NCBI GenBank assembly: GCA_017746715.1
Contig: JAGHZQ010000015.1
Location: forward strand, 1-64,000
Direction: 5' to 3'
From: Cyanobacteria bacterium SBLK
GTDB taxonomy: Bacteria > Cyanobacteriota > Cyanobacteriia > Cyanobacteriales > Spirulinaceae
Length of the DNA stretch: 64,000 bases
How positions within the stretch are numbered: position 1 is the stretch's first letter; the number at the start of each line of letters is the position of its first letter. The position numbers and the translations under genes were made by a program. Of this stretch, positions 1-64,000 are shown piece after piece. The notes under the pieces are model-generated. The model ran no database searches and was not told the DNA's origin. It saw only the letters and a program-made list of their open reading frames with translations.

Positions 1-1
1 G

Positions 2-640
2 GTCGAAACTCCTCCCGTTGCTCCCGTTGCCCCTGTCGCGCCCCCAGAACCCCCTAAAGTCGAGCCCCCTCCGGTCGTTCCTTAGGAACCCCCGAGGGAA
101 ACTCCTTCTGTTTTTCCCGCAGCGATCGCGGGGGCGGTTGCGATTGGAGCAGGTGCTGCGGCGATCGCGGGAGGAGAAAAAGAAAAGCCATCGCCGCAAC
201 CAGAGCGATCGTTTGAAAACGAACTCGAAGCAGTTAGTTTGCCGAGCAATTCCTACGGCACTTTAACGGTTAACAGTCGTATTAATTGTTATGTTTTAGA
301 TACCAATCAACTGGCCTCTTTGGAAAGCGGTTCCAATACCCTCGAGTTAGATCCGGGGGTCTATGTTATCCGCATTGAAAGCGGTCTATTCAATTACTGG
401 CCGCAATTCCAACAAAAATTTGCGGGAGAGCCTTGGGTATTGCTTTGGTTCTACGGTGGCAAATTCATCAATAAGAAAACCAATCTGGAAGTCGGGTGTT
501 CTTGGTCGGCATTAAATGGCTACGACGATACCATCACCATCGAGGCGATCGACACCATCAAACTTTCCGCTTTATTCTTCGATACTTATAAAGATGACAA
601 TGAGGGACAAATTACACTATCGATTTTGAAAGATAAATAG
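2..640 (+). pseudogene. Proline-rich membrane protein C-terminal part, interrupted by an in-frame TAG
   Basis: The frame is open from the window edge and reads a Pro/Val/Ala-rich linker, meets TAG at 83-85, then continues in the same frame with the same Pro/Glu-rich character. A Gly/Ala hydrophobic stretch follows at about 118-174, encoded partly by two HIP1 sites, and then a globular domain of about 130 residues (239-640) rich in W, F and Y (for example EPWVLLWFYGGKF). Composition is continuous across the stop, so a CAG-to-TAG nonsense change or a sequencing error in one long gene is likely. The 239-640 piece has no convincing start or ribosome site of its own. I recognise the C-terminal domain only as a cyanobacterial conserved type and assign no function. 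Confidence 0.6.
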
Positions 641-746
641 TTCGGTTATTAATGATTGAGTCCCGGACAACAATCAACTCGGGAGCGGGCGCGATCGCGC
701 TGGCTCCTTCTTTTTCGTGCATTCGAGTCCTATCAGATCGAGCAAT

Positions 747-989
747 TTAGGGTTTGGGTTTGCGTCTCTTGGCATACCTCTTTCTACCTTCCTCATTGTC
801 TTCCGAGCGCAACAGGGCTTCTAGATCGTCCCCCACTTCATCCCAGACGCGATCGGGTTGGGAGTCGGGTTGTCTGGGAATGGGGACTTCTTCATCTTCT
901 AGGGGATCGAGTAAATCTCCCAAAACATCGAGAGATTCTTGAAAGGCTTCCGTCGAAGCAAAACGAGATTCTGATAGATTTTCATTCAT
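747..989 (-). CDS. Small acidic hypothetical protein
   Basis: This 80-residue protein has an acidic body (DLLDPLEDEEVPIP) and a basic tail (RKRYAKRRKPKP). The start is supported by a good ribosome binding site, AGGAAG, seven bases before the ATG on the minus strand. I do not recognise a named family, there is no membrane segment, and no function is offered. It converges on the interrupted gene at 2-640 and is divergent from the glycosyltransferase at 1356. Overlapping plus-strand frames in this stretch lack start signals and protein-like composition. Confidence 0.55.
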   Translation of the reverse strand: MNENLSESRFASTEAFQESLDVLGDLLDPLEDEEVPIPRQPDSQPDRVWDEVGDDLEALLRSEDNEEGRKRYAKRRKPKP

Positions 990-1355
990 GTCAACTTCCT
1001 CGCATTCGGCTGGGGTTTCTCAATTGCGAAGGGCAAAGGGGAATCCCATCCTTTAACTTTATCTTTACTCTCGATTGCCGACTAATTTTTTCCCCATTTA
1101 GTTTCCATTGGCGATCGCCTCTCGAGTTCACTTGGACTGACCTCCCATTGCGGTGCGAAGTTTGGGGAACTTTGCAAAGATAAATCTTCTTTGCCTCCAT
1201 ACTCTCGCTAAGGTCAAAATTTGTCACGAGAACGATCCTTTCAATCCCTTGCCAAAAGAAAAAGAAAATTGGTATTTTCGCAGGATGCTTAAACTTTCAC
1301 TTATGATATTACCAGAATATAATTCTGAATAGTTGGGAATTTTCTAGTTTTTCCT
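990..1355. other. Intergenic region, no gene seen
   Basis: This lies between two divergent genes. It becomes AT-rich from about 1250 towards the glycosyltransferase start and probably carries promoters for both directions. I saw no convincing RNA or small gene; a minus-strand frame at 991-1227 lacks a recognisable protein composition. Confidence 0.4.
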
Positions 1356-2309
1356 ATGTCTGATTCTAGCGATCGCGTCGAGCTTTCCATTGTTATTCCC
1401 TGTTACAACGAAGAAGATAATCTTGCCGTTCTCTTTCAACGCTTGCAAGTTGTATTGGAGGGTTTAAATTTAACCTATGAAATTGTTTGCGTTAATGATG
1501 GCAGTCGAGATGAGACGCTGGCAAAACTCGTTAATTTTCACCTGCACGACGATGCGATTAAAGTGGTAAATTTATCGCGAAATTTTGGCAAAGAAATTGC
1601 TTTAAGTGCGGGTTTGGATTACACTTCGGGCAAAGCTGTCATTCCTATTGATGCCGATCTGCAAGATCCCCCGGAGTTGATTGTTGACTTGGTGAAAAAA
1701 TGGCAAGAAGGGTATGATGTGGTTTATGCAACTAGGCGATCGCGTCAAGGGGAAAGCTGGCTCAAAAAAATAACGGCAACGGCATTTTATCGAACTTTGG
1801 GGAATTTAAGTCGCGTTTCTATTCCCCGTAATACGGGAGATTTTCGCCTCCTCGATCGCCGGGTTATCGACGCTATCAAAAAAATGCCGGAACGCACTCG
1901 TTTTATGAAGGGAATGTTTGCATGGGTGGGTTACAATCAAACTTCAGTGCTCTTCGATCGCGAGCCTCGCCTCATGGGACAAACGACGTGGAATTATTGG
2001 AAGTTATGGAATTTTGCCCTCGATGGCATTACTTCTTTTAGTATGTTACCGCTCAAGATTTGGAGTTATTTGGGATTGGCAATCTCGCTCATTTCTTTGT
2101 TGTATGCGAGTTTTTTGGTGATCCGAACGATTATTTTGGGAATTGACGTTCCGGGTTATGCTTCGATTATGGTTGCCGTTTTATTTTTTGGCGGTATTCA
2201 GTTGATTACTTTGGGAATTTTGGGAGAGTATTTGGGACGGGTTTACGAGGAAGTAAAAGGCAGACCTTTATATTTTGTTCGCGATGCGTATGGGTTTGAT
2301 AAAAATTAA
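1356..2309 (+). CDS. Family 2 glycosyltransferase, GtrB/DPM1-like, membrane-anchored
   Basis: The 317-residue protein has an N-terminal GT2 fold: VIPCYNEEDN near residue 14, VNDGS near 46, and a DAD motif (99-101) in IDADLQDPPE that binds the metal and nucleotide sugar. Two C-terminal membrane helices (about 236-263 and 268-292) precede GEYLGRVYEEVKGRP, the usual end of polyprenyl-phosphate glycosyltransferases of the GtrB/ArnC/DPM1 type. Such enzymes move glucose or a related sugar from a nucleotide to a lipid carrier on the cytoplasmic face of the membrane, for later transfer by a GT-C enzyme. The next gene is a truncated GT-C-like fragment only 27 bases downstream, so the partner here seems lost. 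The specific sugar cannot be read from sequence. Confidence 0.88.
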   Translation: MSDSSDRVELSIVIPCYNEEDNLAVLFQRLQVVLEGLNLTYEIVCVNDGSRDETLAKLVNFHLHDDAIKVVNLSRNFGKEIALSAGLDYTSGKAVIPIDADLQDPPELIVDLVKKWQEGYDVVYATRRSRQGESWLKKITATAFYRTLGNLSRVSIPRNTGDFRLLDRRVIDAIKKMPERTRFMKGMFAWVGYNQTSVLFDREPRLMGQTTWNYWKLWNFALDGITSFSMLPLKIWSYLGLAISLISLLYASFLVIRTIILGIDVPGYASIMVAVLFFGGIQLITLGILGEYLGRVYEEVKGRPLYFVRDAYGFDKN

Positions 2310-2336
2310 ACTAAATTTATTATTGGAGGCATTTTA

Positions 2337-2837
2337 ATGTTAGCAATTATCCCTTTGTTCTGCTTATTTCTTCTTTTGATCGTCTCGCCTCCCAATAATT
2401 GGGATTCGATGACATATCACATGAGCCGCGTTGCTCATTGGATTCAAAATCATAGTGTCGCTCATTATCCTACTTATAATCTTCCCCAACTCTTTCATCC
2501 TCCTTTTAATAGCTTTACTATAATGCACCTACAAATTCTTTCTGGTAGGGATACTTTTGCAAATTTGGTGCAATGGTGGGCAATGATAGGCAGTATTATC
2601 GGCACTTCTCTGATTGCCAAACAATTAGGGGCAAAAGAAAGAGGGCAAATATTAGCTGCTGTTTTTTGTGCCACTCTTCCTCTGGGAATTTTGAAAGAAA
2701 AAAAAGAAACAATCGATGAAGAATTACAACATAGCGGATTGTTTTATCTTTTTGCCATTCGCCCTCTCCCGATCCTTCCTGATGGAATTATGAATTTTGC
2801 AATGGGACAAACTTCCCTGAAATTTCGAGATTATTGA
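2337..2837 (+). pseudogene. Truncated GT39/GT-C-like membrane glycosyltransferase
   Basis: A good ribosome site (TTGGAGGC) precedes the ATG. Residues 1-118 look like the N-terminal part of a GT39-like multi-membrane glycosyltransferase: a hydrophobic helix, then PPNNWDSMTYHMSRV and NLPQLFHPPFNSF, typical of the first periplasmic loop, then helices ending in CATLPLGIL. From about residue 119 the sequence becomes charged and unrelated (KEKKETIDEELQ), and the frame closes at 166 residues, whereas the family is usually 450-600 residues with about ten helices. I infer a deletion or rearrangement that removed most of the gene. It would have worked with the GT2 enzyme just upstream. Confidence 0.7.
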
Positions 2838-3059
2838 ATCGACACGATTTTGCTCTACAGGGAATAGCTCCAAATGAATGGGATTGCAGACTGAGAGATG
2901 GGTCTGTCATCTGTCTAGAGAAAATCGAGGAAATCAGCGATCGACGCTAAAAAAGTGGAATTGCTGGGTTGAACTCTCATTTTCGAGACGATCGCCCCTT
3001 GTCCCCAAACATTCTCATGGTTCATTGCTTATTGTTCGTTATTCATTGATAATTGATAA

Positions 3060-3110
3060 TTGAGGTCGAGAGATAGCGAATCAAATTCGTCTTATCCAAT
3101 TGACCTGTTG
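3060..3110 (+). repeat. Short dispersed inverted-repeat element, copy A
   Basis: The element runs from TTGAGGTCGAG to TATCCAATTGACCTGTTG. Its ends are inverted repeats (AGGTCGA against TTGACCT) and the interior is a weak palindrome around GCGAAT/ATTCG. Matching copies lie at 17451-17500 (reverse orientation) and 58275-58352. Here it ends 10 bases before the lpd start codon, in what should be its leader. Confidence 0.6.
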
Positions 3111-3120
3111 ATAACTGTTC

Positions 3121-4551
3121 ATGGAAAAGATGAGTTTCGACTACGACTTGGTAATTATTGGTGCGGGGGTTGGCGGTCACGGTGCCGCCCTGCACGCCGT
3201 TAAACTGGGATTGAAGACTGCTATTATCGAAGCTGCAGACATGGGCGGCACCTGCGTCAACCGGGGCTGTATCCCTTCAAAAGCCCTCCTCGCCGCCTCT
3301 GGAAAAGTTCGGGAATTGCACGACGAAAAACACCTGCAAGCCTTGGGTATTCAACTGGGAAGCGTCGGCTTCGATCGCCAAGCGATCGCAGATCATGCCA
3401 TTAACCTCGTCGATAAAATCCGCAGCGATCTGACCAATAGTTTGACCCGTCTCAAAGTCGAAACCCTTCGCGGTTGGGGCAAAATTGCTGGAGTGCAAAA
3501 GGTTTCCGTCAAAACCGATAACGAAGAAAGATTTATTACCGCCCGAGATATTATTCTCTCTACCGGATCCATTCCCTTCGTCCCCCCCGGTATCGAAGTA
3601 GACGGAGAAACCGTATTTACCAGCGATGATGCCATTAAATTAGAATATTTGCCCGACTGGGTGGCGATCGTGGGAAGCGGTTATATCGGCTTGGAATTCT
3701 CCGATATTTACTCCGCTTTAGGATGCGAAATTACCATGATCGAGGCATTGGATGTCTTGATGCCCGGATTCGATCCCGATATTGCCAAAATTGCCGATCG
3801 CGTTCTCCTCAAACCCCGCGACATCGAGACCTATAGCGGCACATTAGCGAAAAAAGTCACCCCCGGATCCCCCGTCGTTATCGAACTCGCCGACGCAAAA
3901 ACCAAAGAACCCATTGATATTTTAGAAGTCGATGCCTGTTTGGTGGCTACCGGACGCATTCCCGCCACCAAAAATCTCGGTTTGGAAACCATCGCCCTAG
4001 AAACCAACCGTCGGGGTTTCATCGAAGTCAATGACAAAATGGAAGTTCTCAAAGACGGTCAACCCGTCCCGCATTTGTGGGCGATCGGGGATGCCACGGG
4101 TAAAATGATGTTGGCCCATGCAGCCTCTGCCCAAGGAATCATCGCCGTCGAGAATATTTGCGGGAAAGAAAGAATCATCGACTATCGCAGCATTCCCGCC
4201 GCCGCCTTTACCCATCCAGAAATCAGCTACGTGGGCTTAAACGAACCCCAAGCGAAGGAATTAGCAGAAAAAGAAGGTTTCTCTATTGCCACCGCCAGAA
4301 CCTATTTTAAAGGCAATTCTAAAGCATTGGCGGAAGGCGAAACCGACGGCATCGCCAAAATCATCTACCGCAAAGATACCGGAGAATTACTGGGAGTGCA
4401 TATCATCGGCTTGCACGCGGCGGATCTGATTCAAGAAGCCGCCAACGCGATCGCCCAACGCCAAGCCGTACAAAATCTAGCTTTCAACGTTCACACCCAT
4501 CCCACCCTCTCGGAAATCCTCGACGAAGCCTTCAAGCGAGCCAAGGTTTAG
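3121..4551 (+). CDS. lpdA: Dihydrolipoyl dehydrogenase (E3)
   Basis: A flavoprotein disulfide reductase of 476 residues that reoxidises dihydrolipoamide in 2-oxoacid dehydrogenase complexes and, in cyanobacteria, the glycine cleavage system. It shows the FAD dinucleotide motif GAGVGG (14-19), the redox disulfide in [13 protein letters not shown] (C45, C50), the NAD motif GSGYIGLE, the second FAD motif AIGDATG, and the C-terminal HTHPT.SE block that supplies the catalytic His-Glu of the partner subunit. Length is normal. An internal ATG at 3130 is an equally good start. It stands alone, downstream of a dispersed repeat copy, so regulation may be affected by that element. Confidence 0.95.
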
Positions 4552-4675
4552 CGATCGCATTTCCATCACTCCATTCGACGGGCATCAAAAGTGACCTACT
4601 TTTTACCCAAAACCCCTTCTCAAACCAACAACCGAACTGGCTGGGCAAGCGTAGCCTACGGGAGGGGGTTTGCGG

Positions 4676-4793
4676 TCAGACCCCGCGTCGGCGAAAGACG
4701 CAAGGGAATGCTGACCAAGACAGACGCAAGCGGTGCGACCCCGCGACGACGAAAGTCGCAAGGGAACGCGCACCAAGAGAGGGAACGCGCACT
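4676..4793. repeat. Diverged tandem pair of about 57-60 bases in a mosaic repeat
   Basis: Two imperfect units begin with GACCCCGCG at about 4679 and 4738. Each continues through a GACGAAAGTCGCAAGGGAA-like core (the first unit diverges from this) and a (T/C)GACCAAGA-like end. A 25-base stretch (4696-4720) recurs exactly at 15331-15355, and 16 bases at 4715-4730 recur at 15324-15339. The rest of the spacer 4552-4925 holds no credible gene; the open frame over it is a by-product of the repeat. It sits between convergent genes. Confidence 0.65.
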
Positions 4794-4925
4794 GTTGGGG
4801 TCTGGGCGGTCACTGAGCAGCGCCGAAGTGGGGCTAGCCCCCCAGAAAACTTACAGTTCCCGCAAAGATTTATCAACACCTTAACCTTTTTAACAATTGC
4901 ATCCTTCAAAGTATCGTTTCCTCAC

Positions 4926-6125
4926 TTATACACCATAAGCGCGACGGCGTTCGTATAAAATATTAGCCAGCAAGCGCAGAGAAGAATAAGCCGCTGCAAA
5001 CTGTTCCCCACTGATGCGATCGAGAGAATGCCGATCGCTCAAATCGATCCCCAAAGAAGAGACGACTTCACTCGCCTTAGAACTTTTATTTCCTTGCGAT
5101 CGCTGCAAATAATAGTGACTGGTCAGATGAAACACCATCCCTTCCCCGTAGTTAAACGCAACCACAAGGGGATCGCTTCCATATCGCTTGCCCATTTCTT
5201 CACTTCGCATGAGAACTTGCACGCGATCGCTGAGAATTTGGATAGGATAGGACACGCTTTCCAACCACCAAGAAATGACTTGCTCGGGAACTTCAACCCC
5301 TTGAGTATAAATGCTATCGGGATTCACCCAAGAAACGGGAACGACATCATCTTTAGTTTGTCGGCTATTCCATTGACAAGTGTCGGGAAAGGCCAAATGT
5401 AATGTCGTCTGTAATGCCCAATCCGTTGTAATTAACGTCCCGCCATTGATGACAAAACGATGAATGACCTCGATCCCTTCTAAGTCAAAAGACCCCGGAC
5501 AATTCACAATTAACACTTGATCGGCTCGCAAAGGAAGCGTCACGGCAACTTGACAGGGAACGATACGATAAGCTAATCCCAAGGCATCGAGAACTTGTTG
5601 GACTTTATCGTACTGCCCTAAAGTGACGACAATTTCACCCCCTGTAAAGTCTCCCGATGCTGGTGCGATCCCTTCCCGTTCTAAGGCTTCGCGAACCAGA
5701 GGAGCCGTTTCGCTGTAAACTTGTGCCATACTCCCGGAGAAACGCCGCCGTTCTCGTAGGGTGTGGGTGCGATCGCGATACCAACCCTGAATATAATCTA
5801 CGGTATCGGCAAGGGTTTTTAGGGGCAGTTTTTGCAGGAGTTGGCGGGCAAACTGTCGTCCTTTGAGATCGGCTCCCGTTGCCAGCAGTGCCAAACCCAC
5901 GCTTAAATGAGGGCTGGTGGGTTCGGTATCGGCGAAAAAAGCAAGAAAGCGCTTATAATCGTCGGGACTGGCTGTTAATAAGTCCCAATGATTAATTTCC
6001 AACGTTTCGAGATCTCGCGATCGCGTCCCTAAAATTTGTCCGAGGAGATGTTCGACGCGATCGCGAGAAACTTGCGGCTTAATATTCCGATCGGTTGTCC
6101 CTTGACTGGTTATGTTTTCATTCAT
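4926..6125 (-). CDS. Conserved cyanobacterial-type protein with a GATase-like domain, function unknown
   Basis: About 399 residues from the ATG at 6125; a TTG two codons upstream is less likely. The N-terminal third is helical (VEHLLGQILGTRSRD onwards). A middle segment, GGEIVVTLGQYDKVQQVLDALG to VLIVNCPGSFDLEGIEVIHRFVINGGTLITTDWAL, looks like a class I glutamine amidotransferase-like Rossmann fold of the kind in DUF4159-type proteins. C220 or so lies in NCPGS, not a normal GATase nucleophile elbow, so amidotransferase activity is not implied. The C-terminal part contains GEGMVFHLTSHYY. It lies 193 bases downstream of the VWA gene on the same strand and could be cotranscribed with it. Confidence 0.75.
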   Translation of the reverse strand: MNENITSQGTTDRNIKPQVSRDRVEHLLGQILGTRSRDLETLEINHWDLLTASPDDYKRFLAFFADTEPTSPHLSVGLALLATGADLKGRQFARQLLQKLPLKTLADTVDYIQGWYRDRTHTLRERRRFSGSMAQVYSETAPLVREALEREGIAPASGDFTGGEIVVTLGQYDKVQQVLDALGLAYRIVPCQVAVTLPLRADQVLIVNCPGSFDLEGIEVIHRFVINGGTLITTDWALQTTLHLAFPDTCQWNSRQTKDDVVPVSWVNPDSIYTQGVEVPEQVISWWLESVSYPIQILSDRVQVLMRSEEMGKRYGSDPLVVAFNYGEGMVFHLTSHYYLQRSQGNKSSKASEVVSSLGIDLSDRHSLDRISGEQFAAAYSSLRLLANILYERRRAYGV

Positions 6126-6318
6126 TACCAAAAAAATATCCGCACGAGTTGTAGAAGCTCATTAGCTGAGCGGGTAAGACTTCTACGGTCGGGTACGGAT
6201 AGCTCCATAATAACAGAAAAAAGTAAAATTGGGTGAGAAATTTACCAAAAAATTGGAATGAGTTTGAACGATCTCGAAACGCAATTCTGGAGGAAACAAT
6301 TTTCCTGAAAACTGCGGG

Positions 6319-7503
6319 TTAAAAGGCGAGGGGATAATTCAAAATTTGGGTAATAATATCGTTGTTTTGTTGTCTTGCCAAACAGGGAAGCAGAGCATTT
6401 AGACCGATAAAATGGCGATCGACGTTAAAGATCGCGTAACCCAATTGAGCGTTTTTTAGGTCAACGGCAAGTTGGCGGCTGCTATTGGGAGGCTGTACTA
6501 AGTTAACACTGGGATAGCAAGAAAATACTTGACGATAGCGAGCGATCGCTCCAGCTAAGCGAGGCGGATGATTTTCATAACCATCGCTAACAATAATGAG
6601 GCGCTGCACTTCAATTTGCGAGACAGTTAGATATTCTACCCCTACCCCCAAAGAACTCAAATTAGAATTTTCCTTTGCGGGAAAGTGCATGCGCTCGCGC
6701 CAAACTCCCACATCCGCACCCCGTCGAATAGTGAGAGATCGGGCATCGCGATCGCAAGCAATAACCGTCATTTTGCTCCCTTCAACCAAGGCAGCATCAA
6801 GCAAAAATGCCACTCGGGCGGCAAGTTCCAAGCACTCTCCCTCCCGAGGCATGGATGCAGAAACATCGACGATCAGGGCCGTATTTCCCGATAGTTTTAC
6901 GTCTTGGCGATCCTGTACCTGCGCGAGGGCAAAAATGGCGCGAGATAAGTCCCGATCCAAATTCGCCTTGCGAACGATCGCCTCGGCTTGTTGATAGGAT
7001 AATGTTTGCGATCGATCTGCGGTTTGCAAGCGTTGCAATAATTCCTCTCGCAACTCTCCCTGAATTAACCCCCGCCGTCCCATTAACGGCAATCGTGCTA
7101 ATAGTTCTTCTAATGAAAGAGAGGCGATCGCGGCGAGAGCAACATCCGAGGGCATTGATTCTAAAGCCGATTCTACCAGCAAAAAAGGGAGGCGATGTTG
7201 CCGCACTAAAGTAGCCGCCACTTCGGGATTTTTCTCTTTGGCAATCTGACGCAATGCCTGTAAGGGCGTTCCTTCCGGAGGTTTATTCTCGAAAAGAACC
7301 TTTTGAGCGTAAGGATCGGGTTTGACGTGCAGGAGGGCATAAAGACGCTTGAGACGGGCGCGATTTTCGAGGACGAGGCGATCGAAGGTCTCGCGATCGC
7401 TTTCCCATTCCCGCAATCTCTGACGCACGAGGGTACGCAGAAATTTAGGAACGTTTTTAAACAGTCCTCGCTTGTCTTTGAGCGTCTCAATTTTTTGATT
7501 CAT
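6319..7503 (-). CDS. TROVE/Ro60-like alpha-solenoid protein with VWA domain
   Basis: The 394-residue protein has an all-helical N-terminal half (about 1-200, HEAT-like) followed by a von Willebrand A domain with an intact MIDAS start DVSAS (213-217) and a second motif VSDGYE. This order, helical repeat then VWA, is that of bacterial Ro60/Rsr (TROVE) proteins, which hold non-coding Y RNAs and misfolded RNA. The resemblance to TROVE is by architecture and is weaker than a clear family match; a general VWA-containing protein is the alternative. The start at 7503 has no purine-rich ribosome site; instead a heptamer repeat lies 11 bases upstream. It is divergent from the RlaP-type nucleotidyltransferase at 7651, a family predicted to act in RNA repair. 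Confidence 0.7.
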   Translation of the reverse strand: MNQKIETLKDKRGLFKNVPKFLRTLVRQRLREWESDRETFDRLVLENRARLKRLYALLHVKPDPYAQKVLFENKPPEGTPLQALRQIAKEKNPEVAATLVRQHRLPFLLVESALESMPSDVALAAIASLSLEELLARLPLMGRRGLIQGELREELLQRLQTADRSQTLSYQQAEAIVRKANLDRDLSRAIFALAQVQDRQDVKLSGNTALIVDVSASMPREGECLELAARVAFLLDAALVEGSKMTVIACDRDARSLTIRRGADVGVWRERMHFPAKENSNLSSLGVGVEYLTVSQIEVQRLIIVSDGYENHPPRLAGAIARYRQVFSCYPSVNLVQPPNSSRQLAVDLKNAQLGYAIFNVDRHFIGLNALLPCLARQQNNDIITQILNYPLAF

Positions 7504-7514
7504 GGGAAGGAGGG

Positions 7515-7560
7515 AGTTGATAGTTGATAGTTGATAGTTGATAGTTGATAGTTGATAGTG
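7515..7560 (+). repeat. STRR-type tandem heptamer, about 6.5 copies of AGTTGAT
   Basis: Six perfect copies of AGTTGAT (7515-7556) are followed by a partial copy. Short tandemly repeated repetitive sequences of 7 bases are a known cyanobacterial feature. Here the array occupies the 5' leader of the VWA gene and the spacer shared with the divergent nucleotidyltransferase gene. Confidence 0.95.
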
Positions 7561-7650
7561 AATGCTTAAGAGTTAGGAGTCGGGATGTCTCGATTACCCA
7601 TTACCTAACAAATATATTACAATTATAATACAGAACTTTGAGGATAGACG

Positions 7651-8742
7651 ATGAATCGCTTGGAAATTGAGTCTCGCACGATTTTGATTGCCTTAACGGG
7701 ATCGCGGGGGTACGGACTGGCAACAGAAACATCCGATTATGATTATCGAGGGGTTTTTATTGCTTCTCAGCCTTATTATTTGGGATTTAGCGCGATCGAA
7801 CAAAAAGATAAAGATTGGGATAAAGAAACCGAAAATTCGCTGTTTCCTTTTTTATCCGAGGATACCAGTATTTACGAACTGCGGAAGTTTTTAAAACTCT
7901 CTGTAGATAATAATCCTAATATTCTCGAATTGCTTTGGTTTAAAGATTTCGTCCATTTAACCGAAGTGGGGGAAATTTTGCAGCAACATCGCGAAATGTT
8001 TCTCTCTAAAAAAGTTAAAAATACTTACTCGGGATACGGATACGCCCAAATTAAAAAGTTAGAAACTCATCGTCGTTGGTTGTTAAATCCTCCTACGGGT
8101 AAACCGACAATCGAGGAGTTTGACTTAACAGATACACCGCCATTAACCGTGAATGAAATCAATACCTTTTTGGAATATTTGTATCAATTGGTGCGCGATC
8201 GCATTGAATTTATGGAACCTGCCGAACAACTATACAATCTCTTAGTTGCCGATATTGATTATAAAGGTATCCTCAAACAACATGCTTTACCCGATGAGGT
8301 ATTAGATTACACTCAGAAATTAACCAATAGCACCTCTGATTTTATCAAGCTGCTGCATAAAAGCCAACGCTATCGCACCGCTTGTCGGGAGTATAAAAAC
8401 TATCAGCAATGGAAGCAAAATCGCAACCCCAAACGGGCGGAAATGGAAGCAAAAACAGGTTACGATTGCAAATTTGCCATGCAAGCCATTCGCTTGTTAA
8501 GAACGGGCATTGAAGTCTTAAAAACTCACGATTTGATAGTCGATCGCAGAGAAGCTGGAGACGCAGAAGAATTACTCGCGATTAAACGAGGAGAATTCAA
8601 TTATGATGAAGTGATGAAAATTGCCAATCATCTTTATAAAGGCTTAGATGATGCTTATGTAGAATCGACCTTGCGCGATCGCGTAGATAAGGAAGCCGTC
8701 AATCAACTCTGTATCGATCTCGTCACTAAAATGGGCTGGTAA
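7651..8742 (+). CDS. RlaP-type predicted nucleotidyltransferase (DNA polymerase beta superfamily, PF10127)
   Basis: Length 363 residues. The N-terminus carries the nucleotidyltransferase signature GSRGYGLATETSDYDYRG (17-34): Gly-Ser of motif hG[GS] and the metal-binding Asp pair D29 and D31. This pattern, with SDYDYRGV, is that of the PF10127 family, some members of which are linked in the literature to RNA ligases and RNA repair operons (RlaP). The C-terminal two thirds are helical, with a conserved-looking GYDCKFAMQAIRLLRTGIEVL segment. The ribosome site TTGAGGATAG lies before the ATG. It is divergent from the Ro-like VWA gene across a 147-base spacer. The substrate is unknown; nucleotide addition to RNA is an inference. 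Confidence 0.85.
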   Translation: MNRLEIESRTILIALTGSRGYGLATETSDYDYRGVFIASQPYYLGFSAIEQKDKDWDKETENSLFPFLSEDTSIYELRKFLKLSVDNNPNILELLWFKDFVHLTEVGEILQQHREMFLSKKVKNTYSGYGYAQIKKLETHRRWLLNPPTGKPTIEEFDLTDTPPLTVNEINTFLEYLYQLVRDRIEFMEPAEQLYNLLVADIDYKGILKQHALPDEVLDYTQKLTNSTSDFIKLLHKSQRYRTACREYKNYQQWKQNRNPKRAEMEAKTGYDCKFAMQAIRLLRTGIEVLKTHDLIVDRREAGDAEELLAIKRGEFNYDEVMKIANHLYKGLDDAYVESTLRDRVDKEAVNQLCIDLVTKMGW

Positions 8743-9052
8743 TTTCAGCAATCGGTTTTTGGGTAATGGGTTGCTGCGTTAAATAGCGATCGCGAAAAGA
8801 TTGCATTAGAGCAGTCAGCTCGAACATCCCGATATGTGGCCGAGCGATCGCCTGCAATTATCGCATTTTGGTCAGTCGTTACGAAACTCGTCATTATTGC
8901 AACAGCAAGAATTTACAATAGTCTGGCAACCCGAAACCCTTTCCCAGCGACCGTCCGTCCGGCTTCTCGATTTTCAGCTAAAATAATTAGAAATTGCGCG
9001 ATCGCCTTACGCATCGCCACCGATCGACAAGCAACTTTGACGTAAAATTTCC
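8743..9052. other. Intergenic region before ftsH
   Basis: It contains two HIP1 octamers and a weak 52-codon frame (8834-8992, MWPSDRLQLSH...) that reads as reasonable protein but has no ribosome site and no family I recognise; it may be a gene remnant. No RNA structure or terminator stands out. Confidence 0.35.
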
Positions 9053-10975
9053 ATGAAAGGGCATACATTGAAAAAACAGCATTTCATTAATTCCGACGAT
9101 TCCTCTGTCAATTCCCGTCGAAAACCCCGCCTTCGTCCCCTGTTAAATATTGCCGCTACATGGATTCTCCTTCAGAGTTGCCTGAGTGGAATTCCCGCGA
9201 TCGCCCAAGAGAAAAAAGAACCCATCTCCTACAGCCAGCTTTTGGAAAAAGTGGACAAGGGAGATGTCATCAACGTCGAACTCGACCCCTCAACGGGTAT
9301 GGCGAAAGTGGGAATTCGCGGTGAAGAAGACCCCGTCAAAATCAAATTATTTGACGAAAATCCAGAATTAGTCGAGAAATTACGGGAAAAAAATATCGAG
9401 GTTGATGTCAAACCCTCCGGGGATCCCTCCGCTACTTTGGGATTGATTGCCAATCTCGCCCTGTTATTTATTCTCTTTGTTATTGTCATCATGATTTTGC
9501 GGCGATCGGCCGCTTCTTCGGGACAGGCGCTCAATTTCGGCAAATCTCGGGCGCGATTCCAAATGGAAGCCAAAACGGGTATCATGTTTAACGATGTCGC
9601 CGGAATCGACGAAGCGAAAGAAGAATTACAAGAAGTTGTCAGTTTCCTCAAAGAAACCGAACGCTTTACCTCTATCGGTGCGAGGATTCCTAAAGGGGTT
9701 TTGCTCATCGGTCCTCCCGGTACGGGAAAAACGCTCCTCGCCAAAGCTGTCGCAGGAGAAGCAGGAGTTCCTTTCTTTAGCATTTCGGGATCGGAATTTG
9801 TGGAAATGTTCGTCGGGGTAGGAGCCTCCCGCGTGCGAGATCTGTTCCGCAAAGCGAAGGAAAATGCCCCTTGTTTGATTTTTATCGATGAAATTGATGC
9901 TGTCGGTCGCCAACGAGGGGCCGGGATCGGGGGAGGAAATGACGAACGAGAACAAACCCTCAACCAACTCCTAACGGAAATGGATGGATTTGAGGGCAAT
10001 ACGGGAATTATCGTCATTGCGGCCACCAACCGCCCCGATGTATTGGACTCTGCCCTATTGCGTCCGGGTCGCTTCGATCGCCAAGTCATGGTCGATTTAC
10101 CGGGATACAAGGGACGTTTGGGCATTTTAGAAGTCCATTCCAAAACTAAAAAAATCTCTCCAGAGGTTTCCTTAGAACAGATTGCCCGCAAAACTCCCGG
10201 TTTATCGGGGGCAGATTTAGCCAACTTACTCAACGAAGCCGCCATTTTAACCGCTCGCCGTCGCAAAGAAGAAGTCACTCCCCTCGAAATTGACGACGCG
10301 ATCGATCGCGTTACTATCGGCATGACTCTCAATCCCTTACTCGACGGCAAAAAAAAGCGCCTCATTGCCTATCACGAGGTCGGTCACGCCCTGTTGATGA
10401 CCCTGTTGGAAAATACCTTTCCTTTGAATAAAGTCACAATTATTCCGCGATCGGGGGGGATTGGGGGATTTGCTCAAGATCTGCCCGATGAAGATGCTCT
10501 CGATAGCGGTCTGGTCAGTCGTGCTTTCTTAGTCGATCGCCTTGCGGTTTTCTTGGGAGGAAGGGCCGCAGAACAAGAAGTTTTTGGGGATGCAGAAGTG
10601 ACGATCGGGGCGCGAAATGACGTTCGCAATGTGGCCAATATCGCCCGGGAAATGGTGACGCGCTACGGGATGTCGAGTTTGGGACCTTTGGCCTTAGAAA
10701 GTCCGGATAATGAGGTTTTCTTGGGCAATGGCTGGCAGCCGCGGGCCGAGTATTCTGAAGAAGTCGCGGCAAAAATCGATCGCGCCGTGCGTGCTTTGGC
10801 CTTTGAAGGGTACGAAAAGGCGCGAGACCTCATTCGCCAACACCGTCCGATTATGGATCGCCTCGTGGATCTCTTGATCGACCAAGAAACCGTTGAGGGG
10901 GAAGAGTTCCGCAAGATCGTGGCGGGTTATGTCAAGTTACCCAAAAAACAGCGCGAACTTTCTTTGGTCAAATAG
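9053..10975 (+). CDS. ftsH: ATP-dependent zinc metalloprotease FtsH
   Basis: A 640-residue membrane protease that extracts and degrades membrane proteins; in cyanobacteria family members remove damaged photosystem II D1 or serve essential roles. An N-terminal hydrophobic segment that resembles a signal peptide (about 30-52, ending AIAQ), a lumenal/periplasmic domain and a second membrane helix (about 129-149) precede the AAA domain: GPPGTGKT (220-227), Walker [15 protein letters not shown] with [20 protein letters not shown]. The zinc site is HEVGH (441-445), with the third ligand in the later [23 protein letters not shown] segment. HEVGH instead of HEAGH is within family variation. Which of the several cyanobacterial FtsH paralogues it is cannot be told reliably here. 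It precedes tRNA-Leu. Confidence 0.95.
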
Positions 10976-11005
10976 TTGCACAATTGGGTTTGAATCTGTT
11001 ATACT
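10976..11005 (+). promoter_or_regulatory. Sigma70-type promoter for tRNA-Leu
   Basis: TTGCAC at 10976-10981 and TATACT at 11000-11005 are separated by 18 bases. The expected start, about 11012, is 15 bases before the tRNA, so the tRNA can be transcribed independently of ftsH. Confidence 0.6.
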
Positions 11006-11026
11006 AGGTAACTGTCAAACCCAAGC

Positions 11027-11107
11027 GCGGATGTGGTGGAATTGGTAGACACGCACGCTTGAGGGGCGTGTGGCTTGCCCGTGCGAGTTCGAGTCTCGCC
11101 ATCCGCA
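11027..11107 (+). tRNA. tRNA-Leu (anticodon GAG)
   Basis: The acceptor arms GCGGATG and CATCCGC pair perfectly, followed by discriminator A; CCA is not encoded. The D-arm contains TGGTAGAC, the anticodon stem CACGC/GCGTG encloses TTGAGGG with anticodon GAG, a long class II variable arm follows, and the T-arm reads GCGAG-TTCGAGT-CTCGC. The long variable arm and GAG anticodon identify leucine (CUC/CUU codons). Confidence 0.96.
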
Positions 11108-11113
11108 TTTTTT

Positions 11114-11163
11114 AAATCGGCGAACTTATTCCGGATCGCTCTCCGAATAAGTTCGCCGATTTA
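11114..11163 (+). terminator. Strong hairpin terminator after tRNA-Leu
   Basis: A 20-base-pair stem with one bulged base (arms 11114-11134 and 11143-11162) starts 6 bases after the tRNA. It is followed by TTATTATTTTG. It probably terminates the tRNA transcript and could also define the 3' end before trimming. Confidence 0.8.
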
Positions 11164-11459
11164 TTATTTTGTTGGCGATTCTTAGCAAAACCCTACGACA
11201 TCACACGATACGACATCACAAGATTAAAATATTTTGTTTTGATTGAATTTGATTAACATTTTTAGTTATAACAAACATAAGTATATCTACGGATAAATCT
11301 TTATTGAGGAACTTATATTTTTATTTGTAACGGAGTTTTTTCTACCATTATTTTTATAAATATCTATATCTTATAACTTAAGAACCGTCAATTTGCAAGA
11401 TCGAAATACGATCCCTCATTAAATTTTTACCGATCTTGTGGGTAGGATAAAAATTTCAG
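11164..11459. other. AT-rich intergenic region
   Basis: A near-perfect direct repeat of 15 bases, TACGACATCACACGA and TACGACATCACAAGA, lies at 11194-11223. The rest is very AT-rich and probably contains the promoter of the following gene. No gene was seen. Confidence 0.4.
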
Positions 11460-12737
11460 ATGATTGATTTAGATGGCTCTAACGAGCTGCAAGAAGTTTT
11501 ACCTCAAGGACAGAAAATTGTGAATAAACACAATACAATGGCAGTTTTGCTTGATAAAACACAGAGGTTTGTACACCCCATAACGAACATCCCCTTCTTG
11601 AAGGCCGTTCTTCTTTTTTTACTCGTTACTTACCTGAGTTTGGGAAGTGTTACCGGGTCTGCTCGGGCAGAAGATTCTGAGATTCTGCGTAAAGATACCT
11701 TTGTTGCTGGAAACGTGACACAAATTGCAGCCGCTCGATCTCGTCATAATTTTGCTGTCACGGCTGTTCGGGATAGTGATGGCAATCTTCGGGTTATCAG
11801 CTGGCGAGTTCGCTGCGGCACACCAATTACGCGTCGAGATACAGAAGTTGCAGGGGCTGTCAGTGAAATTGCCTTGACCCAAGCCCGTGACGGTTTTGTC
11901 GTTACGGCCGTGCGAGATAGCGATGGCAATCTACGAGTTATTAGCTGGGAGGTTGAGCCAAACGGAACAATTACGCGTCGTGACACAGAAGTTGCAGGGG
12001 CTGTCAGTGAAATTGCTGTAGCACAGCGACTCGATCCTTTTAGTCCCCTCGATACCTTCATCGTTACAGCCGTGCGCGACAGTGATGGAGATCTACGCGT
12101 CATTAGTTGGAGCGTAAGCAATACTGGCAATCTCACACGTCGGGATACAGAAGTTGCTGGTGCAGTTACGACAATTGACGTAGCAGGATATAACAAGGGT
12201 GTTGTGACTGGTGTGCGTGACAGTGCCAATAACTTGCGTTTAATTAGTTGGGAAGTTGCGAACAATGGAGGAATTACGCGTCGTGACACTGAGACTGCAG
12301 GTATGGTATCGGCAATCGCGATGGACTCTGCCCACCCCCGCACAGCTGCCGACCCCAGCATAGTAGTTACTGCTTTGCGTGATAACAACAACAACTTGAG
12401 AGTAATTAGTTGGAGCGTAAGCGATACTGGCAATATTATACGTCGCGATACAGAAGTTGCTGGTATCGTGAGTAATATTGATACAGCACAGATTCGGCTT
12501 GGAGATGGTCCAATCAAAGATCGCTTTGTTACAGCAGTTCGTGATAGCAACGCGGACCTGCGGATAATTGGATGGAGCGTAGACACTGCAAACGCTGATT
12601 TAGAGCGCTTGGGTACTGCCGTGGCAGGCACAATATCAAATGTTGCCGTGGCCAAAGTCAGCAACAGTTGCGCTATAACGGCAGTGCGCGATGACAACAA
12701 TAATCTACGTATTATTAGCTGGAGCGTAACAAATTAG
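11460..12737 (+). CDS. Secreted protein of seven propeller-like repeats
   Basis: A 425-residue protein with a signal peptide (FLKAVLLFLLVTYLSLGSVTGSARA, cleavage before EDS at about residue 71), so it is exported. The mature part consists of seven repeats of 46-54 residues, each with a T-AVRDSDGNLRVISW core followed by ITRRDTEVAGAVSEIA. Seven repeats, each able to form a four-stranded blade, suggest a seven-bladed beta-propeller. I know of no enzyme with this repeat; a binding or surface role is possible. An internal ATG at 11538 would give a more usual signal peptide length. Codons of the repeat cores have drifted while the protein is kept, which argues for selection. Confidence 0.8.
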   Translation: MIDLDGSNELQEVLPQGQKIVNKHNTMAVLLDKTQRFVHPITNIPFLKAVLLFLLVTYLSLGSVTGSARAEDSEILRKDTFVAGNVTQIAAARSRHNFAVTAVRDSDGNLRVISWRVRCGTPITRRDTEVAGAVSEIALTQARDGFVVTAVRDSDGNLRVISWEVEPNGTITRRDTEVAGAVSEIAVAQRLDPFSPLDTFIVTAVRDSDGDLRVISWSVSNTGNLTRRDTEVAGAVTTIDVAGYNKGVVTGVRDSANNLRLISWEVANNGGITRRDTETAGMVSAIAMDSAHPRTAADPSIVVTALRDNNNNLRVISWSVSDTGNIIRRDTEVAGIVSNIDTAQIRLGDGPIKDRFVTAVRDSNADLRIIGWSVDTANADLERLGTAVAGTISNVAVAKVSNSCAITAVRDDNNNLRIISWSVTN

Positions 12738-12762
12738 TCGATTATTGGTCATTCTAGGCCCG

Positions 12763-12798
12763 CAGGGTGTGTTTGCTTTACCGCAACGCACCCTTTTT
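12763..12798 (+). terminator. Rho-independent terminator
   Basis: GGGTGTGTT (12765-12773) pairs with AACGCACCC (12785-12793), with one G-U pair, around an 11-base loop, followed directly by TTTTT. It lies 26 bases after the stop of the repeat protein. Confidence 0.85.
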
Positions 12799-13301
12799 AA
12801 CTTCTCAAATCCGCTTGAATCACCATACTTCTCGGTGAGGAAGCAGGGGGAGCGGGGGAAGAAGAATTTTGCCAGAAAAGCCTAAGTTCGGACAATTATC
12901 CGGATTTGATATCAGTCTAATCGCATTTCCAGCAAGTCAGGACAAGCGATCGCGATCGGCACTTTTGTTTTTCGAGTTCTTTCTCTTCTCGTTCGCGATC
13001 GCGCTCATTTTCGGCTAAAGTCGCCCTTTGTTATTCGCGATCGCGTTGTTCTACAATCTCCACATAAGAAGCAAAACGCTCCCCGTTGGGATGAAATAAT
13101 GCTAAATTCTCAATTATATAAAATGAAAGAGTTTTCGGCCCTTATCAAGAACGAGTTTGATTTTTTTGGCAAATCAAGCGTTTGCTTTTCTGACTCTTCT
13201 GGTTTCCCCATTTGCCATTGCTAGTTACCAGTTCCCCGTCACCTGCGACCAAATTCTGATAAAATCTTATAGAAACTTTACAAAAGCCTTTAAGATTTTC
13301 A
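12799..13301. other. Intergenic region, no gene seen
   Basis: About 500 bases between the terminator and the ycf39 homologue. It contains two HIP1 octamers and short fragments with coding-like HIP1-rich composition, but no frame with a start and family resemblance. A degraded gene is possible. Confidence 0.4.
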
Positions 13302-14288
13302 ATGGAAATATTGGTAGTCGGTGCTACGGGTACCCTCGGAAGACAAATTGTTCGTCGCGCTCTTGATGCGGGTCATCAGGTTCGCTGTTTAGTGAGGAAG
13401 CCGAGAAAAGCAGCCTTTTTAAAAGAGTGGGGAGCAGAACTCGTACAAGGAGATATTTGCGAACCGGAAACCTTAGACAGCGCGATCGCGGGAATGGAAA
13501 TTGTTATCGATGCAGCAACCGCAAAAGCAACGGATTCTTTAAGCATCAAACAAGTAGACTGGGAAGGAAAAATCGCTTTAATTCAAGCGGCAAAAAAAGC
13601 AGAAATCAATCGCTATATCTTCTTTTCCATCCTCGATTCCGAAAAATTCCCTCGCGTTCCCTTAATGGCAATCAAACATTGTACGGAATTATTTTTAGCA
13701 GAATCCGGACTCAACTATACCATTTTTAAGCCTTGCGGTTTTATGCAAGGATTAATCGGTCAATTTGCCATTCCCATATTAGATAATCAAGTCGTTTGGG
13801 TGACGGGAAAAGGTTCGCCGATCGCCTATTTGGATACCTTGGATATTGCTAAATTTACCATTCGCGCTCTCGAAGTTCCCGAAACTGAAAATAGAACTTT
13901 TCCCCTTGTCGGTACCCGTGCTTGGGGAACTTACGAAATTATCCAATTGTGCGAGCGCCTCTCGGGAAAAACAGCCAAGACGGCCAAACTGGAATTGCCG
14001 GTTTTGCGCTTCATTCGTCGGATTTTACGTTTCTTTCAATGGGGTTGGAATATTGCCGATCGCCTGACTTTTGCCGAAGTCCTCGCCGGAGATCGTCCCC
14101 TTGATGCTTCAATGGAAGAAGTCTATACGACCCTCGCCCTCGACCCGCAAGAAACCACCACCCTTGAAGAATATCTCCAAGAATATTTTTCGCGAATTAT
14201 GAAAAAATTAAAAGAAATCGGCTACGAGAAAGAAAAAGAAAAAGAACGCAAAAAGAAAAAGCGTTCTCCTTTTAAAAACAAATCTTAA
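13302..14288 (+). CDS. ycf39: NmrA-like atypical SDR, Ycf39 homologue
   Basis: The 328-residue protein begins with the NAD(P)-binding motif GATGTLG and follows the atypical short-chain dehydrogenase fold of Ycf39/HCF244, a thylakoid assembly factor that with high-light-inducible proteins helps deliver chlorophyll to newly made D1 of photosystem II. Recognisable blocks are VRCLVRKP, GAELVQGDI, NRYIFFSI, NYTIFKPCGFMQGL and PIAYLDTLDIAKF. The C-terminal tail is unusually lysine/glutamate-rich (EKEKEKERKKKKRSPFKNKS), longer than I expect for the family. It is followed after 55 bases by NAD kinase on the same strand. A related cyanobacterial NmrA-like paralogue is the alternative. Confidence 0.82.
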   Translation: MEILVVGATGTLGRQIVRRALDAGHQVRCLVRKPRKAAFLKEWGAELVQGDICEPETLDSAIAGMEIVIDAATAKATDSLSIKQVDWEGKIALIQAAKKAEINRYIFFSILDSEKFPRVPLMAIKHCTELFLAESGLNYTIFKPCGFMQGLIGQFAIPILDNQVVWVTGKGSPIAYLDTLDIAKFTIRALEVPETENRTFPLVGTRAWGTYEIIQLCERLSGKTAKTAKLELPVLRFIRRILRFFQWGWNIADRLTFAEVLAGDRPLDASMEEVYTTLALDPQETTTLEEYLQEYFSRIMKKLKEIGYEKEKEKERKKKKRSPFKNKS

Positions 14289-14343
14289 AATTTTTCGGAA
14301 TCGTTTTTATTTGTCCCTTTGTTAAAAGAACGGATTTTTTGTC

Positions 14344-15261
14344 GTGCCAAAAGTAGGCATTCTTTATAACGATATCAAACCCACGGCTTGCCGCATTGCT
14401 GGCGAAATTCGCGATCGCCTGCGCGATCGCGGTTGCGAAGTGCTCCTCACCTCCAGTTATGGCGGCATTCTCGGCTTTTCTAAACCCGGTAGCCCTCGCT
14501 GTCACACTCCCATCGAGCATTTAGCCCCACCAGAATTTGACGAGACGATCGATTTTGGCATTGTTTTCGGGGGAGACGGCACTGTTTTAGCTGCCTTTCG
14601 CCAAGTTGCACCATTAGGGATTCCCTTACTGGGCGTGAATACCGGACATATGGGATTTCTCACGGAAACCTATGTCAATCAACTCTCCGAAGCCATCGAA
14701 AAAGCGATCGCAGGAGAGTATGAAACCGAAGAGCGGACGATGCTAACTGTGAAAATTTTGCGGGATGAAACGCTTTTATGGGAAGCACTCTGCTTAAACG
14801 AAATAGTCGTACATCGAGAACCCTTAACCAGCATGTGCCATTTCGAGATTCAAATCGGCCATCATGCTCCTATTGATATTGCTGCTGACGGCGTGATCGT
14901 TTCTACTCCAACGGGATCGACTGCCTATTCCCTCAGTGCGGGAGGTCCAGTGGTTGCCCCCGGTATTCCCGCCTTACAACTCATCCCGATCTGTCCTCAT
15001 TCTCTAGCCTCCCGCGCACTCGTTTTTTCCAATCGAGAAATTGTGACCATTTTTCCAGCCAATCCTACCCCAATGGTTATGGTTGTGGACGGTAATGGAG
15101 GTTGTGCTATCCTACCGCAAGATCGAATACAAATAGAAAAATCTCAATACTCGGCCAAATTCATCCGTTTGCAATCCCCAGAATTTTTCCGCATTCTTCG
15201 AGAAAAACTGGGTTGGGGATTGCCTCATATTGCCAAGCCAACTTCTGTGGAACTGCCTTAA
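14344..15261 (+). CDS. nadK: NAD kinase
   Basis: ATP- (or polyphosphate-) dependent NAD phosphorylation to NADP. The 305-residue protein contains [12 protein letters not shown] (the GGDGT motif, near residue 77), [12 protein letters not shown], a NE/D motif in [11 protein letters not shown] and the conserved [24 protein letters not shown] segment. The start is GTG at 14344 in GTCGTGCCAAAAGTAGGC; no better ATG exists upstream. Cyanobacteria usually have two NAD kinases; this cannot be assigned to one of them with certainty. It is followed by a mosaic repeat and then a response regulator. Confidence 0.94.
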
Positions 15262-15285
15262 TCTCAGCGATCGGTTATCAGCAAT

Positions 15286-15372
15286 GCGACCCGGGCGAGG
15301 TTGCCTCGCCTAGGGAATGCGCGCCAAGACAGACGCAAGGGAATGCTGACCAAGAGAGGGAACTCGCATCGA
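15286..15372. repeat. Mosaic repeat, relative of the one at 4676
   Basis: It shares an exact 25-base block (15331-15355) and an overlapping 16-base block (15324-15339) with the repeat at 4676-4793, plus an inverted GGCGAGG/CCTCGCC hairpin at 15294-15309. The two sites show a dispersed family with shuffled modules. It lies in the leader of the regulator gene. Confidence 0.65.
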
Positions 15373-15474
15373 ATCAGTTATCAGGGGGAACAAATCACGC
15401 ATAACTCACGATCGATAATCCATAACTATGTTATAACTGGGAAAATTGATAGGTATTTGTACTCAGGAAACTTT

Positions 15475-16170
15475 ATGGTAGCGGCAATTTTAGAGCATTC
15501 TCCTTGTATTCTCTTGGTGCGACCCGAAGAAGATTTGACACGGCAGATCTATCGCGATTTGACAGAAGCGGGTTATGATATCGCGATCGCCTCGGATGTA
15601 GAGCGATCGGTACAACAAGCCAACGATCTCCGGCCGGCCATGGTTCTGGTCGATCGCGCATCTACTGGAGACGCGGGTTTTCAATTTTGCCGTCAACTGC
15701 GGGCGATCGGCAATCGGACACCTGTACTTGTATTGATGTCTACGGATACCGTCAGCGATCGCGTGGCTTGTTTGGAAGCGGGGGCAGATGATTATCTTCT
15801 CAAACCCTACCGCTCGGAAACCTTGTTACAACTGGTCGATCTTTATTTGGAGACCCCCAAGAATAACTCAGAACAGTTGCGTTTTGGGGATTTGGTATTG
15901 GATTTAACGACTCGTCGAGCCATTCGTAAGGGTCGCGAATTCGATCTGACGATGAAAGAATACGAGCTTCTCAAATATTTAATGTCCCATCCTCGGGAAG
16001 TGGTGACGCGGGAACAAATTCTCGAAAATGTTTGGGGTTACGATTTTATGGGGGCATCGAATGTCATTGAAGTGTATATTCGCTATCTACGCCTGAAAAT
16101 TGAGGATGAAGGGGAAAAACGACTCATTCAAACCGTGCGCGGCGTTGGCTATGTTCTCAGAGAACCTTAA
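15475..16170 (+). CDS. nblR: OmpR-family response regulator, NblR-like with degenerate receiver
   Basis: From the ATG at 15475 the protein has 231 residues: a receiver domain (1-120) and a winged-helix DNA-binding domain (about 130-231, ending RTVRGVGYVLREP by function, TMKEYELLKYLMSHPREVVTREQILENVWGYDF). The receiver begins ILLVRPEED, so the acidic pair that normally holds magnesium is replaced by R16-P17, while D60 (VLVDR) and K110 remain. This atypical pocket is what is known for NblR, the regulator of phycobilisome degradation under nutrient stress, which works without normal phosphorylation. The assignment rests on that pattern and general likeness; another atypical cyanobacterial OmpR regulator is possible. 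Upstream in-frame codons to 15301 are repeat sequence. Confidence 0.6.
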   Translation: MVAAILEHSPCILLVRPEEDLTRQIYRDLTEAGYDIAIASDVERSVQQANDLRPAMVLVDRASTGDAGFQFCRQLRAIGNRTPVLVLMSTDTVSDRVACLEAGADDYLLKPYRSETLLQLVDLYLETPKNNSEQLRFGDLVLDLTTRRAIRKGREFDLTMKEYELLKYLMSHPREVVTREQILENVWGYDFMGASNVIEVYIRYLRLKIEDEGEKRLIQTVRGVGYVLREP

Positions 16171-16197
16171 GCAAGGAACAAGGAGAAAGGATGAAAG

Positions 16198-16695
16198 ATG
16201 AAAAATCTTAAATTATGTTGGGTTATTTTATTCTGCTTATTAATTTTTAGCTGTTCTCCTGGGGCGACTTCCAAGGAGAATAGTGTTATTGCTGGAGAAA
16301 GTTTGGGTCAAATGCTGCCAATTCGCGCAACAGCGACAATGGGAGGCGAGGTCATCGAGCTAGAAGTGACGGAAACCCCCGAACAACAAGCCCTCGGTTT
16401 AATGTTTCGCGATCGCCTGCCCGACGATCGCGGTATGCTATTTTCCTTCGATCCCCCCCGTCCAGTCGGATTTTGGATGAAAAATGTCCGCATCTCTCTC
16501 GATATGATATTTTTACGAGATGGCGAAGTGCGCTATATTGCCGCAAACGTTCCCCCTTGCTATCAACCCGCCCCCCAATGTCCCGCTTATGGACCGCCTG
16601 AGGCAATCGATCGCGTGATTGAATTGCGCGGGGGGCGCGCTGAAGAATTGGGACTCAAGGCGGGCGATCGCATTACAATTGAATTTCTAGATTAA
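16198..16695 (+). CDS. DUF192 family lipoprotein
   Basis: A 165-residue protein with a lipobox (LLIFSC, C19) and a single DUF192 domain: EVTETPEQQALGLMFRDRLPDDRGMLFSF, then FWMKNVRISLDMIFL and a C-terminal GDRITIEF. The family is widespread, forms a small beta-barrel fold and has no established reaction. It follows the response regulator by 27 bases and is probably in the same transcript. A Tat/Sec lipoprotein location on the outer face of a membrane is inferred from the lipobox. Confidence 0.88.
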   Translation: MKNLKLCWVILFCLLIFSCSPGATSKENSVIAGESLGQMLPIRATATMGGEVIELEVTETPEQQALGLMFRDRLPDDRGMLFSFDPPRPVGFWMKNVRISLDMIFLRDGEVRYIAANVPPCYQPAPQCPAYGPPEAIDRVIELRGGRAEELGLKAGDRITIEFLD

Positions 16696-17173
16696 GAAAT
16701 GTTTTTTTTTTACATTTCTGTCTTGTCATTATCTCAGTTTCTGTTACAATATTTTTCTCCTGTTTAGGTACGATCGCTCGATTCGACTGAAAACGAGCAA
16801 AAGATTATTTTTTCCCGATCGTTGTCAAAAATTAATATGTCACAAATTAGTATTCAATAATTTGCGCGCGAGGACTGCTATGAGTTTTTTTGCAACAGAT
16901 TAAATACGAAAACAGACTCTTAAAATATATTTAACTTAAAGAGATTCGTTTTGTGAAAAAAGATCTTGCTTTGGTTTTTTCTAACAGTCAGAATTGGCAT
17001 AAAAATTAAGATATTGCTGCACTCGATCCGAGATCGCTAACGCAGTTTTATTTTATCTAAAACTGTCTTTTTATAATGCAGTTTAAGGCGTGACAGATTT
17101 ATTTCTGGCCTTTTTTAGTCTCATTTTAATAAACCTTGAAGGATAAAATCTTTTTTAATTAGGAGGGGAGAAA
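16696..17173. other. Long AT-rich spacer with two hairpins
   Basis: There is no gene in 478 bases. A hairpin AGAAATGT/ACATTTCT with an all-T loop (16695-16719) follows the DUF192 gene and may terminate it. A second hairpin at 17043-17072 ends in TCTTTTT. A promoter for an RNA between them cannot be proved by eye. Confidence 0.5.
17043..17072 (+). terminator. Rho-independent terminator with no gene directly before it
   Basis: CAGTTTTA (17043-17050) pairs with TAAAACTG (17058-17065), followed by TCTTTTT. The nearest upstream gene ends 348 bases earlier and has its own hairpin, so this may end a small RNA or act as an attenuator for the gene at 17174. Confidence 0.55.
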
Positions 17174-17410
17174 ATGCAGCCCGTTACTCATACTCGGTTT
17201 ATTCATTTTTTACAAGAAGAATTAGCGCTATCCAAAGAATCGATCGCGATCGCCCAACGCTATTTTGAACGAGATTCCGGATCTTTTCCCATGATTCTCT
17301 GGCAATATGGTTTGGTGAGCCTCGAACAATTGGAGCGCATTTTTGACTGGCTGGAAGAATCAAACGATACACTCACCAGTCACCAACAATGCGATCCCGC
17401 ATCGGCTTAA
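17174..17410 (+). CDS. DUF2949 family protein
   Basis: A 78-residue protein with a strong ribosome site (AGGAGGGG) seven bases before the ATG. The sequence HFLQEELALSKESIAIAQRYFERDSGSFPMILWQYGLVSLEQLERIFDWLE is the DUF2949 pattern seen across cyanobacteria. Its function is unknown; it is soluble and mostly helical. It stands alone behind a long leader containing a terminator-like hairpin, so expression may be regulated by attenuation or by a neighbouring RNA. Confidence 0.85.
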   Translation: MQPVTHTRFIHFLQEELALSKESIAIAQRYFERDSGSFPMILWQYGLVSLEQLERIFDWLEESNDTLTSHQQCDPASA

Positions 17411-17450
17411 GATACAAGCAGTTAAACCCCGACATGCCCCCTAATCCCTC

Positions 17451-17500
17451 GACAGGTCGATTGGATATGGCGAATCGAATTCGCCATCCCTCGACCTCAA
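17451..17500 (-). repeat. Short dispersed inverted-repeat element, copy B
   Basis: Read on the minus strand it gives TTGAGGTCGAGGGATGGCGA to TATCCAATCGACCTGTC, matching copies at 3060-3110 and 58275-58352. The interior here is a near-perfect palindrome (GGCGAATTCGATTCGCC) and the ends AGGTCGA/TCGACCT are inverted, so the whole can form a cruciform or RNA hairpin. It lies between convergent genes and might serve as a terminator. Confidence 0.65.
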
Positions 17501-17581
17501 ATCTGGGGGAGGGAATGCCCATTGAACCCGTCACCAGTTAATCCGTTATTACATTGCGACTGCCGACTTTTAACTTTCTAT

Positions 17582-18658
17582 TTATTGGTCGTCTGCCCAT
17601 AAATCCTTCATTTCTTCTTGCTCTTCTTCTTTCTTTTCATCACGATCATTTTTTTTCTCCTGTTTGTCCTGTAGGTCTGATTCACTCCGATCCTTGAAGG
17701 GAGGAGGAGAATCTAACACTTCTTCCTCAGTTGTGAGCTCTAAAAACACATCTTCTAAAGTGGGTTGAGTTCGGCGCATTTCGTACAAGCCCAAGCCATT
17801 TTTGACGATCGCAGAGGCCAAGTCGCGACCGAGTTCGGTATTGCGATCCATCGAAATCCGCAACAGCGAACGATTGGGGCGTTCGGAAAAGGGTTTGATT
17901 TCTACCGATTTCACCCCAGAAATGGCTTTGAGAATGGGTTTGACTCGCAGGACATTGCCTTCTACTTCCATCTCGTAGCCGGATTCTCCCGTTAATGCTC
18001 CCATTAAATTATCGGGGGTATTAGTGACGACAACGCGACCGCGATTGATGATGGTGACGCGATCGCAGGTCATACTGGCCTCGGGAAGAATGTGAGTACA
18101 GAGTACGATCGTATGTTCTCCGGCCAGACTTTTAATGAGATTGCGAACTTCGATGATTTGTAGGGGGTCTAACCCGACAGTGGGCTCGTCGAGGATGATT
18201 GTGGGAGGATTGTGGACGATCGCCTGAGCAATTCCCACCCGTTGGCGAAATCCTTTCGAGAGTTTGCGGATGAGAATCTTGCGCTTTTCTTCAATATTGC
18301 AGCGTTGAATAGCAAGATTGACCCGATTGACGCGTTCTCCAGCAGAAATGCCTTTAATTCTGGCGACAAAATGTAAAAACCCCTCTACGGTCATTTCCGG
18401 ATACAACGGGGGAATTTCCGGCAAATAACCGATGCGCTTGCGGACTTCCATCGACTGTTCGTGAACGTCATATCCGGCAATTCTGGCAGTTCCCGAGGTG
18501 GCGGGGAGATATCCCGATAAGATCCGCATGGTGGTGGTTTTTCCCGCACCGTTGGGTCCGAGAAAACCGAGAATTTCACCAGCTGCCACAGAAAAATCGA
18601 CATCTTGGATGGCAGGGGTGGTGTTGTAGATTTTGCTCAGATGTTCGACTTCTATCAT
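17582..18658 (-). CDS. ABC transporter ATPase, ABC-2/gliding-type (CcmA family)
   Basis: The 358-residue ATPase carries Walker A GPNGAGKT (34-41), signature LSKGFRQRVGIAQAI, Walker B TIILDEPTVGLDP and H-loop CTHI. The order and the extra C-terminal domain with VEGNVLRVKPILKAISGV match ABC-2-type exporters and the gliding/secretion ATPases of the GldA type. A lysine/glutamate-rich tail of about 45 residues at the end is probably disordered. The permease subunit normally follows on the same strand, but downstream lies only a repeat and DUF2949 on the other strand, so the partner is elsewhere or lost. The substrate is unknown. Confidence 0.88.
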   Translation of the reverse strand: MIEVEHLSKIYNTTPAIQDVDFSVAAGEILGFLGPNGAGKTTTMRILSGYLPATSGTARIAGYDVHEQSMEVRKRIGYLPEIPPLYPEMTVEGFLHFVARIKGISAGERVNRVNLAIQRCNIEEKRKILIRKLSKGFRQRVGIAQAIVHNPPTIILDEPTVGLDPLQIIEVRNLIKSLAGEHTIVLCTHILPEASMTCDRVTIINRGRVVVTNTPDNLMGALTGESGYEMEVEGNVLRVKPILKAISGVKSVEIKPFSERPNRSLLRISMDRNTELGRDLASAIVKNGLGLYEMRRTQPTLEDVFLELTTEEEVLDSPPPFKDRSESDLQDKQEKKNDRDEKKEEEQEEMKDLWADDQ

Positions 18659-18764
18659 GCAGCAATGGAGGATGGGTTACGATTTACGAATTTATCATAC
18701 ATTCCCACGGCGATCGGGGACTAATCAATTCAAAATTGTAACCTCTTGCTCATAATTCTTTGGG

Positions 18765-19103
18765 TCAAGTAAGGCGATCGCCCACCCAAGCTCTAAATTC
18801 TCGCATGGTTTTATTTCTGCCTTGGGTTTTCACTTCATTCTTAAAGGTTGTCGAACCGAGAGGGTAAAAATCAATATTGAGTTCTTCTAGCAAAATTTCG
18901 ACAAAGTTCGTAACGAAAAGTTTGTCAACTTCATGTTTGGGTAAGGGAGCCATAATTTCTAAAATTCCGTTGGCATAAGCGATGCGAGAGGCGCGTTTTT
19001 CCCCCAATTCTTCTAAGATTTGCTCGAATTCTGGCCACGTTACGTCTCGCAATACGAGTTTTTGTCCGGGGAGTATATCAAAGCGTCTGAGTTCTAGTAA
19101 CAT
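18765..19103 (-). pseudogene. Uma2 (DUF820) protein with internal deletion
   Basis: Residues 1-92 match the N-terminal half of a Uma2-family protein (ILPGQKLVLRDVTWPEFEQILEEL, SRIAYANGILEIMAPLP, GSTTFKNE). Straight after this the last residues read REFRAWVGDRLT, which resembles the usual C-terminus of the same family. About 90 middle residues, including the PD-(D/E)xK-like catalytic Asp, Glu and Lys, are missing. The frame is intact, so it is an in-frame internal deletion and not a simple truncation. It should be inactive as a nuclease. Uma2 genes are numerous in cyanobacteria; two others lie in this window. Confidence 0.75.
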
Positions 19104-19327
19104 TTTTCAGTCCTCTGTTGAACCGAACTGCGGATAAATTATCGTAGCACTTTTGCACTATTTTTTGGGTGTTGGAGGGATTGGAACGAGGCGATCGCAC
19201 TATATTTTTTATTGAGTTCGGAATTGCTGCGAGTTCTGTTGAATGATAACTTACTAACCAACAATCCTCTTCGTTTTTATGTGAGGAATTGTAGTGGATT
19301 GTAGTATTTTGCAACTCATTAGATTTT

Positions 19328-22300
19328 ATGTCACTACTTGCAAGTTTTATTGGAATTAATCGCTACTCAGATCCCTCTATCCGCGAACTCACAGGAGCTC
19401 GACGGGATGCAGAAGCATTATGGGCATTATTCAGTGACTCAGTGCCAAATCTTCAAGCACGAGCGATCGTGGATGCAGAAGCGACAGTAGAAAATATTCG
19501 TAAAACCTTAGATACTACACTAAGGGCAGCCACTTCAAATGATACTGTTATTATCTCATTTTCAGGACACGGAACACCCAATCATCAAATCGTCGCCCAC
19601 GATACAGATCTCAAGGATTTAGTCAATACAACGATTCCCATGCAGGAATTAGCAACCCTTTTTCAAACCTCTAATGCCAAGAAAATACTATTTATTCTTG
19701 ACTGTTGCTTTAGTGGTGGGGCACCTGCAAAAGTACTGAATAATGTTCCTATAGCTCGTAATGCGCGTATAACAATTGATGTAATAGCAGGAGAAGGACG
19801 CATTTGGCTAACAGCATCAAAAGAAAATGAACCCGCTTATGAGCTTCCGGGTAGCGGACATGGTTTGCTAACAAAAGCATTTATTGATGTACTACAAGCT
19901 GCAACAACCCATGTGAATATCCTAGAGGCAAGTGCAGAAATCATGGCAAAAGTAAGAAACGCAGCCCAAAAAATAGGGAGATCGCAAACCCCGGTATTCT
20001 TGGGGCAGATCACAGGTAAATTGTTAATTCCTCCCCTCAAAGCCGGTCAGAATTTTTTTACCAAGTTCCCAGCAGCCACAGGTCAAAAAATCGGTGCAAA
20101 TATTCAAGAATTAGCACAATTCGGATTACCCGAGGGGATTCTCTCCCAGTGGTCTAGTCAATTCCAATCTCTCAACGATCTTCAACTTCAAGCTGTTAAC
20201 GATCGCCAAATTCTTGAAGGTGCTTCTCTGCTCGTTATTGCTCCCACAGGTTCCGGAAAAACTTTTATTGGGGAGTTGGCAGCGACTAAGGCAATTTGTG
20301 AAGGACGAAAAGCTGTCTTTTTGCTTCCTTATCGAGCATTAACTAATGAAAAGTACGAGCAATTTCTGCAAGTCTATGAAAAAAATTTAGGAATGCGCGT
20401 GATTCGCTGTTGTGGAGATTATGTCGATCAAACTCATCTTTTCGTGCGAGGAAAATATGACTTAGCGGTGTTAACTTATGAGATGTTTCTCAATCTGATG
20501 GTCAATAACCCAGTAATTTTGAACCAACTTGGTTTAGTGGTTTTGGATGAGGCACAATTTATCACAGATCCCAGTCGTGGAATTAACGTTGAATTACTTC
20601 TGACTTACTTGCGAACGGTTAAACAACGAGGATTTAATATTCAGCTTATTGCCCTTTCGGCAGTTGTGGGTGATATTAATTATTTTGATGAGTGGTTGGA
20701 ATGTAAAAAATTAGTGACGAATCAGCGTCCAGTTCCTCTTATCGAAGGCGTTCTCGATCGCACCGGAATCTTTCAATTTCTAGATAGTGAAGGTCGTCAG
20801 AAGCTCGAACAGCTATTACCTCCAAATACAATTCGACAACGAAAAAAAGAACCGAGCAATCAAGATATAATTGTACCGTTAGTTCGATTATTGATACAGA
20901 ATAATGAGAATGCGATCGTTTTTCGCAATACAAGAGGTAAAGCACAAGGTTGTGCAAATTATTTAGCTCGAGATTTAGACTTACCCTATGCACGAGAAGC
21001 GATCGAGGCACTTCCTCAGCAAGATATCTCAACTGCATCAATTGTTCTTCGAGAATGCCTGAGAAGCAGAACGGCTTTTCATAATACAAATTTAACTCGT
21101 GAAGAGAAAGAAGTGGTCGAGCAATTTTTCCGAAATCGAGGAGGACAAGTCCGAGTTTTAGCAGCTACAACAACCCTTGCTGCTGGAGTAAATACACCTG
21201 CTTCTACAGTAATCTTGGCGGAACATAAATTTTTTAATGGACGCGATTTGAGCAATTTTACTGTAGCTGAATATAAGAATATGGCAGGACGAGCAGGACG
21301 CATAGGATATAGCAAGCAAGGTACGGCTATTCTCTTAGCAAATCACTCTCAAGAAAGACAATTTCTATTCGATCGTTACGTGCTGGGACAGTTAGAACCC
21401 ATTCAATCTTCTTTTGACTTGCAGAATCTCGAAACATGGATTGTCAGAATTCTGACACAAGTGCATCAAGTTCCTAGAAATGAGGTTATTGTTCTTTTAT
21501 CAAATACCTTCGGTGGCTATCTTGCTAACCGAAAAAATCCTCTTTGGCAAAATCAGATGGAACAACAGCTTGAAACCCTGATTGAGAAGATGATTTATCT
21601 GGGATTGATCGAGCAAGAAGGTCATAAAATTCAATTGACATTACTCGGTCAGGCTGTCGGAAGTTCTGTGCTATCTTTTAGCTCATCAATGCGTTTAGTC
21701 GATCTAATTCGCAATCTTCAAATTGATGATTTGACTGTAGAAAAATTAATAGCCCTTTTACAGGTTCTTCCCGAGTCAGATAATGGTTATACCCCAATGA
21801 TGAAACGAGGATATATCGAAGAATCTCGTCCTCAAGAAACAGCAAAACGCTATGGGAATGAAATTTTGATTGCGCTACAGCGTTTCGCACGCGATCGGTT
21901 TGACTACTTGGCTCGATGCAAGCGAGCTTCATTAATTTGGGATTGGATTAATGGTGAATCAATTGAGGAGATCGAGCAAAAGTATTCTCCCAATCCTTCT
22001 AAAGGAAAAATCGAGTATGGTGATATTTTAAGGTTTGTAGAGGCGACAAGATTTCATTTGCGATCTGCTCATCAAATTATTAGTTTAATTCGTATTGGTC
22101 AAAGCCCTACCGCAGAAGAAATTGCAATAATGTTAAAGCAACTTGAGGTTGGTATTCCAGCCGATGCCCTCGATCTACTCTCTATCCCTTTACGTTTAAA
22201 TCGTGGTGAATATTTAACGCTGTATAAAACAGGGATCGAAACCATGAATGATTTGTGGCTGTTTTCTGAGATGAGGCTCTCAGAACTTTTAGGAAAAAAA

Positions 22301-22360
22301 CGTGCTGCTCAATTAGAATATTATCGTCCGAAAAGACAAGAATTTCGATCGCAATTTTAA
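19328..22360 (+). CDS. Caspase-like protease fused to Ski2/Hel308-like superfamily 2 helicase
   Basis: One 1010-residue frame. Residues 1-235 form a peptidase C14 (caspase/metacaspase) domain with catalytic His in FSGHGTP (H81) and Cys in DCCFSGG (C127). After a linker, a full SF2 helicase follows: APTGSGKT (305-312), LLPYRALTNEKYEQF (Ia), DEAQ (407-410, motif II), LSAVVGD (III), then in the second RecA domain ATTTLAAGVNTPA and NMAGRAGRIG (VI, 651-660). The C-terminal 300 residues are helical, as the winged-helix and ratchet parts of Hel308/Brr2-type enzymes, ending in a helix-hairpin-helix-like YKTGIETMNDLWLFSEMRLSELLGKKRAAQLEY. No GCGATCGC occurs in the gene. Nucleic-acid-triggered proteolysis in defence or cell death is an inference. 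Confidence 0.9.
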   Translation: MSLLASFIGINRYSDPSIRELTGARRDAEALWALFSDSVPNLQARAIVDAEATVENIRKTLDTTLRAATSNDTVIISFSGHGTPNHQIVAHDTDLKDLVNTTIPMQELATLFQTSNAKKILFILDCCFSGGAPAKVLNNVPIARNARITIDVIAGEGRIWLTASKENEPAYELPGSGHGLLTKAFIDVLQAATTHVNILEASAEIMAKVRNAAQKIGRSQTPVFLGQITGKLLIPPLKAGQNFFTKFPAATGQKIGANIQELAQFGLPEGILSQWSSQFQSLNDLQLQAVNDRQILEGASLLVIAPTGSGKTFIGELAATKAICEGRKAVFLLPYRALTNEKYEQFLQVYEKNLGMRVIRCCGDYVDQTHLFVRGKYDLAVLTYEMFLNLMVNNPVILNQLGLVVLDEAQFITDPSRGINVELLLTYLRTVKQRGFNIQLIALSAVVGDINYFDEWLECKKLVTNQRPVPLIEGVLDRTGIFQFLDSEGRQKLEQLLPPNTIRQRKKEPSNQDIIVPLVRLLIQNNENAIVFRNTRGKAQGCANYLARDLDLPYAREAIEALPQQDISTASIVLRECLRSRTAFHNTNLTREEKEVVEQFFRNRGGQVRVLAATTTLAAGVNTPASTVILAEHKFFNGRDLSNFTVAEYKNMAGRAGRIGYSKQGTAILLANHSQERQFLFDRYVLGQLEPIQSSFDLQNLETWIVRILTQVHQVPRNEVIVLLSNTFGGYLANRKNPLWQNQMEQQLETLIEKMIYLGLIEQEGHKIQLTLLGQAVGSSVLSFSSSMRLVDLIRNLQIDDLTVEKLIALLQVLPESDNGYTPMMKRGYIEESRPQETAKRYGNEILIALQRFARDRFDYLARCKRASLIWDWINGESIEEIEQKYSPNPSKGKIEYGDILRFVEATRFHLRSAHQIISLIRIGQSPTAEEIAIMLKQLEVGIPADALDLLSIPLRLNRGEYLTLYKTGIETMNDLWLFSEMRLSELLGKKRAAQLEYYRPKRQEFRSQF

Positions 22361-22403
22361 ATTCGAAGCGAGCTCACCTGAAAATTCATTTTTCTCTCAA
22401 ATC

Positions 22404-22976
22404 TCAAAAATTCGGGAAAAATCGAGCAATGGGACAGCAAAAATCGGGTAATAATGTAGAAGTTATACGATCTTCTCCCAACAACGTTCTCGCTAATCTT
22501 AATTGACCGTTTTCGCGGCAATAGACTTCTACTCTACGCGCCCTCCAATCAACAATCCAATATTCGATTACACCCCGCATTGAATATAATTTTAATTTGA
22601 CCTCCATATCGCGGCGGCGATCGCGTTCTCCTGTTGATAATACCTCAATGGCTAACTCTGGCGCACCCGTTAAATGTCCGCGATCGTCAACAATGCGATC
22701 GTAAGTTTCTCGCGCAACCCACACCACATCAGGAATAACATTATCGGCATCGGAAAACAACACTCCCGGACTTAAAATCGCTTCCCCCAAACCTGTTTCC
22801 TCTGACCAACAATCCAACTGAGCGAAGATTTTCCCGCAGGTTTGTTGATGTCGGGAATGAGGCGCTCTGGCCATGAATAATTCCCCCTCAATAATCTCAT
22901 AGCGGATACCTTCATTTTCTGGCAAAAGTTCGAGATCGCGAACCGTCCAGCGTATATTTTGCGCGACTGCTTGCAT
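22404..22976 (-). CDS. Uma2 family (DUF820) putative endonuclease
   Basis: A 190-residue member of Uma2/DUF820, a PD-(D/E)xK-like fold. Visible are YEIIEGELFMARAPHSRHQ, PDVVWVARETYD (Asp), APELAIEVLSTGERDRRRDMEVKLKLY (Glu and Lys of the active site) and GVIEYWIVDWRARRVEVY. The fold predicts nuclease activity, but no substrate is established for this huge cyanobacterial family. It converges on the caspase-helicase gene with 43 bases between them. Confidence 0.88.
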   Translation of the reverse strand: MQAVAQNIRWTVRDLELLPENEGIRYEIIEGELFMARAPHSRHQQTCGKIFAQLDCWSEETGLGEAILSPGVLFSDADNVIPDVVWVARETYDRIVDDRGHLTGAPELAIEVLSTGERDRRRDMEVKLKLYSMRGVIEYWIVDWRARRVEVYCRENGQLRLARTLLGEDRITSTLLPDFCCPIARFFPNF

Positions 22977-23036
22977 GGTTCTGACTCCATTCTTTCATTC
23001 TCGAGGTTATCATGAATTCTAATTCATAGACCCCTA

Positions 23037-25124
23037 TTACGGACAAGACGTACCCAGAGGTGCAGGTGCTGAAACCGTTGCATTTCCGTCAATAATAGCT
23101 GCTTTGAAGAAGCAACCATATTGGTATTTCACCTCATCGAGTTGAGAAAAAATCGTGTGGGGGTCGGCAATTCCATCACCCTCATATTGAACGACTACAC
23201 CCGTATAATCTCGTCCGGTTGTTGAGGTAAGATTATTCGTAACTGGATAGGAAATAATGCCATCTAGCCCAATGACGCCAAGGGATGTTTGCATCGATTC
23301 CCAAAGCCCGACACCTGCTTGTTGAAGTTCGGTTGCCAGTGCAAGTGCATCAAAAATTGACTCGGGGTTGTCCATGTCGTCTAAACCAACGGGGTTATAA
23401 ATCGAACGCGTTGGATGACCGGCCAAGGGACGAACGGCGATATGAGGCATATACGCCATCGGTTCTGCACCTTCCCAAGACGTTTGCAGTAATTGAAGAC
23501 CGGGATGCAGATAACGAACGCGTTGTTTTGTAACCAGCATTATTTCCGTGAGGTATTTGAATTCAAGTTCTGTATAAAGGGACCAAAAACCGCCGGAACC
23601 GGTGGGGACAACAGCGACAACCTTGGGTTCGATCGCGCCAAAAATATTGGCGTATTGCGCGCCGTGAGATTGCCCGAGGACACCAATTTTTTCGGTTTCA
23701 AATCGAAAATGGGTTGCCCCCAAGGGAAGCGATGGACCCGAACAGTCTGCTAAAATATCGGGGGAAATTTCTAGCGATTCGATGGCATCGAGTAATAAAC
23801 CTTGTTCGATCGTTCCCTGCCGGAATGTATCTCGGTAAGCAGCAAGATTCTTAAAGTTCTGATACGCACTGTCAGGCCCGTCCGGAAGGCGTTCGGGATT
23901 GAGGGGTAAGGCGCTGGCAACGGCTGCAAATCCGCGTTCGGCAACGATATGCGCCGGTCCGAGTCCCGCGAGCTCCATTTCACCGGGTTTGGGAATCGGA
24001 CCGCGATCGACAACTTGAGTACTCCGACCATTGGAGCCGTGGAAATAAAAAATTAAAGGATAGCCATTGGCTGGCATGGGGGTCTTGGGTATTGTAATCA
24101 CAACATTGGCAGTTTCCTGACGCTGCTCGATCAAGATGCCGTTAGGATTAATTTTAAACAGTCCCTCTGAATTAAGTGAGATGAGTGCATCAAATGGCGG
24201 AGTTCCTTGTTGGAATTGGGGAAATTCTATGGTTGCATGGAGTTCGCAAAAGCGTTCGTGACTCGTACCGTCTTTTGGGTCGAGTACGAGGTTGTCAATA
24301 GATAAGTCGTATTGCGCCCGAACTCCGTCCGATAGAGCTTTGAGTTCTCCGGCCGGATCTCCTGTCGTGAAAACCGTTGCAGCTGCCACTGACTCTGGCG
24401 GAATATTGAACTCGCGCAACATACTTCGCAAAGGGGCAAACTGTTCGTGAGCTTCTTGACCCAAAACTCCATTGGGGGGGTTTCCCTCGGATAATAATCG
24501 TTCCAACGACTCGGGTGCGCCGAGAAGTTCGCCTCGGTCATCTTTGAGGGTTTTCATGACAACATAAGCATACTTTCGATGGGGAGGCAGTACGATACCC
24601 GGATAGGGTGCAACGGCTAGGGTATGTTCTGGAATGTATGCGGAATCGGCAATCAAATCGTGCGCGACTGTGGGATAGAGTTTGCCGCGATCGGGGGAAT
24701 TGGGATCCACATCAACGAGCAAAACGGGAGAATCCAACTCTGCTGGAATAAGCCGATCTATATCTTGACTCGACAGAACTCCATCAAATCGAAAGTAAGC
24801 GGCAGATACGGTGGGAAACCCCGTTCTATCGCCTGAAATCTCTTTAACTCCAAAGATAAGAAATGCGTACTTTGAGATGGGATAACCTGTCATGTTCGGT
24901 CTTCCGCGATCGTCCAGCCGCAAATCGGATGGATAGGGAATGTCATAGAAATTTTCTGCTTGGGTTGCGTCCGCATCAAGATCGAAAATGAGTTGGGTCT
25001 TTTGGGTTTCACTCGCGTGATTCATTCGCGAACCGAACGGCAATGCAGTCAGGATAAATAAACTAGATAATACTCCTACTCGAACAGTTAGGCGCTTAAA
25101 GGCTTGACTAAAATTAATTTTCAT
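23037..25124 (-). CDS. Secreted alpha/beta hydrolase (esterase/lipase-like)
   Basis: From the ATG at 25124 (MKINFSQ...) the protein has 695 residues with a signal peptide up to about residue 35; a longer frame to 25199 puts 25 extra residues before it and is less likely. The hydrolase core shows the oxyanion region YPLIFYFHGSNG and the nucleophile elbow GQSHGA (Ser about 486), with candidate acid and His near the C-terminus (YEGDGIADPHTIF). The N-terminal 300 residues (YDIPYPSDLRLDDRGRPN) are the type found in large secreted bacterial esterases with an extra N-terminal domain. The substrate is unknown. It is divergent from a TetR regulator 243 bases away and may be under its control. Confidence 0.78.
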   Translation of the reverse strand: MKINFSQAFKRLTVRVGVLSSLFILTALPFGSRMNHASETQKTQLIFDLDADATQAENFYDIPYPSDLRLDDRGRPNMTGYPISKYAFLIFGVKEISGDRTGFPTVSAAYFRFDGVLSSQDIDRLIPAELDSPVLLVDVDPNSPDRGKLYPTVAHDLIADSAYIPEHTLAVAPYPGIVLPPHRKYAYVVMKTLKDDRGELLGAPESLERLLSEGNPPNGVLGQEAHEQFAPLRSMLREFNIPPESVAAATVFTTGDPAGELKALSDGVRAQYDLSIDNLVLDPKDGTSHERFCELHATIEFPQFQQGTPPFDALISLNSEGLFKINPNGILIEQRQETANVVITIPKTPMPANGYPLIFYFHGSNGRSTQVVDRGPIPKPGEMELAGLGPAHIVAERGFAAVASALPLNPERLPDGPDSAYQNFKNLAAYRDTFRQGTIEQGLLLDAIESLEISPDILADCSGPSLPLGATHFRFETEKIGVLGQSHGAQYANIFGAIEPKVVAVVPTGSGGFWSLYTELEFKYLTEIMLVTKQRVRYLHPGLQLLQTSWEGAEPMAYMPHIAVRPLAGHPTRSIYNPVGLDDMDNPESIFDALALATELQQAGVGLWESMQTSLGVIGLDGIISYPVTNNLTSTTGRDYTGVVVQYEGDGIADPHTIFSQLDEVKYQYGCFFKAAIIDGNATVSAPAPLGTSCP

Positions 25125-25365
25125 ATAAGTATTTAGGAATTTTGAGAGATTTTGACTAATTCTAAATATAACCCAAGAGGTTGATTTTGAGAGTGTCAAA
25201 TTTTCTGCGATCGCAGATACTCCAAAAATCGAGGCGATCGCAATTTGACTTATGACACAGTGCGATCGCTTCGTCCTTCCTCCCCGCCAACGTGTCTTAT
25301 ACTGTACCTTTCCACGTTTTTTTCAATAGGTCTTGACAGAAACCCAAAAATCGTACATCATAATA

Positions 25366-25377
25366 GAATGAACATTC
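25366..25377. promoter_or_regulatory. TetR-type operator overlapping the tetR start codon
   Basis: The palindrome GAATGAACATTC has perfect GAATG/CATTC arms. It resembles the perfect palindrome at 25962 and covers the ATG at 25368. A TTGACA box (25333-25338) and a CATAAT box (25359-25364) lie just upstream, though 20 bases apart. Autorepression is inferred. Confidence 0.6.
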
Positions 25378-25943
25378 AATCGGACGACAAAAAGCAACGC
25401 ATTCTAGACGCGACGATGGAACTGATCGCCGAAAACGGCCTTCATGCCACGCCCATGTCCCAGATTAGCAAGCGATCTAAAGTGTCGGCCGGAACGATTT
25501 ATCACTACTTCTCGAATAAAGACGAACTCATTAATTATCTCTATCTCGAGCTAAAAAAAGAGATGTTTGATGCGGCTTTTCTCGGTTACGATCTCCCAAC
25601 TCCTTATCAAAAAAGGTTTTTACTGATTTGGCGGAATACTTTTAATTTTTTGATATCCAGACCGAAGCACCTATCACTTATCGAGCAGTGTACGACATCT
25701 CCCTTGATATCCGAAGAGGTTCAAGAGAAAACCAACCGCTACTTAGCGACTGCGTTGGGATTTATCACTGAAGGGATCGAATCGGGACATCTCAAAAAAA
25801 TGGATAATCAGCTTATTCTGTCTCTGATGTATGGGAGTATCCTCAGTACGGTAAAACTCCAGTTTGCGGGGGATTTAGAAATCACCGACGAACATCGAGA
25901 AGCTGCGGCTTTATTTTGTTGGGACGGACTGAAAGCTAACTAA
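25368..25943 (+). CDS. TetR/AcrR family transcriptional regulator
   Basis: 191 residues from the ATG at 25368; the frame extends upstream to 25245 but those codons overlap the promoter region. The N-terminal helix-turn-helix reads ILDATMELIAENGLHATPMSQISKRSKVSAGTIYHYFSNKDELINYLY, the classical TetR DNA-binding pattern. The C-terminal ligand domain is not assignable; TetR_C families for fatty acids, quats or reactive electrophiles are all possible. Two operator-like palindromes, one on its own start codon and one between it and the following SDR gene, suggest it represses itself and the downstream operon. No ribosome site is seen before the ATG, so the message may be leaderless or start further upstream. 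Confidence 0.9.
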   Translation: MNIQSDDKKQRILDATMELIAENGLHATPMSQISKRSKVSAGTIYHYFSNKDELINYLYLELKKEMFDAAFLGYDLPTPYQKRFLLIWRNTFNFLISRPKHLSLIEQCTTSPLISEEVQEKTNRYLATALGFITEGIESGHLKKMDNQLILSLMYGSILSTVKLQFAGDLEITDEHREAAALFCWDGLKAN

Positions 25944-25961
25944 TTTTTTTTGTTCGTTCTC

Positions 25962-25977
25962 GAATGAATATTCATTC
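25962..25977. promoter_or_regulatory. TetR-type operator, perfect 16-base palindrome
   Basis: GAATGAATATTCATTC is self-complementary over its full length and sits in the 62-base gap between tetR and the SDR gene. It shares the GAATGAA core with the palindrome on the tetR start, so both are likely bound by the TetR protein. Confidence 0.75.
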
Positions 25978-26005
25978 TAAATCAGTCAATTTCAAGGAGA
26001 CGACA

Positions 26006-26827
26006 ATGAGCCAGAATACTATTCTCATTACCGGCGCATCCTCGGGCATTGGCAAAGCAACCGCTAAAACTCTGATTGGGAAAGGGTACACCGTATATGC
26101 TGCCGCGAGGCGCGTCGAAAAGATGGACGATCTCAAACAATTGGGCGGCATTCCTCTGAAAATGGATATTTCGAAAGATGAGGATATCCTTGCGGCAGTC
26201 AAGCAGATCGAAGGAGAAAATGGCGGCGTCGATATTCTTATTAACAACGCCGGATTTGCCACCTATGGTTCTGTCGAAGAAACACCCCTCGAGGATGCCC
26301 GCTATCAGTTCGAGGTCAACTTATTCGGATTGGCTCGCCTGACTCAATTGGTGCTGCCTTATATGCGCGATCGCCAAGCGGGAAAGATCGTCAACGTCTC
26401 TTCGGTAGTGGGAAAAATCTCCGTTCCTTTGGGTTCTTGGTATGTTGCCACCAAACACGCCCTCGAAGGTTGGAGCGACTGTTTGCGATTTGAGGTGAAA
26501 CCTTTTGGCATTGATGTCATTATCATCGAACCGGGAGCGATCGCGACGGAATTTGGGGATGTTTTTGTCGAACCGATGTTGAAGCGATCGGGTGAAGGTG
26601 CATATCGCAATATTGCCAACACTTTAGCCAAATTCTCCCAAGAGTTACAAGCCGATCCCAAGGGGAGTTCGCCACCATCGGTTATTGCCAACACCATTGT
26701 CAAAGCCATTCAAGCCAGCAATCCCAAAACCCGTTACGTGGCGGGGAAACTGTCTCGTCAGATGCTATTGGCGCGAAACTTCGGCGATCGCTTCTATGAC
26801 TGGGTCTTGGGCAAAATGATTCGTTAA
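26006..26827 (+). CDS. Short-chain dehydrogenase/reductase
   Basis: 273 residues from ATG 26006, chosen because AAGGAGACGAC lies just before it; the frame to 25964 covers the operator. It is a classical SDR: TGASSGIG cofactor motif, NNAG (INNAGFA), Ser in NVSSVVGK and catalytic YVATK. The acceptable substrate cannot be told; carbonyl reduction is the general activity. It is the first gene of an operon with an aldo-keto reductase (27 bases downstream) and a second SDR, under probable TetR control, which fits a detoxification response to reactive carbonyls or a small redox pathway. Confidence 0.9.
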   Translation: MSQNTILITGASSGIGKATAKTLIGKGYTVYAAARRVEKMDDLKQLGGIPLKMDISKDEDILAAVKQIEGENGGVDILINNAGFATYGSVEETPLEDARYQFEVNLFGLARLTQLVLPYMRDRQAGKIVNVSSVVGKISVPLGSWYVATKHALEGWSDCLRFEVKPFGIDVIIIEPGAIATEFGDVFVEPMLKRSGEGAYRNIANTLAKFSQELQADPKGSSPPSVIANTIVKAIQASNPKTRYVAGKLSRQMLLARNFGDRFYDWVLGKMIR

Positions 26828-26854
26828 TTCAAACTATTAAATGAGGAAAAAATC

Positions 26855-27889
26855 ATGAAATATTCAGCATTGGGCAACACGGGACTTTACATTTCGCAAC
26901 TGACCTTGGGGGCGATGACCTTTGACCAAAAAGAGGGTTCCTTCGGACAGTTAATTGGTGGAACCGGTCAGACATTAGCGACCAAAATGGTAGATTTAGC
27001 GATCGCGGCAGGTATCAATCTTTTCGATACTGCCAATATCTACGGGATGGGCGAGTCAGAAGTCATGTTAGGCAAGGCGTTAGGATCTCGACGCAAAGAT
27101 GTCCTTATTGCCACCAAATATTGCAACCCCATGAGTGCCTTACCGAATGCCGTCGGAACCGGTCGCTTGGCGGCAATGCGCGAGGTTGAGGACAGCCTCC
27201 AACGGCTGGGTACGGATTGGATTGACCTGTATCAAGTTCACAGTTTCGACGTAACGACCCCTTTGGAAGAAACCCTGCGCGCTCTCGATACCCTCGTCAA
27301 ACAAGGCAAGGTTCGCTACATCGGCCTGTCCAATTTTGCCGCTTGGCAGATTGCGAAAGCGGACGGCATCGCCCAGCGATCGGGCTGGGAACGATTTTGT
27401 TCCGTGCAGGCTTACTATTCGCTGGTCGGGCGAGAATTAGAACGGGAAATCATACCGGCTGCTCTGGATCTGGGCTTGGGGATTCTGGTTTGGAGTCCTT
27501 TAGCCGGTGGTTTCCTGACGGGCAAATACACCCGCGAAGCCTCGAGGGAGGGTCGGCGCGCAAAACTCAAGTTTCCCCCCGTCAATGAAGAACGCGGCTT
27601 TGATATTGTGGATGTCCTGCGAGAAATCGCCGATCGCCATAACGCTTCGATCCCTCAGATCGCTCTAGCATGGCTGCTCCACAAACCCGGCGTAACCAGC
27701 ATCATCATCGGCGCTCGCAAGGAAGAACAATTGGTGGATAACCTGAAATCTGCGGATATCGTACTTTCGACAGAAGAGATGACTCGCCTTGATGAGGTGA
27801 GCCAACTTGCTCCCGAGTATCCCCATTGGATACAACCCCTGCAACGCGGCCAAGATATGGTGAGCCAGATCGCGGATTATGTGAAGTAG
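26855..27889 (+). CDS. Aldo/keto reductase
   Basis: 344 residues, NADPH-dependent carbonyl reductase of the AKR superfamily (TIM barrel). The tetrad is visible: Asp and Tyr in FDTANIYGMGESE, Lys in IATKY, His in YQVHSFD. The cofactor segment IPQIALAWLLHKPGVTSIIIGARKEEQLVDNL is the YghZ/Tas-like pattern. Ribosome site GAGGAAAAAATC precedes the ATG. It lies between two SDR genes in one operon, so the three enzymes probably serve the same stress or pathway. Confidence 0.93.
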   Translation: MKYSALGNTGLYISQLTLGAMTFDQKEGSFGQLIGGTGQTLATKMVDLAIAAGINLFDTANIYGMGESEVMLGKALGSRRKDVLIATKYCNPMSALPNAVGTGRLAAMREVEDSLQRLGTDWIDLYQVHSFDVTTPLEETLRALDTLVKQGKVRYIGLSNFAAWQIAKADGIAQRSGWERFCSVQAYYSLVGRELEREIIPAALDLGLGILVWSPLAGGFLTGKYTREASREGRRAKLKFPPVNEERGFDIVDVLREIADRHNASIPQIALAWLLHKPGVTSIIIGARKEEQLVDNLKSADIVLSTEEMTRLDEVSQLAPEYPHWIQPLQRGQDMVSQIADYVK

Positions 27890-28007
27890 AGGACGGGTGG
27901 AGAAATTCAGACCGCAAGCACGATCGGCGATCGCATTCTCTAAAATTAATGCAAAGCTCCCTCGCAAGAACATTTGCAAAAACAACATTCTACTCAGGAG
28001 ATTGACA

Positions 28008-28787
28008 ATGGGAAATATTGCTTTAGTCACTGGCGCATCTAGCGGTATTGGTATGGAACTCGCTCGCCTGCACGCCGCAAAGGGGGGAGACCTCGTCTTG
28101 GTGGCTCGTCGCGAAGAAGCCTTGAATACCTTGAAAACCGAGTTAGAAAAGGCATACGGCATCAAAGCAAAGGTGATTGTCGCCGATCTCTCGCAACCCG
28201 ACTCCGCCGAAAAAATATTCGCTGCAACGGAAGCCGAGGGCATCCAAATCGAGATTCTCATCAATAATGCCGGGTTTGGCGGTCACGGAAAGTTTCACGA
28301 ACGGGATCTCGCTAAAGACCAAGCCATGATGCAAGTGAATATGGCTTCTTTGGTCAACCTCACTCATTTATACTTGCAAGGGATGGTCGATCGCAATTCT
28401 GGGAAAATTTTGCACGTCGGCTCGACTGCTGGTTTTATACCGGGTCCGTTGCAAGCGGTTTACTATGCGACGAAAGCCTTTGTTCTCTCGTTTTCTCAAG
28501 CGATCGCCCAAGAGTTGGCGGATACTAATGTGACTTCAACGGTACTTTGTCCGGGTGCCGTCGCAACGGGTTTTGTGGCGGCGGGGGATCTCGAGGGAAA
28601 TTCGCTTTGGGAAAATGCCGCATCTCCCGCATCCGTTGCCAAATGCGGTTACGAAGCGATGACGAAGGGCAAACTCGTCAAAATTAACGAGCGATCGCTG
28701 AGCTTTTTTCTAAATTGGATCGTGCCTTTTCTGCCTCGCAAAACCATTTTAAAAATGTCCCAAAACGCGATGGAAAAAGAGGGGTGA
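28008..28787 (+). CDS. Short-chain dehydrogenase/reductase, DltE/YqjQ-like
   Basis: 259 residues from ATG 28008 with CAGGAGATTGAC in front; upstream in-frame codons to 27897 overlap nothing useful. Motifs: TGASSGIG, INNAGFG, GSTAGF and YYATK. The sequence FVLSFSQAIAQELADTNVTSTVLCPGAVATGF is typical of the SDR subgroup annotated as DltE-like short-chain reductases. Third gene of the TetR-controlled operon, 118 bases after the aldo-keto reductase. The operon ends in a perfect 16-base inverted repeat at 28791. Confidence 0.9.
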   Translation: MGNIALVTGASSGIGMELARLHAAKGGDLVLVARREEALNTLKTELEKAYGIKAKVIVADLSQPDSAEKIFAATEAEGIQIEILINNAGFGGHGKFHERDLAKDQAMMQVNMASLVNLTHLYLQGMVDRNSGKILHVGSTAGFIPGPLQAVYYATKAFVLSFSQAIAQELADTNVTSTVLCPGAVATGFVAAGDLEGNSLWENAASPASVAKCGYEAMTKGKLVKINERSLSFFLNWIVPFLPRKTILKMSQNAMEKEG

Positions 28788-28790
28788 GAA

Positions 28791-28836
28791 AAGCGATCGC
28801 GCTAGATACTCATGCGCTCTTCTAGCGCGATCGCTT
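28791..28836. terminator. Perfect 16-base inverted repeat between convergent genes
   Basis: AAGCGATCGCGCTAGA (28791-28806) and its exact complement (28821-28836) flank a 14-base loop. Each arm contains one HIP1 octamer. There is no T-run, so bidirectional termination or transcript-end protection is inferred from position between convergent genes. Confidence 0.55.
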
Positions 28837-28868
28837 CGGAGATGAAATTATAGTAAGTCCATTTTTTA

Positions 28869-29651
28869 CTAATCCGGAATGGGAGAGAGGGGATAGATTT
28901 GTTTGCCGACAGGAGTATCGACGATCGCGACTTCGATATCGAAAACGGCTTTGAGATTCTCCGGGGTGAGGACTTCCGAGAGAGAACCGATCGCCCAAAG
29001 TTGACCCTGACGCAAGAAAGCCAAGCGATCGCTATAGCGTGCCGCTAAGTTAATATCGTGCAGGACAGTTACAATAGTTAGTTGTCGCTCTCGATTCAAG
29101 CGAGAGAGAAGGTCTAGGATCTGCAATTGGTAATGGATATCGAGAAATGTCGTCGGTTCGTCAAGAAGCAGAATTTGCGGATCTCGAGCCAAAGCTAAGG
29201 CTAAAAAGGTGCGCTGTTTTTCCCCTCCTGAAAGTTCCGTAACGGGGCGATCGCGATATGCTTGCAATTCCGTTTGCTGTAGCGCAAAATCGACCCATTT
29301 TCTATCTTCTGCATCGAGTTCCCATTGCCACCATTTTTGATAGGGCGATCGCCCCAAACCGACCAACTGAGCAACTGTTAAACCGGGGGGTAAAATTTGC
29401 TGTTGGGGTAGAAAACCCAACTGTTGCGCGATCGCCGTCGGGGATAGGGTTTGAATATCTTTCGCACTTAAAAGAACCGTTCCGTGTTGCGGCGGGAGAA
29501 GACGGGAGAGCAAACGCAGTAAAGTAGATTTGCCCGAACCATTTGCCCCGACGATACTCAACCATTCGCCGCGATCGATGCCTAAATTAACGGCTTTGAT
29601 AATGGGGCGATCGCGATATCCTCCGGTAATCTTTTCGGCTTTCAGTAACAT
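28869..29651 (-). CDS. Iron-siderophore/heme/cobalamin-type ABC transporter ATPase (FecE/BtuD-like)
   Basis: About 260 residues from the internal ATG at 29651 (MLLKAEKITGGYRDRP); the frame to 29684 adds an atypical Cys-rich start. Walker A GANGSGKST, Q-loop LPQQQ, signature LSGGEKQR, Walker B ILLLDEPTTFLD and H-loop VLHDINLAARYSDRL follow the FecE/BtuD/FhuC pattern exactly. No permease or binding protein is adjacent. The B12 operon 4 kb further right has a BtuC/FecD permease and a binding protein but no ATPase, so this may be its energising subunit. Iron-siderophore transport is the alternative. Confidence 0.88.
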   Translation of the reverse strand: MLLKAEKITGGYRDRPIIKAVNLGIDRGEWLSIVGANGSGKSTLLRLLSRLLPPQHGTVLLSAKDIQTLSPTAIAQQLGFLPQQQILPPGLTVAQLVGLGRSPYQKWWQWELDAEDRKWVDFALQQTELQAYRDRPVTELSGGEKQRTFLALALARDPQILLLDEPTTFLDIHYQLQILDLLSRLNRERQLTIVTVLHDINLAARYSDRLAFLRQGQLWAIGSLSEVLTPENLKAVFDIEVAIVDTPVGKQIYPLSPIPD

Positions 29652-29800
29652 TCCCAAACATTTGCGACAACAACGATCGAGCATCAGAATATCACAATGT
29701 TTGTTCGAGGGGTTTTAGGATGAAGCGATCGTTCGCAAGGATACCCAATTGCGAATGAGGTAAAATAGTTAGTCAAGAAAGCGCGATCGTAGAGGTTACG

Positions 29801-30415
29801 ATGGTACAAACGCCGACTCAACCGGACCCGGAAACCCTGTTACTCGAGTTCCCCAAAACCCTTAAACTCTATGTAACGCCAGAACAGTTTGCGGCTTTAG
29901 CTGCCCGCAATCGAGATTTGCGACTGGAAAGAACTGCAACGGGAGAGTTAATCGTGAATCCACCGACGGGTTGGGAAACAGGTAGACGGAATAGTAGAAT
30001 CGGCGGAGAGTTGTATCTCTGGTGGTGTAGTGCGGAAGAACCCGGAGAGATTTTTGAATCCTCGACTGGATTTACTTTACCGAATGGTGCGAATCGTTCT
30101 CCCGATGCCTCTTGGGTGAGTCAAGAACGTTGGGATGCGTTAACCTCGGAACAAAAGAGAACGTTTGCAAATATTTGTCCCGATTTTGTGGTGGAGTTGC
30201 GTTCAAATTCCGATACTTTGAAATCTTTACGAGAAAAGATGCAGGAGTATTTGGAGAATGGGGCAGTTTTAGGCTGGTTAATCGATCCGAAAAATCGAAA
30301 AGTGGAGGTTTATCGGTTGGGGTTGGAAGTGGAAGTATTATCCAATCCAACGGAGTTATCGGGTGAGGAAGTTTTACCGGGTTTTGTGTTAAATATGCGT
30401 CGGGTTTGGGGTTAA
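29801..30415 (+). CDS. Uma2 family (DUF820) putative endonuclease
   Basis: 204 residues of the Uma2 type with all blocks: LRLERTATGELIVNPPTGWETGRRN, SPDASWVSQERWDAL, CPDFVVELRSNSDTLKSLREKMQEYLENGAVLGWLIDPKNRKVEVYR and a PTELSGEEVLPGF end. Asp, Glu and Lys of the PD-(D/E)xK-like centre are present. It stands alone beside the AT-rich 2TM-beta unit; the biological role of Uma2 proteins is unsettled. Confidence 0.9.
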   Translation: MVQTPTQPDPETLLLEFPKTLKLYVTPEQFAALAARNRDLRLERTATGELIVNPPTGWETGRRNSRIGGELYLWWCSAEEPGEIFESSTGFTLPNGANRSPDASWVSQERWDALTSEQKRTFANICPDFVVELRSNSDTLKSLREKMQEYLENGAVLGWLIDPKNRKVEVYRLGLEVEVLSNPTELSGEEVLPGFVLNMRRVWG

Positions 30416-30564
30416 AATAGAGAGGTTAGGTATAGATAGCGATCGCTCGCTGTGATAATATTTTTTTATTGGTGCTTGCGGTAAAACAATGGCTATCTGT
30501 GGGAATATTACTTTGAAAAATTCTGGTACAACGTGCTAGGTAGCTTATCAGTACAGTTTAAAAA

Positions 30565-31011
30565 TTATGACTCTGCGGCAATAACTCTTAAGTTTATGTT
30601 CAAATCATAGTAAGTTCCATGCCCTGCATATAAAAAATCTACTGTTTCTATATATAAAATTCTGTACACAAGAAGTTTAATTTGCATTGACAATACAGCA
30701 GGACCGAATGGAACTAAGTAAACTTTTTTCCAAGGTTTTGATTTAAGTTTTTTTGCTACTCCAACTAATATTTTATTCAACTCTTCCCTTACAATTTCTT
30801 GAGAGCTAAAATCAATATTTCCTCGAGAGGCAACATAAATTTCACCATGATTATGAGCAGGGGAACTAGGATGAATTCCTTCATTAGCAATGATTGTTAA
30901 AACATCTTTTTCATCATTTGTAGTTAAAAGTTTTGAAATTCCCTTCTTGAATTCCTCATCTCCCAGCTTATCTAGACAATCCTCAATTAAATTTTCGAGT
31001 TCTTTATCCAT
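30565..31011 (-). CDS. Unknown protein paired with the 2TM-beta effector-like gene
   Basis: 148 residues, not recognised. It has a helical, charged N-terminus (1-45), a central GEIYVASRGNIDFSSQEIVREELNKILVGVAKKL segment and the block KVYLVPFGPAVLSMQIKLLVYRI followed by YAGHGTYYDLNINLRVI. The alternating strand-helix pattern with a Gly-Pro loop recalls a Rossmann-like ligand-sensing fold such as SAVED or CARF, but this is a weak impression and is not a family call. The GGDD motif of a CRISPR-type polymerase and the GS-DxD motif of a CD-NTase are both absent. It begins 15 bases after the 2TM-beta gene on the same strand, so the two are cotranscribed. No HIP1 site and AT-rich codons suggest recent acquisition. 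Confidence 0.7.
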   Translation of the reverse strand: MDKELENLIEDCLDKLGDEEFKKGISKLLTTNDEKDVLTIIANEGIHPSSPAHNHGEIYVASRGNIDFSSQEIVREELNKILVGVAKKLKSKPWKKVYLVPFGPAVLSMQIKLLVYRILYIETVDFLYAGHGTYYDLNINLRVIAAES

Positions 31012-31026
31012 AATTAAGATATTTTT

Positions 31027-31635
31027 CTAATTTTGTTTCACTCTCTTCTCGATAATAATTGTACCATAAGAATCACGACTTTTCTCAGTATAATAATAAC
31101 CTTCGTGTTCTCTATCTACTTTGTCATCATTAGTTTTTATGTTTAATCTTGTTACTCCATAATGTCTCCTGATATCTCCTTGAGGATCTCTAAATTCAGA
31201 AAGATATTCATAACTAAGATGAAAACAAGCTGGATCAACCATCTCGAAAGCGGCCATGAGAGAAATACTTTGAGCAGATGGAGTGTTTAGTCGAATCCGA
31301 ATATTAGAATAGGTTTGATATATTGTAACTTGAGTAGGAATTTTTTGCTGTGTTTTTTTTGAACTAATAATATGACCAGTCCACATACCACTCAAATTAG
31401 GTATTTTGACAATTCCGATTTTGTAGAATAAGCTCCATTTCCAGAGAAAGTGATCAAAAATCAGGAAAAGCAGACCAAATATTGCTAAACCAGATGGTGC
31501 AATTAGAGGAACACTTGTAAAATTTGATACTTTCCCGATCCATCCTGCGATAACTGGACTTAATCCTCCACTCAGAAATGCTAAAGAGTAATATATCTTT
31601 TTTCGATCATGGCCGAGAACAGTGTATTCGTGCAT
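31027..31635 (-). CDS. Two-TM plus beta-barrel protein, Cap15/2TM-beta effector-like
   Basis: 202 residues. Two membrane helices near the N-terminus (about 15-33 and 45-62) are followed by W-K-W, then IPNLSGMWTGHI (79-89) and a beta-rich domain: VTIYQTYSNIRIRLNTPSAQSISLMAAFE, SYEYL, HYGVTRLNIKTNDDKVDREHEGYYYTEKSRDSYGTIIIEKR. This order and the spacing of the G.W.G, Q-T, L.Y.Y, H.G and G.YYT.R....G.I blocks correspond to the S-2TM-beta proteins used as membrane-disrupting effectors in CBASS (Cap15) and in Panoptes-type defence. That family is known to oligomerise in the membrane on a nucleotide signal. No cyclase gene is visible in the neighbourhood. The assignment is by pattern and needs a profile search. 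Confidence 0.7.
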   Translation of the reverse strand: MHEYTVLGHDRKKIYYSLAFLSGGLSPVIAGWIGKVSNFTSVPLIAPSGLAIFGLLFLIFDHFLWKWSLFYKIGIVKIPNLSGMWTGHIISSKKTQQKIPTQVTIYQTYSNIRIRLNTPSAQSISLMAAFEMVDPACFHLSYEYLSEFRDPQGDIRRHYGVTRLNIKTNDDKVDREHEGYYYTEKSRDSYGTIIIEKRVKQN

Positions 31636-31815
31636 ATTTGTATTTGGAAATTATTTACAAAACTCATACATTTATATATACTATATAGATAGCTCTTGTT
31701 TGTTGTAGCTATTCCCGCTTGGAGCGCTGAATCAAATCAAGTGACTTCAATTATATCATTAAGTTTTTACCTCCGTTAGACCATTTTTAACCCGCTAAAA
31801 ACGTGATTAAACAAT

Positions 31816-32154
31816 TCAAGAAACAGCAAAATCTGTAATCTTGCGACGTTCTAGAGATTTATACGCCAATACAATTTTATCTTTAGAGATGCCGAGATCG
31901 ACTAATTCATTCGCGATCCCCGTTTCCGTCCCATCGTGTTGAATCCAGATTTTGCCATCGATAATATCAATGTGGATCAGTACGCCATAAATTCGCCGTC
32001 TCCGTTGCCAACCCGTTTCTACGAGAAGGTAATGCTGACTTTCCGAGTCGATAACAACTTGCGCGATCGCATCGGGATCGTCTCCTAAAAATTCTCGGAA
32101 TTCTTGCAATACTCTCACAATTGCTTCGTGCAGGGTTAAAGTTAACGTATCCAT
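31816..32154 (-). CDS. xisI: XisI protein (fdxN element excision controlling factor)
   Basis: 112 residues with the typical XisI features: DDPDAIAQVVIDSESQHYLLVETGWQRRRRIYGVLIHIDIIDGKIWIQHDGTETGIANELVDLGISKDKIVLAY. XisI and XisH were named for a role in excision of the fdxN element in Anabaena, but the pair is common in cyanobacteria without that element. Its start overlaps the end of xisH by 13 bases, implying translational coupling. Confidence 0.93.
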   Translation of the reverse strand: MDTLTLTLHEAIVRVLQEFREFLGDDPDAIAQVVIDSESQHYLLVETGWQRRRRIYGVLIHIDIIDGKIWIQHDGTETGIANELVDLGISKDKIVLAYKSLERRKITDFAVS

Positions 32155-32561
32155 GAAACAATTTCCTCCTCAATAATATCAAAAGTTACGAGTTGGATTA
32201 AGCGTTTTTCGAGTAAGATTGCGCCTGCTTCTTCTTCAAATATAGATTCTCTGATTTCTTCTGGAATAGCAAGGTAGAGTTCCCGTTCGGGATCGTAGCG
32301 ATCGAGCAATGTCTGATAGAGAATATATTGTCCGAGTGCTTCCTCGAGGTCTCGTATTTCAGAAATACGACGAAAACTTTTAATTTCTAAAGCAATTTTT
32401 TCGCGTTCGCGTTCTGCAGCGATAAGACGTTCTGCACCCAAGTCTACAAATAGGTTTTTACCTCGAGCGAGTTTGAGACGATAGGGATCGTGTGTGATCG
32501 ACCAGCCATCTTTTTCAATCGCTGTTTTGGCAACATAGTGATAAGTATCGCGGACTGGCAT
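32142..32561 (-). CDS. xisH: XisH protein (fdxN element excision controlling factor, PD-(D/E)xK-like)
   Basis: 139 residues. The segment GWSITHDPYRLKLARGKNLFVDLGAERLIAAEREREKIALEIKSF contains Asp (D40) and an EIK triplet (E59-K61), consistent with the PD-(D/E)xK nuclease-like fold reported for XisH. The rest, ALGQYILYQTLLDRYDPERELYLAIPEEI, is conserved in the family. It is the first gene of the xisH-xisI pair. No fdxN element or site-specific recombinase gene is in the window, so the pair acts in another context here. Confidence 0.93.
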   Translation of the reverse strand: MPVRDTYHYVAKTAIEKDGWSITHDPYRLKLARGKNLFVDLGAERLIAAEREREKIALEIKSFRRISEIRDLEEALGQYILYQTLLDRYDPERELYLAIPEEIRESIFEEEAGAILLEKRLIQLVTFDIIEEEIVSWIR

Positions 32562-32805
32562 ATCAATTAGAACATTTTTGGCTATCTTCTCTGTCTCTAT
32601 GATAATGCTGAACTGACGATCGCAACCCTTAAAACATTTTCAACCCCCTAGAGACCCAATTGCTCCTAAAAATCAGTTCCAGAAGCCGATCGCTGCGTCA
32701 CCATCCCATGTTCTCTCCGCGTGGCGATCGCTGCATATCTTCCCCGAGAAGGATTTTAAGAAAAATGTTTGCAAAGGGGACAAAAAATAGTATTGTAGAA
32801 AAACT

Positions 32806-32935
32806 ATCGGTTCTAGCGGAGATCAGCCGCTAGAGGAAACGGGGAAAGTTCGGTGTAAATCCGTCGCTGTCCCGCAACTGTGATGAGATACTTGCAATTC
32901 TTTTTTGATATCTCTTAGTCAGAATGCCCGCCGAT
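32806..32935 (+). ncRNA. Cobalamin riboswitch
   Basis: All core blocks are present in order: a GCGG..CCGC stem, AAACGGGGAAAGTTCGGTG, TAAATCCGTCGCTGTCCCGCA, ACTGTGA, a GAGATA/TATCTC hairpin and the B12-box-like AGTCAGAATGCCCGCC. P1 is formed by ATCGG (32806-32810) and CCGAT (32931-32935). This class binds adenosyl- or hydroxocobalamin and turns off the genes downstream. Those genes are a TonB-dependent receptor and a B12-type ABC uptake system, matching the function. Confidence 0.93.
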
Positions 32936-33517
32936 CGCTCGAGTTCTATCCTTCGAGTGGCTTATTCAATCTACATCTGCGAGGTACGGATGATTAACAA
33001 TTTTGGCTTGCTTTGCGGGCAGATTTGCCCTCTATTTCTCGGTTCGATCGCCCCACATCATGACTTATTTTGGCGCTCGCTCATTCATCTTAAATCCAGA
33101 AAATCAACTTTAATATTGTCGGTTGGGTTAGCGACAGCGTAACCCAGCACAAGCACCCATACAGTTGGATTTTCCTGACGGCTAAAGCCACGCTACGCGA
33201 ACAATTTAACCTACACCGTTAAAGTAAAAGACTCGAAATCGTGTCTTTTCGATCGCGATCGCTCAAATCGATCGCTAATTTATAGGGTTTCTCAAATAGA
33301 TGGAGTACAGTTAAATCCTCTTATTGCAAGAGTTTGCAGATTTTCAGATGAACCTCATCTAATAAAGAAACGCTATATAAGGCCTTCCCCGATTGTAACT
33401 CCATTTTTACCGTTGTCCAAGCACAAACGGTTATTTCTGCATTGCCTGTAGGGACGTTAAATTGAACGTCTCTGCATACCCAAACGTGCAAACTTTTACC
33501 CGATTGAGAATTTTTCG
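32936..33517 (+). other. Long leader between riboswitch and receptor gene
   Basis: 582 bases without a convincing gene. A small frame starting on the 3' end of the riboswitch (ATG at 32924, 72 codons) has no family. A short hairpin TGGGTT/AACCCA at 33124-33146 and fragments typical of dispersed cyanobacterial repeats are present. An unusually long distance for riboswitch control; a lost gene or an inserted repeat is possible. Confidence 0.45.
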
Positions 33518-35587
33518 ATGCAATATCCTTTCATTACCCTGTCTCTGCTTTCAACGTTAGTATTGCTGTCTCCTTGCATCCGAGGAGAAGCGATCGCCCA
33601 AGAAAATAGCGAAGACGAAGAAACCCTTCGCATCAATGTGACGGGTTCGATTTTAGATGCTCCCACCTCGACACCTTTTCGAGGTGATGCTTCTTTGCGA
33701 GACTCCACTCGCCCCACTTATATTATCAATCGCCAACAAATTGAACAACAGGGAGCGAGAACAGTCCGAGAAGCTCTCCGCTTTCTACCCGGAATTTTAG
33801 GAGATGGAACCGTAGGAACGGAAGTGAATGGATTGAGCGGGCAATTTATTCGCGGTTCTAACACGAGTCAGGTTCTTATTTTACTGGATGGTCGTCCGAT
33901 TAATACCTTGGGTTTTGGCGGCTTTGACCTATCGGAAATTACCAGCGATATTATCGAACGGGTGGAGGTTTTACCCGGAGGTGGATCGACTCTTTACGGT
34001 TCTGATGCGATCGGAGGGATTATTAATATTATTACCCGCCGTCCATCAGAAGATTTTAGTGGTGAAGCTGGACTACAAATAGGAAGCTACGGTTACAACG
34101 AGCAGAATTTAGAACTCAGCGACTCATTGGGAGATTTTGGTTATTTTATTAACTACAATCGTGTCGAAGCAGAAAATAATTACAACTACACTATCGAAGG
34201 CGTAACCAGAAGGCGGATTAATAACGATGCCGAGTATAACAATATTGCAGTCAGATTAGAACAACAAATCGGAGATCTCGCTCTTTTGCGCTTCACTTCT
34301 TTTTATCTTCCTAAAGAACAGGGCGTACCCGGAGGCGTACCCGTTGCCGATCCGGTTTTTGGGCAAGGATTTTTTAATGCTTTGACCGATAATAACCGTA
34401 AATATACGAACCAATTTCTCAACGATCTATCTCTACAACTCAAACTCGGAGAGGGAGACGATTCGATTGTGACGGCGCGAGTTTTTCTCGATTATCTCAA
34501 TACTCGCTTTGAAAATCGCACTGCATCCGCCGAAACGCTATCATTTACCGAACCTTATGTTTTACAACTGACCGAACAAACCCAGCAAAGTTTTGAAACC
34601 GAACAGCGATCGCTCGGTTTTCAAGTCCAGCATCGCTGGCAACTTGCCCCCAATCAAAACTTAGTCTATGGCTTTGACTATCGCAACACGAATGTTAATA
34701 ACTTTAGCGAAAACTTTACGACAGGAATCGTGACAACTAATTTCAATGATGAGATTAGTCAAGGTGCAGTATTTGCTCAGTATGCGATCGACCTTTTACC
34801 TGAGTGGACAACAGTTTTCGGACTGAGACAGGAATTTAGTAGCTTAATTAACGGTTCTGTTACTTCCCCCAGCATCGGCACGAAAATCCAAGCCTCAGAG
34901 AGCACCACAATCCGCGCTAATTACATTCGCAATTTCCGCACGCCGACCCTCGCCAACTTATTTAATGCCAATCCGACGAATATCGGCAATCCCAATTTAA
35001 AACCCGAACGAGGGGATAGTTTTGATGTCGGAATCGACCAAGCGATCGCAGATTTTGCCTTGTTACGATTTACCTATTTTGATAATACTATTTCCGATTT
35101 AATTGCCTTTCAACGTATTAGTCCTCCTGAAAATGGCGTTTCGGGAACGTGGCAAAATCTCGGACGAGTTCGTACGCGAGGACTTGAAGTATCCTTAAAC
35201 GTACAGCCCGTCCCGAACTTTTTTCTTTTCCTCGGTTATACCCTCACCAATCCCAAAATTATTGATAGTACAAATCCCGAAGAAGAAGGAAAAGAATTGC
35301 GTTTTTCCGGAGCAAATAAGTTAAACTTAGGGGCATGGTACGAAAATCCCTCCGGTTGGTATATCGGATTGTTAATGAATTCTTTGGGCAGTTATCCCAC
35401 TAATAACACCAATACTGAATTTTTGCCCGGATATACCACCTTCGATCTGCGTTTCCGAGCGCCCATTACTCCCGAATTAACGGTTAATGCGGGAATTGAA
35501 AATATATTCGATCGCCGCTATCAATTATTTTCGGGTTTTCCCGATAGCGGGCGTACGGTTAACCTCGGGATGGAGTATCGCTTTTAA
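33518..35587 (+). CDS. TonB-dependent outer membrane receptor, probable cobalamin (BtuB-like)
   Basis: 689 residues: signal peptide to about residue 27 (EAIAQ), a plausible TonB box (LRINVTGS), plug domain (YIINRQQIEQQGARTVREALRFLPGILGDG ... VLILLDGRPINTLGFGGFDLSEI ... IIERVEVLPGGGSTLYGSDAIGGIINIITRR) and a 22-strand barrel ending in GMEYRF with the terminal Phe needed for BAM recognition. The family imports large ligands with energy from TonB. Position under a cobalamin riboswitch and ahead of a BtuF/BtuC-like pair makes vitamin B12 or a corrinoid the best substrate guess, with ferric siderophore the alternative, since such receptors are difficult to tell apart by sequence. Confidence 0.92.
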   Translation: MQYPFITLSLLSTLVLLSPCIRGEAIAQENSEDEETLRINVTGSILDAPTSTPFRGDASLRDSTRPTYIINRQQIEQQGARTVREALRFLPGILGDGTVGTEVNGLSGQFIRGSNTSQVLILLDGRPINTLGFGGFDLSEITSDIIERVEVLPGGGSTLYGSDAIGGIINIITRRPSEDFSGEAGLQIGSYGYNEQNLELSDSLGDFGYFINYNRVEAENNYNYTIEGVTRRRINNDAEYNNIAVRLEQQIGDLALLRFTSFYLPKEQGVPGGVPVADPVFGQGFFNALTDNNRKYTNQFLNDLSLQLKLGEGDDSIVTARVFLDYLNTRFENRTASAETLSFTEPYVLQLTEQTQQSFETEQRSLGFQVQHRWQLAPNQNLVYGFDYRNTNVNNFSENFTTGIVTTNFNDEISQGAVFAQYAIDLLPEWTTVFGLRQEFSSLINGSVTSPSIGTKIQASESTTIRANYIRNFRTPTLANLFNANPTNIGNPNLKPERGDSFDVGIDQAIADFALLRFTYFDNTISDLIAFQRISPPENGVSGTWQNLGRVRTRGLEVSLNVQPVPNFFLFLGYTLTNPKIIDSTNPEEEGKELRFSGANKLNLGAWYENPSGWYIGLLMNSLGSYPTNNTNTEFLPGYTTFDLRFRAPITPELTVNAGIENIFDRRYQLFSGFPDSGRTVNLGMEYRF

Positions 35588-35617
35588 TCAAAATAACCCT
35601 TCGTTGAGGCAAGCATC

Positions 35618-36487
35618 ATGAGAGAATTTAATCCTTGGGTTTCCCCTTTAAACCGTCATACTTCCGAAACAACCCCCACGGGAGGAACGATCGAATACGA
35701 GGATTTTTCTTGCACGATCGCCGTGCTGGGTTCGCTTCTCTATACTCTCTTTCAAGAGCGCTGGCAAGAAGTACAAATCGGTCATGTCGTGCAAGGGAGC
35801 GTACTGGAACTCTCTTTTGTAAAACCTCCTAAAATCTGCATTCTTTACGATGGATATCTCACCGTAGCAACAGAAACGTGGCACTTGCATCTCTGCATTG
35901 AGGAGCATTTGGGGGGACCCCACTGCAAAACGCCACCAGAATTGCGATCGCAGCGTTTAGTGAGTCGCGGCGCGCTCTATCGCCGCCTCAACGAAAAAGG
36001 AAAACCCACCAGTTGGGGGATTCAGTTCTGGAATGGGGATGGGGAAAAAATGATGACACTTTTTTTACCCAATCCTTACCTAGATAAAGATGAGAACTTA
36101 TTACCGGAAGGAAAACCGCAACTCGAAAAACTCGGATTGTATGAAACCCTGCGGGAAACATACATTTTAGGGAAACAACCCATCCCTTTTCCAGAAAATC
36201 CTCTCAAGCATCCCTATCTCGCCGTCTGTCGTTCCAGTCGCTGCAATCCTTCTCGCAATTGGCAACCCACTTTTAATGCTTTAAAAGAAGCGACAGAAAA
36301 AGCAGGTTTGGATATTCCCGTGCAAACGGCAGGATGTTTGGAAGTCTGCAAACTCGGTCCGATCGTCTTCTATTCCGGCGATCGCACTTGGTACGCCCAA
36401 GCAAAACCCGATATTGCCCAGCGCATTGTCGAAGAACATTTGGTCGCTGGCAATAAAATTTCAACGCACCTTTATCCTCGTTCTTAA
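35618..36487 (+). CDS. Protein with C-terminal [2Fe-2S] thioredoxin-like ferredoxin domain, B12-operon associated
   Basis: 289 residues. The N-terminal 190 residues are not recognised and contain WHLHLCIEEHLGGPHCKTP, a His/Cys cluster (H89-C103) that could bind metal or a corrin. The C-terminal domain (about 198-289) has HPYLAVCRSSRCNPSRNWQPTF and TAGCLEVCKLGPIVFY, giving Cys at 204, 209, 240 and 244, the pattern of thioredoxin-like [2Fe-2S] ferredoxins. It lies 30 bases after the receptor and 2 bases before the binding-protein gene, so it is in the operon. A redox role in releasing or reducing cobalamin or a ferric ligand is inferred. Confidence 0.75.
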   Translation: MREFNPWVSPLNRHTSETTPTGGTIEYEDFSCTIAVLGSLLYTLFQERWQEVQIGHVVQGSVLELSFVKPPKICILYDGYLTVATETWHLHLCIEEHLGGPHCKTPPELRSQRLVSRGALYRRLNEKGKPTSWGIQFWNGDGEKMMTLFLPNPYLDKDENLLPEGKPQLEKLGLYETLRETYILGKQPIPFPENPLKHPYLAVCRSSRCNPSRNWQPTFNALKEATEKAGLDIPVQTAGCLEVCKLGPIVFYSGDRTWYAQAKPDIAQRIVEEHLVAGNKISTHLYPRS

Positions 36488-36489
36488 CT

Positions 36490-37692
36490 ATGCCTAGATT
36501 TGCTAGATTTCGCCTTATTCCGTTCGCCATCGCATTATCTCTCACTTTTGGCTGTCAGTCGCGATCGCCGGACAATTTAAGCAGCGATCGCGAGAATGCC
36601 GAATGCGTGAAAAATTACGATCCCGATGTAGATTACTTTCGCGAGCGCATTCAACCAGAATATGCGACAGGTTTTTCGGTAGAATATCACAAAAACTACA
36701 AGCTCGTAACCGTTCGCAATCCTTGGCGGGATACCAACGCGACTTTTCAATATTTGCTCGTTCTCTGCGGTACTCCTCAACCGCAAGGATACGAAGAAAT
36801 GCAGGCGATCGCAATCCCCATTCAAACCGTTGTAACCCTCTCCACCACGAATTTACCCCACCTCGATCGCTTGGGAGTCGTCGATCGCTTAATTGGAGTC
36901 AACCGCTTTTCCCTTGTCAATACAACCCGTGTCAGAGAGAAGATCCAAGCAGGAGAACTCATCGAAACAGGGTCGGGTCGCACCTTAAATCTCGAACGCT
37001 TATTAGAGCGATCGCCGGATTTGATTCTCACTTACGGAACGGGAAACCCCGAATTCGATCGCCACGAGCAACTAAACGCCATTGGACTCCCCGTCGCGAT
37101 CGTTGCGGAATACATGGAGTCGTCTCCTTTAGGTCGGGCAGAATGGCTAAAATTTACATCCTTGTTTTTTAATCGAGAAGCAGAGGCGAACGAAATTTTC
37201 AGCGAGATCCCTCGAGAATACCAACGTCTGATCGAATTAACTCGCGAGATCGAAAATCCCCCGACGGTTTTCGCGGGATTTAGTTATGAAGGAACGTGGT
37301 ATGTTGCCGGAGCAAACAGTTATGCCGGGCAATTTCTCGAAGATGCCGGAGCCGATTATATTTGGTCGGATCTGACCATCACCGGCAGTTCTCCAAAAGA
37401 TTTTGAAGTCGTCTTCGATCGCGCCAAAGATGCCGATTATTGGTTGAATGCGAGTCAAGCCTGGCAAAGTCGCGAAGATGCGATCTCTGCCGATGTCCGC
37501 TACGGGAAATTTGCCGCCTTGCAAGGCGATCGAGTCTTTAATCTTGCCGCTCGACTCTCTCCCGAGGGCGGTAATGATTATTGGGAAACGGGCATGCTCG
37601 AACCCCATCTCATTCTTGCGGATCTCATTGCCATTTTACATCCCGAACTCTTAAGCGATCGCAAACTTAAATATTATCGACAACTGGATTAA
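36490..37692 (+). CDS. Periplasmic binding lipoprotein of B12/iron-siderophore type (BtuF/FecB-like)
   Basis: 400 residues with a lipobox (LTFGC, C22) and the TroA/FecB clamshell fold: TVVTLSTTNLPHLDRLGVVDRLIGVNRFSLVNTTRVREKIQAG, LNLERLLERSPDLILTYG, and late FLEDAGADYIWSDL. It delivers ligand from the periplasm to the FecCD-type permease encoded 886 bases downstream. The sequence starts two bases after the ferredoxin-like gene, so translation is probably coupled. B12 is inferred from the riboswitch; FecB-like ligands cannot be assigned from sequence. Confidence 0.88.
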   Translation: MPRFARFRLIPFAIALSLTFGCQSRSPDNLSSDRENAECVKNYDPDVDYFRERIQPEYATGFSVEYHKNYKLVTVRNPWRDTNATFQYLLVLCGTPQPQGYEEMQAIAIPIQTVVTLSTTNLPHLDRLGVVDRLIGVNRFSLVNTTRVREKIQAGELIETGSGRTLNLERLLERSPDLILTYGTGNPEFDRHEQLNAIGLPVAIVAEYMESSPLGRAEWLKFTSLFFNREAEANEIFSEIPREYQRLIELTREIENPPTVFAGFSYEGTWYVAGANSYAGQFLEDAGADYIWSDLTITGSSPKDFEVVFDRAKDADYWLNASQAWQSREDAISADVRYGKFAALQGDRVFNLAARLSPEGGNDYWETGMLEPHLILADLIAILHPELLSDRKLKYYRQLD

Positions 37693-37786
37693 ACAATAAT
37701 GAACAAAAAATCAAGCACATCGCTCTCCAGCAAAATCTGACGCAAAGGAAACTTAAGAGAAAGTTATGAATTAATCAATATTTTTT

Positions 37787-38578
37787 ATGAGAAAAATGTT
37801 TGACACTACTACTAATACTGGCTTAAATACCGCAACTATCATTGCTCAACTCACCGATACCCATCTCTTGTCCCATCCCGGCGATCGCCAGCGAGGATGC
37901 AACCCTTGGCAATCTCTCAAAGCCGTTTTGCGCGACATTGCCGCAGCGCAGCCGGATTATCTCTTACTCACCGGAGATATTGCCGACGCGGGAGAATTGA
38001 CAGCCTATCAACAAGCGATCTCCCTGATTGTTCCCTTACAAATTCCCACCTATTGGCTGCCCGGAAACCACGATGCGATCGCCCCTCTATTTAACAGTTT
38101 TACCCATCCTCTTTTTCATCCCCCCCAAGCCACTATTTTGGGGAACTGGCAGCTTGTAACCGTCGATTCCACTTTATCGAGGGCCTGTTGGGGAGAAGGG
38201 CGACTCGATCGAGAATCCTTACAGAAGTTAGAAGAGCGATTGCAACGCTGTCATCTTCCCGCTCTCATTGCCCTGCACCATCATCCCTTACTAACAGGAC
38301 TGGATTGGTTGGATTCGATCGCCTTGCAAAATGCCGATGAATTTCTTGCCCTTATCGATCGCTTTTCTCATGTAAGGCTAGTGCTTTTCGGTCACATTCA
38401 CAGTACCTTCGCGCAAAAACGAGGCGTAACTGATTTTTACGGGACTCCCTCAACCTGCCTGCAACTCCATCGAGAGAATAGTAAGCTCGGCGATCGCCAG
38501 CCCGGTTTTCGCCTGCTGCACCTCCATCCCGACGGTACTCACAAAACCGAAGTTCGGCGCGTTTGCGTCTTAACCTGA
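37787..38578 (+). CDS. Calcineurin-like metallophosphoesterase (CpdA/3',5'-cAMP phosphodiesterase type)
   Basis: 263 residues with all five metallophosphoesterase blocks: QLTDTHL (DxH), LLLTGDIAD (GD), WLPGNHD (GNHD), ALHHHPL and LFGHIHS (GHxH). The nearest type is the class III cyclic nucleotide phosphodiesterase family (CpdA/Icc). Many such proteins act on other phosphoesters. Its stop codon overlaps the permease start (TGATG), so it is firmly in the B12 operon, suggesting a phosphatase step on a corrinoid intermediate or nucleotide-loop product. That role is an inference. Confidence 0.9.
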   Translation: MRKMFDTTTNTGLNTATIIAQLTDTHLLSHPGDRQRGCNPWQSLKAVLRDIAAAQPDYLLLTGDIADAGELTAYQQAISLIVPLQIPTYWLPGNHDAIAPLFNSFTHPLFHPPQATILGNWQLVTVDSTLSRACWGEGRLDRESLQKLEERLQRCHLPALIALHHHPLLTGLDWLDSIALQNADEFLALIDRFSHVRLVLFGHIHSTFAQKRGVTDFYGTPSTCLQLHRENSKLGDRQPGFRLLHLHPDGTHKTEVRRVCVLT

Positions 38579-39579
38579 TGGGCAATCGCACTTGGCTATT
38601 TTTATTATTAATTCTCCTCCTCGCGATCGCTTTTGTAGGGCGCTTGGGCATGGGATCCGTCGAGATTCCCTTGACCGAAGTCTTGGGGGTTTTATGGGGA
38701 AAAGAACCGACGCGAACGGCATGGCGCGAGATTATCCTACAGTTTCGCTTGCCCCGCACCCTCGCCGCGATCGCCTCGGGAGCAGCTTTATCCGTTAGCG
38801 GCCTGCAAGTCCAAACCCTCTTTCGCAACCCCCTCGCCGGACCTTCTATTTTAGGCATTAATGCTGGGGCGAGTTTAGCCGTTGCCGTGGTGGTTTTGGC
38901 GGCAGGAAGCACGGCAATTCCTCCCATCGGAATCGCCCTTGCTGCTGGATTAGGAGCGGGTTTGGCAGTGGGTTTGCTCCTCGCGATCGCCCAACAGTTG
39001 CAAAGTCCCCTCACTTTATTGGTGTTGGGTTTGATGTTCGGCTATCTGACAACGGCTTTCACCACCATTTTACTCCACTTTAGTACCAGCGAGCGTACCC
39101 AAACTTATCTCATTTGGACTTTTGGTAGTTTTGCCGGGGTAACTTGGCCGCAAATTCGCGTTCTGTTGCCAATGGTTGCGATCGGCTTGGTCATTTCTGG
39201 ATTATTATGCAGTTCTCTTAATTTACTCTTACTGGGAGACGAACAAGCTCGTAGTTTGGGCTTATCCGTGCGAGCCGTCCGAGCGGGAATCGTTATCGGG
39301 GCTGCCCTTTTAGCCGGGACAGTCGTCGCCTTTTGCGGACCTGTGGCTTTCTTGGGGGTTGCCGTGCCTCATTTATGTCGAAGTGCTTTTAAAAGTGCCG
39401 AACATCGCGTCTTGATTCCGGCAACAATTCTCATCGGCGCTTTACTGGCACTATTTGCCGATGCGATCGCCCAACTTCCCGGCAGGGATGCGGTTTTACC
39501 CCTCAATGCCGTTACTGCACTTTTAGGCGCTCCGGTCGTAGTTTGGTTGGTTTGGCAGCGACAGCATTTTTTCCATTAG
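38578..39579 (+). CDS. FecCD/BtuC family ABC permease
   Basis: 333 residues from the ATG at 38578 that overlaps the upstream stop; the frame extends 5 codons earlier but coupling favours 38578. About nine to ten membrane helices and the family landmarks RLPRTLAAIASGAALSVSGLQVQTLFRNPLAGPSILGINAGA, PLTLLVLGLMFGYLTTA, IWTFGSFAGVTWPQ, LGDEQARSLGLSV and FLGVAVPHLCRSAF. It forms a homodimer in the membrane with two ATPase subunits, as BtuC does with BtuD. No ATPase gene follows; the nearest FecE/BtuD-like gene is at 28869-29651 on the other strand. Confidence 0.93.
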   Translation: MGNRTWLFLLLILLLAIAFVGRLGMGSVEIPLTEVLGVLWGKEPTRTAWREIILQFRLPRTLAAIASGAALSVSGLQVQTLFRNPLAGPSILGINAGASLAVAVVVLAAGSTAIPPIGIALAAGLGAGLAVGLLLAIAQQLQSPLTLLVLGLMFGYLTTAFTTILLHFSTSERTQTYLIWTFGSFAGVTWPQIRVLLPMVAIGLVISGLLCSSLNLLLLGDEQARSLGLSVRAVRAGIVIGAALLAGTVVAFCGPVAFLGVAVPHLCRSAFKSAEHRVLIPATILIGALLALFADAIAQLPGRDAVLPLNAVTALLGAPVVVWLVWQRQHFFH

Positions 39580-39842
39580 TTCCGACGAGCGAGCGATCTA
39601 ATGAAAATTAGATGCAATAATTAAATGGGATTTTTCGAAACAACTGATGTGTAGCGATCGCAAAACACTTGCTCGATACTCGATTATCTGGAGCATCCTC
39701 AGCACTGCGGGGATTTATATCGCCTTGTTAACTCCGGCTTTCAGTTTAATTGTCATCGTTTTTTTGGAGTTGTCCCATCTCAATACTGACTGCTTTCCAG
39801 TCTTTTGAGATTGAATTGCCCGAGAAAAAGAATTGCCATTCG

Positions 39843-40394
39843 ATGCTCATTCCCTTTTTTCGATATGATGGGGGCGATCGCTCGTGTTGGAGAATTCAGA
39901 TCGTGCCCGATCCCGGACTGCGAAAACTCACCGCGCAACTCTCCCAGAAACTCCAACAAGATCGACTTGTACAAGAAACCGTCACCCAACTGCGATCGCG
40001 CTTGGATTGCGATCGCGTCCTTCTCTACTACTTTTATCGAGAATGGCAGGGTCAAGTCACTTTTGAATCCTTAAAAGCACCGAAATTCTCAATTTTTGGC
40101 AGCACCGGCCCCGATGAATGCTTCAATGACGAATACGCTCGCCTCTACCAACAAGGACGAACCCGAGCGATCGCCGATATTGAAACCGAACCCATCCATC
40201 CCTGTCACCGAGAATTTCTCCGCAGCCTGTACATTCGCGCCAATCTCGTCGTGCCAATTTTAACGCCCCGTCTGTGGGGACTGCTCATTGCTCACCATTG
40301 TACTGCTCCCCATGCTTGGTCCCTCGACGATATTGAATTCATGAAAACTGCTGCCGGTCAACTGGCTCTCTTTCCCACAATTTGTCAGCAATAA
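39843..40394 (+). CDS. Stand-alone DXCF-type cyanobacteriochrome GAF protein
   Basis: 183 residues from ATG 39843; a TTG start at 39750 would add 31 unrelated residues. The whole protein is one GAF domain with the cyanobacteriochrome pattern: RLVQETVTQLRSRLDCDRVLLYYF, then GPDECFNDEYARLYQQGR, ADIETEPIHPCHREFLRSLYIRANLVVPIL and LWGLLIAHHCTAPHAW. Both cysteines of a DXCF cyanobacteriochrome are present: the second Cys in DECF (C93) and the bilin-anchoring Cys next to His in PCHREF (C121-H122). Such proteins hold phycoviolobilin/PCB and usually absorb blue/green or teal light. There is no output domain. A GGDEF-EAL protein is encoded 370 bases downstream and may be its partner. Confidence 0.82.
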   Translation: MLIPFFRYDGGDRSCWRIQIVPDPGLRKLTAQLSQKLQQDRLVQETVTQLRSRLDCDRVLLYYFYREWQGQVTFESLKAPKFSIFGSTGPDECFNDEYARLYQQGRTRAIADIETEPIHPCHREFLRSLYIRANLVVPILTPRLWGLLIAHHCTAPHAWSLDDIEFMKTAAGQLALFPTICQQ

Positions 40395-40764
40395 TTGTTT
40401 CTGTAATATTTCTTTTAGTTTCGTTAAATAACGCAAAGAATAATTTAAGAAATAATAAAGGTATAAATTGATACCAATATCCCCGTCAAATCGATCGCGT
40501 GCTTATGAGATAATCAGAATAAGAGCGTATTGGCATCGGGTTTACAGTGATGAGATTCGGCGAGAGAGAGTGAGTTGCATATTCCTCTCTTACGCATTGG
40601 GGTAATTGAATAAAACGCACAATTTTTGCCAATCCAAGTCAAAGGAATGAGATTGTGGAGAAGTTTTCAACACAAAACTTAACTTGTGATGAATATGCCG
40701 CGATCGCCTTGCCATACTTCCCGCTTTCCTGATTTTCAGTTGGTTAGAACGCGAAAAAAACAAC
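40395..40764. other. Intergenic region between GAF and GGDEF-EAL genes
   Basis: 370 bases, AT-rich to about 40640, no gene. It holds no terminator that I can see, only a weak 5-base hairpin GGTAT/ATACC near 40459. Transcription could therefore read through from the GAF gene. Confidence 0.4.
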
Positions 40765-43347
40765 ATGCTATCCTCCCAATCCCCTTTCGATCGCTTGGCA
40801 GGCTTCGGCCAGCAATGGCAGCGAGAACCTCAAAGCAGTCCAGAAATTAACGCGCCCTCGCGGGACAATCCCCCTCGAGAACCGCAAAACGAGGAGCGAA
40901 GGGCGCATCCCGATGTCGAAGAAGAACTGGATCTCTTTTTTGTCCACTCCCCCGACTTGCTTTGTATTGCCGACTTTTCTGGCAAGTTTAGGCGTTTGAG
41001 TCCGTCTTGGGAGAAAACCCTCGGTTATTCGATCTCGGAGTTGATGGCAAGTCCATTTTTGGAATTCGTTCATCCCGACGATCGCGAGAATACCCAAAAA
41101 ACTTATGAGAAAGTTCTGGCAGGGGAATCAGTTCGCGACTTTACCAATCGCTATCGACATAAAAATGGAGATTATCATTGGTTAGAATGGACGGCAATTC
41201 CCCACCCACAAAACCAGTCGATCTATGCGATCGCTCGGGACATCAGCCAGCGAATCGCGACAGAAGAAGCCTTAAAACAGAGCGAGGCCCAGTACAAGCG
41301 CTTGATTGAAGGTTCTCCAGACTTGATTTATGCCTTTAGCGATCGCCAAGGGGGGATTTATTACTCTCCCAGTGTCGAATCAATCTTAGGTTATCCCCTT
41401 GCCCAGTTGTATGCCGATCCGCTCCTCTGGCAAAATTCCATCCATCCCGAAGATCTGCCTAAAGTCCGGGAAACCGTTGCTAATTTTATTCGCGGCAAAG
41501 ACTTCGAGATCGAATATCGCATCCGCGACGCACAAGGAAACTGGCATTGGTTCTACGATCGCTCCATCGGCCGGCGCAAAGAAGGGGAAGAAATCATTAT
41601 TGAAGGCTTGGCAATCGATATTAGCGATCGCAAACAAGCGGAAGAAGCCCTGCGCCAGAGCAAAGCACGCTTGCACGCTCTCGTTCGCAATACCTCCTAC
41701 GGTATTCTGCTGGTGGATCGCCAAGGGATCGTCCGCTTTGCCAATCCTGCCGCCCTGACTTTATTTAACCGCAAAACCGAAGACCTGATCGACTGCGAAT
41801 TTGGCATTCCCATCGCCATTGACGAACGCATTGCCGAACTGCAACTCCTGCAAGCCAGCGGTCAAATGAGTACGGTAGAAATGCGGGTGTCTTCTCTAGA
41901 CTGGGAAGGAGAGCAAGTTTATATGATTTCCTTGCAGGACGTGACCGATCGCAAGCAAGTCGAAGAGCAATTGCACCATCGCGCCTTTTACGATGCCCTG
42001 ACAGAACTGCCCAATCGGGTCTTATTCGTCGAACGCTTGGAGCGAGCGCTCCTGCGGACACGCAAAAATACCCAGTATAAGTTCGCCGTTTTATTTTTAG
42101 ATTTGGATCGCTCTAAAATTGTTAACGATAGTCTGGGTCACCTCGTCGGAGATAAGTTACTGATCGCGATCGCCCGCCTCTTGGAAACATTTATCGGTTC
42201 GAGAGATATTGTCGCTCGTTTTGGGGGAGATGAATTTACGATTCTCCTTGAAGATATTCAGGGATTGCGACAAGCCACTCGCCTGGCCGAAGACATCGGC
42301 ATGGCACTGCAATCGCCGTTCCAATTGGATGGTTGCGAAGTATTTACCACAGCAAGTATTGGGATTGCCCTGTCTTCCCCAGAATACACTCAACCCGAGG
42401 AATTGTTACGCAATGCAGACTTAGCCATGTATCAGGCCAAGGCAAAAGGACGGGCGCGTTTTGAAATTTTTAATCGCAGCCTGCACGAGACCGCCTTGCA
42501 ACGCTTGCAACTAGAACAGGATTTGCGTCGCGCTTTGTCCGAAGAAGAGTTCCGAGTTTTTTACCAGCCCATTGTCAATTTGCGATCGGGATGCTTGCAG
42601 GGCTTTGAAGCCTTAATTCGCTGGCTGCATCCCCAACGGGGTTGGATTGCCCCCGACGAGTTCATTCCCGTTGCCGAAGAAACCGGAGCGATCGTGGCGA
42701 TCGGGGAATGGATCTTGCGAGAAGCCTGTCGCCAAAGGGCGCAATGGCAAAATCGATTTTCTCTCGATCGCGATTTGAGCGTGAGCGTCAATCTTTCCGG
42801 ACAACAATTGAAAGATCCGGAGTTTTTAGCGAAGCTCGATTGCATTTTGGCAGACACGGGATTGAAAGGCAACAGTTTAAAATTAGAACTGACCGAAAGC
42901 ATGTTAATGGAAGATGTCGATGCGATCGTCATTCGTCTATCTCAATTGCGAATGCGAGCCGTTCAACTCAGTATTGATGACTTTGGCACGGGTTATTCTT
43001 CTTTGAGTTACTTGCAGCGCTTTCCCGTTCATACTTTAAAGATCGATCGCTCGTTTATCCATCGCATGTGCGAGAAAAGTGATAATTTAAAAATTGTCGA
43101 AACCATTGTCACTTTAGCCCATCAATTGGGAATGGAAGCGATCGCCGAAGGAATCGAAACCAAAGAACAATTGGAGCAGTTATGTTGTTTGGAATGCGAA
43201 GGCGGACAGGGCTATTTATTTGCCCCACCCCTAACGCCAGAAGAAGCAGAAGTCGCGATCGCTTCCCCGAGCTTATTTATGACTTCAGGGTACGGTTATC
43301 TTGTTTCTCTTCGTCATTGGCCGTTAGGCGACACCGATTCAATTTAA
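40765..43347 (+). CDS. PAS-PAS-PAS-GGDEF-EAL cyclic-di-GMP turnover protein
   Basis: 860 residues. After a disordered N-terminus there are three PAS domains: about 52-172 (LLCIADFSGKFRRLSPSWEKTLGYS, ending in a PAC segment), 180-300 (LIYAFSDRQGGIYYSPSVESILGYP) and 305-400 (ILLVDRQGIVRFANPA). The diguanylate cyclase domain has an intact ARFGGDEFTILLEDI, and the phosphodiesterase domain an intact QGFEALIRW with DDFGTGYSSLSYLQRF and IAEGIE, so both making and breaking c-di-GMP are possible. One oddity is LDLDRSKIVND, where the usual Phe is Ser. No membrane helices: cytoplasmic. Placed after a cyanobacteriochrome gene, so light control of c-di-GMP is a fair hypothesis. Confidence 0.93.
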   Translation: MLSSQSPFDRLAGFGQQWQREPQSSPEINAPSRDNPPREPQNEERRAHPDVEEELDLFFVHSPDLLCIADFSGKFRRLSPSWEKTLGYSISELMASPFLEFVHPDDRENTQKTYEKVLAGESVRDFTNRYRHKNGDYHWLEWTAIPHPQNQSIYAIARDISQRIATEEALKQSEAQYKRLIEGSPDLIYAFSDRQGGIYYSPSVESILGYPLAQLYADPLLWQNSIHPEDLPKVRETVANFIRGKDFEIEYRIRDAQGNWHWFYDRSIGRRKEGEEIIIEGLAIDISDRKQAEEALRQSKARLHALVRNTSYGILLVDRQGIVRFANPAALTLFNRKTEDLIDCEFGIPIAIDERIAELQLLQASGQMSTVEMRVSSLDWEGEQVYMISLQDVTDRKQVEEQLHHRAFYDALTELPNRVLFVERLERALLRTRKNTQYKFAVLFLDLDRSKIVNDSLGHLVGDKLLIAIARLLETFIGSRDIVARFGGDEFTILLEDIQGLRQATRLAEDIGMALQSPFQLDGCEVFTTASIGIALSSPEYTQPEELLRNADLAMYQAKAKGRARFEIFNRSLHETALQRLQLEQDLRRALSEEEFRVFYQPIVNLRSGCLQGFEALIRWLHPQRGWIAPDEFIPVAEETGAIVAIGEWILREACRQRAQWQNRFSLDRDLSVSVNLSGQQLKDPEFLAKLDCILADTGLKGNSLKLELTESMLMEDVDAIVIRLSQLRMRAVQLSIDDFGTGYSSLSYLQRFPVHTLKIDRSFIHRMCEKSDNLKIVETIVTLAHQLGMEAIAEGIETKEQLEQLCCLECEGGQGYLFAPPLTPEEAEVAIASPSLFMTSGYGYLVSLRHWPLGDTDSI

Positions 43348-43466
43348 TTGTATTAAAATTAAAATATCAATTTTATTGCGGCGTTCTTTTGAACCGATCG
43401 AGAGCCAATCTGTAATAATGTCTTCTGGGTGCATGGCAATCGTAAAATTTTTTTTAGAGAGTGACA

Positions 43467-44411
43467 ATGCCTAAAATTTCACCACAACCCAGAAAAGATG
43501 ACCCAGTTTTAGGCGAGATCGCCTCGACTCCTGCCAATGCTTCAATTTTAGGAGGAATTGAAGGTGTTAAAAAACGCTTGGCCGGTTCTGACGAACGGGA
43601 GCGGCTTGCTGCCCTAGAAGATGCTTTAAACTACGATGAAGAAGGCTTACAAATCGTGATTGCGGCTTTGCAAAGCGATTGCATTGCCATTGAGATTAAA
43701 GCCTGGGAACTCTTGCGCGATCGCGAAGAACCCCAAGTCACAAAAGCATTATTTCTTTACGATCCCATCGGTCCCAGTCGCGAAGCCGAGTATCGAACAC
43801 TGAGACAACTGTTGGAAAAAGGAAATTGGCAAGAAGCCGACAAAGAAACAAAATCGATTCTCCTTCGCCTCGCCAAACGTCAAGATAAATGGCTGCGAAA
43901 AGAGGATATTCTCAAGATTCCTGCTTTAGAATTAGTGGCTTGCGATCGCCTCTGGCTGCGATACAGTCGGGGTCGTTTTGGTTTCAGCGTACAAGCTCAA
44001 CTGTTGGAAAATCAAGGATTAGACCTCTCGAACAGCTCGCATTTAGACGAGCGATCGTCGGGGTTTCAACCCTATTCTCAGAAACGTCTATTCGAGAGTT
44101 TTGCCAAAACTGTCGGTTGGTATGTTAAAAATGACGAGCCGAAAGTAATCACGGCGAACGATATCGTCTATCGGAAAAAGCATATCCCTTTCAATCTTTC
44201 CTCACCTCGAGGACATTTACCTCTGACCTTTGAACTGGGGGGAGGAACTTGGACGTATCAACCCATTAATGACGATGACTATTATATGGGATGGGGACCT
44301 GACAGTTATCGATCTTGGGATTGGGGGTCTTGTGTGGGTCCGGAGATCGTCAAAGCATTTCTGGCATATTTTCACCAATGCTCCCAACGGCATAAATCTG
44401 CCAAAAAATAG
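43467..44411 (+). CDS. GUN4-domain protein with N-terminal helical module, paralogue 1
   Basis: 314 residues from ATG 43467; a GTG at 43461 is possible. Residues 1-100 form a helical module with PANASILGGIEGVKKRLAGSDERERLAALEDALNYDEEGLQIVIAALQ. A GUN4 domain follows: YRTLRQLLEKGNWQEADKETKSILL, WLRKEDILKIPALELVACDRLWLRYSRGRFGFSVQAQLL, and GWYV...FNLSSPRGHLPLTFELG. GUN4 binds protoporphyrin IX and Mg-protoporphyrin and stimulates Mg-chelatase; many cyanobacterial GUN4-domain proteins of other architectures exist whose role is not known. The C-terminus FLAYFHQCSQ is shared with the paralogue directly downstream. This is not the housekeeping Gun4. Confidence 0.9.
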   Translation: MPKISPQPRKDDPVLGEIASTPANASILGGIEGVKKRLAGSDERERLAALEDALNYDEEGLQIVIAALQSDCIAIEIKAWELLRDREEPQVTKALFLYDPIGPSREAEYRTLRQLLEKGNWQEADKETKSILLRLAKRQDKWLRKEDILKIPALELVACDRLWLRYSRGRFGFSVQAQLLENQGLDLSNSSHLDERSSGFQPYSQKRLFESFAKTVGWYVKNDEPKVITANDIVYRKKHIPFNLSSPRGHLPLTFELGGGTWTYQPINDDDYYMGWGPDSYRSWDWGSCVGPEIVKAFLAYFHQCSQRHKSAKK

Positions 44412-44487
44412 AGGCAACAGACATCAAAATCCCGACAATTCATCATTGAATCCGATCGCAAAAATACCGCCAATCCAATTTGATATA

Positions 44488-45369
44488 ATGCCCGACAGTT
44501 CTTCACAACCTCAACCCGATGATGCCGTTTTAGGCGATCGCGCGCCGACTCCTGCCAATGCTTCCATCTTAGGAGGAATAGAAGGAGTCAAAAAACGGCT
44601 TGCTAGTTCCGACGAACGAGAAAAAATTTCTGCTTTAGAAGATGCTTTAAATTATCAGAAAGAAGGTTTGAATCTTGTGATTCATGCCTTAAAAGATGAG
44701 TGTTTCACCGTAGAACAGAAAGCATGGAATTTATTACGCGATCGTACAGAAAATGAAGTAAAAAAAGCACTCAAAGAGTATGTTTCATTACAATCGAGCT
44801 GTGGAGTCAATTATCGAAAACTGCGACAATTATTACTCGAGAAAAAATGGAAAGAAGCCGATATAGAAATGCGATCGCTTCTCCTCAATACCGTAAACCG
44901 CCGAGATTTATGGTTGCGACAACAGGATATTCCCAAATTACCCGCCCTTGATTTAGTCACTTGCGATCGCCTCTGGGTTAAACACAGTCAAGGGCATTTT
45001 GGCTTCAGCGTTCAGGCTAAAATTTTGGCAAAAGGGAGTGTTGATATGATGGGTTGGAGAGTAGACAATGAAATGGGAGGTCGCGGGCCTTGGGATAGGG
45101 TAGATCGAATTTATCAAAAAAGGAATATCTCTGTCGATCTGAGCGCCCCCAAAGGATTTTTTCCCCTCGTCTTTGAATTGGGTGGCGGCACATCCGAGTT
45201 TCTTCCCTACACGACAGAAACAGAATCCGTAATGGGATTTTATCCGATTGATGGCTATTATAATAAGTGGTCGAGGGATTCCTTTTTCGGACCGCAAATG
45301 ATACAGCGATTTTTCTCCCATTTTCACCAATGTTCTCAATTGATTAAGAAGAAAAGGACATCAAAATAA
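44488..45369 (+). CDS. GUN4-domain protein, paralogue 2 (tandem duplicate)
   Basis: 293 residues from ATG 44488 (MPDSSSQPQPDD), chosen by alignment with the first copy; an upstream in-frame start at 44230 lies inside the preceding gene. The N-terminal motif TPANASILGGIEGVKKRLAS is identical in all but one or two residues to paralogue 1, and the GUN4 core (WLRQQDIPKLPALDLVTCDRLWVKHSQGHFGFSVQAKIL) is closely similar, while the porphyrin-side loops differ, including loss of the GWYV-like segment. The 76-base spacing shows a recent-to-moderate tandem duplication with divergence. It could bind different tetrapyrroles or form a heterodimer with the first copy. Confidence 0.88.
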   Translation: MPDSSSQPQPDDAVLGDRAPTPANASILGGIEGVKKRLASSDEREKISALEDALNYQKEGLNLVIHALKDECFTVEQKAWNLLRDRTENEVKKALKEYVSLQSSCGVNYRKLRQLLLEKKWKEADIEMRSLLLNTVNRRDLWLRQQDIPKLPALDLVTCDRLWVKHSQGHFGFSVQAKILAKGSVDMMGWRVDNEMGGRGPWDRVDRIYQKRNISVDLSAPKGFFPLVFELGGGTSEFLPYTTETESVMGFYPIDGYYNKWSRDSFFGPQMIQRFFSHFHQCSQLIKKKRTSK

Positions 45370-45372
45370 AAA

Positions 45373-45598
45373 ATGCCCGATATCTCGATCCGAGAACAAT
45401 TTTCAGAACATGTTTTAGTACTGCGATCGCTCGAGTGCACAGATGCCCTTTTATTAGCACAATGGTTATTCGTTATCTTCAGTCGCAAAACCCGATCGCC
45501 GGGAAGTCAAAGTCAGTTTAAATATCTACACAATTCGCGATCGCACCGTCCCACTTTTTTCTACAGTAGAAGAAGATTCCTCTCTAACTCAAGCCTAG
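45373..45598 (+). pseudogene. Small frameshifted reading frame after the GUN4 pair
   Basis: A start at 45373 (MPDISIREQFSEHVLVLRSLE) lies three bases after the GUN4 stop and reads protein-like for about 30 codons. Around 45470 the sensible reading moves to another frame (AKPDRREVKVSLNIYTIRDRTVPLFSTVEED) and ends at TAG 45596-45598. I infer one frameshift in a small gene of about 75 residues, or a coincidence. No family is recognised. Confidence 0.35.
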
Positions 45599-45611
45599 AA
45601 TATATTCAGCC

Positions 45612-46649
45612 ATGTCCCGTCCCCACCAATTCTCCATCTTTGCTTCCAGCGTAGCTCTCACTTTGCTAGCAATTGTAGCTTGTGCCAGACAACCCGCAAA
45701 GCAAGGGACTCCCGAGCCAACTCCCGCAGTCGAACCGACGCAAGAGGAGACAGCCAATAATCCAACTGACGCGACTCCCGTTGCCCGAGCCAACCACAGC
45801 GCTAAAAACCAATATCGCATTAAAGTCTATTTTCCCAAAGAGGGCAAAATCGAATCGGTGGTGCGGGAAACAAACAGTCAAGGGGTCGCAAAGTTTGCGA
45901 TCGCTCAATTGGTGCAAGGACCCGCAGAGAAGGAGAAACAAAACGGTTTGAAACCCGCGATCGCCTTGCAGGGGAGTTCTAATTGCGGGGCAGATTTTGC
46001 CATCGCGATCGAGGAAAAAATTGCGAAACTGCGCTTTTGTCGGGATGTAATTTCTGAGAAGAATCCCGAAGTGAATCAGGCGATCGAAGCAACATTAAAA
46101 CAGTTTTCCACGGTGGAAAAGGTCGCAATTATAGATCGCAATGGTAAATGTTTGTCAACGGGAGATAATTCTTGTTTAGAGGAAGTTCAACCCGCCAATA
46201 AATTAACTTTAACGGGATTGGGGGGCGTGGAAATTGGCATGACGATTACTGAAGCCAGCCAAGAAACGGGAATTCAATTTGTCAATCAGTCTAGCGGAGG
46301 AGAAGAACACGGTTGTTTTTATTATAAAGCCGCACGAGAACCGCAAGATGTTTCTTATATGGTAACGGAAGGTAAAATCGCTCGCATTGAAGTTAACACG
46401 AAAAGTATTACCACCTTAAGCGGTGCAAAAATTGGCGATACGGAAGAGCGCATAAAAGCACTCTATCCGGGGAAAATTGAGGAGGAAGGCCACGAATACA
46501 TTCCCGGAGGTAAATACTTGCTTTTTGTCCCGGAAGATGCTTCCAATCAAAATTATCGCGTTGTTTTTGAAACCAATGAAAAAGGGATTGTTACGACAAT
46601 GAGAAGCGGTAAAATTCCGGAAGTAGGCTGGATTGAGGGTTGCGTTTAA
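45612..46649 (+). CDS. Lipoprotein with GerMN-like domain
   Basis: 345 residues with signal and lipobox (AIVAC, C24), a Pro/Thr-rich linker (residues 25-60), then a GerMN/Sporulation-type domain (about 67-180): YRIKVYFPKEGKIESVVRETNSQGVAKFAIAQLVQGPAEKEKQNGLKPA, ending in VAIIDRNGKCL. A second C-terminal domain (about 195-345) contains GVEIGMTITEASQETG and IARIEVNTKSITTLSGAKIGDTEERIKALYPGK, resembling a domain often found in secreted bacterial proteins of unknown role. GerMN domains occur in cell-envelope lipoproteins of Firmicutes and cyanobacteria. Outer-surface or periplasmic location follows from the lipobox. Function unknown. Confidence 0.75.
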   Translation: MSRPHQFSIFASSVALTLLAIVACARQPAKQGTPEPTPAVEPTQEETANNPTDATPVARANHSAKNQYRIKVYFPKEGKIESVVRETNSQGVAKFAIAQLVQGPAEKEKQNGLKPAIALQGSSNCGADFAIAIEEKIAKLRFCRDVISEKNPEVNQAIEATLKQFSTVEKVAIIDRNGKCLSTGDNSCLEEVQPANKLTLTGLGGVEIGMTITEASQETGIQFVNQSSGGEEHGCFYYKAAREPQDVSYMVTEGKIARIEVNTKSITTLSGAKIGDTEERIKALYPGKIEEEGHEYIPGGKYLLFVPEDASNQNYRVVFETNEKGIVTTMRSGKIPEVGWIEGCV

Positions 46650-46681
46650 GATGGATTCTCAGAGGTTGTGGTATCTTATCT

Positions 46682-48988
46682 TCAAGCATAAATAAAATAG
46701 AGACTGCCACAACCCATCGTCCAAAGAAGTGGAAAAGAAATTCGACCAAAGATAATGAGTTTTTTCCTCGTAATTCCTCTGGCTTCTAAGATGGGACTAT
46801 ATCCTAAAATAACTAACAACAATTCTAACGCTAACAAAGAATAAATGATGTAGAAAGCATAGTCGAGAGCCACCACATAGCCAATTCCTTCGGGCAGAGA
46901 ATCCAGCAAACTGAGGTGATAAAAAACGATCGCTAACAGCAAACTGCCGATCGCTTCTACGGAAATATCTTCAGGAGGAAGGAAGAGTAAAGAATAGGCA
47001 ACCCCTACAAAAAACCATAAGGGCAATAAATTTTTGATACTAAATCGGAGCAAATCTCGCTTTATTTCAATCTCGGCATTGAATTTAGAATAGTTAAACT
47101 TTGCATTAGATTCAATCAAGCGACGGACTCCCAAAGTCGAACGACTGATATGAGAATTCTGAAAAAAGAGTGCATTGGTCACGCGCCAATTGGTGATTTT
47201 ACCAAAAACATTATCGGTTTTAAATTTTTGTAAAATTTCCTCTACATTTGCGTGGCGCATTCCCACAAAATCTACCACATAAATTAAGCGATCGCGCGTT
47301 AACAAATTATGACGAAAGCGAATGGAGAGAATTTGGCGATCGAAGGGATATTTATGAAAATCAAATTCTTCATAAAAATCGGCTTTAACGCGATAGACAA
47401 CGTAATTCACATCATTCTCGATATCTTGTTGAATTGGTTCATCTAGAGTTAACTTTTCTCCCGAATCTAACCGTTCGACAGAAAAATTGGTGAATTCAAT
47501 ATTATCGGGTTTAAAATCTCCTTGATAGCGAAACCAAAGATAAAAATCAATTAAATAAGATGACGTTCTTTCATCAATTTTTGTTACTTCATTAATATCA
47601 ATTCCCGTATCGACAATGCTGGTTCTTTCTACATAGCTTCCGTCCCCAAGCTGAATAATCTGGTTATTTTTAATTTTCTCTGCCAGTCTGGAAATACTCT
47701 TGAGATTCTCGATGGGGGTAAGTTGAGTAAAAGCAGAAACAAAGTCATTTTGCCGAAAAACACCCATTAAAATTTGCGATACAATCGTTCTTTCTGAATT
47801 AAAATAAAGATTGCGAGTGAGTCCTTCAACCGATGTTCTGAGAGAGTCGATTTTGGTCAGGGAATCTCGCACGCGATCGCGCATTATCGGGATATTTTCT
47901 GATTCTGTATCGGGTTGTGACGCTCCTTCGGTTAAACTATTTTGAATGGCAGCAACGAGAAGGTTTGCCCCATCGTAATAAAAGGTCGAAACCCATCCCG
48001 GAGTATAGCCATATCGTGCCTCGAATTCATTCTTAAATATCTGTCCTCGCTCATCGGAAATATCGAGAATTGCGGGAGCGATCGCATGAATCCCATTGCT
48101 AAAAAATCCCCTCTGGTTTTGCTCTTCTGGTGTATTTAGGAAACTTTCTGCAAAAGAAATATCAGCCATGGCATCACCACCAAAAATGGGAAAATCGATC
48201 CCATTTCTCCTCATTTTTAGAACAATTTTTTCGGCTTCAAAGTTTTGCGCGACTAAAACAATTAAATCGGGTTTTCGCTCGCTCTGTTGTAACTTTAATA
48301 AATCGATTACAATGCGATCGCTCGATCTTTCGAGCTCGTCACTCTCTATCTTTTGCATACCGAGAAAATCTTTTCCAAATGCAGCAAAAGATTCTTTTAG
48401 GTCTCGAGAGAAAGTTTCTCCATAAGTATTATCCCCCGAAATTAAATAAACATTTTTGGCTTGTAAAATATATTGAATATATTCTGCCATAAATTGACTT
48501 TGCGCGCGATTCGTAAAGATAGCACGAAAATACCAAGGATTATCTACCGTTACCGAGTCAGCCGTAGCACTTCCCGTTAGTGCGGGAATCTGACATGTTT
48601 TATAAACTTCTCCGGCTCTGAGAGACAGTCTACCCCCATAATGTCCTAAAATACCCAAAGCCGAAGAATCGCAAATTTCCTTGGCGACTTCCTCAGCGCG
48701 ATCGGGATTAAATTGGTCGTCATAAACGACCAATTTCAGTTTTTTCCCATTAATTCCCCCCGCTTTATTTGCGCGATCGATATAAAATTGAGCCCCATCT
48801 ATCATTTCTCGACCGAGAAAAAGATTGGCTTCTTCTGTATTGCTTTGCGGGGCCGCGATCGCAATGGTAATTGTTTCTCGATTAAAATTCAAATTTGCCC
48901 ACCCTAAAACCAAAATAAAAGTTAAGAGCGATAATAAAAAGAGGATTTCGCCTCGATATTTACTACGTTTACCGATTGGTTTCATCAT
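46682..48988 (-). CDS. Type I periplasmic binding protein fused to a pentameric ligand-gated ion channel (Pro-loop receptor)
   Basis: 768 residues. An N-terminal signal or membrane anchor (about 14-33) is followed by a complete leucine/amide-type binding protein fold (39-420: IAIAAPQSNTEEANLFLGREMIDGAQFYIDRANKAGGING, LISGDNTYGETFSRDLKESF, GWVSTFYYDGANLLVAAI). Next comes a pentameric ligand-gated ion channel unit: beta extracellular domain (about 455-645) with SSYLIDFYLWFRYQGDFKP and the Pro-loop DFHKYPFDRQILSIRF (543-558), then four membrane helices (about 652-670, 675-695, 703-729, 745-767). The module order matches animal-type Cys-loop receptors with the Cys pair missing, as in other prokaryotic members. 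The binding domain probably senses an amino acid or similar ligand in the periplasm and gates the channel. Confidence 0.88.
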   Translation of the reverse strand: MMKPIGKRSKYRGEILFLLSLLTFILVLGWANLNFNRETITIAIAAPQSNTEEANLFLGREMIDGAQFYIDRANKAGGINGKKLKLVVYDDQFNPDRAEEVAKEICDSSALGILGHYGGRLSLRAGEVYKTCQIPALTGSATADSVTVDNPWYFRAIFTNRAQSQFMAEYIQYILQAKNVYLISGDNTYGETFSRDLKESFAAFGKDFLGMQKIESDELERSSDRIVIDLLKLQQSERKPDLIVLVAQNFEAEKIVLKMRRNGIDFPIFGGDAMADISFAESFLNTPEEQNQRGFFSNGIHAIAPAILDISDERGQIFKNEFEARYGYTPGWVSTFYYDGANLLVAAIQNSLTEGASQPDTESENIPIMRDRVRDSLTKIDSLRTSVEGLTRNLYFNSERTIVSQILMGVFRQNDFVSAFTQLTPIENLKSISRLAEKIKNNQIIQLGDGSYVERTSIVDTGIDINEVTKIDERTSSYLIDFYLWFRYQGDFKPDNIEFTNFSVERLDSGEKLTLDEPIQQDIENDVNYVVYRVKADFYEEFDFHKYPFDRQILSIRFRHNLLTRDRLIYVVDFVGMRHANVEEILQKFKTDNVFGKITNWRVTNALFFQNSHISRSTLGVRRLIESNAKFNYSKFNAEIEIKRDLLRFSIKNLLPLWFFVGVAYSLLFLPPEDISVEAIGSLLLAIVFYHLSLLDSLPEGIGYVVALDYAFYIIYSLLALELLLVILGYSPILEARGITRKKLIIFGRISFPLLWTMGCGSLYFIYA

Positions 48989-49155
48989 TGTTATTTAGGT
49001 CAAACACGTTAGCCGTTCAATCCTGATTGAAACAGAAGAATGTCAAGAAGCGGTCAAGGGAGACAAGCATTCGATTCTCTTTGTTCTTCGTTTAAGATAG
49101 GCAATCGGGAATTTTTGTTTTTATTTATATATAGCAAGAGTATTGCGCTCTCGGT

Positions 49156-49653
49156 TTATTGAGCCTGACGATTCCAATACTCATGCTCTAATATTGACAA
49201 AATATAAAACGACTCAAAACCATTTTCTCCTTGAAAATTTTCTCGTAGCTTTCCCTCAATAATAAAGCCTTCTGTTTCATATAGATGTTTTGCGCGTTGG
49301 TTAAAATCTTTGACATCCAACCAGAGTCGGTGGGCTTTGCACTCCTCGAACACCAGTTTTTTAACCGATCTTAATGTTTCGCGTCCGTATCCTTTTCCTT
49401 TTTGAGCGATCGCGAGTCGTCGCAGCAAAAAACACCGATGGGGACTCAGCAAACCCTCTAAAATGAAATAACCGAGTAATTTGCCATCCGCGATCGCTTC
49501 AATGATACCGTGGAAAATATCGGGGTCTCTCGAAGCCTCTTGATGTCGTTCCCGACTCCATTGCAGAATATAGGGACGATTTTCGCAATCGCTTTCAACC
49601 CTTAAGACGAAATCCAAGTCTTCTTCCCGAGTTTCTCGTAACTTAATTCTCAT
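49156..49653 (-). CDS. GNAT family N-acetyltransferase
   Basis: 165 residues from ATG 49653 ([15 protein letters not shown]); the longer frame to 49686 overlaps the divergent upp start and adds only residues without GNAT features. The acetyl-CoA site [21 protein letters not shown] (Q/RxxGxG/A motif) and [25 protein letters not shown] identify a RimI/RimJ-like GNAT. The substrate is unknown. It is divergent from upp with a 10-base gap. Confidence 0.9.
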
Positions 49654-49663
49654 CAAAACTCCC

Positions 49664-50302
49664 GTGAAATCTGCACCGATTACCATTATCGATCATCCCC
49701 TAGTCCAACACAAATTGACTTTAATGCGTCAAGTGGAAACGAGTACGGCCAAATTTCGTCAGTTATTGAAAGAAATTGGCATGTTATTGGCTTACGAAGT
49801 GACTCGCGATTTGCCATTAAAATATGAAGCGATTCAAACTCCTCTTGCAAGAATGGATGCCCCCATGCTTGCTTCGGATAAAAAATTAGCAATTGTTTCT
49901 ATTTTACGAGCGGGACAGGGTCTTTTAGATGGCATGTTGGAGTTGATGCCATCGGCAAGAGTCGGTCATATTGGTTTATATCGAGATCCGACCACTCATC
50001 TTGCCGTCGAGTATTATTTTAAACTTCCTCATGATGTCGAACACCGAGAAATTTTAATTGTCGATCCCATGATTGCAACAGGAAATTCTGCGGTTGCAGC
50101 CCTCGATCGCCTCAAAGAATATCATCCCCAATCTCTAAAATTAATCTGTTTGGTTGCCGCACCGGAAGGACTAAAACATTTGCAACAGGAACATCCCGAT
50201 ATTCCCATTTTTACGGCTGCCGTTGACGATCGCCTCGACGATCGCGCTTATATTTTACCCGGTTTGGGAGATGTGGGCGATCGGCTTTACGGAACGAAAT
50301 AA
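49664..50302 (+). CDS. upp: Uracil phosphoribosyltransferase
   Basis: 212 residues from GTG 49664. Converts uracil and PRPP to UMP in pyrimidine salvage. Landmarks: [72 protein letters not shown], the PRPP-binding loop [18 protein letters not shown] and the C-terminal uracil-binding [17 protein letters not shown]. Length and motifs are normal. Cytoplasmic. Divergent from the GNAT gene. Confidence 0.96.
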
Positions 50303-50393
50303 ATTAATCGATATATTACATTTTATTACCCAGTCGTAACGAACTCTATCTCGTTCTTCAACTTCTTAAATTTTTAGGAGAGACAGTGACTCG

Positions 50394-50873
50394 ATGAACT
50401 TCAAAAAACTCATTGCACAAAAGATTGAAACTCATAATTTTGCTCCATTTGGTCAGCTCATTTTACCGGCACAAGATGGCAAACCTTATGATGACAGCGA
50501 CGCGCACTTAAATCTGAGGAATGGTACGCCCAGATTTTACATCATGCGCTTGCATCAACGGGGTCGAAAGTTCGGTCAAATTAATCGTCATTGTCTTTGC
50601 ACGCAATGTTTGGGTGCTCTCAACGGACGAGAATGGTTTATTGCCGTTGCACCGCCTTGCGATGAAGATCGACCTAAAATCGAAGATATTGTCGCTTTTC
50701 GCATTCCGGGAGATTGTTTTATCAAATTAGAAGCAGGGACGTGGCACGCGGGGCCCTATTTCGATCCGGAAATCGTTGATTTCTATAACTTAGAATTAAG
50801 CGATACTAACGAACGCGATCGCCATACTCATAATTTTTTAAAAAGCGACGATCTCGAATTTGAAATTGTTTGA
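50394..50873 (+). CDS. Ureidoglycolate lyase-family cupin
   Basis: 159 residues of the PF04115 cupin family: APFGQLILPAQDGKPYDDSD, FYIMRLHQRGRKFGQINRHCLCTQCLGALNGREWFIAV, and the metal-type KLEAGTWHAGPYF. Ureidoglycolate lyase converts ureidoglycolate to glyoxylate and urea in allantoin breakdown. Many cyanobacterial members are annotated this way without any other allantoin gene nearby, as here; a cupin with a different substrate is possible. CLCTQC gives three close cysteines that may bind metal. It follows upp by 91 bases. Confidence 0.78.
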   Translation: MNFKKLIAQKIETHNFAPFGQLILPAQDGKPYDDSDAHLNLRNGTPRFYIMRLHQRGRKFGQINRHCLCTQCLGALNGREWFIAVAPPCDEDRPKIEDIVAFRIPGDCFIKLEAGTWHAGPYFDPEIVDFYNLELSDTNERDRHTHNFLKSDDLEFEIV

Positions 50874-50984
50874 ATTTTAAATAATATTAGTTGTATAAAA
50901 TCTAATTTAATAGTTTTGAGGTGGATGAACCCCATAATTTTGCAAAAAGCGATAAAGTTAAAATTGGAACTCCTCTAAATTCCC

Positions 50985-53900
50985 ATGTTAGACGAATCTC
51001 CCTCAAAATTTATTCCTCCCTCTCTTAAATCCACACCTAAGAGATTTTTTGGAGCATCTATTAGCACGATCGCCATTCGCAGGCATATCGGAACATTAAT
51101 GTTGGCGATCGCGTTAATTGTTATCGGTCTTTTCTTTATCTCTCGCTTGCAAGTGGATCTCCTCCCTGCCATTACCTACCCTCGCATTGGTTTGCGAGCA
51201 GAGGCAACGGGCATTTCTCCTCAAGTTGCCGTAGAGGAAGTCACAAAGCCCCTAGAAGAAGCCCTCAGCGCTACAGAAGGAGTCGTACAGATCTTTTCTC
51301 AAACGCGCGAAGGTCGCATCGGTATCGACCTTTTTTTTGCACCGGGAGGGGATATCGACCAAGCCTTAAATAATGCGACGGCAACCCTCAATCGTGCCCG
51401 CGATCGCCTTCCCGATATTATCGAAGAACCTCGCTTATTTAAGTTCGATCCCTCCCAGTTACCTATTTATGAATTCGCTTTAGAGTCATCTCTTTTGTCA
51501 GATGTAGATTTAAGAACATTTGCCGATGAAGAATTCAGCCGCGAATTGGGAGTGATTCCAGGAGTTTCGGGAGTTGACGTTTCGGGAGGATTGCGGGAAG
51601 AAATTCGCGTTAATATCGACCTCAATCGCTTGCAAGCCTTGGGAGTCAGTTTACAAGATGTTTTAGATGCTCTAGAAGAACGCAATCAAGACATTGCCGG
51701 AGGGCGCTTACAAGGAGAAGCGGGGGAACCTTTAACCCGGACGGTGGGGCGATTTCACAGTGTAGAAGAATTACAAAATTTATCCTTAGATATTGAGAGC
51801 AATTCCAATACTATTTTAGGACGGCGGCGCATTTATTTGCGCGATGTTGCCGAGATTATTGACGGCAGCGAAGATCGACGGGTGTTTGTCAATTTAAATA
51901 GCGAACCTGCCGTTAAAGTTAGCATTCAAAAACAACCGGATGCCAATACAATTGAAGTTGTTAAAAATGTCAAAAAACGCATTAAATTCTTACGAAAATC
52001 GGGAATCATTCCTCGAGAAATGGAAATGATTACAACCTTAGATGAGTCTCGTTTTATTCAAAACTCTATTGGCAATGTCGTACAAGCAGGCTTAACCGGG
52101 ACGATTTTAGCTGCGATCGCCGTGTTTGTTTTTTTAGGTTCTCTTCGACAAACCTTCATTATTGTCACGGCAATTCCTCTAGCCACTCTAACGGCGATTG
52201 TATTGATGAAACTCTTTGGTTTGTCGATTAATGTTTTTAGTTTGGGGGGTTTGGCATTAGGGGTGGGAATTGTTGTCGATAATTCTATCGTTATGTTAGA
52301 AAATATTGCTGGAGGATTGAATATTAACTCAGAAATGAGATCGCGCGGTCGTTTTGCATCCGTCGATATTATTGAAATGGCACAAGAGCGATCGCAGCAA
52401 GTCGAATCGGCTTTAATTGCTTCAACGGCAACCAATTTAGTTGCCGTTTTGCCTTTTTTATTAATTGGTGGATTTATTTCTTTACTCTTCAGCGAACTGA
52501 TTTTAACCATTAGTTTTGCGGTCAGTGCCTCTTTAGTTTTAGCTTTAACTCTCGTCCCGATGCTGGCTTCTCGCTTGCTGGCTATTCCGATCGAGAGTCA
52601 CTTGAAAAACTTTTGGTTCTTGCGTCAGTTCGATCGCCAATTTTCTGGATTAAAATATAATTATACTCGCTTACTCTCTCAAACTCTTCATTTTCGCATT
52701 CTTGCCATTATTTTAGCCTTTGTAATTTTGGGTGGAGGAAGTTGGTGGATGCAAGCACAAATCCCCCGAGAAATCCTCCCTCCTATCAATACCGGACAAG
52801 CGCGATTATTCGCTCAATTTCCGCCCGGAACAACCCTAGAAGCGAATAAAAAAGTCATTGATGCCGTCGATCGCATTCTCATGAAACAACCGGAAACCGA
52901 CTACGTTTTTACCAGCGTGGGAGGTTTTTTATTTGGGAATTTAACGATTGCTAATTTATTGAGAAGTTCGAGTACGATTACCGTTAAACCCAACACCGAT
53001 CTTTCCGCTTTTATCGATCGCGTTAACAAAGAATTTCGCAAGCTAAATTTGGTGAATATTCGCTTGCGTTTGATTCCTGAAAGAGTCCGGGGTATTATTA
53101 CCTCAAACTCTCCTCTTTTTCGCTCTGATATCGATCTAATTTTGCAAGGAAATGATGTTGAAATACTCGAACAAACCGGAAAAAGAGTGGTAGAAGTATT
53201 AGATGAAAACATAAAACTTGCCCGTTTTAATCCCGATGCCGATGCCGCACAACCAGAAGTCAGAGTGATTCCACAATGGGAAAGATTGGCCAACTTAGGA
53301 CTGAATACGGCAGATATTGGCGAGACTATTCAAACTGCCATTCAAGGCACAATTCCCACACAATTACAGCGCGGCGATCGCTTAGTCGATATTCGCGTCC
53401 AACTCGGAGAAAGCGATCGCCAGCGTATCGAGCAACTGTCCCAAATTCCCTTATTTACCAATAATAATCGTCCTATTCGTTTAGAAGATGTCGTGAAATT
53501 AGAAGAGGGAAGTGCTCCCGCAGAAATTCAAAGAATCAATCAACGTCAGGTGTTTCTCATTGCGGGAAATTTGAATGAAGGAGCAAGTTTAAGCGCGGCA
53601 ATTGACGAAATGAATGCCGTTCTCAAAACAATAGAATTACCTTCAGGAGTGCGTTTTTTACCCAGTACGGCAGCCGATAGCAACCAACAGTTACACAATT
53701 CATTAAAAGTATTAGGAGGATTAGCGGTATTTTTGGTTTTTGTCGTAATGGCAGTTCAATATAATTCGCTGATCGATCCGTTTGTTATTATTTTAACCGT
53801 TCCCCTCGCTCTAGCTGGCGGAATTTTAGGATTGTATCTGACCCAAACCGCGATCGGAGCTACAGTATTAGTCGGAGCCGTTCTCTTAGTCGGAATTGTG

Positions 53901-54188
53901 GTCAATAATGCTATTGTCATGATAGAATTAGCCAATCAAATCGCCCGTGAATATAACTGCGATCGCGTTACGGCAATTCTAAAAGCAGCACCCCAAAGAT
54001 TGCGTCCCATTCTCATGACAACGATAACAACCGTTTTAGGTCTCTTACCTTTAGCATTGGGAATGGGAGAAGGTTCGGAATTTTTACAACCGATGGGAAT
54101 TGTCGTATTTTCTGGATTATCCGTTGCAACGCTATTAACGCTCTTTATTATTCCTTGCTTTTACGTTGTATTACACCCTTCTCGATAA
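50985..54188 (+). CDS. RND superfamily efflux transporter (AcrB/HAE1 type)
   Basis: 1067 residues in two homologous halves, each with a large periplasmic domain and six membrane helices. Visible landmarks: RRHIGTLMLAIALIVIGLFFISRLQVDLLPAITYPRI at the start, a TM4 GLALGVGIVVDNSIVMLENI with Asp retained and Asn where AcrB has the second Asp of its proton relay, and in the second half GAVLLVGIVVNNAIVMIELANQ and RPILMTTITTVLGLLPLALGMGEGSE. It needs a periplasmic adaptor and TolC; neither gene is adjacent. The Asn change is seen in many environmental members. Substrates are unknown; multidrug or metabolite export is the general role. Confidence 0.93.
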   Translation: MLDESPSKFIPPSLKSTPKRFFGASISTIAIRRHIGTLMLAIALIVIGLFFISRLQVDLLPAITYPRIGLRAEATGISPQVAVEEVTKPLEEALSATEGVVQIFSQTREGRIGIDLFFAPGGDIDQALNNATATLNRARDRLPDIIEEPRLFKFDPSQLPIYEFALESSLLSDVDLRTFADEEFSRELGVIPGVSGVDVSGGLREEIRVNIDLNRLQALGVSLQDVLDALEERNQDIAGGRLQGEAGEPLTRTVGRFHSVEELQNLSLDIESNSNTILGRRRIYLRDVAEIIDGSEDRRVFVNLNSEPAVKVSIQKQPDANTIEVVKNVKKRIKFLRKSGIIPREMEMITTLDESRFIQNSIGNVVQAGLTGTILAAIAVFVFLGSLRQTFIIVTAIPLATLTAIVLMKLFGLSINVFSLGGLALGVGIVVDNSIVMLENIAGGLNINSEMRSRGRFASVDIIEMAQERSQQVESALIASTATNLVAVLPFLLIGGFISLLFSELILTISFAVSASLVLALTLVPMLASRLLAIPIESHLKNFWFLRQFDRQFSGLKYNYTRLLSQTLHFRILAIILAFVILGGGSWWMQAQIPREILPPINTGQARLFAQFPPGTTLEANKKVIDAVDRILMKQPETDYVFTSVGGFLFGNLTIANLLRSSSTITVKPNTDLSAFIDRVNKEFRKLNLVNIRLRLIPERVRGIITSNSPLFRSDIDLILQGNDVEILEQTGKRVVEVLDENIKLARFNPDADAAQPEVRVIPQWERLANLGLNTADIGETIQTAIQGTIPTQLQRGDRLVDIRVQLGESDRQRIEQLSQIPLFTNNNRPIRLEDVVKLEEGSAPAEIQRINQRQVFLIAGNLNEGASLSAAIDEMNAVLKTIELPSGVRFLPSTAADSNQQLHNSLKVLGGLAVFLVFVVMAVQYNSLIDPFVIILTVPLALAGGILGLYLTQTAIGATVLVGAVLLVGIVVNNAIVMIELANQIAREYNCDRVTAILKAAPQRLRPILMTTITTVLGLLPLALGMGEGSEFLQPMGIVVFSGLSVATLLTLFIIPCFYVVLHPSR

Positions 54189-54550
54189 TACTATCCTCAT
54201 ATTTTTAGCTAACAACTTTTCAGTTAACAACTGGTGACATTCGACAGGCTCCTTTTGGATTCCCTCAGCGGACTCAGTGCGTCGCTGGTGACTGATTCAG
54301 GGCATATTCAACTTCAACTCTCCTGTTTGCTTGGGAAGCAAAAAACAAAACAAAAATTGGCAAATTCCTCACTGTCATCAGTTCAGTTTTCGCCAATCTC
54401 GATTGTTTTTCTCTCGTACCAAGTCCGAGAAGAGAATTCTTTTTACATCGATTGAAATTCTAATGCCGACTGATTCAATATTCTCTTACAGAATGAGTCG
54501 AATCACATTGATTCCGAATCAGTAAATTAAGATAAGATGAATTAACGGAT
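54189..54550. other. Intergenic region between convergent genes
   Basis: 362 bases, no gene. Two copies of the octamer CTGGTGAC lie at 54231-54238 and 54283-54290, bordering a GC-richer piece of about 60 bases; the rest is AT-rich. No clear terminator. Confidence 0.35.
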
Positions 54551-55300
54551 TTAGCCAAAACGATAGCCAAAGCCGCGAACGGTGACGATATATTGTGGTT
54601 TGCTGGGATCTTCTTCTAATTTTTCCCGCAGCCAGCGAATATGAACGTCTACCGTTTTTGTATCGCCAAGGAAATCTAAACCCCAGACGCGATCGATCAA
54701 CTGCTCTCGAGACCATACTCGTCGAGGATAGCTCATAAATAATTCCAACAGGCGAAACTCTTTCGGGGATAAAGAAATTTCTTTTTGATTAACCATCACG
54801 CGACATTCTTCTGGAAAAAGCGTCACGTCTTTAAATTGTAAAACGGAAGGTTTAGTTGCGGTACTAAAACTTTGACGGCGCAATAAAGCACGACAGCGAG
54901 CGACCAATTCTCTCATGCTAAAAGGTTTGGTCAGATAATCATCTGCTCCGACTTCTAACCCCAAAACGCGATCGGTTTCGCTGACTTTAGCACTGAGAAT
55001 TAGAATGGGAATCGTATTGCCTTGATAGCGCAACAGGCGGCATAGATCCAAACCATTCACTTGTGGTAGCATTAAATCGAGAACGATCAGATCGAAAGAG
55101 GAATGAGACGGAGATTCAGCCTCTTGCAATAAATTCAGGGCCGTTCGTCCGTCGATCGCCGTCACAACTTCATAACCTTGCTCTTTGAGAGCCAGTACGA
55201 CCATTTCGCGAATGAGCTCTTCATCTTCCACCACCAGAATATGGGGAGGAGTTGATAATTCTGGTTTGGTGGCGCTGTTTGGTATATCTAGCGACAGCAT
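54551..55300 (-). CDS. OmpR/PhoB-family response regulator
   Basis: 249 residues. Receiver domain (about 20-140) with the acidic pair E25-D26, phosphorylated Asp D75 in VLDLMLPQ, and KPFSMREL; winged-helix C-terminal domain (LFPEECRVMVNQKEISLSPKEFRLLELFMSYPRRVWSREQLIDRVWGLDFLGDTKTVDVHIRWLREKLEEDPSKPQYIVTVRGFGYRFG). The C-terminus is closest in style to PhoB-like regulators such as cyanobacterial SphR, the phosphate regulator. No histidine kinase gene is adjacent, so the partner is elsewhere. I do not assign a symbol. Confidence 0.92.
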   Translation of the reverse strand: MLSLDIPNSATKPELSTPPHILVVEDEELIREMVVLALKEQGYEVVTAIDGRTALNLLQEAESPSHSSFDLIVLDLMLPQVNGLDLCRLLRYQGNTIPILILSAKVSETDRVLGLEVGADDYLTKPFSMRELVARCRALLRRQSFSTATKPSVLQFKDVTLFPEECRVMVNQKEISLSPKEFRLLELFMSYPRRVWSREQLIDRVWGLDFLGDTKTVDVHIRWLREKLEEDPSKPQYIVTVRGFGYRFG

Positions 55301-55426
55301 AAAATAAAAAAATATGGGGTTCTAGGCAACATATACACTATAGCGGGAAAGATTGAAGTTTTTGATGAGAAGAATTTAATTTTTTTCCCTTTATCCGGTA
55401 TTGTATTTTTCTCGACCTACAAATAA

Positions 55427-56176
55427 ATGGTTATGCTTTTACAGTTAAGGACTTGGCCGGAAGTTGAAGATTATCTGGCACGATCGCAAGGTATTATCTT
55501 TCCCATTGGTTCGACAGAACAACACGGTCCCACGGGATTAATTGGCACCGATGCCATTTGTGCCGAAGCGATCGCTAAAGGGGTGGGAGAAGCAACCGAA
55601 GCCCTCATCGCACCGACGATTAATGTAGGGATGGCATTACACCACACGAGCTTCCCGGGTTCGATTAGCCTGCGTCCGAGTACCTTGATTCGAGTCATTA
55701 ACGATTATGTCACCTGTTTGGCGCGATATGGCTTTACTCATTTCTTTTTTATCAACGGTCACGGTGGAAATATTGCCACTCTCAAAGCTGCATTTTCAGA
55801 AACTTATTACCATCTGGCCGATTTGAATATTCCCAACTGCGATCGCGTACGCTGTCGGGTGGGTAATTGGTTTATGTGCGGTTCGGTGTACAAGCTGGCT
55901 AAGGAACTCTACGGCAAAGAAGAAGGCTCCCATGCGACTCCCAGCGAAGTTGCCCTAACGCAGTATATCTATCCAGATGCGATTAAAACGGCTTCCTTGT
56001 CCCCAGAGGTTGCCTCGGGACGCGGTATTTACAGCGCAGCAGATTTTCGCAGGTCTTATCCCGACGGACGCATGGGATCCAATCCTGCCTTAGCAACCCC
56101 AGAACACGGCCGGCAGTTTTATGAATTAGCTGTCAAGGAATTAAGCGATCGCTACTTAGAATTTCTCAAGTCATAA
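55427..56176 (+). CDS. Creatininase family protein
   Basis: 249 residues of the creatininase/formamide hydrolase superfamily. Metal-binding motifs: FPIGSTEQHGPTGLIGTDA (Glu, His, Asp) near residue 30, FFINGHGGNIATL (His) near 105, and EEGSHATPSEVALTQ (Glu) near 165. Members include creatinine amidohydrolase, MftE peptidase-like protein and 3-dehydro-scyllo-inosose hydrolase; a cyanobacterial substrate is unknown. An alternative start two codons later is possible. It stands alone on the plus strand, divergent from the response regulator. Confidence 0.88.
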   Translation: MVMLLQLRTWPEVEDYLARSQGIIFPIGSTEQHGPTGLIGTDAICAEAIAKGVGEATEALIAPTINVGMALHHTSFPGSISLRPSTLIRVINDYVTCLARYGFTHFFFINGHGGNIATLKAAFSETYYHLADLNIPNCDRVRCRVGNWFMCGSVYKLAKELYGKEEGSHATPSEVALTQYIYPDAIKTASLSPEVASGRGIYSAADFRRSYPDGRMGSNPALATPEHGRQFYELAVKELSDRYLEFLKS

Positions 56177-56219
56177 AAACCTAAAAGATCGAGGGTGCAA
56201 ATAACAATCTTCTCTTTCC

Positions 56220-57413
56220 CTATTCTCTGCGGTAAATTGTTGCTTTAATCCCTTGTTTGTCAAGGCGCGTCATGAGAATACTAGCATCCCGTTCCCGAGA
56301 AAATGCCCCCATTTGAATTTGTGCCCCTTGGGGGAAATTACGGACGTAGGCTTCAGGGACGATCGCCCGTGCTTGTTGGAGGGAAACAGAACCGGCATAA
56401 TCGACCACGACATAATAAAAGCGATCGCCGCGACTCGGTGCCGCAGGGGCGCTTTCAAGGACGGGATCGGCAGTTTGAGGGGGATTGGGTGTCGATTCTG
56501 GTGTAGGAGTCGGAGAAGGAACAGCCCGAGCTGGCGATTGGTCTGATTGAGGCAGATTGGATTGAGAAAGATTGGGAGACAACAGTGCCGTTGTCAGATC
56601 GGAGGCGGTTTGAGGGGGGGGAAGGGTTGCGGGAGTTGGCGACGCGGCAATATTAGGAGTTGGTAACGCAGGCGAAATGGTAGGAGTGGGATTGGTTTCG
56701 ACGGTACTGAGGGAATCCGGATTGACCGGAGCAAATTCATCGGTTGCCAAATTCGGTCCGGTGAGATTGAGGGTGGCGGAGGGAGAAGGCTCTGGGGGCG
56801 AGACTTCCGGAGTTGCCGGGCTGCTTGCCGTTTTCGAGATATCGTTATTCTCTTCTTTCCCCGCCAAGCGCGTTAATAAATCGGGATAAAGCAATGCCGT
56901 CCCCAACAAGGCGATCGCCGCGGCCAAAATCAAGGCAGAACCCACACCCAACGGTGTTAAAAAGCGATGGAGCGATCCGGTTTTTTCCTTTGCGGGTTGT
57001 TCTTCTTCAGCAGTCGCAACATTGCGTAAGAGTTGTTCCGAAGAGGCCAAATATTCTTGAGGGGCTTCTGTTTCTTCCCCGGAATTTCCTTTCGCAACCG
57101 AGACTTCTTCTGAGGTTGATTCCAGGGTAAAATCGGCAATTTGATTATCAATCGTTTGTTCGGTAGATTCTTGTGTCTGTGAAGTCGTTTCTGATTCTCG
57201 ATTGAAAAACGGCAACACGGCAACTCCAGGGGAAGGAGGTTGGGGATAGGTAATTTGTGGATTGGCGCGATCGCGATGGGGTTGGTGCGATCGCGTTTTT
57301 CGATAGCGTGCTAATTCCTCTTCAATCTGCACGTCCAAACATCCCAATGCCTCCTCTAATAAAGGATTGAGAGGGGGAGGGGCGGCAGATTCTGCCGTTG
57401 GATTCTGACTCAT
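56220..57413 (-). CDS. Single-pass membrane protein with SPOR-like C-terminal domain
   Basis: 397 residues. N-terminal cytoplasmic part (1-155, low complexity, Gln/Glu-rich) with LLEEALGCLDVQIEEELARYRKTRSHQPHRDR, one membrane helix (about 155-175), a Pro/Thr/Ser-rich linker (about 180-325) and a terminal domain of about 75 residues: RFYYVVVDYAGSVSLQQARAIVPEAYVRNFPQGAQIQMGAFSRERDASILMTRLDKQGIKATIYRR. This end is a SPOR-type peptidoglycan-binding fold in pattern. It suggests a cell-envelope or septation-linked protein with the domain in the periplasm. Not the classical DedD/FtsN. Minus strand, 44 bases from the creatininase gene, convergent. Confidence 0.72.
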   Translation of the reverse strand: MSQNPTAESAAPPPLNPLLEEALGCLDVQIEEELARYRKTRSHQPHRDRANPQITYPQPPSPGVAVLPFFNRESETTSQTQESTEQTIDNQIADFTLESTSEEVSVAKGNSGEETEAPQEYLASSEQLLRNVATAEEEQPAKEKTGSLHRFLTPLGVGSALILAAAIALLGTALLYPDLLTRLAGKEENNDISKTASSPATPEVSPPEPSPSATLNLTGPNLATDEFAPVNPDSLSTVETNPTPTISPALPTPNIAASPTPATLPPPQTASDLTTALLSPNLSQSNLPQSDQSPARAVPSPTPTPESTPNPPQTADPVLESAPAAPSRGDRFYYVVVDYAGSVSLQQARAIVPEAYVRNFPQGAQIQMGAFSRERDASILMTRLDKQGIKATIYRRE

Positions 57414-57937
57414 AACGCACTCTCAAATCGGTTGCGAACTCTCACCCATATCATACCTCGCTCTTCTGCCATTTTTTCTTTTCAAATCGGAAAAATATAG
57501 CGAGAGATTGTCGCCAGCTCTGGCGATCGATCTCCTCAGTAAAAGTGCGCGCGTCTCATGGTTACGTATATCGGGCAACTTTGATGAAGAAGTTCTTGCT
57601 AATTTCAGCGATCTCGCGGATAGCATGGTTTGCCAAAACACACCGTAAAGAAAATATTAAAAAAACTCTTTAGCACCGACTCACGGGTTATTCTGACATT
57701 AATGCTTAAAGCTGAGTTCTGCAAACGAGGGGTTTTAACGTGTTTTTTTGCTTGATCCCCGATAGTTTTGGCTTAACGCCACTCCAGTTTTAGTAACCAA
57801 AGTTCACATTCCTTCGTTGGAACAAGCAAAATATGTATCTATTTATTACATAATGATGCGTTCTTCCTGAAAGCCAACCACAATAGAAAAGTATAAAGCC
57901 TTGATAAATCCCATTTTAAATACTCCGAATAATCCCC
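57414..57937. other. Intergenic region, no gene seen
   Basis: 524 bases between divergent genes. No HIP1 octamer, no frame with protein-like composition and no obvious stem-loop. It probably holds the promoters of the SPOR-like gene and the small Cys-rich gene. Confidence 0.45.
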
Positions 57938-58225
57938 ATGAATACTGAAAAATTTTTTACATCTACCTGTCGTTGCTGTATTTTTTATTCTCCAGAAGGA
58001 AGACGAGGTGGGACTTGCAAACAACTGGGCGTTCCCGTCAAAGGATGCTGGAAAGCCTGCTCTCTTGCCGCTCATCCCTTCGCTCGTTCATCTTGGCAAG
58101 ATTGGGAAGCAGAAATTGTTCACCTCGAACATTCCCTGAGTTTGAGTTGCTCGGAAGAAAGTAACGAATCCCTCTCCCAACCTTCCCTTCCCGTTGCCCC
58201 CCAAACTCAAGCTCAAACTGTTTAA
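57938..58225 (+). CDS. Small cysteine-rich protein
   Basis: 95 residues with six cysteines in the first 41: CRCC (C11, C13, C14), GGTC (C27) and GCWKAC (C37, C41), around GRRGGTCKQLGVPVKGCWKACSLAAHPF. The tight spacing suggests a metal or cluster site. The C-terminal half is acidic then Pro/Gln-rich and looks disordered. The pattern is of a conserved cyanobacterial protein without a named function, as far as I recall. No ribosome site is evident but the codon use is normal for the region. Confidence 0.7.
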   Translation: MNTEKFFTSTCRCCIFYSPEGRRGGTCKQLGVPVKGCWKACSLAAHPFARSSWQDWEAEIVHLEHSLSLSCSEESNESLSQPSLPVAPQTQAQTV

Positions 58226-58274
58226 ATCAATCACCCTATCACCAGTTATCAATTATCGATCCATTCATTGATAA

Positions 58275-58352
58275 TTGAGGTCGTTCGCGTTAGCATTCCC
58301 GATAAGAAGTAGGGATGCCGAACTAAATTCAGCCTATCCAATCGACCTGTTG
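58275..58352 (+). repeat. Short dispersed inverted-repeat element, copy C
   Basis: It shares TTGATAATTGAGGTCG at the left and TATCCAATCGACCTGTTGATAA at the right with copy A (3060-3110) and, in reverse, copy B (17451-17500). The interior is longer (about 27 extra bases) and contains a GCATTCCCG...AGGGATGC hairpin. It lies just after the small Cys-rich gene and before the end of the convergent menB gene. Confidence 0.65.
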
Positions 58353-58367
58353 ATAATTGTTCATCGA

Positions 58368-59201
58368 TCAGGGTCGCCAAGGATATTGACGAAAATTAGG
58401 CTTGCGTTTTTCGAGAAATGCCTGTTTGCCTTCACTGCCTTCTTCCGTCATGTAATAGAGCATTGTGGCGTTACCCGCGAGCTCTTGCAAGCCGGCTTGT
58501 CCGTCGCAGTCTGCATTAAATGCAGCTTTGAGACAGCGAATGGCGATCGGACTTTTTTCTAAGATTTCTCGCGCCCAGCGAATGCCCTCGCTTTCTAATC
58601 GATCTATGGGAACGACATAATTAACTAAACCCATCTCTAGGGCCTCCCGCGCGCTGTATTGACGGCATAAAAACCAAATTTCGCGAGCTTTTTTTTGACC
58701 GACGATGCGAGCGAGATAAGAGGCACCGAAACCGCCATCAAAACTGCCCACTTTGGGGCCGGTTTGCCCGAAAATGGCATTATCGGCTGCAATAGTCAGG
58801 TCGCAAATTAAATGCAGGACGTGACCGCCACCGATCGCGTATCCGGCAACGAGGGCGATAGAAACTTTCGGGAGAGAGCGAATGAGACGCTGTAAATCCA
58901 AGACATTTAAGCGAGGAACTCCTGTATCGTCAACGTAACCGGCTTCTCCCCTGACACTTTGGTCGCCCCCGGAACAAAACGCATATTTTCCATCGGTGTG
59001 AGGTCCGGCCCCCGTCAGCAGAACAACCCCAATTTGACTATCCTCTCGCGCATCGCAAAACGCATCGTAGAGTTCAAAAACCGTTTTTGGACGGAAAGCA
59101 TTGCGCTTGTGAGGGCGGGCAATTGTAATTTTCGCAATCCCCGCGAATTTATGATAAAGAATATCCTCGTAGGTTTTGACAACTTGCCATTCAACTGTCA
59201 T
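58368..59201 (-). CDS. menB: 1,4-dihydroxy-2-naphthoyl-CoA synthase
   Basis: 277 residues, crotonase family. Converts o-succinylbenzoyl-CoA to DHNA-CoA in phylloquinone/menaquinone synthesis. Landmarks: [59 protein letters not shown] (a signature of MenB), [47 protein letters not shown] (oxyanion hole) and C-terminal [21 protein letters not shown]. In cyanobacteria the pathway makes phylloquinone for photosystem I. Length is normal and the gene stands alone. Confidence 0.97.
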
Positions 59202-59499
59202 TAATTTTCATCCTGGTTGTAACTTCTTTTCTAGAATACAAGCTGAGGATTTATTCTATCAAGATGGGAAAAAATGCGATCGCGCTCCTTCAATAACTTG
59301 ACATTCGAGCAATATTTTTTGCAGTCTAACCCTTCCAGATACGTTCTTTTAATGAGAATCTTTCTGTAAAAAATGAGCGATCGCTAAGATTTTAAACAAT
59401 TAAAAAACACTCTAGGAGATTGACAATCTTGCTCCAGATTGAGACAATTCAAGAATAAAAAGGGAACAACTTTCTAACATTCATTAGAGAAAGAGAAGA

Positions 59500-60657
59500 A
59501 TGATGATAGGAAATGCCATGGCGATCGCTTTTTTATTTGTTCTCGTTCCCAGTACGGGAAACCCAACGGTTGTCGAACCATCCAATCGTTTCACAACCTT
59601 TGCGGATTGGTGCGAAAATCAAGAGCAATTGAGCCCAGAAGCGAGACATACTGTAGAAGTACTGCTGGAAAAAGTTGGAACGCAAGAATGTAATTTAGCT
59701 GAAGGAACACTCACTCAATGGACAGCCATCGATCTCGGAGCTCGTCAAATTATCAATGTAAAACCTTTGGCCAGTCTAACTCACCTGACCGTACTCGATC
59801 TCAGTAATAACCAAATTGTAGATATAACCCCCTTAATCAGTTTGACCCATCTTACCTCCCTCGCACTCGATAAAAATCAAATTAGAGATATCGGATCGTT
59901 AAGCAGTTTGACTGCTCTCGCAGTACTTTATCTCGGAAATAATCAAATTGCGGATGCAAAACCTTTGACGCGCCTGACCGCTCTGACACGACTTTATCTC
60001 CAAAGCAATCAAATTAAAGATATCGAGCCATTCGCAAATTTGACTCATCTAAAAGTGCTGAACCTCGACAACAATCAGATCGAGAATATCGAACCGCTAA
60101 CCAGTCTAACCCATTTGACATTACTTTCCCTCGGGGGCAATCGAATTACAGACATTGAATTATTAGGGACTCTGACGAACCTGACAAGACTTTATCTGTG
60201 GCGAAATCAAATCGAGACAATCGAACCGCTAGCCAGTCTGACTCAACTACAAGCACTCTATATCGAGGACAATCAAATCGAGACTATCAAACCGCTAACG
60301 GGTGCGAACCATTTAAGCGAACTTTCTCTCACTGCCAATCGAGTTAAAGATATCGCGATGTTAGAAGGTTTAACTCATTTAACCTCACTGTGGCTCGGAA
60401 ACAATCAAATCCAAGATATCAGACCGTTAGCGAATTTGAAAGCTCTGACCCATCTCGATCTGAGTGGCAATCGGATTGAGGATATTGCCCCATTAGCCAA
60501 CCTGACCCACGTACAAGGACTGATGCTCCGAAACAATCAAATCGAGGATGTCGAACCCTTGGGGAAACTGACCCATCTCGAAATTCTCGATCTCGGCAGA
60601 AATCCACTGAGCGATCGCGTTTGTCCGGTACAACCCGAAACAATCTGTCAGTTCTAA
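59500..60657 (+). CDS. Secreted leucine-rich repeat protein (internalin-type LRR)
   Basis: 385 residues: signal peptide (MMIGNAMAIAFLFVLVPS), a Cys-containing cap (FADWCENQ to GTQECNL), then about 12 regular 22-residue leucine-rich repeats of the type LTHLTVLDLSNNQIVDI.PL and a C-terminal cap with two cysteines (RVCPVQPETICQF). The repeats are the bacterial SDS22/internalin kind, forming a curved solenoid for binding. The very regular repeat suggests recent expansion. Secreted or surface-bound; the ligand is unknown. Start is the ATG at 59500 with AGAAAGAGAAGA in front. Confidence 0.9.
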   Translation: MMIGNAMAIAFLFVLVPSTGNPTVVEPSNRFTTFADWCENQEQLSPEARHTVEVLLEKVGTQECNLAEGTLTQWTAIDLGARQIINVKPLASLTHLTVLDLSNNQIVDITPLISLTHLTSLALDKNQIRDIGSLSSLTALAVLYLGNNQIADAKPLTRLTALTRLYLQSNQIKDIEPFANLTHLKVLNLDNNQIENIEPLTSLTHLTLLSLGGNRITDIELLGTLTNLTRLYLWRNQIETIEPLASLTQLQALYIEDNQIETIKPLTGANHLSELSLTANRVKDIAMLEGLTHLTSLWLGNNQIQDIRPLANLKALTHLDLSGNRIEDIAPLANLTHVQGLMLRNNQIEDVEPLGKLTHLEILDLGRNPLSDRVCPVQPETICQF

Positions 60658-60909
60658 AACTTGCGTCAATCTTCTCAGATGACATGACGACTGGTAAACT
60701 GAGAAAAAGTTAATGCAACGATAAAAAACTCGAGGGCGATCGCCAAAATTTGTGCCGCTTAAAGTACTTTGTAAAGTTTTTTTATAAATAATCAAGAGAG
60801 TGGCGAAATTATGCAATTGATTTCATTCCCTTTCGAGTTTTTGAGTTGGATTTCCTAATTTTCAATTTTTTTCAACAAAATATCCGCTTAAAACCGAACG
60901 ACGATAGCA

Positions 60910-62661
60910 ATGATTAACTTTATTTCACCCGTCATCAGCCAAGCCGCTCGCTTGGGGGTAAGTTTATTTCAAGATACGGATCCCATCGAATGGCGGCCGA
61001 ATGCTTCGGAAACTGACATTGAAATCATAATTCGAGCCGTTTATCGACAGGTATTGGGGAACGCTCATCTTATGGAGAGCGAACGCCAGACCATTGCAGA
61101 ATCCCAATTCAGACGGGGCGATATTAGCGTGCGGGAGTTCGTGCGCCAAGTCGCTAAATCGGAACTGTATTGCTCCTTATTTATTCATAATTGTTCGCGC
61201 TTGCGGGCGATCGAACTGAATTTCAAGCATCTTCTCGGTCGCGCACCTGAAAGTTATGAAGAGATTCTCGAACGGACTCAGTTGCTGGACGAATTTGGTT
61301 TTGAAGCTGAAATTGATTCGTATATTGATAGCGAAGAATACGAACGAACTTTTGGTGAAAATATTGTCCCATTTTATCGGGGTTATAAAACGCAGCCCGG
61401 TCAAAATATGGCGGGTTACACCCATTTTTTCCCCCTAATGCGCGGCTCTGCCAGCAGTGATGCCTGTTATAGCAATAAAAGCGTTTCGCGACTGACGCAA
61501 AATTTACTGGCCGATCGCCCGAGTCGCATTGCGCTCCTTCCCAAAATTCCGCGCTATGTGGCCCCTGCTTATCAATTAGCACGTCCGAGCCAGCCGGTTT
61601 TATCACCGCAAGATATTCGCGAACAAGTCCGCAGCGAAGGCCTCCAAAAACAATATCAAGCCTTTGAGGAAATCGATCCGTTTGAAGTGTATCCCGATGC
61701 TTCCGAAGCCGATCTCGAGGTGATTATCCGAGCCGCTTACCGTCAGGTTTTTGGCAATGCTCACATCATGGAAAGCGAACGTTTGGTCGTTCCCGAATCC
61801 CAATTTAAGCGGGGAGAACTGAGCGTGCGGGAGTTCGTGCGTCGGATTGCCAAATCGGAATTTTATCGCTCTCGTTTCTTTGATAATTGTTCGCGCTATC
61901 GTTCTATTGAATTGAATTTTAAACACCTTCTCGGTCGTGCTCCCGATGACTATTCGGAAACGAAAGCCAAGAGCAAAATTCTCGATGAAGAAGGGTTTGA
62001 AGCAGAAATCGATTCCTATCTCGATAGCGATGAATATCAAGAGGTATTTGGCGAGGATACAGTGCCCTTTACTCGCGGCTACAGAACTCAAACGGGTGGA
62101 AAATTATTGGGCTTCCTCAACAGTTTGCAACTCCAGCCGAGCAATTCTGGCAGCGACAAAGACAATACATTTAAAGTGGCCGAAGCGGTTATGGGAGATA
62201 TTCCCTTTGGCGATCGCCCACAATACACGGATGTCAAGAAACTGCTGGCAAAAGTCCTGCGACCTCAGTCGATCCCCTCCCAAATCCCCATTGCTCCCTA
62301 CAGTTCTCGTTCCAAGGAATATCAAGCATTGCAAGCACAATGCGACGAGCAGGCAAAAACGCTGGTGGCTTTACAAAAACAGTTATCGGAATTGCGTCCT
62401 TTAGCCTCCTTTGAGTCCAGCGTGACCAATAAGTGGGCAACCTTGGCTCCTTCAGCGAATACGAGTTTCCCGGCTGAGTTGGCAGTGGCAACGGAAACGA
62501 CGAACGGACAAGCTGAAAGTTACAATGATTTGCAGGAAAGCTCCGAGAAACAAGTTGCCGAAATTGCCGCTCTGCGCGAGAAAATTGCTGATGCCCAACG
62601 TTTGGCAACTGTTGGCAATGCCCGCTTGAATAAGTGGCGCAGTCGCGTTTTTAATGGCTAA
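60910..62661 (+). CDS. Phycobilisome rod linker with two linker domains and a coiled-coil tail
   Basis: 583 residues. Two copies of the phycobilisome linker (PF00427) domain, about 24-162 and 256-394, each with EIIIRAVYRQVLGNAHLMESER / EVIIRAAYRQVFGNAHIMESER, RRGDISVREFVRQVAKSE, LNFKHLLGRAPE and DSYIDSEEYERTFGENIVPFYRGY. Copies are about 60% identical by eye. The remainder, about 430-583, is a Gln/Ala/Glu-rich tail with likely coiled coil (KEYQALQAQCDEQAKTLVALQKQLSEL and EKQVAEIAALREKIADAQRL). Two linker domains in a protein of this size are uncommon outside ApcE and some phycoerythrin linkers. Next is cpeY, so a phycoerythrin rod linker is the best reading. Absence of an obvious chromophore Cys argues against a gamma subunit. 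Confidence 0.88.
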   Translation: MINFISPVISQAARLGVSLFQDTDPIEWRPNASETDIEIIIRAVYRQVLGNAHLMESERQTIAESQFRRGDISVREFVRQVAKSELYCSLFIHNCSRLRAIELNFKHLLGRAPESYEEILERTQLLDEFGFEAEIDSYIDSEEYERTFGENIVPFYRGYKTQPGQNMAGYTHFFPLMRGSASSDACYSNKSVSRLTQNLLADRPSRIALLPKIPRYVAPAYQLARPSQPVLSPQDIREQVRSEGLQKQYQAFEEIDPFEVYPDASEADLEVIIRAAYRQVFGNAHIMESERLVVPESQFKRGELSVREFVRRIAKSEFYRSRFFDNCSRYRSIELNFKHLLGRAPDDYSETKAKSKILDEEGFEAEIDSYLDSDEYQEVFGEDTVPFTRGYRTQTGGKLLGFLNSLQLQPSNSGSDKDNTFKVAEAVMGDIPFGDRPQYTDVKKLLAKVLRPQSIPSQIPIAPYSSRSKEYQALQAQCDEQAKTLVALQKQLSELRPLASFESSVTNKWATLAPSANTSFPAELAVATETTNGQAESYNDLQESSEKQVAEIAALREKIADAQRLATVGNARLNKWRSRVFNG

Positions 62662-62762
62662 AAAATCTAAGATGAGGGATGAAGGATGAAATGAGAAAGC
62701 CCTTGATTTCCCTTCTCCCCCATCTCTCTCCTCCTCCCCATCTCTCTTCTTTTCAACATAAA

Positions 62763-64000
62763 ATGGATCGACGATTTTTTAATATGTTTCCGGGATTGAC
62801 CGAAGAAAAGGCGATCGCCATTTTAAGAACGCCTTTTACTGAATTAGAAGATCCCTCCGAGCTTTATATTGCTGCCTCTCACTTGATTAATTTTCCCTCG
62901 GAGGCATCCATTAACGCGTTAATCGATACCGTGCGCGATCGCAATCCCGAGCAGGCTCATCATATCGCCCGACGCAAGGCGATCGAAAGTTTGGGGCGTT
63001 TAAATGCTCAAAACGCCCTTCCCGTAATTCGCGAATGTTTGCAGGAAAGCGATCGCTACGTTGTTGAAAATGCCGTGTGGGCGATCGGCGAAATTGGCAC
63101 GGATGATGATGACATTAAAGAAGAAATTGCTCAATTATTAAACAAGCCAGAGCAGAGCTATCGAACCATTATTCAAATTCTCGCTAAATTTGACTATAAA
63201 GCCGCTTTCGAACGGATCGAGGAACATATTGAATCGGAAGATGAAATGATTGCAACTGCGTCAATTACAGCTTCTTGCCGCTTGTCAAACGACTATTCGA
63301 GAATGGAGAAAGTCATCGAGTTTCTCCAACACTCTAATGTGATGGTTCGTCGTTCCTGCATTCAGGATCTCATCGATGCAAAATTTTATCAAGCCATTCC
63401 GCAAATTGCTCGCTGTCCGGTTTCCGTTGCCTTTCGCTTGCGAGGAATTCGTCTTTTAGCAACAGAGGGAATTACTTTAGGAAAACTCACTTTTGCCGAG
63501 ATAGAATCGATTTGCGATCGCGTTGTCCGAGACTATCCTGGAGACCTCGAATTCGTCCACGAATACGACCAACCCCCTAGCTTAGAGTTTGTCATTGGTG
63601 AGTTATATCATACAGATTTTGGGCGCTGTTATTTAGCCAGTCAAACCCTCCTCGATCGCTATACAGAACAAGCTGAAAAAGCCTTAAGAGAGACCTACGA
63701 TCGCGAAGCCTGTAACGATTATGGGGCGCATTACCACGTAATTAAATTGTGGGGATGGTTGCAAGAGAGTTCGGCTTACGACACGATTGTTAAAGATGGA
63801 CTTTATAATAGCGAACCGCAATTTATGAAGTCTCGGGCGGCTGCGGCACTTGCATTAGGAAATATCGGCGATAAAAAAGCGATTCCTCTATTAGAAGAAA
63901 ATCTGAAAACGCCTATTTTTCATCTTAAATATGCCTGTTTGTTGGCATTAGAACAATTAGGGGCAAAAGATCGCTGGCAATTGGTGGCGGATGATGCTGA
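62763..64000 (+). CDS. cpeY: Phycoerythrin lyase CpeY, partial (runs off window)
   Basis: The frame from ATG 62763 is open to the window end (412 codons plus 2 bases). The HEAT/EZ-type repeat protein begins MDRRFFNMFPGLTEEKAIAILRTPFTELEDPSELYIAASHLINFPSEASINALI and continues YVVENAVWAIGEIG, VRRSCIQDLIDAKFYQAIPQIARCPVSVAFRLRGIRLLATEG, the style of CpeY, which with CpeZ attaches phycoerythrobilin to alpha-phycoerythrin. Codon use and start are normal. It follows the two-domain linker by 101 bases and indicates a phycoerythrin gene cluster continuing to the right. A related E/F-type lyase (MpeU, RpcG-like) is the alternative. Confidence 0.88.
   Translation, partial: MDRRFFNMFPGLTEEKAIAILRTPFTELEDPSELYIAASHLINFPSEASINALIDTVRDRNPEQAHHIARRKAIESLGRLNAQNALPVIRECLQESDRYVVENAVWAIGEIGTDDDDIKEEIAQLLNKPEQSYRTIIQILAKFDYKAAFERIEEHIESEDEMIATASITASCRLSNDYSRMEKVIEFLQHSNVMVRRSCIQDLIDAKFYQAIPQIARCPVSVAFRLRGIRLLATEGITLGKLTFAEIESICDRVVRDYPGDLEFVHEYDQPPSLEFVIGELYHTDFGRCYLASQTLLDRYTEQAEKALRETYDREACNDYGAHYHVIKLWGWLQESSAYDTIVKDGLYNSEPQFMKSRAAAALALGNIGDKKAIPLLEENLKTPIFHLKYACLLALEQLGAKDRWQLVADDA

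Follow-up and report, generated by a model that had tools for sequence, protein, structure and literature searches.

The 64,000-nucleotide window of the Cyanobacteria bacterium SBLK genome analyzed here contains a gene that joins a type-I periplasmic binding protein (PBP-I) to a complete pentameric ligand-gated ion channel (pLGIC) in a single chain. The gene lies at 46682-48988 on the minus strand and runs as an open frame from ATG to stop, encoding the protein of 768 amino acids given in an initial annotation of the window; paralogs and the dN/dS ratio support its reality. Pfam, phmmer, profile and hhalign comparisons bear out the order and content proposed in that annotation, a leucine/amide-type binding protein followed by the channel. 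The protein would form, with a probability of about 0.6, an inner-membrane pentamer that is probably cation-selective, with an amino-acid-like ligand in the periplasm gating or tuning it.

Domain composition of the fusion protein

A hydrophobic helix at residues 12-34 (48887-48955, minus strand) gives a Kyte-Doolittle peak of 2.35 at residues 10-36. Judging from the sequences, no convincing cleavage motif is present in this helix in the window protein or its paralogs, and the helix is probably an uncleaved signal anchor with the N-terminus in the cytoplasm. By contrast, a relative (L015) has a clear cleavage site between SRA and EG. Residues 39-424 (47717-48874, minus strand) form a type-I PBP domain of the leucine/amino-acid class, as judged by Pfam and by a PDB profile. 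The comparison of residues 39-420 with Peripla_BP_6 suggested in the initial annotation gives a match over residues 41-355 with E 9e-31, and ANF_receptor matches with E 3.6e-14. The family profile matches 4gnr (E 1.4e-35) and the leucine/isoleucine/valine-binding protein LIVBP (E 1.4e-28) in the PDB, the two-lobe type-I PBP fold thus being matched by both the Pfam and the PDB profiles.

The ligand pocket was compared with Ser-79, Thr-102, Tyr-150 and Glu-226 of LIVBP, which line its amino-acid pocket, the Ser binding the carboxylate; the correspondence is partial. Thr-142 (in an SAT motif) and Tyr-189 of the window protein are kept and are invariant in a nine-sequence core set, and Asp-272 stands where LIVBP has Glu. 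The position of the carboxylate-binding Ser is occupied by Ser in most relatives and by Gly-119 in the window paralog. These alignments suggest that an amino-acid-like ligand is likely for the fusion family and less sure for the window copy, because the carboxylate-binding Ser is replaced there.

The channel half consists of a Cys-loop-type ligand-binding domain (LBD) without cysteines (residues 446-647, 47048-47653, minus strand), recognized by hhalign profile comparison, and a four-helix pLGIC pore domain (residues 649-768, 46685-47044, minus strand), recognized by a profile against the GLIC pore and by hhalign. The Pro-loop already pointed out in the initial annotation, DFHKYPFDRQILSIRF, occupies residues 543-558 (47315-47362, minus strand) and aligns with the Pro-loop of GLIC; its core pattern turned up only 20 times when the C-terminal half was shuffled 20,000 times. 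Trp-485, Asp-573 and Trp-601 of the LBD are invariant. Since the cysteine pair of the Cys-loop, a trait of the animal branch, is absent from the window protein, as it is in prokaryotic members, the protein is, strictly speaking, a Pro-loop receptor rather than a Cys-loop receptor.

The search of channel profiles proposed for this region nearly fails on the window sequence alone and succeeds through its relatives. Pfam finds nothing significant in the isolated channel half (Neur_chan_LBD, E 0.043), and the NCBIfam LIC model gives E 0.11. Single-sequence phmmer against PDB chains detects sTeLIC (E 7.7e-4, residues 630-767), DeCLIC, ELIC and GLIC, with E values from 7.7e-4 to 0.07. A profile built from 12 relatives matches GLIC with E 1.8e-14, the Pro-loop and M1-M4 being matched separately. 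In hhalign comparisons, the LBDs of the fusions match those of stand-alone cyanobacterial pLGICs with a probability of 99.9% (E 3.5e-32), and their pores match stand-alone pLGIC pores with 97.9%, MscS pores as a negative control giving 0.7-1.1%. Paralog L002 matches Neur_chan_LBD with E 1.4e-4, seven of the 12 relatives match the Pfam LBD at E up to 1 (best 1.4e-5), and a Chloroflexota relative matches the NCBIfam models LIC (E 6e-17) and LGIC_1 (E 4e-8). As established by profile searches and close relatives, the channel half is a pLGIC too divergent for Pfam. AlphaFold runs with two-row alignments gave a pLDDT of 40.4 for the full chain and 43.4 for the channel half, values too low for use. 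Pfam and NCBIfam mostly recognize the binding-protein half, so that, as had been anticipated, routine annotation would hide the channel; because the channel half is invisible to Pfam, PBP-pLGIC proteins are probably under-counted. An Azospirillum relative, WP_012976639, is annotated as 'ABC transporter substrate-binding protein', yet it has a C-terminal MscS channel.

Hydropathy analysis detects one N-terminal helix and M1-M3 and leaves M4 below the threshold used, yet GRISFP, a motif of pLGIC M4 helices, is found in M4, and the profile against the GLIC pore upholds the claim of four C-terminal membrane helices. The pore also has the Pro of M1, a hydrophobic residue at 9' of M2 and the LP of the M2-M3 loop. 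M2, placed at residues 674-697 (46898-46969, minus strand) by alignment to M2 of GLIC and within the family, belongs to the most strongly conserved regions in the core clade and has Asp-674 at -2', Glu-678 at 2', Ser-682 at 6' and Leu-685 at 9'. By analogy with GLIC, Asp-674, Glu-678 and Leu-685 suggest that the window pore is probably cation-selective. The window clade has an acidic ring, and some PBP-pLGIC relatives have Arg at 0' of M2 (L022, GARVSFGITGILT; L025, GSRTGFAITSILT; L015, VPRTM). Arg at 0' resembles the anion-channel motif of glycine receptors and of glycine/GABA receptor pores, and the fusion family may, by this analogy, contain both cation- and anion-selective members.

The gene and its relatives

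The SBLK genome encodes four full-length fusion paralogs in all, the three others being 49-50% identical to the window protein and two of them lying in tandem. A genome of the same genus has another full-length copy as well as a split one, the ortholog of the window gene. The dN/dS ratio between the window gene and this split ortholog is about 0.22-0.26 in both halves, and the window gene is under purifying selection in both. Its GC3 of 0.34 lies near the bottom of the range seen in the other long genes of the window that were checked (0.29-0.57). The neighboring genes encode a GerMN-type (Germane) protein, a GNAT acetyltransferase and a uracil phosphoribosyltransferase; no ABC permease or ATPase gene adjoins the window gene, and no gene neighborhood around the fusion gene is conserved among the relatives. 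Elsewhere in the window, two consecutive similar open reading frames on the plus strand (43461-45369) are likely tandem duplicates: their N-terminal stretches closely resemble each other, and the second frame has a GUN4-like domain. The GUN4 gene marks the genome as cyanobacterial, and typical genes of cyanobacteria are likewise carried by relatives sampled from this phylum. A 1010-residue frame on the plus strand (19328-22360) combines a caspase-like Peptidase_C14 domain with a DEAD-box helicase.

Full-length relatives occur in seven of 386 sampled cyanobacterial genomes and in five of 301 sampled Chloroflexota genomes, and thus the distribution of the gene is patchy. A search with the LBD alone detects 27 of 373 cyanobacterial genomes, mostly through ordinary stand-alone pLGICs of 300-400 residues. 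A scan of genome contigs gave the Anaerolineae relative only, and no relatives were found in viral contigs.

The PBP-LBD pair occurs with three different downstream parts. In the first type, to which the window protein belongs, it is followed by the four transmembrane helices of the pLGIC pore. In the second type, a type-II binding protein (SBP_bac_1, E 4e-32) follows M4 of that pore. This type is found as a tandem pair in a cyanobacterium of the same family as the window genome (L014, 178-3741; L018, 208-3762) and in Chloroflexota (L023/L079; L023, 160-4077). The C-terminus after M4 is periplasmic in pLGICs, so the topology of the added binding protein is consistent. A stand-alone SBP_bac_8 gene and the start of a PBP-pLGIC gene overlap on the same strand in genome G172 (L076, 8301-9725 and 5990-8410), indicating that the second binding protein exists unfused too. 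In the third type, the pair is followed by an MscS-type pore, as seen in a cyanobacterium of the window genome's family (L030, 1471-4515; L078, 1937-4975; MS_channel_2nd, E 2e-19), in Azospirillum (L019, 5896-8964; E 4e-18), at locus L028 (2522-5725) and in hits H31-H39. Nine Azospirillum plasmid records align with the cyanobacterial PBP-LBD-MscS protein over 86-94% of its length and have this architecture too. By profile comparison with stand-alone pLGICs, the LBD of the MscS-type proteins is of the Cys-loop type (98.3%). The YPFD Pro-loop is kept in all 17 aligned relatives with four transmembrane helices and is gone from the three aligned MscS-type relatives. The Pro-loop is the contact to the M2-M3 loop of pLGICs, and its loss from proteins with an MscS-type pore fits this role. 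We found no report, in the open-access literature, of a Cys-loop-type LBD or a PBP-LBD pair fused to MscS.

In the SBLK genome, a Tll0287-like/HAMP gene and an MscS-cNMP gene come after the tandem paralogs (L071, G000:C62), and a second gene of the MscS-cNMP type lies at a distance of about 6-7 kb; the two MscS-cNMP genes are among 18 MscS matches in the genome. In genome G360, a divergently oriented MscS gene lies about 1 kb upstream of the fusion gene. Such neighbors may hint at an osmotic link, a suggestive and post hoc reading. Type-I secretion genes (ABC, HlyD and TolC) directly follow the PBP-LBD-MscS gene of Azospirillum B510, which itself faces a gene for a VCBS-domain protein (L019, 5896-13352).

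The family was sampled from two phyla and plasmids. In the PBP tree, the domains of the channel fusions all fall into a single clade that excludes the ordinary binding proteins encoded by the same genomes (support 99/95), and the LBDs of the PBP fusions group together against the 23 stand-alone pLGICs included in the LBD tree (83/88). In these trees, all PBP-fused LBDs found are one lineage. An independent origin of each architecture is disfavored, since both trees favor one fusion. The simplest reading of the trees would be a single PBP-LBD fusion followed by pore exchange. The MscS-type proteins occupy two places in the PBP tree and are joined in the LBD tree (89/92), and because the trees place them differently, the pore would have been swapped to MscS once or twice. 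There is an even chance that the PBP-I and the Cys-loop-type LBD form a portable gating cassette, one ancestral fusion having stayed on a pLGIC pore, gained a second binding protein behind M4, and been transferred to an MscS-type pore with loss of the Pro-loop. If so, a single nerve-receptor-like sensor would serve bacteria for gating two channel folds that are unrelated to each other.

Proposed gating mechanism and rival explanations

The gene product would be one subunit of a pentameric Pro-loop receptor channel in the cyanobacterial inner membrane. On the periplasmic side, each subunit would carry a Cys-loop-type LBD topped by a leucine-binding-protein-type clamshell. The clamshell, as the main sensor, would be closed by a small amino-acid-like solute, and its closure would be relayed through the linker to the Cys-loop-type domain. 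The Pro-loop and the M2-M3 loop would then open or tune a probably cation-selective pore. In this way, an external solute signal would be converted into ion flux, presumably for signaling rather than for nutrient uptake.

It is also conceivable, if rather unlikely, that the channel is real and is not gated by the PBP. Calcium, protons, an amine or a carboxylate would then be the primary stimulus, acting on the Cys-loop-type domain, and the PBP would only modulate, assemble or tether the channel in a DeCLIC-like manner. Most prokaryotic pLGICs, including the 23 stand-alone proteins of the LBD tree, work without a PBP, the N-terminal domain of DeCLIC modulates the gating of a calcium-sensitive channel (PMC9897478, PMC12664993), and Gly-119 replaces the carboxylate-binding Ser in the window paralog. 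Against this stand the invariance of the pocket positions Thr-142 and Tyr-189 and the pairing of PBP and LBD, which persists even where the pore has been exchanged for MscS, suggesting that the pair is the working unit.

An electrically silent receptor or scaffold with a non-conducting pore is improbable. The pore is divergent enough to escape Pfam and has Glu at 2' and Phe at 13', both unusual residues there, but M2 is well conserved in the core clade, with Leu at 9' and acidic rings, and purifying selection acts on both halves. Still less credible is a binding protein of an ABC transporter for which the C-terminal half is a mere anchor: the best single Pfam match is indeed an ABC-type binding protein, but ABC components are absent beside the gene, the PBP clade stands apart from binding proteins encoded in the same genomes, and the C-terminal half amounts to a complete pLGIC core. 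A frame fusion, assembly error or pseudogene is refuted by the presence of the same fusion in four genes of the SBLK genome and in independent assemblies from three phyla, and by the dN/dS of about 0.25.

The fusion places a well-understood ligand clamshell on a nerve-receptor-type channel, which makes two questions testable: which signals prokaryotic pLGICs respond to, and by what means they are gated by an upstream domain. The pore-swapped, Pro-loop-less relatives would provide a natural experiment on which parts of Cys-loop-type receptors couple binding to gating.

Comparison with known systems

The architecture itself is not new, the window gene being a divergent new addition to a little-studied fusion type. 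N-terminal PBP-I fusions to pLGICs were reported in 2005 in Magnetospirillum magnetotacticum and Bradyrhizobium japonicum, with chemosensing as the proposed role, and cyanobacterial representatives were given a simple architecture (Tasneem et al., PMC549065). The statement in the initial annotation that some bacterial Pro-loop receptors carry extra N-terminal domains was vague on earlier work, since this fusion type had already been described (PMC549065). Compared by published description, the PBP-I / ART-LGIC proteins of 2005 share with the window protein an N-terminal PBP-I, a Cys-loop LBD and four transmembrane helices in this order, as well as a proposed sensory role. Unlike them, the window family occurs in Cyanobacteriota and Chloroflexota and has an apparent N-terminal anchor, and the SBLK genome has four paralogs against mostly single copies (PMC549065). 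No functional or structural study of a PBP-I/pLGIC fusion was found in the literature searched.

Other pLGICs with upstream sensor domains differ in the sensor. Cache and MCP-N pLGICs likewise have a sensor domain before the pLGIC, but one of a different fold; in G172, a dCache_1 domain is fused to a pLGIC (L080, 5431-7560), corresponding to the Cache-type architecture described in 2005. The N-terminal domains of prokaryotic pLGICs are described as poorly understood, with DeCLIC named as the sole partly characterized case (PMC12664993, PMC9897478). DeCLIC resembles the window protein as a pLGIC with a large periplasmic N-terminal domain, but this domain is not a PBP (PMC12664993). The LBD, Pro-loop and four-helix pore of GLIC, ELIC and sTeLIC are homologous to those of the window protein, whereas these channels lack a PBP domain and the pore and LBD of the window protein are divergent.

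The parallel with animal receptors drawn in the initial annotation holds for the pore and not for the PBP, which is shared with the amino-terminal domains of ionotropic glutamate receptors (iGluRs) and with mGluRs, not with animal Cys-loop receptors. The pore of iGluRs and of bacterial GluR0 is of the inverted potassium-channel type, not of the pLGIC type, and is a P-loop pore inserted in the PBP-II domain. By its sequence, the window protein has a pLGIC pore and is not an iGluR, the likeness being convergent. Like iGluRs and GluR0, the window protein couples binding-protein domains to a ligand-gated channel, and its tripartite relatives, which combine PBP-I, pore and PBP-II, contain the same two classes of binding protein as iGluRs.
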